A stretch of 38,277 nucleotides of DNA. Origin: Candidatus Magasanikbacteria bacterium RIFOXYD2_FULL_41_14. GTDB lineage: Bacteria; Patescibacteriota; Patescibacteriia; Magasanikbacterales; GWA2-37-8. The notes under the pieces were generated by a model, which was not told the DNA's origin, ran no database searches, and saw only the letters and a program-made list of their open reading frames with translations. The position numbers and the translations under genes were made by a program. The DNA is taken from contig MFRE01000010.1 of assembly GCA_001784475.1 (NCBI GenBank), forward strand, positions 1 to 38,277, written 5' to 3'. Of this stretch, positions 1 through 38,277 are shown one piece after another (the stretch's first letter is position 1; every line of letters starts with the position of its first letter).

Positions 1-114
1 ATCGATCTTTATGCATAAGAAAAATGATGGTTTAATGATTAAAACCCATCAATTATCTCACGCTCAATTCAAATCGTAAAATTGCCAAAAGTTTGATTTT
101 GGTGTAAAATTAGA

Positions 115-120
115 TAAAAT
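115..120 (+). promoter_or_regulatory. Weak candidate promoter upstream of the phosphotransferase-like gene
   Basis: TTGATT at 93-98 and TAAAAT at 115-120 are separated by 16 bases. A weak hairpin with a T-run at 167-195 lies between this promoter and the gene, so transcription may be attenuated or may start elsewhere. The rest of 1-235 shows no gene. Confidence 0.3.
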
Positions 121-166
121 ATTGAAGGCGAGTTTGATTTAACGCAACAGTAGTGGCAGGTACGTT

Positions 167-195
167 AAGTGAAATAAAATACTTTCACTTTTTGT
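167..195 (+). terminator. Possible AT-rich terminator or attenuator
   Basis: AAGTGAAA (167-174) pairs with TTTCACTT (183-190) over an 8-base loop and is followed by a T-run. It may end transcription entering from upstream of the window, or attenuate the gene that follows. The stem is short and GC-poor, so confidence is low. Confidence 0.35.
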
Positions 196-232
196 TTTTT
201 GTGATTGAAGTGATTGGTGGGTGGGGGCGAAT
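183..232 (+). repeat. Left arm of a 50-bp imperfect inverted repeat flanking the APH-like and Fic genes
   Basis: The arm starts with TTTCACTTTTTGTTTTTT and ends with GGGGGCGAAT. The reverse complement of 2173-2222 has the same two ends, exactly the same 50-bp length, and an unrelated 20-bp middle. The arm includes the GG-rich ribosome-binding region of the next gene. The pair may mark a cassette boundary or be a dispersed repeat; part of the match is low-complexity T-rich sequence. Confidence 0.5.
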
Positions 233-235
233 ATA

Positions 236-1081
236 ATGGTGATTATGAGTGATGTAATAAATATTATGCATGAAAAAATACCAAATCAAAACATTCTAAA
301 CGTTTTTGGTGTTTCCGGAGAGCCTATATTACTTCCCGGTGGTGAAGGTACTTGTTACCGCGTTGGGAATGTTGTATTTAAGCCAACGAATGATACGGTT
401 AAATCCTCATGGATAGCTGAAATAAATAATAATTTAAAAAGTGATAAATTCCGTGTTCCAAAATCAATACATTCAAAAAGCGGAACATGGGTATTTGATG
501 GATGGACAGCGAGTGAATTTCTTGAGGGTCAACATAGGCGCGGTCAATATGCCGAAGCGATAAAATTGAGCAAAGTGTTTCACAAAGCATTAGCTAACAT
601 ACCAAAACCAGAATGGTTTGATAAAAAAACAGATGTTTTTGCTATTGCTGATAAAATAGCTTGGAGTGAATTACCTCTACCGAATTTTGAACCAACCAAA
701 GAACCGCTCAAAAAAATCTTTAATCTTCTTAAAGACAATCATCTTCCTAACCAATTAATTCATGGTGATTGGGGTTTAAATCAAATTTTATTCCACGATA
801 CGTTGCCCCCAGCAATAATTGATGTGACCCCATATTTTAGACCAGCCGATTACCCTATTGCCGACATGATAATTAGTGCATTAGATCATGAAGATGCAGA
901 TTTATCAATTCTTGACTTGGGACAAGATATCGCAGATTTTAATCAACTTCTTTTGCGAGCACTTGTATTTCGAACATGTACATATGTTGGATTTCAGACT
1001 CATCCGGAGAATAATCGGGATTGGACTCCTGAAATTAATTGTCATTTGAATCTGTTTGATATTATTATAAAAAAACTCTAG
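236..1081 (+). CDS. Aminoglycoside-phosphotransferase-like (APH superfamily) kinase
   Basis: This is a protein of about 281 residues with the APH/choline-kinase fold signature. A glycine-rich loop (GGEGTCYRVG, about 35-44) precedes a candidate ATP-binding lysine (about K49 in VVFKP). The catalytic motif HGDWGLN (about 176-182) and the metal-binding IIDV aspartate (about 196) follow in the expected order. The family phosphorylates small molecules (aminoglycosides, choline, sugars) or proteins; the substrate here is unknown. The ATG at 236 is preferred because a GGTGGGGG stretch sits 5-12 bases upstream. A GTG at 221 would also be in frame but has poorer spacing. The next gene encodes a Fic protein, and both lie between inverted repeats, so a mobile or toxin-like context is possible but unproven. 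Confidence 0.7.
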   Translation: MVIMSDVINIMHEKIPNQNILNVFGVSGEPILLPGGEGTCYRVGNVVFKPTNDTVKSSWIAEINNNLKSDKFRVPKSIHSKSGTWVFDGWTASEFLEGQHRRGQYAEAIKLSKVFHKALANIPKPEWFDKKTDVFAIADKIAWSELPLPNFEPTKEPLKKIFNLLKDNHLPNQLIHGDWGLNQILFHDTLPPAIIDVTPYFRPADYPIADMIISALDHEDADLSILDLGQDIADFNQLLLRALVFRTCTYVGFQTHPENNRDWTPEINCHLNLFDIIIKKL

Positions 1082-1092
1082 AATTGATATTA

Positions 1093-1138
1093 TAACCGTG
1101 AAAACTACTATCTTTTTACAGTTTTTCACGGTTATTTT
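1093..1138 (+). terminator. Intrinsic terminator after the APH-like gene
   Basis: A perfect 12-bp stem (TAACCGTGAAAA at 1093-1104 with TTTTCACGGTTA at 1123-1134) is followed by TTTT. Its tail runs into the -35 box of the fic promoter, so the two genes are separate transcription units. Confidence 0.8.
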
Positions 1139-1178
1139 GACAAAAGAGTGAAAAAAGCGTAATATAAGGTTATATTAC
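1137..1178 (+). promoter_or_regulatory. fic promoter with palindromic operator over the -10 box
   Basis: TTGACA (1137-1142), 17 bases, then TAATAT (1160-1165) form a near-consensus sigma70 promoter. A perfect dyad, GTAATATAA / GG / TTATATTAC at 1159-1178, covers the -10 box, where a bound repressor would block RNA polymerase. The C-terminal part of the Fic protein may be a helix-turn-helix, so autorepression is a reasonable inference. Confidence 0.7.
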
Positions 1179-1202
1179 TCAATATTCATTAACTCTATAA
1201 AT

Positions 1203-2099
1203 ATGCCCAAAACATTACATATTTTTAATACAATTACCCAATTAAGAGAACGCTTCTATACTGCGGCCGTTGGCAAGCAGGAACTTTTAAAACTACTTAG
1301 CGAAGCAGAAGTGGCTGAGCAGGTATACAACTCTAACGCCATTGAAAACAGCACACTCACTCTTGAGGAAACCGAAAAAATACTTTTGCAAATAGATTTG
1401 GATAGATATATCACTGAACGAGAAATTTTTGAAGCAAAAAATCTGGCAAGGGTTGTGGAATACATTGACAAAAGAGCCAAAGAGCAAGAACTTACCCTTG
1501 AAGTTATACTATCTCTTCATAAAATGCTGATTTCAAATATTCGTGATGATATTGCCGGAAGATTTAGAAAAGATAATGAATTTGTGCGCGTTGGCAGCCA
1601 TATTGCTCCCAACCCCAAAGAAGTGGTTGGCCGTCTGGAAAAAATACTATCGGAATATAATGCTACGAGCCACGAAAATATAATTAAAAGAATAGCCAAG
1701 TTGCACCTTGCCTTTGAATACACTCATCCATTTTGCGACGGAAATGGACGTATTGGACGCGTTATAAACAATTATCTATTAATTCGAGAAGGATTTGTGC
1801 CAATAAACATAAAATTCATCGACCGAAACAAATATTATGAAGCGTTTAAAGAATTTGACGAAAAAAACGCAACGGCAATTATGGAAGAAATAGTCGGCAA
1901 GGCACTTACTAATAGTTACCACAAACGACTCGCATATTTGGAGGGCGCGCAAATTATGACACTCGCTGAATATGGAAAAATAAATAAAATATCACACTCT
2001 AATTTGATCAATAAGGCGACTCGGCAAACAATAGAAGCCTTCTTAGAAAAAGGCGTGTGGAAAATTGGAGTTGTCCAAGAAAACAATAACAACAAATAG
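1203..2099 (+). CDS. Fic domain protein (probable AMPylase/adenylyltransferase)
   Basis: The 298-residue protein carries the Fic core motif HPFCDGNGRIGR at about 175-186, matching HPFx(D/E)GNGRxxR with all catalytic residues present. Fic enzymes usually transfer AMP from ATP to a hydroxyl side chain of a target protein. An inhibitory-helix motif SNAIEN (S44..E48-N49), of the (S/T)xxxE(G/N) type, lies N-terminal to the core. The enzyme is therefore predicted to be self-inhibited, as in class II Fic proteins, and no separate antitoxin gene is needed. The region after about residue 240 looks like a small helical, HTH-like tail. The gene has its own promoter and a palindromic operator just upstream. 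The target protein cannot be deduced. Confidence 0.9.
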   Translation: MPKTLHIFNTITQLRERFYTAAVGKQELLKLLSEAEVAEQVYNSNAIENSTLTLEETEKILLQIDLDRYITEREIFEAKNLARVVEYIDKRAKEQELTLEVILSLHKMLISNIRDDIAGRFRKDNEFVRVGSHIAPNPKEVVGRLEKILSEYNATSHENIIKRIAKLHLAFEYTHPFCDGNGRIGRVINNYLLIREGFVPINIKFIDRNKYYEAFKEFDEKNATAIMEEIVGKALTNSYHKRLAYLEGAQIMTLAEYGKINKISHSNLINKATRQTIEAFLEKGVWKIGVVQENNNNK

Positions 2100-2117
2100 A
2101 AAGGATACGGGTGATAT

Positions 2118-2160
2118 GGCTACGGGGCATTCACCCCTACCCCTCTGCCCCTACGCCATA
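2118..2160. repeat. GC-rich hairpin repeat
   Basis: TATGGC and GCCATA bracket ACGGGGC and GCCCCT blocks, giving a long imperfect hairpin downstream of fic. Similar GTAGGGGC/GCCCCTAC hairpins occur at 32972-32994, so this is probably a dispersed palindromic repeat. It could also serve as a terminator, but it lacks a clear T-run. Confidence 0.4.
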
Positions 2161-2172
2161 TTGATTGAGCGA

Positions 2173-2222
2173 ATTCGCCCCCCCGTGATTGAACGGCGAA
2201 CGAAAAAAAACAAAAAGTGAAA
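2173..2222 (-). repeat. Right arm of the 50-bp inverted repeat flanking the APH-like and Fic genes
   Basis: The reverse complement begins TTTCACTTTTTGTTTTTT and ends GGGGGCGAAT, like 183-232, with an identical overall length. The middle 20 bp differs, but the segment GTGATTGAA occurs in both middles in opposite orientation relative to the arms. Confidence 0.5.
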
Positions 2223-2289
2223 AAATAATTTACAACGCCTAACTAATTATATCCCCGTCAAGCCAACCCGTGGATAACCCAAGAGACCG

Positions 2290-2608
2290 TCAGACCTCTT
2301 TTGGTTTGGTGACGGTTGTTTGGGTGTAGTCAACAAACGGTTTGTGGTTGACCCAAACCGAATAAATGACATTAACCATTTTGTGCATAGTGACGATGAG
2401 GGCGACTTTGTAGGGTTTGCCTTCCGATCGTTTCTTTTGAAAGAAATATTGAAGCACCAAATTGGCAGACTCGGGAATCAAGACCAATGTAATGGGCTAA
2501 CGAATGGGAAGGCGTTATTTTTTCACCCAAATTCAGCCACTTGAAATTGGACGCTAAAGCTGTTAATATAGCGTTGTTGCGACACGAGTCCGTTGGGCGC
2601 GAAGGCAA
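2290..2608 (-). pseudogene. Degraded IS110-family transposase, C-terminal fragment
   Basis: Two overlapping minus-strand frames carry pieces of the conserved C-terminal half of IS110/IS116-type transposases. One frame (2372-2608) contains LAHYIGLDSRVCQFG, which corresponds to the family's AxxAGLxP...SG segment. The other frame (2290-2487) contains RSEGKPYKVALIVTMHKM, the conserved GKPxKxAxxAxMxK segment near the C-terminus. The two blocks are brought together by a frameshift and an internal deletion, and the N-terminal DEDD catalytic half is absent, so the gene is dead. The remaining bases of the 2100-2673 gap show only the hairpin and the inverted-repeat arm described separately. IS110 elements lack classical terminal inverted repeats, so no ends can be marked. 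Confidence 0.7.
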
Positions 2609-2673
2609 GTCCGCACTGTAATTATCCGAAATGATTTAAATTGTCAGCTCTATAAAAAAGCTAATTATCATTT

Positions 2674-3813
2674 ATGAAAGAAGAAATAATCAAGCGACGC
2701 AATCAATTAGTTGGTTTTTTATATCAAAAAATTGGCAAACCGATTTTTTTTAAATTTGATCCGGAAAATGTCCACGATTTTATTACTGCCGTCGGTAAAC
2801 TATTGGGTGGCAATCCACTTACCCGACCACTGACAAACATTTTTCTTAATTATTCTCATCCAACGCTCACCCAAACTGTGGCCGGAATTAATTTTAAAAA
2901 TCCAATTGGTCTTGCAGCCGGATTTGATAAAAATGCTGGTCTAACCCAAATTATGCCGGCGGTCGGTTTTGGCCATATGGAAGTGGGATCAGTTACGGGC
3001 GAGCCCTGCGACGGCAACCCCAAACCGCGTTTGTGGCGATTGCCAAAATCTCAAGCGCTCGTGGTGTATTATGGTTTAAAAAATGACGGTTGTGAAAAAA
3101 TTGCCGAGCGTTTGTATAATAAAAAATTTAAAATACCAGTTGGAGTAAGCGTGGCCAAAACCAACTGTGCCTTAACCGCCACCCCGCAAGCCGGCATTGC
3201 GGATTATGTGAAGGCCTTTGAAAAAATGAAAGGCGTGGCTGACTATATTACTATCAATATCAGTTGCCCTAATGCTTTTGGCGGGCAACCGTTTACCAAA
3301 GCCGAAGATTTAGATACCTTACTAACCGCCATTGAAAAAATATCTTTTGATAAGCCGACATTTTTGAAATTACCACCAGATTTGTCCCGAGCAGAATTAG
3401 ATGCACTCTTGGCAGTGAGCGACCGTCATCGCGTCAGCGGTTTTATTTGCACCAATCTTACCAAAGACCGCACTAACGAACAAATTAAAGCTCTTTTGAA
3501 AGACGCTGATATCAAAACCGTGGGTGGAATTAGCGGCCGTCCGATCGCAGAAATTTCAACTAAAACTATTAGTTATCTATATCAAAAAACGCAAGGACGA
3601 TATATTATCATCGGCTGTGGCGGAATATTTTCCGCTACGGACGCCTACGAAAAAATTAAAGCCGGCGCCACACTAATTCAACTTATTACCGGTATGATTT
3701 ATAAAGGCCCACAATTAATCAGTGAGATTAATAGCGGTTTGGTTGAATTATTAAAAAAAGACGGCTATAAAAATATCAGCGAAGCGGTGGGAGCGGATTA
3801 TAAAAAAGTATAA
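2674..3813 (+). CDS. pyrD: Dihydroorotate dehydrogenase, class 2-like (PyrD)
   Basis: This 379-residue FMN enzyme oxidises dihydroorotate to orotate in pyrimidine synthesis. The N-terminal extension (about 1-60, with the FDPENVHDF segment) is the membrane-associating helical part of quinone-dependent class 2 enzymes. The barrel follows with NPIGLAAGFDKNA (about 76-88), GSVTGEPCDGNPKPRL, a KTN segment near 162-164, and C-terminal GCGGIFS and TGMIYKGP phosphate-binding motifs. The catalytic-base position reads NISCPN with Cys198. Cysteine is typical of class 1 enzymes, whereas class 2 enzymes normally have serine there. The protein is therefore class 2 in architecture but class 1-like at the base. 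A good terminator follows. No other pyrimidine genes are adjacent. Confidence 0.93.
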   Translation: MKEEIIKRRNQLVGFLYQKIGKPIFFKFDPENVHDFITAVGKLLGGNPLTRPLTNIFLNYSHPTLTQTVAGINFKNPIGLAAGFDKNAGLTQIMPAVGFGHMEVGSVTGEPCDGNPKPRLWRLPKSQALVVYYGLKNDGCEKIAERLYNKKFKIPVGVSVAKTNCALTATPQAGIADYVKAFEKMKGVADYITINISCPNAFGGQPFTKAEDLDTLLTAIEKISFDKPTFLKLPPDLSRAELDALLAVSDRHRVSGFICTNLTKDRTNEQIKALLKDADIKTVGGISGRPIAEISTKTISYLYQKTQGRYIIIGCGGIFSATDAYEKIKAGATLIQLITGMIYKGPQLISEINSGLVELLKKDGYKNISEAVGADYKKV

Positions 3814-3848
3814 AAAAATGAACCCTGTTGGTCCAGTTCTTTTTTACT

Positions 3849-3873
3849 ACACGGCTTAACGCCGTGTTTTTTT
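3849..3873 (+). terminator. Intrinsic terminator of pyrD
   Basis: ACACGGC (3849-3855) and GCCGTGT (3861-3867) form a perfect 7-bp stem with loop TTAAC, followed by T6. It lies between convergent genes and overlaps the end of the minus-strand cupin-like gene. Confidence 0.85.
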
Positions 3874-4222
3874 ACATTTTCTGGCCACTTCTGATATCTT
3901 TAATTATTTCAGTTATATCCCCAGTAGCTTTCCAAAAAGTAAACGACTCCTCGTCAAACGGATTAGAATGAATATGAAATTTAAGGGAAGATATATTTAT
4001 TGATTCCCCCTCATTTAAAACAACTTCGATAAAAGAATTATCATCTTCAAAAACTTTCATCTTGCACTTACCTTTAAGTTGGAACAGCGATTCTAAAGCG
4101 GGCCGATTATGCTTGGCTAATTCCTTGCCAGGCATTAACTTTAAAACTCCAACACTCAAATTTTTTTCTGAGTAGGCGATCATAATACTTCCCTGCTCTA
4201 GTTTGTATTCTTCAAAATTCAT
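3872..4222 (-). CDS. Cupin-like small protein
   Basis: The 116-residue protein has the alternating beta-strand pattern of a single-domain cupin. PGKELAKHNRP (about 31-41) stands for the first cupin motif, GKCKMKVFE and LNEGESINI for the central strands, and FHIHSNP (about 82-88) for the second motif. The metal-binding histidines are only partly conserved: HNR replaces HxH. It may bind a ligand or metal weakly, or not be an enzyme. The gene starts just upstream of ruvC and ends at the pyrD terminator, so it is probably the last gene of the yebC-ruvC run, 6 bases after the ruvC stop. Function unknown. Confidence 0.6.
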   Translation of the reverse strand: MNFEEYKLEQGSIMIAYSEKNLSVGVLKLMPGKELAKHNRPALESLFQLKGKCKMKVFEDDNSFIEVVLNEGESINISSLKFHIHSNPFDEESFTFWKATGDITEIIKDIRSGQKM

Positions 4223-4228
4223 ATAAAA

Positions 4229-4711
4229 TTATTTGATTTTAAAATTAACCGCCGCGCAGTACGCCCCGGCCAAAGCGTCGGCGGCGTCGTCGGATTTTAT
4301 TTTTTCCTTTACCCCCAAAACCATTGCGGCCATTTTTTGCATTTGACTTTTTTCCGCCCGACCATAACCGGTCAAGGCCTGTTTAATTTCCAAAGGCGTA
4401 AATTCGTAAATTTTCAAATCATGATCCAGTAAAGTCAACAAAATCACCCCGCGCGCTTGGCCAACGTCCATTGCAGTTTTGGCGTTATTAAAAAAATATA
4501 ATTTTTCCACCGAGGCGGCAGTGGGTTTAAATTCTTTTACCAGTTCATTTATTTTATCGCGCAATTCCTGTAGGCGCGCGATTAAAGTTTTTTTAGCAGA
4601 AGTTTCCAAACAACCCCAAGTTAACGCGCTCCAAGTACGCCCCTTATTACTGCTTTCAATCACTCCATACCCCATTCGGCCAAAGCCAGGGTCAATGCCT
4701 ATTATACGCAT
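4229..4711 (-). CDS. ruvC: Holliday junction resolvase RuvC
   Basis: This 160-residue RNase H-fold endonuclease nicks four-way DNA junctions symmetrically at the end of recombination. The acidic catalytic set is present: D7 in IGIDPG, E69 in SVEKLYFF, and the D141/D142 and D145 cluster in KSDDAADALAGAYC. The FFNNAKTAMDVGQARG segment and the GYGRAEKSQMQ segment, which contact DNA, are also conserved. Length is normal for the family. The start codon lies 2 bases after the yebC stop, so the two are translationally coupled, as in many bacteria. ruvB is about 21 kb away on the other strand and ruvA was not found here. Confidence 0.97.
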   Translation of the reverse strand: MRIIGIDPGFGRMGYGVIESSNKGRTWSALTWGCLETSAKKTLIARLQELRDKINELVKEFKPTAASVEKLYFFNNAKTAMDVGQARGVILLTLLDHDLKIYEFTPLEIKQALTGYGRAEKSQMQKMAAMVLGVKEKIKSDDAADALAGAYCAAVNFKIK

Positions 4712-4713
4712 AA

Positions 4714-5439
4714 CTACTCCGCGTTAGTAAAAAATTCATCCACATCCTCATTTTCTTCTAACGCCTCAAACACATTTTCCAATCGTGTTTTATTTTCTTC
4801 GGCTACCGGAACTTTATCTTTGGCCTCAAAAATCAAGCCAGATTCATTTACCTCTACTCCCATTTCTTTTAACTTGTTAACAACATTTTGTAAATGCTCT
4901 ACCTTTGTTTTTATGTAAATTTGCTCATCTTCTTTGGATATATCCTCCGCTCCCACCTCAATCAACTCCAATTCTTTTTCATCGTCAATCTGAAATCCTA
5001 AATCTGAAATCTTAAATTGGGCGAAGCCCTTCTGTTCAAACATCCAAACGACACTGCCGGCCGCACCCATGGAACCACCGAACTTATCTAAAAGATGTTT
5101 TAAATCTGACACCGTGCGGTTTTTATTATCTGATAAAGTTTTAATTAAAATCGCGACCCCATTCGGACCATAACCCTCATACATACATTCCTCAATCTGC
5201 GCTGCACTCTTATCTTCGCCCGTGCCCCGTTTAATGGCACGGTCAATATTATCTTTCGGCATTGCTACCGCCCGCGCTTTTTCCACTAAAAGACGCAAAG
5301 AAAAATTCGTGGCCATATCACTCCCGGCTTTCGCGGCAATGGCGATTTTTTTAGCGTACATTGAAAAAACAACTCCCTTTTTGGCGTCTTGTTTGCCCTT
5401 ACGCCCCTGTATATTGTGCCACTTTGAATGTCCAGACAT
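4714..5439 (-). CDS. YebC/PmpR family regulator or translation factor
   Basis: The 241-residue protein starts with the family hallmark SGHSKWHNIQGRKGKQDAKKG. It continues with PKDNIDRAIKRGTGE (about 77-91) and YEGYGPNGVAILI (about 107-119), which are also diagnostic. Members bind DNA as regulators or, in more recent work, help ribosomes pass difficult proline stretches. Which role applies here cannot be told from sequence. The C-terminus is acidic (EENEDVDEFFTNAE). It sits immediately upstream of ruvC in a conserved pairing. Confidence 0.95.
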   Translation of the reverse strand: MSGHSKWHNIQGRKGKQDAKKGVVFSMYAKKIAIAAKAGSDMATNFSLRLLVEKARAVAMPKDNIDRAIKRGTGEDKSAAQIEECMYEGYGPNGVAILIKTLSDNKNRTVSDLKHLLDKFGGSMGAAGSVVWMFEQKGFAQFKISDLGFQIDDEKELELIEVGAEDISKEDEQIYIKTKVEHLQNVVNKLKEMGVEVNESGLIFEAKDKVPVAEENKTRLENVFEALEENEDVDEFFTNAE

Positions 5440-5504
5440 ATAATTATAAATTTCTAATTCACTAATTTCTAATAAAATGTCTAATGCTCTAATTATACGC
5501 TATG

Positions 5505-5619
5505 TTGTCATTCCAAGCGATAGTTCACCCCGACCTTGCTTCGGGGAGGAATCTTTCTGCAAGCATGCTTTGGCAATAAGAAAGATTTCTCCTCCTTACA
5601 GTCGTCGAAATGACAATTG
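5505..5619. repeat. Dispersed palindromic repeat (TTGTCATTCC type)
   Basis: The element begins TTGTCATTCC and ends CGAAATGACAA. It has internal complementary blocks AGGAATCTTTCT and GAAAGATTTCTCCT and a short inner hairpin CCCCGA...TCGGGG. It folds as one long imperfect hairpin upstream of yebC. Pieces of the same family (GGGGATGACA, GGAATGACA) occur at 7572-7594 and 20137-20190. No coding potential is seen. Confidence 0.6.
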
Positions 5620-5661
5620 AGCCTTAAAAATTTTATTAGAAATTAGTGAATTAGGCCTTAA

Positions 5662-7539
5662 TTAATTATCGAGAATTAATTTTCCACTTTCAAACTTCTT
5701 ACCATCTAATCGACTATTATCATTAAACCATTCAAAAAAATTATCACGCCTAGCGCCGGTCATTAAAAAATCCTGCGATTTAACAGAATAAAACGGAAAG
5801 GTATATATATTTTTAACATGGCCGGCAGACAAAGTCAAACCAACACTCAGACCCTCTTGCGTTTCTCCCGAAAAATACTGATCAAAAATAAAATTGCCTA
5901 AAGAAAAAAATATGGGCGCGCCCTTATAAATTTCCATTTCTTGAATTACGTGAGGATGGCCACCCATGACCACAGTCGCACCCACGTCAATCATCAAATG
6001 CGCTCGGTCGCGCTCGGTGGTGTTAGAAATATTGTCATACTCCTGCCCCCAATGTGGCATCACAATTACATTCTCTGCTAATTTTTTCGCGGCCATAACA
6101 ATTTGCTTAATTTGGCTGTCCGTCACTCCCCCTTCCGTAAAATTCAAACCCACAAACGCGACAGGCTCGGGCAAACCCAACTCTCCTCCCGCCACCCAAA
6201 TATCACCCTCATTAACCGCGTATTCACTGCCAAAAAATCCTAATTTATTTTGCGTTAAAATTGTTTTAGTAAAATCAGCATTTGCTCGCCCCATATCAAA
6301 AGTGTGATTGTTAGCTAAAGAAAAAGCGGAAAAATTATAGCGCTTTAACTGGGGCGCGAGCGCTGGATCAAACTGAAAAGCAATTTCTTTTGAAGTATAA
6401 ACTCTCGTTGGCGCGAAAGGACCTTCTAAGTTTGCCACGAGTAAATCCTGGCCATAAAAAAACCTGTTCTCTTGGCCTTTTAAATCAGCAAATAAATAAT
6501 CTAAACCCTCATCGCCCATTTTTTTGGCGACGTTACGATCCAGCATCATGTCGCCGAATAGCTGAATACTAACTAAGGAAGACGCTGACTCACCGGAAGC
6601 AAAATACCCCATCACATGCGAAGTGGTCTCGGCTAAGTCCGGATTTTTAATAATGTCGGCACTATTAGTATGAAACACCAGATTAAATTTCTGCGCATTT
6701 TTTATTTCATTATATTTCAAAAGTAAACGAATTGAATTTTGGCTATCAATTTCCAACCGTTCTAAACGATTGTAGTCACCCGTTTCTAAAACATTAATTG
6801 ATAATTCATCATGCCAATTTGATAAAAATTCCGGCAAGTAATGGGAAAAATCAACAGATGCCAACACCAAAGAGTTTTTCGGCAAAATTTTTGCCAAATC
6901 ACTAGCGGTATCATCCATTAAATTAAATTCACGTCCGGCGCGCGTGATTATTGGTACCAGTTTCGTTTGAGGCCAAATTTTTTTAATAATACCTACAAGC
7001 GCGCCCACACCATGTTCATTTTTCAAAGCGGTATCATCAATACTGGCCCCATCAGCGGCTAATTGCTTAACTATTTTATTATCAATTTCCAAAACTCCAT
7101 AAGGCGTTTGCCAAGCATCCAAACCAGTAATAACTTGGGCGTGACCAGTACTAAAATGATTGGGGGAAATAATAACTACTACTGGCGGGGTAATTTTTTT
7201 TGCCACGGCTTCAAGCATGCCAATTTCGTAACTCCCGGCCACGAGATGATGGGGCAAAACCGCCGAAATCGGAATAACGCCCAAAGAGCTAACTGGTTGG
7301 CTATACTTAAACAGAGCATCAAACAGGTCTTTATCATAGGGTAAAGCCGAGTGGAAACTACCGGTAGGGGCTTCCAAGGCATCGCTTATGCGCGCAGATA
7401 CGGACTGGACTGAATGGCCACCCCCCTTTTCAAAGGCCGGCCCAAGCCAAAATCCAGCTAAACCAATTAAAATGCCGGCTAGGCCAATTAAGATAAAAAA
7501 TATTACTTGTTTCATTTTCATAATTATTTTCATTTCCAC
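5662..7539 (-). CDS. Membrane-anchored Memo-like / CapA-like fusion protein
   Basis: The 625-residue protein has an N-terminal anchor (about 9-32), so the rest probably lies outside the membrane. Residues about 85-310 resemble the Memo/AmmeMemoRadiSam protein B family (LigB-like fold), with motifs PHH (97-98), SPNHF (H128), EHGVG (H176) and DFSH (D230-H233). Residues about 323-610 are a CapA/PGA-synthesis metallophosphatase-like domain with FGDMMLD, NLEGP, NNHTFDMG, PHWGQEY and GGHPHVIQ in order. CapA domains are linked to polyglutamate capsule export or envelope functions. The Memo partner is biochemically obscure. Several ATG codons cluster at the start (7539, 7533, 7521, 7515), so the exact N-terminus is uncertain. 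No radical-SAM or AMMECR1 partner is nearby. Confidence 0.88.
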   Translation of the reverse strand: MEMKIIMKMKQVIFFILIGLAGILIGLAGFWLGPAFEKGGGHSVQSVSARISDALEAPTGSFHSALPYDKDLFDALFKYSQPVSSLGVIPISAVLPHHLVAGSYEIGMLEAVAKKITPPVVVIISPNHFSTGHAQVITGLDAWQTPYGVLEIDNKIVKQLAADGASIDDTALKNEHGVGALVGIIKKIWPQTKLVPIITRAGREFNLMDDTASDLAKILPKNSLVLASVDFSHYLPEFLSNWHDELSINVLETGDYNRLERLEIDSQNSIRLLLKYNEIKNAQKFNLVFHTNSADIIKNPDLAETTSHVMGYFASGESASSLVSIQLFGDMMLDRNVAKKMGDEGLDYLFADLKGQENRFFYGQDLLVANLEGPFAPTRVYTSKEIAFQFDPALAPQLKRYNFSAFSLANNHTFDMGRANADFTKTILTQNKLGFFGSEYAVNEGDIWVAGGELGLPEPVAFVGLNFTEGGVTDSQIKQIVMAAKKLAENVIVMPHWGQEYDNISNTTERDRAHLMIDVGATVVMGGHPHVIQEMEIYKGAPIFFSLGNFIFDQYFSGETQEGLSVGLTLSAGHVKNIYTFPFYSVKSQDFLMTGARRDNFFEWFNDNSRLDGKKFESGKLILDN

Positions 7540-7571
7540 AAAAATAGAAATCTACTGAAATTCACTTTCTG

Positions 7572-7594
7572 GATCCCCGTTTTTACGGGGATGA
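7572..7594. repeat. Short hairpin repeat
   Basis: ATCCCCGT and ACGGGGAT flank a TTTT loop as a perfect 8-bp hairpin, followed by GACA. It belongs to the same dispersed family as 5505-5619. The 7540-7763 gap otherwise holds only divergent promoters. Confidence 0.55.
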
Positions 7595-7673
7595 CAGTAT
7601 TTGACTATGTCTAATACTTTCAATTTTACGCCTATTTTATATAAAAAGCAATTAATATATTTAAGTGAACACC

Positions 7674-7701
7674 TTGACAAAAACAAAAAAAGTGGTAATA
7701 A
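7674..7701 (+). promoter_or_regulatory. Strong sigma70 promoter of GC-rich cassette A
   Basis: TTGACA (7674-7679), 16 bases, then TAATAA (7696-7701). The promoter is AT-rich like the host genome, while the transcript it drives becomes GC-rich within about 50 bases. Confidence 0.8.
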
Positions 7702-7737
7702 AGAGATGTTTGGCACGGAAGAACTGCGCTAAAAAAC

Positions 7738-7752
7738 TGCCCAATGCGGGCA
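7738..7752 (+). promoter_or_regulatory. Leader hairpin of cassette A
   Basis: TGCCC-AATGC-GGGCA is a perfect stem-loop just before the ribosome-binding site AAAGGA. Cassette B has a matching hairpin, GCCCGA-ATGCC-TCGGGC, at the same place. Both are followed by AAA or AAAC, and both leaders share GATGTTTrGC nearer the promoter. Confidence 0.55.
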
Positions 7753-7763
7753 AAGGAACAATC

Positions 7764-8267
7764 ATGTCGCGCATCGCTTCGCTCGGTCTCGCCGTCGCTC
7801 TCACACTCCTCGCCGGTTGCCCGGACTACACCAAGATTGTGGTGTCGCCCGAGACGGTGGGCGGGGAAGAGGTACACGATCGCATTGTGTACGAGGCGAC
7901 GATGGGAAACGAGGGCTGGCCCGCGTTGGCCCTGAAACGGCAAGAGATTCTTCTTGCAACCGCGGTCGGCGGCACCGATCAAATCAACAACTACGATGTC
8001 GTCGTCTGGAACCACAGCGACGATAATCCCGATGAAGCGGGGATGGTATTCTACCAGCTCTGCCCCAACAATTCCACGGCGAAGGAAACCGTGGTAGAGT
8101 GCTTCTTTGACGAGAGGCACTTGAAAATCACGGTCTACATCCACCCTGCTGAAAAAAATAAATTCAACTATCTGCGTACTCTGGGGGCACTCTGGATTAG
8201 TGGCCCATGCCACATCGTCCGACCTACCCCCAAATGGCCCCGCCCCTGCCCACCGCCGTCGTCCTGA
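7764..8267 (+). CDS. GC-rich small lipoprotein, cassette A
   Basis: The predicted 167-residue protein begins with a lipoprotein signal peptide (MSRIASLGLAVALTLLAGC). The lipobox LLAGC predicts lipidation and surface anchoring of a small exported domain. The mature part has no motif I recognise and three further cysteines in the second half (YQLC, VECFF, GPCH). The ATG at 7764 is chosen for its AAAGGA ribosome site five bases upstream and its fit to the signal peptide. Base composition is sharply GC-richer than the flanking rpoC or Memo-CapA genes, suggesting acquisition. A conserved 3' hairpin and a terminator follow. Its closest relative in architecture is the gene at 19510-19953, but the proteins are not obviously similar. 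Confidence 0.65.
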   Translation: MSRIASLGLAVALTLLAGCPDYTKIVVSPETVGGEEVHDRIVYEATMGNEGWPALALKRQEILLATAVGGTDQINNYDVVVWNHSDDNPDEAGMVFYQLCPNNSTAKETVVECFFDERHLKITVYIHPAEKNKFNYLRTLGALWISGPCHIVRPTPKWPRPCPPPSS

Positions 8268-8329
8268 CGGCCACGCGCAAAACCCAACAACGGGCGCCTG
8301 CGCAATCCACCGCCAGTCACCCGTCTATT

Positions 8330-8357
8330 TCTGAAAATGCCAATCGGCGTTGTCGGA
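8330..8357 (+). ncRNA. Conserved 3' UTR hairpin, copy A
   Basis: After the shared 11-mer ACCCGTCTATT (8319-8329), TCTGAAAATGCC and GGCGTTGTCGGA pair over an AATC loop. The copy at 20039-20066 folds identically, with paired changes U-A to C-G and U-G to G-U in the outer stem. This points to selection on RNA structure, not protein. The role may be transcript stability or regulator binding. Confidence 0.55.
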
Positions 8358-8389
8358 AGCAGTAAATTGACTGGCAAGTGAAAAAAATA

Positions 8390-8423
8390 AAATCACCCCG
8401 ACATTATGTCGAGGTGATTTTTT
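8390..8423. terminator. Bidirectional terminator between cassette A and rpoC
   Basis: AAATCACCCCGACA and TGTCGAGGTGATTT form a 14-bp stem with one G-U pair. There are A- and T-runs on both sides, so it serves the plus-strand lipoprotein unit and the minus-strand rpoBC operon. Confidence 0.85.
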
Positions 8424-8443
8424 AATCTTCAATCTTTAATCTT

Positions 8444-11400
8444 TTACTTTTTAAACCCTGTCCCCGCCGGAATCAACCGACCGATAATGACATTTTCCTT
8501 TAAGCCCTCCAAGAAATCAACCTTGCCGGTAATGGCAGAGTTGATAAGCACCTTAGCGGTCTCTTGGAACGAGGCGGAGGATAAGAAACTTTGGGTGGAG
8601 AGTGATACACGAGTAATGCCGAGTAATAGTTCGCGCGCCGTCGCCACTTTTCCGCCAGCTTTTTTCGCCAAACGGTTGGCAAAATCTAATTGTGATTTTT
8701 CAATCACTTCACCCGGCAGAAGATCGGTTTCGCCAGCATCTTCCACATACACGCGACTAAACATTTGCTTAATCAAAAGTTCCACGTGTTTGTCATTTAC
8801 TTTCTGACCTTGGCTGGAATAAATATTTTGTACTTCTTCCAATACATAGCGCTGAACCGCTGGCCGACCCTGCAATTCAAACAACTCTTGCAAATAAATA
8901 CTACCATTGGTTAATTGTTGGCCTTTGATAACAATATCACCATCTTTAACATACAATTTATAATCAATCGGGATGATATATTCACGAATTTTCGGACCAA
9001 CATAAGAAAGCGTCAGAGAATTTTTTACTATTTTAACTCGGCTTTCATATTTAGCGATAATTTCTTCACCCGAAGAACCACGGACCACAACCACAGTATC
9101 TTTGGCAACATCTTGACCGTCTTTTACCATTACTTCATCTTCGGCAGTCACTTTAATTTTGGTCTCATCCATGCCTTCAAAATGCACCTTGGCAATTTTT
9201 TGACCACGACGACCTTCAAAAATCTTTTTGCCGGTCGGAGAAGTGATAATTTTGCCGTCAGCGTCTTCAATTTCTACTTTGCCATCTACTTCGGTTAATA
9301 CCGCCTTGTGTTTGGGCTGGCGATTTTCAAATAATTCTTCTACGCGTGGCAAACCTTGAGTAATGTCGCCACCGACCACACCACCGGCATGGAAGGTGCG
9401 GAGAGTAAGCTGAGTACCCGGCTCACCCAAAGATTGAGCGGCAATAATACCAACCGCAGTCCCCATTTCTACTGGAATATTGTGGGCCAAATCAAAACCA
9501 TAACACTTGCGACAAACACCCTTGGGCAAATGACATTGCAAAACACTGCGCACATGCACTGATTCCACACCGGCCTCTTCGATCATACGCCCCATTTTGT
9601 CGTCTATCATACCGCCAGCTTTCAAAAGCGTCTTACCGTCGGCTTTAACATCAGCCAAAACATAACGTCCCCAAACGCGATCAGACAACTTTTCACCCAT
9701 TTGTTTGGATTGTTCTACAGTAAACACTTCGCCAATTTCGTCACCACAATCTTCTTCCAAAACTACCACATCTTGCGCCACATCCACGAGACGTCGGGTA
9801 AGATAACCGGCGTTGGCCGTACGCAAAGCAGTATCAGATAAACCTTTACGAGTACCGTGCGAAGAGATAAAGTATTCCAAAACATCAAAACCTTCTTTAA
9901 AGTTGCCTTTGACCGGCAATTCAATAATATCACCAGATGGAGACACCACCAGACCCTTCATGCCAATAACTTGACCTAACTGACCCCAGGTACCGCGTGC
10001 GCCAGAATCAATCATGGCGAATACCGAACCATTTTTGTCTAGGGTAGCTTGGTTGTTGGCTAAAATTTTGTCCTTGGTCGCTGCCCAAATTTCCAAAATT
10101 TTCGCATGACGCTCTGTTGTTGTTAATAAGCCGTCGCGATATTGTTCTTCTAAAAGAGTAATCTCAGCATCAGCTCCTTTAATTATCATCGGCTTTTCTT
10201 TAATCTCCGGAAAGTCAGCCATGCCCAAAGAGTAACCGGATTTAGTAACATAGTGGAAGCCAAGATTTTTTAACTTATCCAAGAAATAGGCGGTTTCCTG
10301 TTGACCATAGTATTCCAAACAGTAACGAATAATTTCAGCCAACTTTTTTACGTTGATTGTTTCATTATAATAACGCAACTTCGCCGGTAAAATTTCATTA
10401 AATAAAATGCGACCGATAGAAGTTTCAATAATTAAACTTTCGTTCTCTGGAAATTTACCAGCCGATTCTAACATACGCACTTTAATCGGTTCAAACAAAG
10501 CGAGTTGGCGTGATTTGTAAGCCAGTTTGGCGGCTTGCTCAGAAGCATACATCTTAGTGGCTGGAACAGTATTATCGGTTTTAAAGTGAGTAAGATAAAA
10601 GCAACCCAAAGCAATATCGTGTTTTGGCGTGGTCACCGGTTGACCGGTCGCCGGCTTTAACAAATTTTTCTCGGCGGCCATTAAATTGTCCGCTTCCCAA
10701 CGAGCTTCGGTTGTGAGTGGTAAATGAACAGCCATTTGGTCGCCGTCAAAGTCAGCGTTAAAAGCAGTACAAACCAGTGGATGTAATTGAATGGCTTTAC
10801 CTTCAATCAAACGTGGATGAAAAGCTTGGATACCCAAACGATGCAAGGTCGGAGCGCGATTCAAAAATACGCGCGTAGTTTTGGTAAGCTCTTCCAAGAT
10901 ATCCCAAACTTCGTCGTGTTCGGCTTCAATAAAGCGCGAAGCACTGCGGACGTTATGAGCTAATTCTCGTTTGATAATTTCACCCATGATAAATGGCTTG
11001 AATAATTCCAAAGCCATGTGTTTGGGCAAACCACACTCATCAATGTTCAAAGTTGGGCCAACGACGATAACTGAACGACCGGAATAATCCACGCGTTTAC
11101 CCAAAAGATTCTGACGGAAACGGCCCTGCTTGCCTTTCAAAATATCAGCCAAAGAACGCAATTGACGTTTTTGTCCAGTGGCAGCCAATACGGTTTTGGA
11201 ATGGCGCGCGTTGTTGTCAATTAAAGCATCCACTGCTTCTTGCAACATGCGTTTTTCATTGCGACAAATAACTTCCGGTGCATCTAAATCCAAAAGCCGT
11301 CGCAAACGATTGTTACGGTTGATAACGCGACGATACAAATCATTTAAATCAGAGGTGGCAAAACGACCACCGTCCAAAGCTACCATCGGGCGCAAGTCCG

Positions 11401-12319
11401 GCGGAATCACTGGAATATTTTTCAAAATTGTCCATTCTGGTCTAACATCGTTAGCAAACAAACTGCGCAAAAGTTTTTTGCGACGAATTAATCTTTCTAA
11501 CTTAGCACCTTTGGAAGTCAATTGAGTTTCAGTAATTTGTTTAATTGTTTCTTCCAAATTCACACGGGACAATAAGTGATGCAACGCTTCCGCGCCAATG
11601 CCCGCTTCAAACAAATGACCAAAACGTAAAGATAATTCCTGATAGCGATTTTCCGAAATCACGCGCATCACCTGTAACTCTTTTAATTCTTTATCAGCTG
11701 ATTGAAAATCTTCGTCCAAGGCCTCAAATTTGCGAGTGGCCTCTTCTTGAATGGTTTCAATAACAGCTTTACCAGCTTTTTCATCATTTGCTTTTTTAAT
11801 TGCATTTTCTCGTTCGCGCTCAATTTCTTTTTTCTTAACTTTAAATTCTTGGCGCAATGCTTCTGATGCCTGTTTTTTACCCTCTTCGTTAACACTTGTA
11901 ATAATAAAAGCGGCAAAGTAAACCACTTTTTCCAAAGCCATCACAGACGCATCTAAAATCAAACCAACTTTGGAAGGCACAGAACGCAAAAACCAAATAT
12001 GGGTAACGGGCGCGGCCAATTCAATATGGCCCATGCGTTCACGGCGCACGAGTGAAGTAGTAACTTCCACTCCGCACTTGTCGCAAACAATTCCTTTATA
12101 ACGAATTTTTTTATACTTGCCACAATAACATTCCCAATCTTTGGTGGGCCCGAAAATTTCCTCAGCAAACAAACCGCCTTTTTCCGGTTTCTGGGTACGA
12201 TAATTAATTGTTTCCGGCTTGTTGACTTCGCCGAATGACCAACCCCGAATTACTTCTGGTGAGGCGAGGCGTAAGCGCACCGCGTCGAAGTCAATGTTTT
12301 TTATAGAGTCGCGATTCAT
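8444..12319 (-). CDS. rpoC: RNA polymerase beta' subunit RpoC
   Basis: This is the 1291-residue catalytic subunit of RNA polymerase. The N-terminal zinc site is complete (C64, C66, C79, C82). The catalytic Mg-binding loop NADFDGDQM is at 521-529, RAPTLHRLGIQAF precedes it, and the trigger-loop/bridge-helix region contains GSRGTWGQ-like and HGTRKGLSDTALRTANAGYLTRR segments. A second zinc site (CHLPKGVCRKCYGFDL) follows, then SLGEPGTQLTLRTFHAGG. It is close to the typical length without the large insertions of proteobacterial RpoC. It is read 34 bases after rpoB, with no obvious Shine-Dalgarno sequence before the ATG. Confidence 0.98.
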   Translation of the reverse strand: MNRDSIKNIDFDAVRLRLASPEVIRGWSFGEVNKPETINYRTQKPEKGGLFAEEIFGPTKDWECYCGKYKKIRYKGIVCDKCGVEVTTSLVRRERMGHIELAAPVTHIWFLRSVPSKVGLILDASVMALEKVVYFAAFIITSVNEEGKKQASEALRQEFKVKKKEIERERENAIKKANDEKAGKAVIETIQEEATRKFEALDEDFQSADKELKELQVMRVISENRYQELSLRFGHLFEAGIGAEALHHLLSRVNLEETIKQITETQLTSKGAKLERLIRRKKLLRSLFANDVRPEWTILKNIPVIPPDLRPMVALDGGRFATSDLNDLYRRVINRNNRLRRLLDLDAPEVICRNEKRMLQEAVDALIDNNARHSKTVLAATGQKRQLRSLADILKGKQGRFRQNLLGKRVDYSGRSVIVVGPTLNIDECGLPKHMALELFKPFIMGEIIKRELAHNVRSASRFIEAEHDEVWDILEELTKTTRVFLNRAPTLHRLGIQAFHPRLIEGKAIQLHPLVCTAFNADFDGDQMAVHLPLTTEARWEADNLMAAEKNLLKPATGQPVTTPKHDIALGCFYLTHFKTDNTVPATKMYASEQAAKLAYKSRQLALFEPIKVRMLESAGKFPENESLIIETSIGRILFNEILPAKLRYYNETINVKKLAEIIRYCLEYYGQQETAYFLDKLKNLGFHYVTKSGYSLGMADFPEIKEKPMIIKGADAEITLLEEQYRDGLLTTTERHAKILEIWAATKDKILANNQATLDKNGSVFAMIDSGARGTWGQLGQVIGMKGLVVSPSGDIIELPVKGNFKEGFDVLEYFISSHGTRKGLSDTALRTANAGYLTRRLVDVAQDVVVLEEDCGDEIGEVFTVEQSKQMGEKLSDRVWGRYVLADVKADGKTLLKAGGMIDDKMGRMIEEAGVESVHVRSVLQCHLPKGVCRKCYGFDLAHNIPVEMGTAVGIIAAQSLGEPGTQLTLRTFHAGGVVGGDITQGLPRVEELFENRQPKHKAVLTEVDGKVEIEDADGKIITSPTGKKIFEGRRGQKIAKVHFEGMDETKIKVTAEDEVMVKDGQDVAKDTVVVVRGSSGEEIIAKYESRVKIVKNSLTLSYVGPKIREYIIPIDYKLYVKDGDIVIKGQQLTNGSIYLQELFELQGRPAVQRYVLEEVQNIYSSQGQKVNDKHVELLIKQMFSRVYVEDAGETDLLPGEVIEKSQLDFANRLAKKAGGKVATARELLLGITRVSLSTQSFLSSASFQETAKVLINSAITGKVDFLEGLKENVIIGRLIPAGTGFKK

Positions 12320-12353
12320 AGGAGAAAGTAATTAATAAGAAGAAAATAATTAA

Positions 12354-15300
12354 TTAACGGCTATCAGCAGTTTGTTCGCCAATCGGTTTTCCTTGGTCGT
12401 CATTTTCGCCGCTATTCTTTCTCATCTCCGCGTCCACCTCTGCGGCCGGACGATATTCGCCCGACTCCGAACGCTTCAAGAGTTCAACTTCCATACCCAG
12501 ACCTTTAATTTCACGCACCAAAACATTAAAGGATTCCGGAATATTGACGCGTGTGATCGGCTCACCTTTAATAATGGCCTCATAGGCCTTAGAACGGCCT
12601 GGCACATCATCAGATTTAATTGTTAAAATTTCCTGCAAAGTATGCGCGGCACCATAGGCCTCCAAAGCCCAAACTTCCATTTCACCAAATCTCTGTCCAC
12701 CAAATTGCGCTTTGCCCCCTAACGGCTGTTGGGTAATCAAACTGTAAGGTCCGATTGAGCGCTGGTGAATTTTGTCTTCTACCATGTGGTTAAGTTTCAA
12801 CATGTAGTTGTAACCAACTGTCACTTGGTGGTCAAACTGTTCACCGGTGCGACCGTCAAATAAAGTAACTTTACCATTCAAAGGCAAACCAGCGTGCTCC
12901 AATTCAGTCCGAATTTGTTCTTCTGTTAAACCGTCCAATACTGGAGAAGCAATTTTGTATCCCAATGCATTGGCGGCCAATCCCAAGTGGGTTTCTAAAA
13001 TTTGCCCCAAGTTCATACGGGAAATAACACCAAGTGGAGACAAAATAATATCAACATGAGTACCGTCGGACAAAAACGGCATATCTTCTACCGGCACCAC
13101 GCGCGAAATAACACCTTTGTTACCGTGACGTCCGGCCATTTTGTCGCCGACCTGAATTTTACGCATGTCAGCCACAGTTACCTGCACACGCTTGGTAACA
13201 CCCGGCTCTAACTTGTCGCCATTTTCATCAGAAAATATTTTAATATCAGTCACTTTTCCATGTTCACCGTGCTCCAAGTATAATGAAGAGTCCCTAACAT
13301 CCCGCGCCTTTTCACCGAAGATGGCTCGCAACAAGCGTTCTTCCGCCGATAGTTCTGTTTCGCCCTTCGGAGTAATTTTGCCAACCAAAATATCACCGGA
13401 CTTCACTTCGGCACCTATTCTTACTATACCCTCACTATCTAAATTTTTCAACTTCTCCTCGCTGACGTTGGGGATATCGTTGGTTATCACTTCTGGCCCC
13501 AATTTAGTTTCGCGCACATCCACCGTATAATTTTCAATATGAATGGAGGTAAAACGATCGCTTTGTACCAAGGTCTCGGATAAAATAATGGCGTCTTCAT
13601 AATTAAAACCATCCCACACCATATAAGCTACCAAAACATTCTGACCCAAAGCCAATTCATTTTGTGAAATCGCCGGACCATCAGTTAAAGGTTGGCCTTT
13701 TTTAACTTTATCACCCACGGTAACAGTCGGATGCTGATTAATACAAGTAGCGGCATTTGATCGTCCAAACTTATGAAGAGCATAAGTATAGATCATGCCT
13801 TTTTTAGATTTCAAAACAATTTTACCACCGTCTAATTCTGCAATCTCACCGTCTTCATCCGCCAAAATCATATGTCCACTGTTGCGCGCGGCTGCTTCTT
13901 CCACACCAGTACCAACCATTGGCGGTTCTGGGTTAATACAAGGCACAGCTTGGCGTTGCATGTTTGTACCCATGAGAGCGCGGGTGGCGTCATCATGTTC
14001 CAAAAATGGAATACAGGCAGTAGCAATACTAATAATTTGATAAGAGGAAACATCTACATAATGTAGATCATCAGTGTTGGCCACACTCGGTTTGCTAAAC
14101 ACACGCGCTGGCACTGCTTCATCCAAAAAGTATCCTTTTTCATCCACACGCACTTTAGCGGAAGTAGTAATAACTTTTTCGTCTTTAAAAGCCGACAAAT
14201 AAATTACTTCATTAGTAACACGTGGCTTTACTGGAATTTTTTCTAATTTTAAAGTTGCTAATTTTTTCGCGACCGTGGCAGTAATTGCTGTTCCACTTGC
14301 TATGCCACCAATTTCACCGCGCAAAATTTCACCTTCAGTTAACTCCGCCTTATTGGCCACCTCGCGCAAAACTTTGCGGTAAGGAGTTTCAATAAAACCA
14401 AATTCATTGATACGGGCATAACTAGAAAGATGGTTAACTAAACCAATATTCGGACCTTCTGGGGTCGCAATCGGGCAGATACGGCCATAGTGAGTGGCGT
14501 GCACATCGCGAACTTCAAAGCCAGCGCGGTCACGCGATAAACCACCTGGGCCAAGAGCCGACAAGCGACGCTTGTGTTCCAATTCCGAAAGCGGGTTGTG
14601 TTGATCCATGAATTGCGACATTTGCGAACTCATGAAAAACTCGCGCACCGCCGAAATTACCGGACGCGCATTTACTAATTTATTGGGAGAAACATCTTCT
14701 AAATTGTATGTACTCATGCGGTCTTTAATAATGCGCTCCATGCGAGCCAAACCAACACGAAAACGATTTTGAGCCAGCTCACCCACCGCGCGCACGCGTC
14801 GGTTGCCCAAGTGATCAATATCATCTGGTTCTTCTTGCGTAACATTTAAGCGAATGACTTCTTTTACAACTGCTAAAAGTTTTTCGGCCGATAACACGCG
14901 ATTTTCTTTTTTGTCATAATCTTCTGAAACTGACGGCACGTCAAATTTATTGTTAAACTTATAAACACCCACGCGACCTAAATCATAGCGATCAAAATTG
15001 AAGAACATTGCTTCCACCAAACTCTTGGCGTTGTCGGCTGTGGCCAAATCACCCGGACGAATTCTTTTGTACACTTCAATAAAACCTTCATCACGATTTT
15101 TTGCCAAATCTTTTTTCAAAGTCGCCTCAGCATAATCAATTGTCGGATGAATATTTACATCTTTTAAAAGATCAATAATTTTTTGATCGTCTTCATGCCC
15201 AAAAGCACGCATGAGAGATGTAACGGCCACCTTGCGTTTGCGATCAACCTTCACCCAGATGGTGTTGTTCATGTCGGTCTCAATTTCAAGCCAAGCCCCG

Positions 15301-15797
15301 CGATTCGGAATAATTTTCGCGCCATAATAACGACGACCGCGAATATTTTCCGCAGTAAAAAACACACCGGCGCTACGAATAAGTTGAGAGACAACCGCAC
15401 GCTCAATACCATTAACAATAAAAGTACCCCGATTAGTCATAATCGGAATGTCGCCCAAGAAAATTTCTTGCGACTTGGTTTGACCAGTACGTTTATTTAC
15501 CAAACGAGCAGTAATGCGCAAAGGTGCTTCAAAAGTAATGTTGCGCTCACGACAAACCGCTTCTTCAAAACGCGGTTCGTCCAAATAATAATCTTCAAAA
15601 TATAATTCTAATTCGCGTCCAGAAAAATCAGTGATCGGCGAAACTTCATCAAAAAGTTCTTTCACACCGGTTTTTAAAAACCAAGCATAAGAATCTTTTT
15701 GGATTTCAATCAAATCCGGAAGTGGAGTATAGATTTGATTATTTGTTAAAAAGCGACGTTCTTTGACTTGGAGCGGCTGCCGTTTAAAGATGGGCAT
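12354..15797 (-). CDS. rpoB: RNA polymerase beta subunit RpoB
   Basis: This is the 1147-residue beta subunit. The rifampicin-pocket region is conserved (SQLSQFMDQHNPLSE-like SSQMSQFMDQHNPLSELEHKR, then RRLSALGPGGLSRDRAG). Also conserved are the ATPEGPNIGLV segment, the active-site lysine regions (GQNVLVAYMVWDGFNYEDAI; KMAGRHGNKGVIS) and the C-terminal GGQRFGEMEVWALEAYGAA clamp. Genes for L10/L7-L12 are not upstream here, so rpoBC has its own promoter and a long leader. The C-terminal tail after about residue 1110 is polar and divergent. Confidence 0.98.
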   Translation of the reverse strand: MPIFKRQPLQVKERRFLTNNQIYTPLPDLIEIQKDSYAWFLKTGVKELFDEVSPITDFSGRELELYFEDYYLDEPRFEEAVCRERNITFEAPLRITARLVNKRTGQTKSQEIFLGDIPIMTNRGTFIVNGIERAVVSQLIRSAGVFFTAENIRGRRYYGAKIIPNRGAWLEIETDMNNTIWVKVDRKRKVAVTSLMRAFGHEDDQKIIDLLKDVNIHPTIDYAEATLKKDLAKNRDEGFIEVYKRIRPGDLATADNAKSLVEAMFFNFDRYDLGRVGVYKFNNKFDVPSVSEDYDKKENRVLSAEKLLAVVKEVIRLNVTQEEPDDIDHLGNRRVRAVGELAQNRFRVGLARMERIIKDRMSTYNLEDVSPNKLVNARPVISAVREFFMSSQMSQFMDQHNPLSELEHKRRLSALGPGGLSRDRAGFEVRDVHATHYGRICPIATPEGPNIGLVNHLSSYARINEFGFIETPYRKVLREVANKAELTEGEILRGEIGGIASGTAITATVAKKLATLKLEKIPVKPRVTNEVIYLSAFKDEKVITTSAKVRVDEKGYFLDEAVPARVFSKPSVANTDDLHYVDVSSYQIISIATACIPFLEHDDATRALMGTNMQRQAVPCINPEPPMVGTGVEEAAARNSGHMILADEDGEIAELDGGKIVLKSKKGMIYTYALHKFGRSNAATCINQHPTVTVGDKVKKGQPLTDGPAISQNELALGQNVLVAYMVWDGFNYEDAIILSETLVQSDRFTSIHIENYTVDVRETKLGPEVITNDIPNVSEEKLKNLDSEGIVRIGAEVKSGDILVGKITPKGETELSAEERLLRAIFGEKARDVRDSSLYLEHGEHGKVTDIKIFSDENGDKLEPGVTKRVQVTVADMRKIQVGDKMAGRHGNKGVISRVVPVEDMPFLSDGTHVDIILSPLGVISRMNLGQILETHLGLAANALGYKIASPVLDGLTEEQIRTELEHAGLPLNGKVTLFDGRTGEQFDHQVTVGYNYMLKLNHMVEDKIHQRSIGPYSLITQQPLGGKAQFGGQRFGEMEVWALEAYGAAHTLQEILTIKSDDVPGRSKAYEAIIKGEPITRVNIPESFNVLVREIKGLGMEVELLKRSESGEYRPAAEVDAEMRKNSGENDDQGKPIGEQTADSR

Positions 15798-16123
15798 AAA
15801 ACAATTTATTATTTAAAATTGAAAATTTTTGAATAATTAAATTTTAATTTGTCGAACTCTATCGCTCGGTGTCAGCAAAAAATTACTTAGTTTTTTTCGA
15901 TTTATCATGTCCCAAACCGTGTAAACAAAAAAAGGGCCAACAAAATAGGGGCTTTTAGGTTTTTTCCTTATAAATTGGCCAAAAAAGGCAAGGTTGACAT
16001 GAAGTTATATTTTTATGCCCTTGCACGCCGCTCTCCCCACCCAACGGATGGCAGAAAGCCGCATTTTTCGCTTCATTGAGCGCAAAAGTAGCTAATCTTT
16101 TCCACTCAATCAATAGTAGGTAA
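15798..16123 (-). promoter_or_regulatory. Long structured leader of rpoBC
   Basis: About 320 bases separate the promoter from the rpoB ATG and hold no gene. Going down the minus strand there is CCATCC/GGGTGG, then GCAAGG pairing with CCTTGC across about 25 bases, then the T-run hairpin at 15926-15980. I do not recognise it as a known leader family. The length and successive hairpins suggest feedback or attenuation control. Confidence 0.5.
15926..15980 (-). terminator. Attenuator-like hairpin in the rpoB leader
   Basis: On the minus strand, GGCCAA (complement of 15975-15980) pairs with TTGGCC (complement of 15935-15940), followed by a seven-base T-run at 15927-15933. It stands about 130 bases before the rpoB start and inside the transcribed leader. 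It may therefore act as a premature terminator controlling polymerase synthesis. Confidence 0.5.
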
Positions 16124-16152
16124 ATTTTACACTATTTGTCAAGAAATGTCAA
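16124..16152 (-). promoter_or_regulatory. rpoBC promoter
   Basis: On the minus strand, TTGACA (16147-16152), 17 bases, then TAAAAT (16124-16129). A second TTGACA lies 4 bases downstream of the first, which may give an alternative start with TACTAT as the -10. Confidence 0.8.
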
Positions 16153-16230
16153 CTGTGGATAAGTGATTCCATTCAATCCGTCTGCACCACCAAACAATAC
16201 ATTAATTGGCGATCTCTATGCTGATTATGG

Positions 16231-16593
16231 TCATTCATGCGGTAAATTATCAATTATTTTATTAAATTTTTCTTTATCCTCATGACTAAGTTTACCAGCT
16301 CGATAGGCCCGCTCCACTTCTTCTTTCATGCTTAAGCGCACTACTCGAGGAAAACCAGAGCCAAAGGGCAATAATTTAGCATGTTTGGTAATTAAATCTA
16401 TTAAAAATTGACGGTCGGCGGGTGAAACGCCACCAAAAGCACTGCGTCGCAAATTATACATCTTTTCCGCAATCTCATGCTCAAGTCCATGACGCCCGGA
16501 ACGTAACTGTCCCCCGCCGGTTTTAATGTCAATTTTATAGGGATCGGGTTTTACTGGCAAGATTTTTGATTTGGTACTGCTAAATGGCCACAT
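16231..16593 (-). CDS. Conserved-looking small hypothetical protein
   Basis: The 120-residue protein is basic and soluble, with no signal peptide. It starts MWPFSSTKSK, has a glycine-rich stretch GGGQLRSGRHG (about 26-36), then a mostly helical C-terminal half rich in charged residues (SMKEEVERAYRAGKLSHEDKEKF split over about 89-111). I recognise no family. It has its own promoter and terminates before the rpoBC promoter region. Composition and codon use match the core genes, so it is probably a native gene. Confidence 0.6.
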   Translation of the reverse strand: MWPFSSTKSKILPVKPDPYKIDIKTGGGQLRSGRHGLEHEIAEKMYNLRRSAFGGVSPADRQFLIDLITKHAKLLPFGSGFPRVVRLSMKEEVERAYRAGKLSHEDKEKFNKIIDNLPHE

Positions 16594-16613
16594 ATAATTA
16601 CATTTTATTTTTT

Positions 16614-16642
16614 ATTATACTAATTTTCACAAATAATGTCCA
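16614..16642 (-). promoter_or_regulatory. Promoter of the 120-residue hypothetical gene
   Basis: On the minus strand, TGGACA (16637-16642), 17 bases, then TATAAT (16614-16619), about 20 bases before the start codon. Confidence 0.7.
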
Positions 16643-16644
16643 AC

Positions 16645-16673
16645 AAAAAACCGACCAATTGGCTCGGTTTTTT
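16645..16673. terminator. Bidirectional intrinsic terminator
   Basis: AAAAAACCGACC and GGCTCGGTTTTTT pair around AATT with one bulged base. On the minus strand it closes the GC-rich unit encoding the 84-residue protein. Confidence 0.8.
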
Positions 16674-16766
16674 GCCTCGTTTGTGCACAAGCTGAGAAGC
16701 CGGATTGAAAGTGCCGGCACACTGCCCAGACCGCGTTGAGCGGATGGGGCTTGTTAGTTGGCGGGG

Positions 16767-17021
16767 CTAGAGGTACCCACAGTCGTCGGGAAGACGGCAG
16801 GGAACAAACTCGTCCCCACAGTCACCACGATCCAACGAGCGGGTCGTTACGATGGGCGACGTGGGGACTGGATACACCTGTTCTCCGTCCGATACAATGG
16901 AGGTGATGACGGCCTGACCGTCGACGATGCCAACTCGCACAGTCGCTTCTCCGATCTTTACTTCAACCGGATGAAGGCGATTGCCGATCAGGCTAGTCTT
17001 GATGTGGACATTCGATTCCAT
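16767..17021 (-). CDS. GC-rich small protein behind an attenuator-like leader
   Basis: The predicted protein has 84 residues (MESNVHIKTSLIGNRL at the start) with several beta-strand-like stretches (VEVKIGEATVRVGIVDGQ) and three cysteines near the C-terminus (DCGDEFVPC, DDCGYL). I recognise no family and see no signal peptide. The ATG at 17021 is chosen because GGGAG lies five bases upstream. An upstream in-frame ATG at 17060 overlaps a terminator hairpin and is unlikely. GC content is high compared with neighbours, as in the two lipoprotein cassettes, but the shared 3' hairpin is absent. The opposite strand is also open across this region, so coding is likely but not certain. Confidence 0.45.
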   Translation of the reverse strand: MESNVHIKTSLIGNRLHPVEVKIGEATVRVGIVDGQAVITSIVSDGEQVYPVPTSPIVTTRSLDRGDCGDEFVPCRLPDDCGYL

Positions 17022-17049
17022 TTCCTCTCCCAATGTGCGACCATCGCAC

Positions 17050-17087
17050 AAAAAAATCAAAAGAGCCCGCCACCACGGAGGACTCTT
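17050..17087 (-). terminator. Terminator or attenuator 30-65 bases upstream of the 84-residue gene
   Basis: On the minus strand, an imperfect 11-bp GC-rich stem (complement of 17061-17087; arms AAGAGTCCTCC and GGCGGGCTCTT) is followed by TTGATTTTTTT. Its loop side TCCGTGG can instead pair with CCACGGA about 85 bases upstream (complement of 17161-17167). Confidence 0.6.
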
Positions 17088-17181
17088 CCAAAGATCTTTT
17101 GCAGACCCGGGACAAATACTTCACTAAAAGCCCGAGCGCGAAAGATCTTCGAAGGAATCTTCCGTGGGTGTGAAGTATTTG
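17088..17181 (-). promoter_or_regulatory. Structured leader with alternative pairings (riboswitch-like)
   Basis: A perfect 12-bp inverted repeat (17113-17124, CAAATACTTCAC, with 17170-17181) crosses a second possible pairing between 17161-17167 and the terminator arm at 17073-17079. The two pairings compete or form a pseudoknot, as expected of an attenuator. Two AAGATCTT blocks lie between them. I do not recognise a known riboswitch; the T-box consensus is not present. Confidence 0.4.
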
Positions 17182-17272
17182 ATTTTAAACTATTTGGCTA
17201 AGCCATATTTGCTTCTTGACTCGGAAATGTCCACGCTTAGCGCGGCCATTTCACTCGTCTACGAGACGCAAA

Positions 17273-17300
17273 TAAAAAACCGGCCCTACGGCCGGCAATT
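17273..17300 (-). terminator. Intrinsic terminator downstream of tRNA-Leu / candidate small RNA
   Basis: CCGGCC-CTAC-GGCCGG is a perfect stem-loop flanked by AAAAAA and TTTTT runs, so it could work in both directions. On the minus strand the T-run is TTTTTTATTT. Confidence 0.85.
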
Positions 17301-17380
17301 TTTGAACAAAAAATTACGCGACCATCAGGAGCCGATAATAATAATTGATACCGCGAATTTTTGGTTCAAATTGTTCATGT
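17273..17380 (-). ncRNA. Candidate small RNA of about 105 nt
   Basis: A minus-strand promoter at 17385-17413 and the terminator at 17273-17300 frame a short transcript with no conserved gene. It contains a 16-codon open frame (start near 17374, MNNLNQKFAVS...) with no Shine-Dalgarno sequence. It may be a stand-alone RNA or only the tail of the tRNA transcript. Confidence 0.3.
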
Positions 17381-17384
17381 ATTT

Positions 17385-17413
17385 ATGATATCACCACCCC
17401 AAAAAAGTGTCAA
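17385..17413 (-). promoter_or_regulatory. Promoter embedded in a hairpin downstream of tRNA-Leu
   Basis: On the minus strand, TTGACA (17408-17413), 17 bases, then TATCAT (17385-17390). The -10 side and sequence just upstream of the -35 box form a perfect 9-bp inverted repeat (17389-17397 with 17414-17422, TATCACCAC). Confidence 0.5.
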
Positions 17414-17432
17414 GTGGTGATAAATATGTTTG

Positions 17433-17514
17433 TGCCCAGGGCGGGACTCGAACCCGCATGACTTTCGTCGAGAGATTTTAAGTCTCTTGTGGCTACCGGT
17501 TACACCACCTGGGC
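17433..17514 (-). tRNA. tRNA-Leu (anticodon UAA)
   Basis: The minus strand reads GCCCAGG (acceptor), a D arm with the GGTAG loop, and anticodon stem AGAGA/TCTCT with loop CTTAAAA, giving anticodon TAA. A long variable arm CGACGAAAGTC (class II, as expected for leucine), T arm GCGGG-TTCGAGT-CCCGC, CCTGGGC and discriminator A follow. The CCA end is not encoded. It decodes UUA and UUG. Confidence 0.95.
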
Positions 17515-17573
17515 ATTATTTTTTTCTCTCCACAGAGCTGCGTATAGAGTTGCATGTTTTAGCTACGAATCAA

Positions 17574-17744
17574 ATGGCCAAAGCGCCAACTCCGGACAAA
17601 ATAATGTCCGAAGAGGGCAGAGAGAAAATTGCTTGGGCGCATTCGAATCGGTTGAGACATCAGCTCCACCGCAGCTCCATAAAGAGAATACCAGATACCA
17701 TTGTAAATGATTTAAAGTTAAAGTCAAGGACCGCTACCTGTTGA
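17574..17744 (+). CDS. Possible small basic protein (56 residues)
   Basis: An ATG at 17574 opens a frame encoding MAKAPTPDKIMSEEGREKI..., ending at TGA 17742-17744. The MSEEGREKIAWAHSNRLRH stretch resembles the SEEGRxKIAxAQxxRW pattern seen in short nucleic-acid-binding segments, but that is recollection and weak. No strong ribosome site is visible. The composition is somewhat GC-richer than flanking core genes, and the end lies 7 bases from the convergent adenosyltransferase gene. It may not be real. Confidence 0.3.
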   Translation: MAKAPTPDKIMSEEGREKIAWAHSNRLRHQLHRSSIKRIPDTIVNDLKLKSRTATC

Positions 17745-17750
17745 TAACCT

Positions 17751-18293
17751 CTATAATACTTTTTTCTCTTCTATATTGTCTTTAAAATTTACAAACCGCG
17801 CCGTTGCAAATAAATAATCACTCAAACGATTAATGTACTGATACAATTCGGGTCTCAGTTTAATTTCACGTCCAAATGTTATGAGCGCTCGTTCCGCCCG
17901 CCGACAAATCGCCCGCGCTTTGTGTAAACTGGCGGCCGCCAAGCACCCACCCGGTAAAATAAAATTTTTTAATTCCGGCAACTCTCCCCACATTTCATCA
18001 ATTTCTTTTTCCAACTCAAAAATTTCCTTTTCAGAAATTTTATCCAAACTCGCACTTACTTTATCATTTTGGGTCGCCGCCAACTCCGCCCCCACCTTAA
18101 ACAAATCGCGTGAAATTTTTTGCAAAAATTCCACCGGCTCTATCGCTCCCAAAAATGCCCGCGCCATCCCGAGTTCGGCGTTCAACTCGTCAATTTCGCC
18201 GATTACCATTAAATTAATACAGTCCTTGTCGGTGCGCGCGCCACCGAGGAGAGATGTTTGGCCGGTGTCGCCGGTTTTGGTGTAGATTTTCAT
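17751..18293 (-). CDS. Cob(I)alamin adenosyltransferase, PduO type
   Basis: This 180-residue helical-bundle enzyme transfers the adenosyl group of ATP to cob(I)alamin, making adenosylcobalamin. The ATP-binding N-terminus TKTGDTGQTSLLGGARTDKD (4-23) is intact, followed by GEIDELNAELG (about 32-42), FILPGG, AICRRAERAL and the C-terminal YINRLSDYLFATARF motif. All are typical of PduO-type enzymes. It lies 10 bases after a regulator gene in one operon. No cobalamin synthesis genes are visible, so it probably matures salvaged B12. The natural client in this window is NrdJ (20209-24828). Confidence 0.95.
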   Translation of the reverse strand: MKIYTKTGDTGQTSLLGGARTDKDCINLMVIGEIDELNAELGMARAFLGAIEPVEFLQKISRDLFKVGAELAATQNDKVSASLDKISEKEIFELEKEIDEMWGELPELKNFILPGGCLAAASLHKARAICRRAERALITFGREIKLRPELYQYINRLSDYLFATARFVNFKDNIEEKKVL

Positions 18294-18303
18294 ATAAATT
18301 AAT

Positions 18304-19335
18304 TTACAGCGCCAGCCCTATCATCATACTAACATTTTCATTGGCATTTTGCCAAGTGATATTTTTATCAGGGTGGCTATTCTGCCACACTCTAAAAATT
18401 TCATCGCCAAAACTTTGCCCAATAGCCTCAACATCTTTAAAATCTAAAACAATCTCTCTAAAACTTGCCAAGCCCATCATAATCCGGCGCGCTTCCGAAC
18501 GTGATAATAAATTTTTATTCACTTCGGACAATTTTACCAAAATTTTTGTCTTGGAAAATTCAAACGTGTCTTTGTCAGTATATTTGCCAAATACTTCTTG
18601 GTTGGTTCGTTTACTTTTTAAAGACAAAACAAAAAAAACCGAAGTGCCGATATTTTTTTTAGAATTTGTAATAAAAACATCATCAACACCCCCGCTATTT
18701 ATAAACTGGATTTCCTTGCCAGAACTTTCAATCAAAAAAGAATCGGCCATTTTAGAAGTAAAAAATATTCCCTGGCCGGTGTGTCTGGCCGGATCGGTGG
18801 TTTGTTTGCCTTTTAATAACTGCTGAATTGCCTGCAAATTATTCTCTAATTTAAATTTTTCTTTAATGTTGTTAAAGATACCAACACCCTCGTCATCAAC
18901 GATAAAAGAAATAAAATTAGCATTTCTTTTTACTATGGTTAAAATTTTTTTTGACTTTGAATGTTCAATCGCATTATTTACCATTTCCAAAAAAGAATAC
19001 TCAAACAAATTCGCGACATTGGATGGCAAGTCCAAAAAAATTCCGGTCATATCTTTGACTCTTTCCAAAACCATTTCTTCAGACAAATCTTTGTTATTAA
19101 ACTCTTCCGAAAATTTTAATATTGTTCGCTTGCCTTGCTCTAGGGATTTTTTGTTTGCCAAAACATACACCGCCTGATTGGCTTTACCAAGCATGATAAT
19201 TTCGCCGGAATTTCGCAATTCCTTAAAAAACCGACTGATATAAGCCCGAGAAAAACCGGTTAATTTCACAATATCGGCGGTTTTTAATTGTTTTTGTTCA
19301 GATAATTTGGCTAATATGAGAGATTTTATATCCAT
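18304..19335 (-). CDS. Winged-helix / GHKL ATPase / DUF4325-like (STAS-like) regulator
   Basis: The roughly 343-residue protein combines three parts. Residues about 1-60 are a winged helix (LKTADIVKLTGFSRAYISRFFKEL, split as helix-turn-helix). Residues about 100-235 are a GHKL ATPase with the N box EMVNNAIEHS, G1 box DDEGVGIF and G2 box TGQGIFFTSK. Residues about 260-335 match the DUF4325 pattern (ARRIMMGLASFREIVLDFKDVEAIGQSFGDEIFRVW, split). The ATPase resembles anti-sigma kinases and the last domain resembles their STAS-type antagonists, so one protein may switch DNA binding by phosphorylation. Ligand and targets are unknown. The ATG at 19335 is used; a TTG eight codons earlier lies inside the promoter's downstream operator arm. 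It heads the adenosyltransferase operon. Confidence 0.8.
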   Translation of the reverse strand: MDIKSLILAKLSEQKQLKTADIVKLTGFSRAYISRFFKELRNSGEIIMLGKANQAVYVLANKKSLEQGKRTILKFSEEFNNKDLSEEMVLERVKDMTGIFLDLPSNVANLFEYSFLEMVNNAIEHSKSKKILTIVKRNANFISFIVDDEGVGIFNNIKEKFKLENNLQAIQQLLKGKQTTDPARHTGQGIFFTSKMADSFLIESSGKEIQFINSGGVDDVFITNSKKNIGTSVFFVLSLKSKRTNQEVFGKYTDKDTFEFSKTKILVKLSEVNKNLLSRSEARRIMMGLASFREIVLDFKDVEAIGQSFGDEIFRVWQNSHPDKNITWQNANENVSMMIGLAL

Positions 19336-19351
19336 ATTTAGTTTACAATAT

Positions 19352-19394
19352 GTAGACAACTTTTATTATAGCACATATTTAAAAAGTTGTCAAC
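19352..19394 (-). promoter_or_regulatory. Consensus promoter with flanking inverted-repeat operator
   Basis: On the minus strand, TTGACA (19388-19393), 17 bases, then TATAAT (19365-19370), a perfect consensus. The 13-bp blocks 19352-19364 (GTAGACAACTTTT) and 19382-19394 (AAAAGTTGTCAAC) are inverted copies matching 12/13. They straddle the -10 box and cover the -35 box. A repressor, plausibly the winged-helix product itself, could loop or clamp here. A third palindrome, TTGTATACAA, lies just upstream. Confidence 0.7.
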
Positions 19395-19436
19395 TGATTG
19401 TATACAAAAAGTATGCGGTTATCACCACCCGATAAC

Positions 19437-19464
19437 TTGACAATCTGTGTGTGTGTGTTATACT
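19437..19464 (+). promoter_or_regulatory. Cassette B promoter with a TG-repeat spacer
   Basis: TTGACA (19437-19442), 16 bases, then TATACT (19459-19464). Most of the spacer is a (TG)6 dinucleotide tract (19446-19458). Slippage by one unit would change the spacing to 14 or 18, which could switch or tune expression. Confidence 0.7.
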
Positions 19465-19474
19465 GCGATGTTTA

Positions 19475-19491
19475 GCCCGAATGCCTCGGGC
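19475..19491 (+). promoter_or_regulatory. Leader hairpin of cassette B
   Basis: GCCCGA-ATGCC-TCGGGC is a 6-bp GC-rich stem-loop followed by AAAC. It is the counterpart of the hairpin at 7738-7752. The promoter-proximal GATGTTTAGC matches GATGTTTGGC in cassette A. Confidence 0.55.
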
Positions 19492-19509
19492 AAACACCGC
19501 GGAGGCGGT

Positions 19510-19953
19510 ATGGTCCGGAACTTCTCCTCGATGCTGGCGATGGCCTTGTTGGCCGTTGCCTGTGGCGCAACAACCCAGACCACCACGATCACGGCGGAAC
19601 CGCCGATGACCGTCCACAGCGGGACATGGGAAGACCCGCACGAATCGTGGGTCGTAGCACTGGACGCAGCCAGGGCGGGTGACCGAGAGTGGTCGGTCAT
19701 CATCGTGGTCAGCAAACAATCTCCACACTACACAACAATTCGCGAGCACTGGGCCAACGCTCCGGTAATCGCAAAGTTGGTAGTGGTGGACTATGACCAG
19801 ATGACACAGAAAGAGCTCGAGGCGTTCTCGGACTCTAACATACCAACGATGGGGCCAAGATGTTTCGTATTCAAACAAGGAGTACTTAACATTACATCAT
19901 GGATCGGGTCTGAGTGTGCCCACATCGCCGATTACATCGGCCATTACCACTAG
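19510..19953 (+). CDS. GC-rich small lipoprotein with a thioredoxin-like look, cassette B
   Basis: The predicted 147-residue protein starts at ATG 19510 with GGAGG four bases upstream. Its signal peptide ends in the lipobox LAVAC (near C18). The mature part has a thioredoxin-like strand and helix order: EWSVIIVVSKQS, then a helix, KLVVVDYDQM, a helix, then SNIPTMGPRCFVFKQG with a possible cis-proline. The position of the usual CxxC motif reads QSPHY, so no disulfide chemistry is expected and the fold call is tentative. GC content is far above that of neighbouring genes. The promoter, leader hairpin and 3' hairpin match cassette A, although the proteins differ. Confidence 0.6.
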   Translation: MVRNFSSMLAMALLAVACGATTQTTTITAEPPMTVHSGTWEDPHESWVVALDAARAGDREWSVIIVVSKQSPHYTTIREHWANAPVIAKLVVVDYDQMTQKELEAFSDSNIPTMGPRCFVFKQGVLNITSWIGSECAHIADYIGHYH

Positions 19954-20038
19954 CCCAACGGCCTTCCCACCCTCGGGCCCAGGCCACCAGTCAACTCCCA
20001 AGAGGACGTGGTGCCTCTCCCTCCGGTACCCGTCTATT

Positions 20039-20066
20039 CCGGATAATGCCTAACGGCGTTGTATGG
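20039..20066 (+). ncRNA. Conserved 3' UTR hairpin, copy B
   Basis: ACCCGTCTATT (20028-20038) precedes CCGGATAATGCC paired with GGCGTTGTATGG over a TAAC loop. The fold is shared with 8330-8357, including compensatory changes in the outer stem. The hairpin sits about 85 bases after the stop codon and 35 bases before the terminator. Confidence 0.55.
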
Positions 20067-20098
20067 AGTAGTGAAATTACCGGAGTGAGAAAAAAATT

Positions 20099-20134
20099 AA
20101 AACATCCCGACAAATTTGTCGGGATGTTTTTTTG
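20099..20134. terminator. Bidirectional terminator between cassette B and nrdJ
   Basis: AAACATCCCGACA and TGTCGGGATGTTT form a 13-bp perfect stem flanked by A- and T-runs. It serves the plus-strand lipoprotein gene and the minus-strand nrdJ. Confidence 0.9.
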
Positions 20135-20136
20135 TT

Positions 20137-20200
20137 GTGGATGGAGATTCCTCGTCGGCGCGAGCCTCGCTCGGAATGACAGGGCTTCGCTGCGCTACGC
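20137..20200. repeat. Dispersed repeat fragment (GGAATGACA type)
   Basis: GGCGCGAGCCTCGCTCGGAATGACA and the inner hairpin CAGGGC...GCCCTG resemble the ends of the element at 5505-5619. It lies just after the nrdJ stop on the minus strand. Confidence 0.45.
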
Positions 20201-20208
20201 CCTGTAAA

Positions 20209-23200
20209 CTAACTACACCCCGTCGTACTCCCACAGTTTAAACACTTATAACAACTCCCACTTCTAATCGTAATATGTCCACAAGTCCCACACGGTGGCG
20301 CGTCACCCATCATCCCCGACAACATCGCGTCCGCGCCAGTGACTTTTTTACTGGCCGAGGGCATTTTTGGCAAAGTCATTTGGGCTTCGGCAATTTCCAC
20401 TTGTTCATTGTCTTTTTTAACTAAACTCTCTGGCGTTTCTAATTCCAATGATGTTTGCGCGGTCGCCTCTTGGGCAATACGCGCCAATTGTTGGGCGCGG
20501 TTGCGTTGGATTCCGGTGGGTTTGACTTGGACAAAATCCGTTCGGCCTAAATATTCCATTCCGATGACGCGGAAAATAAAATCAATAATGGAAGTGGAAA
20601 ATTTAACATTGGGGTGATCAGTCATGCCCGACGGCTCAAAGCGCGTGAAAGTAAATTTATCAACATAATCTTCTAACGGCACACCATATTGTAAACCGGT
20701 GGAAATTGACATCGCAAATAAATTTAACAGACTTCGGAACGACGCGCCTTCTTTATACATATCAATAAAAACCTCACCTAATTTACCGTCTGGAAATTCA
20801 CCAGTTCGTAAATATAATTTCTGACCGCCAACTCTTGCTTTGATCGTCATACCACTGCGCTTATATGGTAATTTGCGTTGCTCGCCGTGGATATATACAT
20901 GCTTACCGTTAGAAGTGCCATCATGCGCATAATTCATTTGCATGTCTTCGGCGTCAACATCTTGTTTCCATTCACCGTTGGATAGTGTATGGACTGTTGG
21001 TGCAGACGTTGCTCCCACCACCCCCCGCCCCTCCTCGGGCAGGAGGGGAGACACCACGACTCTCGCGCCGACTCCAACTGGCGTCTCTCTCTTGTTAAGA
21101 GGGAGAGAAACTGTTGCTGCCACATCTTCTTTTTTGCTTTCTGTTTTTTTACTTTTTGCTGACAACGGTTGCGACATCTTACAGCCATCGCGATAAATGG
21201 CATTGCACTTTAACGCCAACTTCCACGAAGCCATATAGGCAATCTTGATATCCTCAACTGAGGCCTCGTTTGGCATGTTAATTGTTTTGGAAATTGATCC
21301 GCACAAAAATGGCTGGACCGCGGCCATCATCCGAATATGACCGAGATAGTGAATATAACGCTGACCTTTTTTACCATTTTTATTGGCTGTGTCAAATACC
21401 GCGTAGTGCTCAGGTTTTAAATGAGGTGCACCTTCAATTGTCATAGCACCACAAACATATTCGTTTGCTTCCGAAACTTGCTCATCGGTAAATCCTAATG
21501 CTTTTAATAAATTAAAATTCGGATCATTGTATTGTTCACTCGTAAACCCAAGCCGGCCCAAACATTCTTCGCCTAACGTCCAAACATTAAATACAAAACC
21601 CATTTCAAAAGCTCCTAACAAAGTTTTTTCAATTTTAGCAATATCATCATCGTTAAATCCCCTGGCCTTCAAACTCTCGGAGTTAATGTGTGGACAATTC
21701 TTTAGTGTGGCATGACCTTTTAGATAGCCGGCAATATCATTAATTTGCGCGGAGTTATAACCCAAAGTTTTAAGAGCCATTGGCACACTCTCGTTAACAA
21801 TTTTAAAATATCCTCCACCTGCTAATTTTTTAAATTTCACCAGCGCAAAATCCGGTTCCACACCAGTGGTAGAACAGTCCATGACAAGCCCAATCGTACC
21901 GGTCGGAGCGAGCAAGGTCGTTTGCGCGTTGCGATAACCATAACGCTCACCCATTTCTAAAGCGTCATTCCACAAATTGCGAGCGGCCACAAGTAAATAC
22001 GCGGGAGCGAACTCTTCAGAAATTCCGACTGGTTTAACGGACAAACCTTCATACTCATCGTCAGAGGCGTTAAAAGCCGCCCGACGGTGATTGCGTATTA
22101 CCCGCAACATATCCGCGCGATTTTCTTTAAACTTCGGAAACGGTCCTAAATTTTTCGCCATTTCCGCGGACGTAATGTATGACTGCGCCCCCATAATGGC
22201 TGTCACCGATCCGGCGAATGCCAAGGCCTCAGGTGAATCATAAGGAATACCCCCAGTCATAAGCACCGAACCAATATTGGCATAACCTAAACCTAAAGTA
22301 CGAAAATTATAACTGCCTTCCGCAATTTCCTTGCTAGGAAATTGGGCCATTAAAACACTTGTCTCCAAAACTACCGTCCACAGACGCGTTGCATACTTAA
22401 AACTCTCCACATCAAAACTGGCTGTTTCAGAATCGTAAAAATGGGCTAAATTGATGGAAGCCAAATTGCAGGCGGTATTATCAATAAACATGTATTCGGA
22501 ACAGGGGTTACTGGCATTAATGCGACCGGACTGCGGACAGGTGTGCCACTCGTTTATAGTAGTGTCAAACTGTAAACCGGGGTCAGCACAAGACCAAGCG
22601 GAAGATGCAATTGATTCCCATAAATCACGAGCTGGCAAAGTTTTGCAAACTTTATCACCCGTACGCCATTTCAAATTCCAATCAGCCCCATTTTCTACTG
22701 ATTCCAAATAATCATGGGTAACACGAACGGAGTTATTAGAATTTTGACCAGAAACAGTACCATAGGCCTCGCCTTCATAATGTGAATCATAGCCGGCCGC
22801 TACCATGGCCGCCACTTTCTTTTCTTCTTTTACTTTCCAAGTAATAAATTCCTCAATATCTGGATGATCAACATCTAAAATTACCATTTTAGCCGCGCGC
22901 CTCGTGGTGCCACCGGATTTAATTCCTCCAGCCGCGCGATCGCCAATTTTTAACCAGCTCATTAAGCCCGATGACGTGCCACCGCCAGACAAAGGTTCGC
23001 CCCGTCCGCGCAAAGCGGAAAAATTTGTACCAGTACCAGAGCCATATTTAAATAACCGCGCTTCGCGCACCCACAAATCCATAATACCACCTTCATTTAC
23101 CAAATCATCTTTAACTGATTGAATAAAACAATTGTGAACCACTACACCATTAGCACAGAATTTTCCAGTTTCGGTTTGGATATCATATACTTCTTCCTCG

Positions 23201-24828
23201 CCAATATAATCAATTGCAACTACACTTTCTTCAGATAAACTTTCTTTTGATTTCCCTAAAATTTCAACATTCAATCGAGACAATTTTTCTTGTTTACATA
23301 TAGATATAAAACCAACTTTATCTGCAAATTTCTTTCGCTCTGATTCAAACGCGACAATCACCTGATATGCAACATGTCGATCAGATCGTGAGTCATTACA
23401 TTCAATCACGCGCGAATAAATTCCCAAACTCAAAAGCAAAACTTGAACACCATGTGCTAAATCTTCAGAAACACTAGTCAGCACAACATCACCACTATTT
23501 CTCTCGTCTTCATTTCGTAAACGAACTGTACCGTCAGCTTGAAATAAACCGCGCAAAAACGCGCCTTTTTCTGCGTCACTAGCCGACCAAATCATATTCG
23601 GAACACTAGCTATATAAGTATTTTTTTCTAAACCATATTCTTGAACATATTCATCAACAACTTTACGGTCACAACAAACTACACGATATAATTCACTAAT
23701 ATGTCGGCGTGGACGAACAGTATAACTACCAAATAATTTCGTAAAAATATTTGTGACGCAATTAAATTCATCATCGTTAATAGTGACCACACCGAACATA
23801 GTGGTTTTTTTATTGCGACCATATTTACCATAATAACCATCCCCCAAAACAAAGCCGGCTAACTCGGCTTTGTTAATTTTATCCTCATCAATTTTTTCCA
23901 TTTTACCAGCAGTCAAAGAAAATTGCTGAACTTTTTTACCTAAAATTTGTGCCAACGCATTCCAATCATATTTGCCACCATCTTTTTCTCTCTTGTCAGC
24001 CGACCAAATCAAATGATCATCAGTAAATTCAAAAAAATTACCATTTTTTAAAGTAGCTCTAAATAATTTTCTAATACCGTTATTTTTTACCGCCTTAATT
24101 GAAACATAATTCGAACCATCAAAAACTTTTGTGCCGACCAAATTCTCGTCAACTATATACCCTAAATCCAAAACACCTTTATCAGTAAATAATTTTGTGT
24201 CATAACGTCCGCACGCGTGCGGTTGTGGGTGCGTGTATGAGTCCTCTGAGCGAGTAAGCACACCGGTGTCAGGATGAATATAATAATGGCCTTGCGCCGG
24301 ACCATTTATGCCATACGCCCATTGCAAACCGGTATTAAACCACTGGGGCGAATTAGGCGCCGCCATCTGGTTAATTATCATGTAAACGAGTTCGTCGTAA
24401 AATACCTGCGCGTCCTCGCGACTCGCAAAGTATCCAAACTTTTCCGACCAATAGCGCCAGGTACCGGCCAACCGATGAGCCACTTGCTTAATGCTGTTTT
24501 CAGGACCAAGCACGGGAGTCCCGTCAGCACTAATTTTAGCAGTTCCGTCGGTGTTATATTGTGGCACACCGGCTTTGCGAAAATATTTTTGCGCCAAAAT
24601 GTCGGTAGCAACTTGCGACCACGTTTTTGGCACCTCTACTTCATTCATTTCAAAGATAATTTTACCAGTTTGTTCGCGAATAACAGAGGAGCGCAATTCA
24701 TATTCAAACATGTCAAACGGGCTCACTCCGTCTTTAGTAAAATGCCTACTAAATTTTAGCCCATTTTCCGGTGAGTATTTATATTCAGTATCAATTTGGA
24801 AAATTTTAGTAGCAACGGTAGTATTCAT
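20209..24828 (-). CDS. nrdJ: Adenosylcobalamin-dependent ribonucleotide reductase (class II, NrdJ) with intein
   Basis: The 1539-residue precursor contains a 361-residue intein; the spliced enzyme has about 1178 residues. It reduces ribonucleotides to deoxyribonucleotides using a radical from adenosylcobalamin. Family motifs include [12 protein letters not shown] (about 156-167), ACFIQSV at the splice junction, [32 protein letters not shown] (radical-site cysteine) and [22 protein letters not shown]. The C-terminus ends in a CGTCGH...CYKCLNCG zinc-ribbon-like tail with shuttle cysteines. The linker near residues 1241-1273 carries a translated palindromic repeat. A NrdR box upstream predicts repression by NrdR when dATP is high. 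The adenosyltransferase at 17751-18293 can supply the cofactor. No class I or III reductase was seen. Confidence 0.97.
   Translation of the reverse strand: [1539 protein letters not shown]
21012..21109. repeat. Palindromic element inserted in frame in the nrdJ linker
   Basis: Two hairpins lie next to each other: 21028-21048 (CCCCTCCT / AGGAGGGG, perfect) and 21084-21106 (TCTCTCTCTT / AAGAGGGAGA, one G-U). The translated stretch ([13 protein letters not shown] and neighbours) looks like the product of such repeats and unlike the rest of the enzyme. It adds about 33 residues between the catalytic body and the C-terminal domain without breaking the frame. Confidence 0.6.
23131..24213 (-). other. 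Intein with LAGLIDADG homing endonuclease in NrdJ
   Basis: Residues 206-566 form an intein. It begins with Cys206 (CGRYDTKLF), has a block-B-like TDDHLIWS (269-276) and two LAGLIDADG motifs ([12 protein letters not shown] at 323-334; [11 protein letters not shown] at 425-435). It ends VVVHN with Asn566 followed by Cys567. Splicing joins HPQPHA to CFIQSV, restoring the conserved reductase motif. All splicing residues are present, so it should be active. The +1 residue is a catalytic cysteine of the enzyme, so unspliced precursor cannot work. Confidence 0.95.
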
Positions 24829-24872
24829 ATTATTACTATATTACTGTAATTTGTTATTTAAATTGATTTTGA

Positions 24873-24888
24873 ACACTATATGTAGTGT
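24873..24888 (-). promoter_or_regulatory. NrdR box upstream of nrdJ
   Basis: ACACTATATGTAGTGT is a near-perfect 16-bp palindrome of the NrdR consensus type. It sits just downstream of the -10 box, where NrdR binding would block transcription. A second, degenerate site may overlap the -10 region. The nrdR gene is not in the window. Confidence 0.85.
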
Positions 24889-24906
24889 TTATCTCTTTGC
24901 TTATAC

Positions 24907-24936
24907 ATTATAGCACACTGTGGCAAGCGCTACCAA
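24907..24936 (-). promoter_or_regulatory. nrdJ promoter
   Basis: On the minus strand, TTGGTA (24931-24936), 18 bases, then TATAAT (24907-24912). Transcription would start near 24900 and leave a leader of about 72 bases that contains the NrdR box. Confidence 0.75.
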
Positions 24937-24963
24937 ATGACCAAAAAAACCTCACAGTTGAGA

Positions 24964-24994
24964 GAAAAAAACATCTGAAAAAATTTTCCAGATG
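24964..24994 (-). terminator. Terminator of the coiled-coil gene
   Basis: CATCTG and CAGATG pair around an AT-rich loop and are followed on the minus strand by a seven-base T-run. Confidence 0.75.
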
Positions 24995-25024
24995 GAGTTA
25001 TCCACACCTTTTATCTCAAACAAA

Positions 25025-25507
25025 CTAACCGGCCTCAACTTCACCGGCCCCTAGCTCAGCCAACCAATCATTTACCAGATGTTCGGCTTCTTTTTTCATC
25101 TCATCCGTAACCTCTAAAGCACCTTCTTCTGACAAAGCCACCAATTCCTCCTGTAAAAGCGCTCCCCGCAAATCACTTAACTCCGCCCGCAAGCCAGCCA
25201 ACCTTTTTCTCAATCCTGTCACTACCACTTTATCTCGCTCCACTGCTGGGATAGCACCATCGTCAGCCAACTGTAGTTGTGCACGAATCGCCCTAACAGC
25301 TTTAATAACCGCCTGCATATTAGCCAAAATATTTTGCATCTGTTTTTGAGTATTTTTAACTTCGCGCGACGTCAACTCAGCGCGTTCGCGCGCGGCTAAT
25401 TTTTTTTCTGCTTCTTCGGGTTGGCGTTCACGCGCTTCTGCCCCCACTTCGGCTGTTTCTGCCGAGCGCCGGCCCCATTTGTTATCTTCTTGTTCAAAAC
25501 TGCTCAT
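25025..25507 (-). CDS. Hypothetical charged coiled-coil protein
   Basis: The 160-residue protein is highly charged and rich in Ala, Glu and Arg, with heptad-like repeats from about residue 25 to 120 (AEKKLAARERAELTSREVK; LRKRLAGLRAELSDLRGALL). It has no signal peptide or membrane segment, so it is probably cytosolic and may dimerise through the coiled coil. No family is recognised. It is transcribed divergently from ruvB, with start codons about 45 bases apart. Confidence 0.6.
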   Translation of the reverse strand: MSSFEQEDNKWGRRSAETAEVGAEARERQPEEAEKKLAARERAELTSREVKNTQKQMQNILANMQAVIKAVRAIRAQLQLADDGAIPAVERDKVVVTGLRKRLAGLRAELSDLRGALLQEELVALSEEGALEVTDEMKKEAEHLVNDWLAELGAGEVEAG

Positions 25508-25513
25508 AGCTCT

Positions 25514-25543
25514 TTGACTTTAAGGGTAAAAGTGTACTACAAT
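25514..25543 (+). promoter_or_regulatory. ruvB promoter
   Basis: TTGACT (25514-25519), 18 bases, then TACAAT (25538-25543). The start codon is only 9 bases after the -10 box, so the message is leaderless or nearly so. Confidence 0.7.
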
Positions 25544-25552
25544 AGTATCATT

Positions 25553-26593
25553 ATGACAGAAAAAAATCAAAACGAAGACGAGCGTCTTACCGCTGCGACC
25601 GAAAATCCTGAAGAAGTGATTTTTGATAACACCTTACGCCCTAAACAGTTAGGTGATTTTGTTGGTCAAGATCAAATCAAACAAAATTTAAGCATTGCAA
25701 TTGAAGCCGCCAAGCAACGTGATGATTCTTTAGAGCATATTATACTCTATGGTAATCCCGGTTTAGGCAAAACTACCCTGGCCCATATTATCGCGCGCGA
25801 AATGGGCGCCAATATTCGTGTGGCCTCCGGCCCAACTTTAGAAAAGGTGGGCGATCTTGCTGCCATATTATCGAATTTGCAAAAGGGTGATGTTTTGTTT
25901 ATTGATGAAATCCACCGTTTAAATAAAACAATTGCCGAAGTGTTATATCCGGCATTGGAAGATTTTGCGCTTGATATTATTATCGGCCAAGGCCCAACCG
26001 CGCGCACTCTGCGCATGCCCTTGGCGCCGTTTACTTTAATTGGTGCTACTACTAAATTAAGTTTGTTGCCTAGCCCTTTGCGTGATCGCTTTGGTCATGT
26101 TTTTCATTTAAATTTTTATGAACCAGAAGATATAAAAAAAATCATTAAGTGCAACGCCAATATTTTGGATATGCAAGTGGAAAGCCAAGCCGCGGATTTA
26201 ATTTCCGCCCGCTCGCGCCGGACGCCGCGCATCGCCAATCGTCTTTTAAAACGCGTGCGTGATTTTGCTCAGGTACATAACGCTTCCGACACACAAGTTA
26301 AGGGCGCAACTGCTAAAGCCGCAATGGATATTTTAGCTATTGATGAATTTGGTTTAGATAATATTGACCGCGCGCTTTTGAACATTTTAATTGAAAAATT
26401 CAACGGCGGTCCGACTGGCTTAAACAACTTAGCCGCGGCTATTGCCGAAGAAATGGATACAATCGAAACGGTCTACGAACCATTTTTATTACAAATCGGA
26501 TTTTTAGAACGCACTCCGCGTGGGCGCAAAGCAACACGGGCAGCTTATGATCATTTGGGTTTTAAATATCCAAAAAATCCAACCTTAATTTAG
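25553..26593 (+). CDS. ruvB: Holliday junction branch-migration ATPase RuvB
   Basis: The 346-residue AAA+ motor drives branch migration of Holliday junctions with RuvA and feeds them to RuvC. Walker A GNPGLGKT is at about 67-74 and Walker B DEIH at 118-121. Sensor 1 (LIGATTKLSLL), the arginine-finger region (PLRDRFGHVFHL) and the C-terminal winged helix (EPFLLQIGFLERTPRGRKAT) are all present. The ATG at 25553 is used because the family N-terminus matches here and the promoter lies just before it; a longer frame would run through the promoter. It is followed by small membrane-protein genes on the same strand. Confidence 0.97.
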   Translation: MTEKNQNEDERLTAATENPEEVIFDNTLRPKQLGDFVGQDQIKQNLSIAIEAAKQRDDSLEHIILYGNPGLGKTTLAHIIAREMGANIRVASGPTLEKVGDLAAILSNLQKGDVLFIDEIHRLNKTIAEVLYPALEDFALDIIIGQGPTARTLRMPLAPFTLIGATTKLSLLPSPLRDRFGHVFHLNFYEPEDIKKIIKCNANILDMQVESQAADLISARSRRTPRIANRLLKRVRDFAQVHNASDTQVKGATAKAAMDILAIDEFGLDNIDRALLNILIEKFNGGPTGLNNLAAAIAEEMDTIETVYEPFLLQIGFLERTPRGRKATRAAYDHLGFKYPKNPTLI

Positions 26594-26619
26594 ATTTTTT
26601 ATAAATAATTAAAAATCAC

Positions 26620-26970
26620 ATGAAAAAAATATTTTTAATTATTAGTTCACTCATTATTATAATAATGGTGATGCTTATGATTAATATAAAATACGATATA
26701 CTGTTACGATATAACATCAGTCCCTGTACTATATTGGGAGGCAAAACATTTATGCATTCGTTTGGTAGCAATTGCGAAATTGGCGCCTGGGACGCCAATA
26801 AATCTTGCACCTACGACAATGAATGCCATAAAAACCTGTGCTCATACGGAAATACATCGGGAATTCAAAACTCTACCAATGGACACTGTGCTAAATATAA
26901 AAGTGAAGAAGGCACTGTGTGTCATCGCCCAAAAGGCAAGGCAGTAATTTGTGATGGTTTTATAACCTAA
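26620..26970 (+). CDS. Small exported or membrane-anchored cysteine-rich protein
   Basis: The 116-residue protein has an N-terminal hydrophobic segment (about 4-23, LIISSLIIIIMVMLMI) that is either a signal peptide or an anchor. The outer part contains eight cysteines (CTIL, NCEIG, SCTYDNEC, LCSYG, HCAKY, VCHR, ICDG), which suggests several disulfide bonds. The spacing resembles a small disulfide-rich domain but matches no family I can name. It lies 26 bases after ruvB and may be transcribed with it. Confidence 0.6.
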   Translation: MKKIFLIISSLIIIIMVMLMINIKYDILLRYNISPCTILGGKTFMHSFGSNCEIGAWDANKSCTYDNECHKNLCSYGNTSGIQNSTNGHCAKYKSEEGTVCHRPKGKAVICDGFIT

Positions 26971-26992
26971 TTATTCATATATAAATAGTTTT

Positions 26993-27259
26993 ATGGTTAC
27001 CATTCCATTATATTATATTCTGTTCGCCTATTTCGCGTTCTTATTAATTTTTGTAATTTTTATTTTAGTAAATTTGGCTCACCTATTTCACACCGGCGCT
27101 TTAACTTTTATCAGTTTTGCAGTTACGGCCCTTTTGGTTATTTTGACTGTATTCGTGCTTTTTGCCACTTACACATTGTTAGCGGACACCTACTGGCAAA
27201 TGCCAATCACAATCTGGGACCCAAGCTGGATTGGCGGGTCAAGTTTAATGCCTATTTAA
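26993..27259 (+). CDS. Small membrane protein with two or three TM helices
   Basis: The 88-residue protein is almost entirely hydrophobic, with helices at about 4-28 and 35-62 (TFISFAVTALLVILTVFVLF), then a short polar tail YWQMPITIWDPSWIGG. This tail resembles those of many CPR hypothetical membrane proteins. No function can be given. It ends 9 bases before the PH-domain gene, so the two are probably co-translated. Confidence 0.65.
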   Translation: MVTIPLYYILFAYFAFLLIFVIFILVNLAHLFHTGALTFISFAVTALLVILTVFVLFATYTLLADTYWQMPITIWDPSWIGGSSLMPI

Positions 27260-27268
27260 AAAAAATTT

Positions 27269-27805
27269 ATGAATTTAGTTCGCTTTATTGCCAAAAAAAT
27301 TTACGAACACATTGTAACAACTGTCCGCCATCACCCCGTGACTTTTTTGCCGACTATTTTTATTTTTTTAATTTTAGCGGCTATGCCAATAGGGGTGGTA
27401 GGGATGTTAAACCAACTTTATCCGACGCTACTTATTAATGACCTGGCATATCCGCTTGGGGTTTTATTTTTTAGCGCCTACTATTTATCAATCTGCTTAT
27501 TTTTCTATTCATATTTCGTCACCTTTTATCTAGACATGTGGATAGTGACAAACGACCGACTGATTGATGTTTACCAAAAAAACTTATTTTCCCGCACCAT
27601 ATCGGAATTGGATTTATACCAAATCCAAGATGTTACCTCAGACGTGCACGGACTGTTTCCATCAATTTTTAACTACGGCAATGTTACTATTCAGACAGCT
27701 GGACCGGTTCCAAAATTTATTATTCATAACGCTCATCGCCCCCATAAACTGCGTCAGCTAGTTTTAGATCTCGCGGCTGAGGATAAGAGGCACCATAATA
27801 AATAA
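27269..27805 (+). CDS. Membrane-anchored bacterial PH-domain protein
   Basis: The 178-residue protein has two membrane helices (about 24-46 and 61-89). A C-terminal beta-rich segment follows (WIVTNDRLIDVYQKNLFSR, then LYQIQDVTSDVHGLFPS and FNYGNVTIQTAG). This is the pattern of the bacterial PH (bPH2/YdbT-like) domain: T(N/D)xRLI, then IxDV and YGxVxIxTAG. Such proteins are membrane-associated, often in envelope stress or export contexts, with no defined enzymatic role. It is the last gene of the ruvB-side cluster. Confidence 0.8.
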   Translation: MNLVRFIAKKIYEHIVTTVRHHPVTFLPTIFIFLILAAMPIGVVGMLNQLYPTLLINDLAYPLGVLFFSAYYLSICLFFYSYFVTFYLDMWIVTNDRLIDVYQKNLFSRTISELDLYQIQDVTSDVHGLFPSIFNYGNVTIQTAGPVPKFIIHNAHRPHKLRQLVLDLAAEDKRHHNK

Positions 27806-27817
27806 AAAATGTATATT

Positions 27818-27853
27818 TAAAATCCGTCGGCCAAATTGGCGGACGGATTTTTA
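27818..27853. terminator. Bidirectional intrinsic terminator
   Basis: AAATCCGTC and GACGGATTT form the outer stem and CCA/TGG the inner stem, with T-runs on the plus strand and A-rich sequence before it. It separates the PH-domain gene from the convergent SpoIID-like gene. Confidence 0.85.
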
Positions 27854-27881
27854 ATACTAAATTTTAAATCAAAATCTGATA

Positions 27882-29744
27882 TCAATAAATCTTCTCTACC
27901 ATCGTGCCGGTATAATAATGCCCCAAAATTTGATCATAGGTCCAATTATCTTTACTAGCGCGCGCGGACGCGTCCGCCGCGCTCATACCCACACCATGGC
28001 CATATTGATTTTTACCTTTATCGTAAATACACTCCACGCTTTGGAGCCAGGGTTTATCTTGCCCGCCCCACACCTGCTTCCAAGTTTTGGTCTTACCGTT
28101 GGAATGGGCAAAATATGGTGTCACCACCGGCGCGGCATTATAAGTAATCATTTCACCCATTGTCACCGCGGCCGCTTGCGCCACCCGAGGCATATTAATT
28201 TCCGAATTATAACCCAGATACAATTGGTCAACCGTCGTGGCATAAACATCAAACAAACTTTCCTCATTGGCGTTCAAATGAAAATAAGCGTAACTGCGCG
28301 CGGCCACCAAAATCGCTTTGATGTACTCCAACGCACCCTCGTTACCAGTTTCGGCAATGCCGGCAATATATTGATCAAGCGGTAATTCATTAATAACATA
28401 AGGCAAATCACTTTTGGGAGAGTAAACATACTCCAATATCCCCCGATAAGCATTAAAATTAATTTTACCTTTATACGAAACCGAACGAGTATAATTGACT
28501 AATTCAAAATAAGCCGAGGCGGGATTCACTGGCACTAGTCGCAAAGGATTAACACTGTCAAACGAAAACCCTCCCCCCTCAAAATGATACTTGCCTTTAT
28601 TATACGATAAAATTGCCACGTTATTTTCGCCTAAATCGTTAAAATAATTAGGACCATCAAAAATTTGATAAATAAATGGTGACACAAAATGCACGGGAGC
28701 AGAATCTTTATAAAGCCCAACGCGGATATTGGGCTCGGAGAGTAAAACACGTTCCGAAGGAAATGTCGGCGCTTCGTAACCAACCGGAGCGTCGCTTAAA
28801 ACTTTTATTGGTACTTCCAAAATACCACCGTCTAAAGTATGACTGTCAGCCGAAATTTTGAATCGTGCTACATAATCCCCAGCCGTTGCCGGAGCACGAA
28901 AAGTAAAGTCCAAGGGCAAATGTTCCCCGGGGCGAGTAATCTGATCACGCGCTATAATAACTTTAGCCGACTGCCAAATAGAATCGGCAATACTAACCCG
29001 ACCACTAAAACTATTAGTACCGGCATAGAAACTGCCGGCTTCTTGCCAGCTAAAATTATGCCAATCCCCGAGACCATCATTAACATAAACAACTTTAAAA
29101 CTTAAAATCTGACCGCCCTCTCCAACTGCTAAAGACCGAGCGGACAAAGCTAACAAATGCGATTTAAAATCAGTCGCGTCCTGTGTGTCTTCGCCCAATG
29201 CGGAATTGCCAGAAAAGTCGCTACTATCAGAACTGTCCATTGCTGTTGCGTCAGTTTTTGTTTGAGGCGCGGTAACTTTTATTTTTAAATAAAAATAGCC
29301 GCCTTTAATCCAAGTACGATTTTCAGCGGCCAAATAAAATTGCTCTTTATAATTGCCAGGCGTCGCGGGCGCTTTTAAGGTAAAGGTGAACTCGCCAGTT
29401 TTACCAGACGCAGTTGCGGCTGCAACTTTCGCTGGTTGATTAGCCGACAGCCAACTCTTATCTGCAAAAACGCTGGCGCGATAACTGGGCTCAAAGGTAT
29501 ATATGGAAGCGTAATTGCCGATTGTAGGCCAATTAGCCTTACCGATATTTTTGAAGCGAACAGTAATTTCTTTAGTTTCACCGGCGACAATTGAAATTGG
29601 GTCGGCAATAGATTGGCTAACATAGCGCGCCTCATAGGAACTATCCTTAAATGGCGGGGGCGTAAAATCCAAAGCCAGCGCCGGTGCAACGAGTGCCAAC
29701 CAGCCAAAACTAATGGAAAAAATAGCAAAAAAAAACTTTTTCAT
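27882..29744 (-). CDS. Secreted Ig-like and SpoIID/LytB-domain protein
   Basis: The 620-residue protein starts at ATG 29744 with a clear signal peptide (KKFFFAIFSISFGWLALVAPALA). An ATG 15 codons earlier is less likely because the signal peptide would then be buried. Two beta-sandwich repeats follow, each with a VRFKNIGKANW- or VVYVNDGLGDW-like start and an APATPGNYKEQFYL- or APATAGDYVARFKI-like end, as in NBR1/CARDB-type Ig-like domains. The last third has SpoIID/LytB features (LPLDQYIAGIAETGNEGALEYIKAILVAARSYAYFH, split; Y...THG-like YFAHSNGKTKTW; GHGVGMSAADA). SpoIID enzymes are peptidoglycan lytic transglycosylases. In a CPR cell it may remodel the wall or act on neighbours. It is divergent from the flippase gene. 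Confidence 0.85.
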   Translation of the reverse strand: MKKFFFAIFSISFGWLALVAPALALDFTPPPFKDSSYEARYVSQSIADPISIVAGETKEITVRFKNIGKANWPTIGNYASIYTFEPSYRASVFADKSWLSANQPAKVAAATASGKTGEFTFTLKAPATPGNYKEQFYLAAENRTWIKGGYFYLKIKVTAPQTKTDATAMDSSDSSDFSGNSALGEDTQDATDFKSHLLALSARSLAVGEGGQILSFKVVYVNDGLGDWHNFSWQEAGSFYAGTNSFSGRVSIADSIWQSAKVIIARDQITRPGEHLPLDFTFRAPATAGDYVARFKISADSHTLDGGILEVPIKVLSDAPVGYEAPTFPSERVLLSEPNIRVGLYKDSAPVHFVSPFIYQIFDGPNYFNDLGENNVAILSYNKGKYHFEGGGFSFDSVNPLRLVPVNPASAYFELVNYTRSVSYKGKINFNAYRGILEYVYSPKSDLPYVINELPLDQYIAGIAETGNEGALEYIKAILVAARSYAYFHLNANEESLFDVYATTVDQLYLGYNSEINMPRVAQAAAVTMGEMITYNAAPVVTPYFAHSNGKTKTWKQVWGGQDKPWLQSVECIYDKGKNQYGHGVGMSAADASARASKDNWTYDQILGHYYTGTMVEKIY

Positions 29745-29773
29745 ATGGATTGTTATTATAACATAATTTAAGA

Positions 29774-29802
29774 TTGAATAAAACCCCATTATCAGCTATA
29801 AT
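29774..29802 (+). promoter_or_regulatory. Flippase gene promoter
   Basis: TTGAAT (29774-29779), 17 bases, then TATAAT (29797-29802), only 9 bases before the ATG at 29812. An AAGGA stretch overlaps the expected transcript start, so the message has a very short leader. Confidence 0.7.
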
Positions 29803-29811
29803 TTAAGGACT

Positions 29812-31251
29812 ATGACCCAACTACGCAAAATCGCTTTTCACACCAGTGCTCAAATTGTCGGTAAAATCATAAGTACGGCTTTAGGGCTTGTGGCTGTGAT
29901 GATTATAACACGATCACTCGGCGCGGAAAAATTCGGCTGGTATATTACTGCGGCCGGCTTTTTGCAATTTGTTGCGCTTTTGTCTGATTTTGGATTTAAT
30001 ATCACCACTGCCAATTTTTTAGCGGAAGGACGTTTTGACCATAACAAATTGTTAAACACGCTTTTTTCTTGGCGAATGTCCAGCACGATTTTAATCAATG
30101 GCGCGGCACCACTAATTTTTTTACTTTTTCCTTACCCGCAGGCCGTTAAGCAGGCAGTCGGAATTATGGCGATTTCATTTTTTGCTTTATCTTTAAACCA
30201 GGTACTCGCAGGCCATTACCAAGCGACGCTTAAGGCCGCCCGTATTGCCTTGGCCGAAATTGTGAGCCGGGTGATACTGGTGGGAGGCGTTGCGCTGGCG
30301 GCAATCTTGCATTGGGATTTTTTAGCAGTAATGATTGTGATTGCGGTGGCCGCATTGGGCAATTGTTTGGCTTTAGTTATTTTTGGACCAAAATTACGAC
30401 TCAGTTTTGATAAGATTATTTCGCAAGCAATTTACAAAAAAATCTGGCCTAATGCTTTGGCCGTCATGCTTAACGCTTTTTATTTGCAAGGCGACCGGGT
30501 AATTTTGCCTTTATTTGTGGGGTCAGTGGTCGTGGCCCAATATGGCGCCTCTTATCGTGTTTTGGATATTGTTATCCAAATCTCTGCTCTGATTATGGGA
30601 ATCATGATGCCTTTGGCCACCAGCGCCTGGACGAGTGGCAAACTTGAAGAATTCAAAAATCACTATCAATTATCTTTGGATCTAGTCGCTTTAACAATAA
30701 TTCCCCTTTTGGCCGGAATCTATGCTTTGGCAGAACCGATTTTAACCTTTGTGGCCGGACCAGAATTTAGTGGTGGCGGAAAAATTCTGCGCCTGCTATC
30801 AGTTTCGCTTTTGGGTGTTTGTTTCGGAATGGTTTTTGGACATTTAAACTTAGCACTTAATCGCCAACGGCAAGCGTTGTGGATTTTTGGCAGTGATGCT
30901 CTCTTAAGTATTATTGGTTACTTTATTTTCATTCCTTTATTCGGGGCCTATGGCGCTGCCGGAGTAACAATTTTTTCCGAATTTTACGCTGGTATTGGTT
31001 TATTAATCTTAACCGGCCGGTATAGCCATGTCTGGCCGCGCTTAAATAATTTTCTCAAGATAGTTGGCGCGGCCGTTTTAATGGCAACAATACTCCTGGT
31101 TTTCCCGCCCTTTAATCTTCTGGGGCAAATAGTGGTTGGGGCAATAACATATCTAATCTTTATTTTACTATTTAAAGTAGTAACTGCTTCGGACTGGCAA
31201 GAACTACGCGGAAATCAAAGTGTTGTTAAAATTCGTAAAAAAAGTGTATAA
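29812..31251 (+). CDS. Polysaccharide / lipid-linked oligosaccharide flippase (MOP superfamily)
   Basis: The 479-residue integral membrane protein has about 12-14 hydrophobic helices and the N-terminal pattern of Wzx/RfbX-type flippases (ITRSLGAEKFGWYITAAGFLQF). It also has the mid-protein AVMLNAFYLQGDRVILPLF and the later FGHLNLALNRQRQALW stretch. Members move lipid-linked sugar units across the membrane for cell-surface polysaccharides or S-layer glycans. No glycosyltransferases are adjacent, so its substrate is unknown. A promoter for the next gene lies inside its 3' end. Confidence 0.88.
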   Translation: MTQLRKIAFHTSAQIVGKIISTALGLVAVMIITRSLGAEKFGWYITAAGFLQFVALLSDFGFNITTANFLAEGRFDHNKLLNTLFSWRMSSTILINGAAPLIFLLFPYPQAVKQAVGIMAISFFALSLNQVLAGHYQATLKAARIALAEIVSRVILVGGVALAAILHWDFLAVMIVIAVAALGNCLALVIFGPKLRLSFDKIISQAIYKKIWPNALAVMLNAFYLQGDRVILPLFVGSVVVAQYGASYRVLDIVIQISALIMGIMMPLATSAWTSGKLEEFKNHYQLSLDLVALTIIPLLAGIYALAEPILTFVAGPEFSGGGKILRLLSVSLLGVCFGMVFGHLNLALNRQRQALWIFGSDALLSIIGYFIFIPLFGAYGAAGVTIFSEFYAGIGLLILTGRYSHVWPRLNNFLKIVGAAVLMATILLVFPPFNLLGQIVVGAITYLIFILLFKVVTASDWQELRGNQSVVKIRKKSV

Positions 31252-31252
31252 T
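31223..31252 (+). promoter_or_regulatory. Promoter for the AI-2E-family gene
   Basis: TTGTTA (31223-31228), 18 bases, then TATAAT (31247-31252), overlapping the end of the flippase gene. The next gene starts about 50 bases downstream. Confidence 0.5.
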
Positions 31253-31301
31253 ATAGACAGTTAATAAACAACTAACTACTAATTTTTAGATAATCAATTT
31301 T

Positions 31302-32351
31302 ATGGAATTTTCCAATATCCGCAATTACTTATTTTTAGCGCTTCTCACTATCGCCAGTATTTTATTTTTATCACTCTTAAAGCCATTCGCTTATGTGATA
31401 TTTTGGGCAGCCGTTCTCGCGGCGATTTTTTACCCATTTTATCGTCGGCTTAATGCCAAGTTGGATCATGCCAATCTAAGTGCTTTAATTATCCTGATAC
31501 TTATACTCTTAATTATTATCCTGCCGGTCGCAATTATCGGAACACTTCTTGTCAGCCAATCTCTGGATGTGTATTCTTCCATCGCAAACAATGGCCAGTT
31601 AGGAACTTGGATTCAAGAAGTAGCCGGATGGTTGCGCCACAACCCCATTACTGAAAGATTACAGATTGACGATGCTTTTTGGATTCAAAAATTTTCCGAG
31701 ATGGCCCAATTTTTAACCGGTTGGTTTTTGAATTTCGCAAGCGCTATCACTCAAAATTCAGTAAAATTTTTCGCCCTGTTTTTCATGATGGTTTACGCCC
31801 TGTTTTTCTTTGTACGTGATGGTGAAAAATTTTTACGTAGCATTATGCATTTGTGCCCCTTAGGCGACAAGTATGAAAAACAACTATACGATAAATTTGT
31901 TGCCACCGCCGGCGCCACCTTAAAGGGCGGACTGATTGTGGCGGTAGTGCAAGGAACTCTGGGTGGAGTTATGTTCGCCTTAGCGGGAATCCCAGCGCCA
32001 ATTATCTGGGGAGTAATTATGACAGTACTATCTATGATCCCGGGCATCGGTTCATTTTTAATTTGGCTACCAGCCGGAATTGTAATGATTATCTTGGGTC
32101 ATATTTTTATCGGTGTCTCAATTATACTATTTGGTGCGCTCGTAATTAGTACTATAGATAATTTTTTACGTCCGATTCTGATCGGAAAATCAGTCGCACT
32201 ACATCCTCTTATAATCTTCTTTTCTACTCTAGGTGGTTTAGTGGTATTTGGACCATCAGGGTTTGTGGCTGGCCCGATTATCGCCGCGCTCTTTGTGGCT
32301 TTTTGGGATATGTACGAGGAGTATTATAGAACCGAATTAAACAAAAATTAA
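31302..32351 (+). CDS. AI-2E family transporter / permease
   Basis: The 349-residue protein has the AI-2E (YdiK/PerM) layout. A helix pair comes first (about 10-52), then LIILILLIIILPVAIIG, a soluble segment, and a C-terminal bundle with GGLIVAVVQGTLGGVMFALAGIP and PAPIIWGVIMTVLSMIPGIGSFL. NFLRPILIGKSVALHPLIIF and GPSGFVAGPIIAALFVAFWD follow (all given split). Named for autoinducer export in E. coli, most members have other or unknown roles, including Na+/H+ antiport. The substrate here cannot be assigned. It is followed 11 bases later by a small hypothetical gene. Confidence 0.92.
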   Translation: MEFSNIRNYLFLALLTIASILFLSLLKPFAYVIFWAAVLAAIFYPFYRRLNAKLDHANLSALIILILILLIIILPVAIIGTLLVSQSLDVYSSIANNGQLGTWIQEVAGWLRHNPITERLQIDDAFWIQKFSEMAQFLTGWFLNFASAITQNSVKFFALFFMMVYALFFFVRDGEKFLRSIMHLCPLGDKYEKQLYDKFVATAGATLKGGLIVAVVQGTLGGVMFALAGIPAPIIWGVIMTVLSMIPGIGSFLIWLPAGIVMIILGHIFIGVSIILFGALVISTIDNFLRPILIGKSVALHPLIIFFSTLGGLVVFGPSGFVAGPIIAALFVAFWDMYEEYYRTELNKN

Positions 32352-32362
32352 ATTATTTTTCT

Positions 32363-32773
32363 ATGCCTGGTAGTGGTGAAAAAAAACCGACAAGCTTTTC
32401 GGGACCAACATATCGGGTTCAACCCAGTGATATTGACGACGATTTTGAACACGCATTGCGTGGCGAGACAATTGGAGTTGGCCCAGATAGTAATTTGGCT
32501 TATGAGTCGGCTGTGCCAAAAACCAATACTGAATCAGCAATTCCTGGAGGGACCAACACGAGTGGACAAGCAATAAAAAAATTGAGGGAAAAAATTAAAT
32601 TAAGCGATGCTGTTCTACCTGTAATTGATAACCCTCATACTCCGATCGCACCCCCCGCCGAGGCCTTGGCGATATTGGCAGACCGTCGGACACAGGCGGA
32701 ATTTAAAAAGGCCAGAAGAGATGGGCGAGAAAAAACTTGGTGGGGAAAAATCTTAAATAAGTTTCAAAAATAA
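32363..32773 (+). CDS. Hypothetical soluble protein (136 residues)
   Basis: The protein is hydrophilic with a low-complexity, probably disordered first half (proline-, serine- and threonine-rich) and a basic C-terminus (RRTQAEFKKARRDGREKTWWGKILNKF). No signal peptide, membrane helix or known domain is visible. It directly follows the AI-2E-family gene, 11 bases apart, and is probably in its operon. Function unknown. Confidence 0.6.
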   Translation: MPGSGEKKPTSFSGPTYRVQPSDIDDDFEHALRGETIGVGPDSNLAYESAVPKTNTESAIPGGTNTSGQAIKKLREKIKLSDAVLPVIDNPHTPIAPPAEALAILADRRTQAEFKKARRDGREKTWWGKILNKFQK

Positions 32774-32832
32774 TTAAGGTTAAATAACAATACAACAAAA
32801 ACCTTCGGGTTTTCGTGAGCTTTCCTCCGCAA

Positions 32833-32852
32833 GAGAAACCGCACGGTTTCTC
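32833..32852. repeat. Perfect hairpin (GAGAAACCG type)
   Basis: GAGAAACCG and CGGTTTCTC pair with a CA loop. Just upstream, AAAACC-TTCG-GGTTTT is a second perfect hairpin. The region looks like repeat sequence, and I see no gene in it. It includes GTTCAAATCC, which mimics a tRNA T arm, but the rest does not fold as a tRNA. Confidence 0.5.
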
Positions 32853-32881
32853 CCTTCCCTCGTTCAAATCCAGGCTGCAAT

Positions 32882-32917
32882 AAAAGAATATCACGACTAT
32901 ATCGTGATATTCTTTTT
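32882..32917. terminator. Intrinsic terminator
   Basis: AAAAGAATATCACGA and TCGTGATATTCTTTT form a long perfect stem with a CTATA loop. It closes the flippase/AI-2E-side transcription and could also work in the other direction. Confidence 0.85.
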
Positions 32918-32971
32918 AGTTGACTACCCTGAACGAAGTGCGAAAATTTTACGAGAACGGGGGAAATATGG

Positions 32972-32994
32972 TGTAGGGGCTGGCCGCCCCTACA
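32972..32994. repeat. GTAGGGGC hairpin repeat
   Basis: TGTAGGGGC and GCCCCTACA form a perfect 9-bp stem with loop TGGCC, 15 bases outside the left 81-bp repeat. Its right-hand counterpart would lie beyond the window end. Confidence 0.55.
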
Positions 32995-33009
32995 ACCCCA
33001 CAGAAATAG

Positions 33010-33090
33010 GCGGGTAAAAAGGAAGGGGTTGGGGGAGGGAATTTTTACCCGCCTCGGCCGCCACTTTCTTGGGCGAGGGTGTTTTTTCGT
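33010..33090 (+). repeat. Left copy of the 81-bp perfect inverted repeat
   Basis: The segment runs from GCGGGTAAAAAGG to GTGTTTTTTCGT and equals the reverse complement of 38197-38277 at every base. It contains an internal 11-bp hairpin (GCGGGTAAAAA / TTTTTACCCGC) whose loop is a G-rich tract (GGAAGGGGTTGGGGGAGGG) able to form a G-quadruplex. A second weak stem, CCTCG/CGAGG, follows. Confidence 0.9.
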
Positions 33091-33134
33091 GCCGGCTTTG
33101 CCGGCGCGCCGCCAGGGGATTGAATTTTGGCAAT

Positions 33135-33827
33135 TTATGTAAAATCAATAAATTTAACTTTTTTAGCTTGCCAAATATCTTTCTTAATTAATCGCTCGCC
33201 GTATGTTCCTCCGATTGGTACATTTGCTTCAGAAATTTTAACAGACGAGTCAGGGAATACTTCTTCAACAAAAGCTATGTGACCCGTACTGCAAGTAGGT
33301 GTTGGTGGAAAAGACATAGCGCAATGACACTTCGGTTCATCTAAAATTTTGTACATCTTATTTTTTTCAAATATTACAGGCCATCTTCCACCATCTCGTG
33401 GTCGGTCTGACGGCCACTTAATAGTTACCCCGAGGATAATTTTTATACGATATTGAACATATTCGGTGCAATTTAGAAAATCTTTACGAGCTCCGAGCCC
33501 AAAAATATCTCCGATTATCTCTCGAAGTTTTCTTGTATTTTCATTATCAAAGAGGTATTTAAATCCAGCAACAAGATTTGGCAAATCAGGGCTGTTAACA
33601 ACTGGCTGGACGGAAGGAGACGGGGGAGAAAGAACCGGTTGAATTGAAGTTACAAAATCTCCGCGTACCCAACCTTCAACGCCATTGAGACTAACTTTGT
33701 ACCACGGATTCTCCTCGACCTGAATCACTTGTTGCCCTTTATTTACTTTTTGAATAATATTTGTATCAATAATATCCGGCGATTTACGAAAACGAACATT
33801 ATCCTCCTTGATGAATAACATTGTCAT
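33135..33827 (-). CDS. SH3b plus CHAP-domain protein
   Basis: The 230-residue protein starts with a bacterial SH3 domain (about 1-62; VRFRKSP, GWVRGDFV). A proline-rich linker (about 66-84) leads to a CHAP-type cysteine peptidase/amidase domain (about 90-230). Candidate catalytic residues are C120 (FLNCTEYVQ), H183 (STGHIAFVEEV) and E200 (KISEANVP). CHAP enzymes cut peptidoglycan stem peptides or cross-bridges. No signal peptide is seen, so it would need lysis, a holin or another route to reach the wall, or it has a cytosolic target. It is the outermost gene inside the inverted repeats, on the same strand as the CBASS-like pair and 61 bases after it. It may be an effector or a passenger. Confidence 0.75.
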   Translation of the reverse strand: MTMLFIKEDNVRFRKSPDIIDTNIIQKVNKGQQVIQVEENPWYKVSLNGVEGWVRGDFVTSIQPVLSPPSPSVQPVVNSPDLPNLVAGFKYLFDNENTRKLREIIGDIFGLGARKDFLNCTEYVQYRIKIILGVTIKWPSDRPRDGGRWPVIFEKNKMYKILDEPKCHCAMSFPPTPTCSTGHIAFVEEVFPDSSVKISEANVPIGGTYGERLIKKDIWQAKKVKFIDFT

Positions 33828-33888
33828 ATGCGTAATAAAATTAGTAAATTAAAATTTTTACGACAAAAAATTCTTTAGCGATAATGGA

Positions 33889-34656
33889 TTAATAAATCAC
33901 ATGATCCCACGCACTTCTAAGAGAGGCTTTAGCCGCATCTTTAATTGCTTGTTTTTCAATATTTGTCAGCTCTTCGGATACCTCATTGTTTTCATTGGCT
34001 GGATCCACAATTACCTTGTCAACAAAGTCATTGGCCAAATAATTCATAACCTGAACAAAGTTTTCGGAAGGACTCAAACTAAGTAATGAGCGCCCCTTCA
34101 GTGCTTCAATAACAGACAATTCTAAATAGAATGAAGGAAAATCTAACCCCATTAATTTTCGCCAAATTTTAATTACTCTTATATCAAAAATCCTACCGGA
34201 CTGTTTTACGAATTTTATATGTTCATCAACATTGGTCTTTGTCCATTTTTGTGCCTTTCTTTTCCAGATTGAGTGGTCAAAACCTAATGGGTGGTGTTTA
34301 ACCCCAGCAACTATATCAATTTTTAACCCGGAATGATTTATACCAATAGAAACATTCTGTTCTCGTGTCACATATCCCGCACCATTAAATCTGTTTCTGA
34401 GTGTATTGTAAACGTTTTCAAGTGTGTTGCAGGTGCTTACCGACGGGTCAAGAGAAATAAAAAAATCAATATCAGTGGTACCTGTAATTCCCGTGCCTTT
34501 GGCGAGCGAACCGGATAGTTTCAGGTTATATTTGTGGCCGTTTGCCCACACATTGATGTGGGGAAGTAATTCATTAATTTTGTTTTGAACAATATAAGTG
34601 ATGTTGGGAGTATGTTGGGCAACGATTTGTCTAATGTAATTATCAATCTCATTCAT
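33889..34656 (-). CDS. CD-NTase-like nucleotidyltransferase (CBASS-type)
   Basis: The 255-residue Pol-beta-superfamily protein has the signature GS-x11-DxD (G49-S50 and D62-I-D64 in TDIDFFISLD) and a third acidic residue, D114 (LKIDIVAG). The C-terminal helical region contains FYLELSVIEAL and the DPANENNEV segment common to oligonucleotide cyclases of the CD-NTase/OAS type. CD-NTases make cyclic di- or trinucleotides after phage infection. The ATG at 34656 follows the upstream stop as TAG-T-ATG, so translation is coupled; an earlier in-frame codon would overlap the upstream gene. The upstream gene encodes a membrane-anchored protein that fits as the effector. No Cap2/Cap3 or HORMA/TRIP13 partner is visible, as in type I systems. 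Confidence 0.75.
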   Translation of the reverse strand: MNEIDNYIRQIVAQHTPNITYIVQNKINELLPHINVWANGHKYNLKLSGSLAKGTGITGTTDIDFFISLDPSVSTCNTLENVYNTLRNRFNGAGYVTREQNVSIGINHSGLKIDIVAGVKHHPLGFDHSIWKRKAQKWTKTNVDEHIKFVKQSGRIFDIRVIKIWRKLMGLDFPSFYLELSVIEALKGRSLLSLSPSENFVQVMNYLANDFVDKVIVDPANENNEVSEELTNIEKQAIKDAAKASLRSAWDHVIY

Positions 34657-34657
34657 A

Positions 34658-35212
34658 CTATTTTTCGTAACCACTAGTAATCATCGCTGTTACGATATCA
34701 TTGAGTAGCCTGCCTCGGAAATTTGTTACCGCAGTATTTCTTTTGTCATCCAATTCTTTCATCTGTCCATCTGGAATCCGACCCTTGTCATAAGGTGCGT
34801 AGACAACCAACGCACATTTATCTTTTTTCATATTAAAAATCTTGGCTATGTCATCTGCCCAATCGTGCCAATACACAAGATACAGGGACGCCTTTTCGGC
34901 TTTCCCCAAATCGCCACTATGGGTAATTTCAAAGATATTGTCTGCATCAAACAGTCCTGAATCACAAAGCAAACTTTTCAGACTAGCGACATTATCACTC
35001 TTTGCAAAGATAGCAATCTTTCTTCTTGCCAGGCCATTACCCAAGCGGAGCACGGCAGGAAGTATGCCTTTAATCCAAAGAATAATTGTATAAAAAATTC
35101 CTAAAATCAAGACGAGGGATTCAATTGCCCCGACTACGGCCAATATCCCCCATGCTGTTTTCATGTATGGGTCCATAAAATTCGACAAGTTAATTAGTAA
35201 ATATGTTAACAT
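34658..35212 (-). CDS. Membrane-anchored putative CBASS effector
   Basis: The 184-residue protein has one long or two short membrane helices (about 20-48) followed by a soluble alpha/beta domain of about 120 residues. The domain starts RRKIAIFAKSDN, continues with LYLVYWHDWADD and CALVVYAPYDKGRIP, and ends NFRGRLLNDIVTAMITSGYEK. The strand and helix order suggests a Rossmann- or TIR-like fold, but I cannot name the family and no catalytic residue is evident. Its position directly upstream of, and coupled to, a CD-NTase fits an effector that binds the cyclic nucleotide and perturbs the membrane. Its promoter overlaps that of the divergent LexA-methyltransferase. Confidence 0.55.
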   Translation of the reverse strand: MLTYLLINLSNFMDPYMKTAWGILAVVGAIESLVLILGIFYTIILWIKGILPAVLRLGNGLARRKIAIFAKSDNVASLKSLLCDSGLFDADNIFEITHSGDLGKAEKASLYLVYWHDWADDIAKIFNMKKDKCALVVYAPYDKGRIPDGQMKELDDKRNTAVTNFRGRLLNDIVTAMITSGYEK

Positions 35213-35241
35213 TTGACATTTCGAATTAGTTTCGATACACT
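35213..35241 (+). promoter_or_regulatory. Promoter of the LexA-methyltransferase gene
   Basis: TTGACA (35213-35218), 17 bases, then TACACT (35236-35241). The C-box-like motif at 35238-35247 covers the end of the -10 box and the start site. Confidence 0.65.
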
Positions 35242-35247
35242 TATAGT
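35238..35247 (+). promoter_or_regulatory. C-box-like operator between divergent defence genes
   Basis: CACTTATAGT contains the dyad ACT-TAT-AGT. The same ten bases occur, in the same orientation to the gene, upstream of the C-protein gene (38101-38110). Here they overlap the promoters of both the LexA-methyltransferase (plus) and the CBASS-like pair (minus). Confidence 0.6.
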
Positions 35248-35272
35248 ATACACCTAACTAAACAACTGTCAA
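35245..35272 (-). promoter_or_regulatory. Promoter of the effector / CD-NTase pair
   Basis: On the minus strand, TTGACA (35267-35272), 16 bases, then TATACT (35245-35250). The promoter faces and overlaps the one driving the methyltransferase gene, so RNA polymerase could not occupy both at once. Confidence 0.65.
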
Positions 35273-35273
35273 T

Positions 35274-36836
35274 ATGCTAACCAAACGACAAAAGGAAATA
35301 TTGGACTTTGTCCAATATAGCCAAAAAAAACGAGGAATCAGTCCGTCACTAAAAGAGATTGGTAAACACTCTGGCCTCTCCTCTTTATCAACAATTCACT
35401 ATCATATAAAATCTCTTCAAGAAAAAGGGTACTTGTATAAACAAGAAAATCGACCGCGGGCAATAAGTGTTCGTAATGATGAGCCGTTGATACAAGTTCC
35501 TTTGTTAGGAATAATTGCCGCCGGGCAACCAATTGAGGCAATCGCCGAACGAACAGAAAATATCGCGGTACCAAAAACAAAAATCCAGTCTGGGAAAAGT
35601 TTTTTTGCACTAAGGGTCTCTGGCCAAAGTATGGCTGACGAAAATATTAACGACGGCGATATCGTGCTTGTGCGCCAACAAACATACGCCACTAATGGCG
35701 ATAAAATTGTTGCTCTGATTAATGAGAGTGAGGCTACACTAAAAACCTTTTTTAAAGAACGTGGACAAATTCGGCTTCAACCAGCAAACAAAAATTATAA
35801 TCCTATTATAATAAAAAATGGTGAACATGAATTTTCGATTCAAGGCGTAGTGGTTGATGTAATACAGAATGAGATTGTTGATTCAAAAATTCAAGAAAAA
35901 TTTGAAGTTGAAATACCAACTAAAAAGGTGGATAAGTTACCGCTTAACCATTTTATTTGTGGCGACGCAATTGAAGAACTTAAAAAACTCCCCAGCCATT
36001 CGGTTGATTTAATTATTGCTGACCCACCTTATTGGAAAGTGATAAATGAAAAATGGGATTATCAGTGGAGAACGGAGAATGACTATATTTATTGGTGCAG
36101 ACAATGGATCAAAGAGGTGGCTAGGGTGGTGAAGAAAACCGGATGTTTTTATCTATTTGGATACTTCCGAACGCTTGCCTACCTTTTACCAGATATAGAA
36201 AAAGAAAACCTTTCACTACGACAACAGATTATTATTAACAAAGGCATGAAATCTGTTAGCGGAAGAGCGACAAAAAATTATAAAATGTTCCCGAATGTTA
36301 CAGAAAGTGTTTTGTTTTTTAATTACAACAATCAACCCGAAATAAAAAAATTTCTTTTAGAACAGAACAAAAAAAGGGGTTTTACATCAAAAGAAATCAA
36401 CGAAAAAATGGAAGTAAAGAGTAATGGAGGTGGGCTGTGGTCTCTCTATACAGGGGATAATATTCTGGCTCAAATACCGACCAAAGAACAATGGGAAAAA
36501 TTAGAAAAAATATTTGGGTTCAAGAAACCGTATTCCGAAGTTAATTTTAATTTTAACGCACAGATGGGTTTCACAGATGTTTGGGATGATATTAATTTCT
36601 ATCGAGAAGAGCGTTTCCACCCGACACAAAAACCTCTCCAATTAATAGAGAGGATTATTAAAGCAAGCAGTAACGAGGGCGACATTGTTCTAGATCCTTT
36701 TGTAGGGGCTGGCTCTACAGCTCTGGCCTGTTTAAATCTAAAACGAAATTACATCGGTATAGATATTGATAAGGAGTTTATCAATATCTCGCAAGAGCGA
36801 ATCAAGAATTTGAAAAATACACCAAAACTATTTTAA
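35274..36836 (+). CDS. LexA repressor fused to a beta-class DNA methyltransferase
   Basis: The 520-residue protein joins two complete parts. Residues 1-200 are LexA: winged helix (LTKRQKEILDF, SPSLKEIG, RAISV), the Ala83-Gly84 cleavage site in IIAAGQP, Ser119 in SGQSM and Lys157 in ATLKTFF. All self-cleavage residues are present. After a linker (about 200-225), residues 226-520 are an adenine- or cytosine-N4-type methyltransferase with motif IV DPPY (250-253), then FHPTQKP (448-454) and motif I DPFVGAGS (474-481). This is the beta-class order. The fusion could repress through its HTH, methylate sites of the partner endonuclease, and release the methyltransferase from the HTH on RecA-stimulated cleavage. 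No internal start for a free methyltransferase is obvious. Its stop codon overlaps that of the endonuclease gene by 2 bases. Confidence 0.92.
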   Translation: MLTKRQKEILDFVQYSQKKRGISPSLKEIGKHSGLSSLSTIHYHIKSLQEKGYLYKQENRPRAISVRNDEPLIQVPLLGIIAAGQPIEAIAERTENIAVPKTKIQSGKSFFALRVSGQSMADENINDGDIVLVRQQTYATNGDKIVALINESEATLKTFFKERGQIRLQPANKNYNPIIIKNGEHEFSIQGVVVDVIQNEIVDSKIQEKFEVEIPTKKVDKLPLNHFICGDAIEELKKLPSHSVDLIIADPPYWKVINEKWDYQWRTENDYIYWCRQWIKEVARVVKKTGCFYLFGYFRTLAYLLPDIEKENLSLRQQIIINKGMKSVSGRATKNYKMFPNVTESVLFFNYNNQPEIKKFLLEQNKKRGFTSKEINEKMEVKSNGGGLWSLYTGDNILAQIPTKEQWEKLEKIFGFKKPYSEVNFNFNAQMGFTDVWDDINFYREERFHPTQKPLQLIERIIKASSNEGDIVLDPFVGAGSTALACLNLKRNYIGIDIDKEFINISQERIKNLKNTPKLF

Positions 36837-37837
36837 TGCGTTCTCCTCGCATATTTTGATTTGGCAGTAGAAATTTTATCGGTATCGCGCAAAGGAAGAT
36901 AGGAACGTAAGGTCTCATCAACGCCTCCCAAAAATTCACGCTTCTCAGCAATTGAGAATTTACTTAGTTTTGTTAGATTCTTGTAAAAAGCTGGCTTCAT
37001 CATCTTTTTAATTTCCCACGGCTTCGCCTTTTTAAAAATAAGAGCGATCTCCGGATCTTTTAGAATCTCAACTGGCATAACAACCGACTGTATGCCAGAC
37101 CTGTCTTCGTCCGGTTTGATATAATGTAAAATTTTTATTTTTGGAGAAGAATTAGCGTTTTGAACAATACAGGTAAAAGTCGGGATAGGGTTGCATATGT
37201 AGAACTGGTATTGGTATGGCCAAAAATTTTTAGGCGCGGGTGTTTTGGCTAAATTTTTATTCTTATGGCCGAGATAAATTTTATAATAATAATTTATCAT
37301 TATTTCCCCAAAGCGCGCATTTCTTTTATTTTCTGGCCAAATTTCGAAAACTTGAAAGCGTAGCGTACTAAAGTCTCCATCATCAAAATTAGGATAATCT
37401 CCTAGTACTAGAAGAACGCGCTTTACCCCATGAATGAGCGTATTTAATTCCTCTTCGTTTCTAATGCTAAACAACCATTTAGAATCATTCTTACGTTCAA
37501 TCTCATCAGAACCACAATTCGAACATTTATTTTCTAATCGAGCAACTGGGCTATCACATTTTTTACATATATCGAGCTGATCAATACGCGAACAAGATTT
37601 TACTTCCGAACCATCAATAAGATCATTGCCTCTTGCCCCAGTTCTCTCGCCTTCCATACCAGCAATAAGTGACGCAAGATGCTGGCCCGGATAACCAATC
37701 TTTATGTTTGGTGTCTGCTTAGTTATTGCCGACCATTTAATAGCACTTATTCTCGGCTGAAGCACCATCTCGCCAAGAAGCTGGTTGATTTGGTTAATAT
37801 TATCAACAATGGTAATAAATTTTTTATTTGGTTGCAT
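36833..37837 (-). CDS. MamI-like type II restriction endonuclease
   Basis: The 334-residue protein resembles the MamI endonuclease family (from memory of the family pattern). Near the N-terminus are YPGQHLASLIAG and TGARGNDLIDGSEVKSCSR, whose D...EVK residues (about D75, E78, K80) fit a PD-(D/E)xK nuclease site. A four-cysteine zinc ribbon (CKKC...CSNC, about 91-108) follows, then PKNFWPYQYQFYICNPIPTF and a basic C-terminus. MamI cuts GATNNNNATC, but specificity here is not known. The ATG at 37837 comes one base after the C-gene stop (TAG-T-ATG), indicating coupling, while a TTG three codons earlier is less likely. It is convergent with the methyltransferase gene. Confidence 0.85.
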   Translation of the reverse strand: MQPNKKFITIVDNINQINQLLGEMVLQPRISAIKWSAITKQTPNIKIGYPGQHLASLIAGMEGERTGARGNDLIDGSEVKSCSRIDQLDICKKCDSPVARLENKCSNCGSDEIERKNDSKWLFSIRNEEELNTLIHGVKRVLLVLGDYPNFDDGDFSTLRFQVFEIWPENKRNARFGEIMINYYYKIYLGHKNKNLAKTPAPKNFWPYQYQFYICNPIPTFTCIVQNANSSPKIKILHYIKPDEDRSGIQSVVMPVEILKDPEIALIFKKAKPWEIKKMMKPAFYKNLTKLSKFSIAEKREFLGGVDETLRSYLPLRDTDKISTAKSKYARRTH

Positions 37838-37838
37838 A

Positions 37839-38045
37839 CTAATCAAATAACGCCTTGGGCTGTAACCCTAATGCTTTGGCAATTTTTTCAATATTTTTAA
37901 TAGAAAGATTTCTTGAACCACGCTCAATATCACTAATATATGTTCGGTGGAGACCTGATTTAAAAGCCAAGTCTTCTTGGGAAAGACTTTTTTGTTTACG
38001 TAATTCACGCAATCTATTGCCAAATTTTGTTTGTATGTCGGGCAT
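37839..38045 (-). CDS. Controller (C) protein of the restriction-modification system
   Basis: The 68-residue XRE-type helix-turn-helix protein has the pattern FGNRLRELRKQKSLSQEDLAFKSG (split), then LHRTYISDIERGSRN and a final LGLQPKALF. Its size and sequence match C proteins, which delay endonuclease expression until host DNA is methylated. It is read just before, and coupled to, the endonuclease gene. An operator of the C-box type sits upstream and the same core recurs before the methyltransferase gene. C proteins usually activate their own promoter at low levels and repress it at high levels. Confidence 0.9.
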   Translation of the reverse strand: MPDIQTKFGNRLRELRKQKSLSQEDLAFKSGLHRTYISDIERGSRNLSIKNIEKIAKALGLQPKALFD

Positions 38046-38079
38046 AAGTTACGACACTCATTGACTACAATATACACAA

Positions 38080-38114
38080 TCTGTTAAAATAATACCACAG
38101 ACTATAAGTGACAT
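38080..38114 (-). promoter_or_regulatory. C-box operator and promoter of the C-endonuclease operon
   Basis: On the minus strand the site contains CACTTATAGTC followed by TGTG and a degenerate second half-site. From memory it closely resembles the C.Esp1396I operator (about two thirds of 35 positions agree). TATTAT (38089-38094) is a plausible -10, while the -35 position reads AGTATG, a poor match that fits a promoter needing activation by C protein. Confidence 0.7.
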
Positions 38115-38196
38115 ACTTGCAGGGAGTCCAATTGCGCGTGCACGGGCGGGCGGGGCAAGCGCAAATCGTGTCGGCAGCGCATTCGCGCGAGCGAAT

Positions 38197-38277
38197 ACGA
38201 AAAAACACCCTCGCCCAAGAAAGTGGCGGCCGAGGCGGGTAAAAATTCCCTCCCCCAACCCCTTCCTTTTTACCCGC
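38197..38277 (-). repeat. Right copy of the 81-bp inverted repeat, reaching the window edge
   Basis: It is identical to the reverse complement of 33010-33090. Identity stops inside the island at 38196 but may continue beyond the window's right end. The stretch 38115-38196 is GC-rich with a GCATTCGCGCGAGCGAAT-type hairpin and no gene. Confidence 0.9.

Follow-up and report, generated by a model that had tools for sequence, protein, structure and literature searches.

A complete LexA fused to restriction-modification methyltransferases in Patescibacteria, with a putative operator in its own promoter

Restriction-modification (R-M) systems must hold methylation ahead of cutting, and how a shortfall is sensed is an open question. 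In the regulatory methyltransferases of the EcoRII, SsoII and Ecl18kI systems, a simple helix-turn-helix (HTH) domain is fused to an m5C methyltransferase. It is established that such HTH-fused methyltransferases repress their own genes (PMC3874152; PMC12707154), and unbalanced type II R-M systems have been reported to induce SOS (PMC3874152). A 2025 review of R-M systems treats the fused regulatory methyltransferases without using the word LexA (PMC12707154). LexA is also unmentioned in the paper on CapK/CapS, regulators that are located between R-M and CBASS, which names CapW/BrxR and CapH+CapP as earlier families (PMC13373217). No prior report of a LexA-methyltransferase fusion was found in the literature searched, which left out the study of Sanchez-Osuna et al. 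2017 on the LexA damage network of Patescibacteria.

Here we describe such a fusion in a stretch of 38,277 nt (the window, bases 1–38277 of contig 10, MFRE01000010.1) from a 1.1-Mb patescibacterial genome assembly that is 96% complete. The gene is a single ATG-to-TAA frame without interruption (35274–36836, plus strand; 520 aa). Like M.EcoRII, M.SsoII and M.Ecl18kI, its product carries an N-terminal DNA-binding domain on a methyltransferase, and a putative operator lies over its own promoter, which implies autorepression. Unlike in these enzymes, the regulator is a complete LexA with its self-cleavage domain, the partners are m6A/m4C as well as m5C methyltransferases, and the operator is of the LexA direct-repeat type, with none seen at the restriction endonuclease (REase) promoter. 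In place of a simple HTH on an m5C enzyme, the window thus encodes LexA and S24 domains on an N6/N4 enzyme; a C5 methylase is present in 16 of 77 relatives. With the SOS LexA of the direct-repeat type (Alphaproteobacteria; Patescibacteria LexA), the protein shares the HTH, the S24 fold, the Ala-Gly bond, the Ser/Lys dyad, the TTC repeat and the 11-bp period, but it differs in the C-terminal methyltransferase, in the R-M locus and in the place of the operator, which is found upstream of its own gene and not at a repair regulon. A predicted release of defence genes upon DNA damage would be common to the fusion and to CapW/BrxR (WYL), CapH+CapP (protease plus HTH) and CapK+CapS (kinase plus STAS-wHTH). 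The folds are unrelated, however, the Pfam domains of the fusion being LexA, S24 and methyltransferase, and in the fusion a single chain would combine sensing, repression and methylation. Finally, as in C-protein controlled R-M systems, a small XRE protein is encoded beside the REase gene, whereas the methyltransferase would be under its own LexA-type control.

The fused gene comprises the following features:

35274–35489, plus strand: LexA winged-HTH DNA-binding domain (residues 1–72); PF01726 (LexA_DNA_bind) at residues 2–63; AlphaFold2 helices 4–20, 26–33 and 38–50; residues 36 and 43 covary with operator bases
35490–35870, plus strand: LexA S24 self-cleavage domain (residues 73–199); PF00717 (Peptidase_S24) at residues 76–194; TIGR00498 at residues 2–199
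35520–35525, plus strand: codons of the scissile bond Ala83-Gly84, from the sequence
35628–35630, plus strand: codon of Ser119, from the sequence
35742–35744, plus strand: codon of Lys157, from the sequence
35871–35945, plus strand: flexible linker between LexA and the methyltransferase; pLDDT below 50 at residues 202–214
35946–36836, plus strand: N6/N4 DNA methyltransferase domain; PF01555 (N6_N4_Mtase) at residues 244–508, 158.5 bits; PADLOC MTase_II; Foldseek

The NCBIfam model TIGR00498 (lexA) matched over its full length with 183.9 bits, above its cut-off of 110.95, and the methyltransferase motifs are all present (IV, DPPY, residues 250–253; X, HPTQKP, 449–454; I, DPFVGAGS, 474–481, of the DPFxGxG type). 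The AlphaFold monomer (mean pLDDT 78) resolves into an HTH, an S24 and a methyltransferase domain, with a disordered linker and low confidence near the cleavage loop (residues 84–93). The closest PDB matches are T. maritima LexA and M.BceJIV-type methyltransferases; Foldseek returned the methyltransferases M.BceJIV, CcrM and MboIIA as well as LexA, including the LexA-RecA filament structure 8trg. These results bear out a preliminary description of this DNA, which had read in it one 520-residue frame for a full methyltransferase and a full LexA, the latter complete with cleavage site, Ser119 and Lys157. That two frames had been fused by a sequencing or assembly error, as was considered there, or by chance, is excluded because about 80 homologous fusions exist in many assemblies and low dN/dS in both halves indicates purifying selection. 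The protein is likely, jointly with the wider explanation given below, to be the modification enzyme of a type II R-M system with LexA as its N-terminal regulatory domain.

The following genes flank the fused gene:

36833–37846, minus strand: MamI-family REase, tail-to-tail with the methyltransferase with a 4-nt overlap; PF09567, 127 bits
37839–38045, minus strand: small HTH protein of the XRE family that probably acts as controller (C) protein for the REase operon; PF01381; homologue in 28 fusion loci, window included
34658–35212, minus strand: CBASS-type 1TM effector, divergent from the fusion, operator region in common; PDLC00664, 230.7 bits
33889–34674, minus strand: CD-NTase-like oligonucleotide cyclase; PDLC00803, 262 bits; PF18144 at its cut-off

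A 1TM effector of this type is also divergent from the fused gene in L163, where both the methyltransferase and the REase differ from those of the window. A small protein with bacterial SH3 and CHAP (amidase) domains (Pfam; 33135–33827, minus strand) adjoins the CBASS-like pair. Just past the window, a large gene resembles serine recombinases (contig 10, 38581–40122, plus strand; assigned by eye from the N-terminus), and similar genes flank five other loci (L154, L155, L161, L061 and L064). Therefore the module is probably mobile, and the R-M/CBASS block would be a mobile island.

The region between the fused gene and the divergent CBASS-like genes contains two promoters and a direct repeat:

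35213–35241, plus strand: promoter of the fused gene, -35 TTGACA at 35213–35218 and -10 TACACT at 35236–35241, from the sequence; the operator fills the spacer in most homologues
35220–35235, plus strand: putative LexA operator, a TTCGA-N6-TTCGA direct repeat between the -35 and the -10 of the fused gene; from repeat enrichment, placement and helix covariation
35245–35272, minus strand: divergent promoter into the CBASS-like genes, -35 TTGACA at 35272–35267 and -10 TATACT at 35250–35245, from the sequence

The putative operator of the window, TTCGAATTAGTTTCGA (16 nt), lies between TTGACA and TACACT and just downstream of the -10 of the divergent promoter, which is also visible in L074, L154 and L163. 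Exact repeats of the form TTCxy-N6-TTCxy were found upstream of 53 of the 80 fusions and of 16 of the 32 unfused LexA genes; of 761 further ORFs in these loci, 5 had such a repeat. With looser matching, the repeat was on the coding strand in 65 fusions and on the opposite strand in nine, and six had no recognisable repeat. Its usual place is the spacer between TTGAxT and TATAAT-like hexamers, usually with one operator per locus, at the promoter of the LexA-methyltransferase gene; none was found at the REase/XRE promoter. The repeat covaries with the recognition helix: residue 43 is F, H or Y with A at operator base 5 (41 of 41), E, Q or D with G (38 of 39) and K with C (2 of 2), and residue 36 is A or V with T at base 4 (24 of 24). 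The association is strong in count yet not statistically independent, because the rows are related and contrasts on well-supported branches are few: for residue 43 all three agree, and for residue 36 three of about four agree and none is opposed, too few for significance. The LexA boxes of Alphaproteobacteria, GTTC-N7-GTTC, have an 11-bp period, which matches that of TTCxy-N6-TTCxy. TTC direct-repeat operators may already be described in the work of Sanchez-Osuna et al. on Patescibacteria LexA (Environ Microbiol 19:3465). New here is the placement of the repeat in the -35/-10 spacer of the fused gene and its covariation with the recognition helix, which yields a residue-to-base recognition table for LexA that is usable for operator prediction. 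Judged from sequence, the operator at the gene's own promoter is probably recognised by the HTH of the fusion itself.

A search for the architecture across genomes, as proposed in the preliminary description, recovered 80 fusions among 112 LexA loci, mostly from Patescibacteria. These loci came from a scan of genome contigs and from fetched regions, and since the set was seeded with fused LexAs, a frequency can be read only from a sample of 380 genomes drawn evenly from the phylum. In this sample, at least 20 genomes (5%), this one included, had a fusion-length frame among the matches listed, the best LexA matches lying in frames of about 490–630 aa. A LexA homologue 77% identical to that of the window and many more came from Patescibacteria MAGs, and near relatives had further fusions with other methyltransferases. 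Host labels outside the main group were Omnitrophota (L101, L102 and L110), Elusimicrobia (L080) and Legionellaceae (L094); L080 and L094 each rest on one MAG contig, which may be misbinned. The preliminary description knew of no such fusion with the LexA protease domain, and the architecture is indeed absent from the 2025 review, but it is a widespread module of Patescibacteria and not a one-off.

The methyltransferase partners are diverse. In a Pfam scan of 77 fusions, all 77 contained both LexA domains, together with N6_N4_Mtase in 54, a C5 methylase in 16 and Eco57I in three; grouped at E 1e-5, the methyltransferase halves make up seven clusters, and at 1e-40 they make up 18. The neighbours on the downstream side fall into at least 37 clusters and are convergent in 68 of 77 loci, mostly with overlapping stops. 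The REase families among the neighbours were MvaI/BcnI (11), MamI (5), Bsp6I (5), TaqI (4), BglII (3), BsaWI (3) and NgoFVII (2), with AlwI, EcoRV, ScaI, HindIII and others seen once each. The REase family follows the fused methyltransferase; for example, the MamI pairing of the window recurs in L074, L154, L155 and L161. In a human gut locus (L003, 655–2824), a MamI-type system has a separate small XRE-like HTH gene upstream of the methyltransferase, a non-LexA version of the arrangement.

Unfused states were also observed. A LexA gene lies directly upstream of a methyltransferase and TdeIII in L065, and L108 and L113 likewise have LexA upstream of a methyltransferase gene. Stand-alone LexA genes are divergent from type III systems in L067 (5310–7977) and L068 (5250–7505), where LexA may control a type III system without being fused to it. 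A stand-alone LexA gene in L173 (5188–7929) is divergent from an R-M or other large gene. In the LexA tree, the fused LexAs and nine unfused ones group apart from other stand-alone LexAs (SH-aLRT 84, not strong), and the fused/unfused label changes eight times, versus 28 in shuffles. For one unfused member (L104), the contig end cuts the frame and the tail matches a methyltransferase. The simplest reading of these sequences, short of proof of a single origin, is that one old LexA lineage was repeatedly joined to new R-M systems. Among 5000 plasmid matches listed, none covered 80% of the fusion protein. Of the 1411 phage records matched, only Marinitoga phage MPV1 did so, and it was rejected because it has two separate genes, for a CI-like repressor and a methyltransferase. 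One viral contig (L176) carries a fusion with its REase.

Every one of the 80 fusions retains Ala83-Gly84, Ser119 and Lys157. In close pairs, dN/dS was 0.02–0.13 for the HTH, 0.00–0.14 for S24 and 0.02–0.07 for the methyltransferase, with one pair of unlike methyltransferases set aside. The invariance of the cleavage residues and the low dN/dS argue, short of proof, that self-cleavage is in use, although the conservation of Ser and Lys could partly reflect folding. The fusion is very probably an autorepressing, self-cleavable methyltransferase. From LexA biochemistry, a cut at 83/84 would free the HTH from the S24-methyltransferase part.

The explanation that we consider likely is an autorepressing LexA-methyltransferase in which DNA breaks, by RecA-stimulated cleavage, lead to more methyltransferase and also release the divergent defence genes. 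The LexA HTH would bind the direct-repeat operator inside its own promoter and keep its own synthesis low, as in M.EcoRII and M.Ecl18kI. The trigger would be broken host DNA, resulting from cutting of under-methylated sites by the partner REase, from establishment in a new host or from phage attack. RecA filaments would then stimulate self-cleavage at Ala83-Gly84, as we infer for the fusion from its LexA part; the HTH would be released, and the S24-methyltransferase remainder should still be able to methylate. The freed promoter would raise methyltransferase synthesis and restore protection, a self-correcting, homeostatic loop that senses R-M self-damage. With LexA in the repressor position this loop would be closed, from cutting via RecA filaments and cleavage to more methyltransferase. 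As the operator overlaps with the point where divergent transcription begins, immediately beyond the -10, the bound protein should repress in both directions, and the same event should free the divergent defence genes, here CBASS-like. The preliminary description had suggested that damage derepresses the island and changes host-site protection. The operator common to the fused and the divergent gene agrees with the former, but with none at the REase/XRE promoter, expression of the methyltransferase and of the divergent genes should go up after damage, and that of the REase should not be directly affected. The latter can be given a direction: because the methyltransferase stays joined to the S24 domain after the predicted cut, protection should rise via derepression and not fall.

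RecA was not found in this 96% complete assembly. Of 57 relatives, 52 had a RecA match above the cut-off, one of them a member of the same genus. A gap in the assembly therefore most likely explains the absence, with true loss as the alternative. A full RecA match was absent from three of the six fusion genomes of the window's family (G000, which is the present genome, G002, with a sub-threshold match only, and G007), compared with two of 51 other relatives. RecA loss as a general trait of fusion genomes was rejected, as RecA was present in 18 of 18 phylum-wide fusion genomes. In RecA-less hosts, the fusion would act as a plain autorepressor.

It is rather unlikely that the fusion is such a plain autorepressor throughout, using LexA for operator binding and dimerising only, in the manner of M.EcoRII, with self-cleavage unused or incidental. 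M.EcoRII and M.Ecl18kI provide the precedent, operator placement and covariation require DNA binding only, and the own genome is among those in which RecA was not detected; a binding-only domain, however, would be expected to lose some of the cleavage residues that are invariant across fusions spanning the phylum, and S24 and the methyltransferase have similarly low dN/dS. Far less credible, to the point of being very improbable, is that the fusion is the SOS repressor of the host, with the methyltransferase as a passenger. It is the sole LexA match in the assembly and exceeds the cut-off of the lexA equivalog model, but the exact operator has a single copy in the 1.1-Mb genome, in the promoter of the fused gene itself, although degenerate copies may exist elsewhere. 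Moreover, many fusion genomes have a second LexA match, and the fused LexAs group apart from most stand-alone LexAs, albeit with weak support.

Cleavage might instead serve mainly to derepress divergent abortive-infection genes, CBASS here and other defences elsewhere, with induction of the methyltransferase secondary. A divergent neighbour is present in 67 of the 80 fusions, in 46 of them within 160 bp, and the 42 divergent neighbours scanned included matches to CBASS effectors, a cyclase, ThsB TIR, patatin, HerA, LmuA-type proteins and Vsr; CapK/CapS are likewise placed between R-M and CBASS. We hold this reading to be unlikely. Against it, no defence assignment was obtained for many of the divergent neighbours, some fusions lack a divergent gene nearby, and distal control ORFs also give some PADLOC matches, several of them to helicase-type models. 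The apparent enrichment of defence genes is suggestive. Among individual neighbours, a Vsr mismatch endonuclease is divergent from the LexA-methyltransferase genes in L123 and L171, and that in L166 (1685–2347, minus strand) resembles, by eye, a second LexA-type protein.

If the autorepressing, damage-cleaved methyltransferase is the correct explanation, the damage sensor on the methyltransferase provides direct feedback from self-cutting to protection within one protein. The recurrence of the fusion and of its own-promoter site suggests that Patescibacteria tie self-protection to DNA damage, and a large regulatory module would be added to a group often called defence-poor. The chances seem to us evenly balanced that the full picture holds, in which a single polypeptide uses LexA self-cleavage to sense damage, keeps its own gene and divergent abortive-defence genes repressed and methylates the genome, R-M self-cutting raises protection, and one LexA lineage is combined in a modular way with many unrelated methyltransferase/REase pairs across Patescibacteria, as a further class of damage-responsive immune control.

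A second element was observed at many of these promoters. None was recognisable in the window, but a DnaA-box-like sequence, TGTGGATAA or TGGGGATAA, is present upstream of 53 of the 80 fused genes (for example, in L057, L079 and L148), mostly 19–26 nt upstream of the operator, versus 9 of 761 control ORFs on the same strand. This element possibly links methyltransferase expression to replication initiation.
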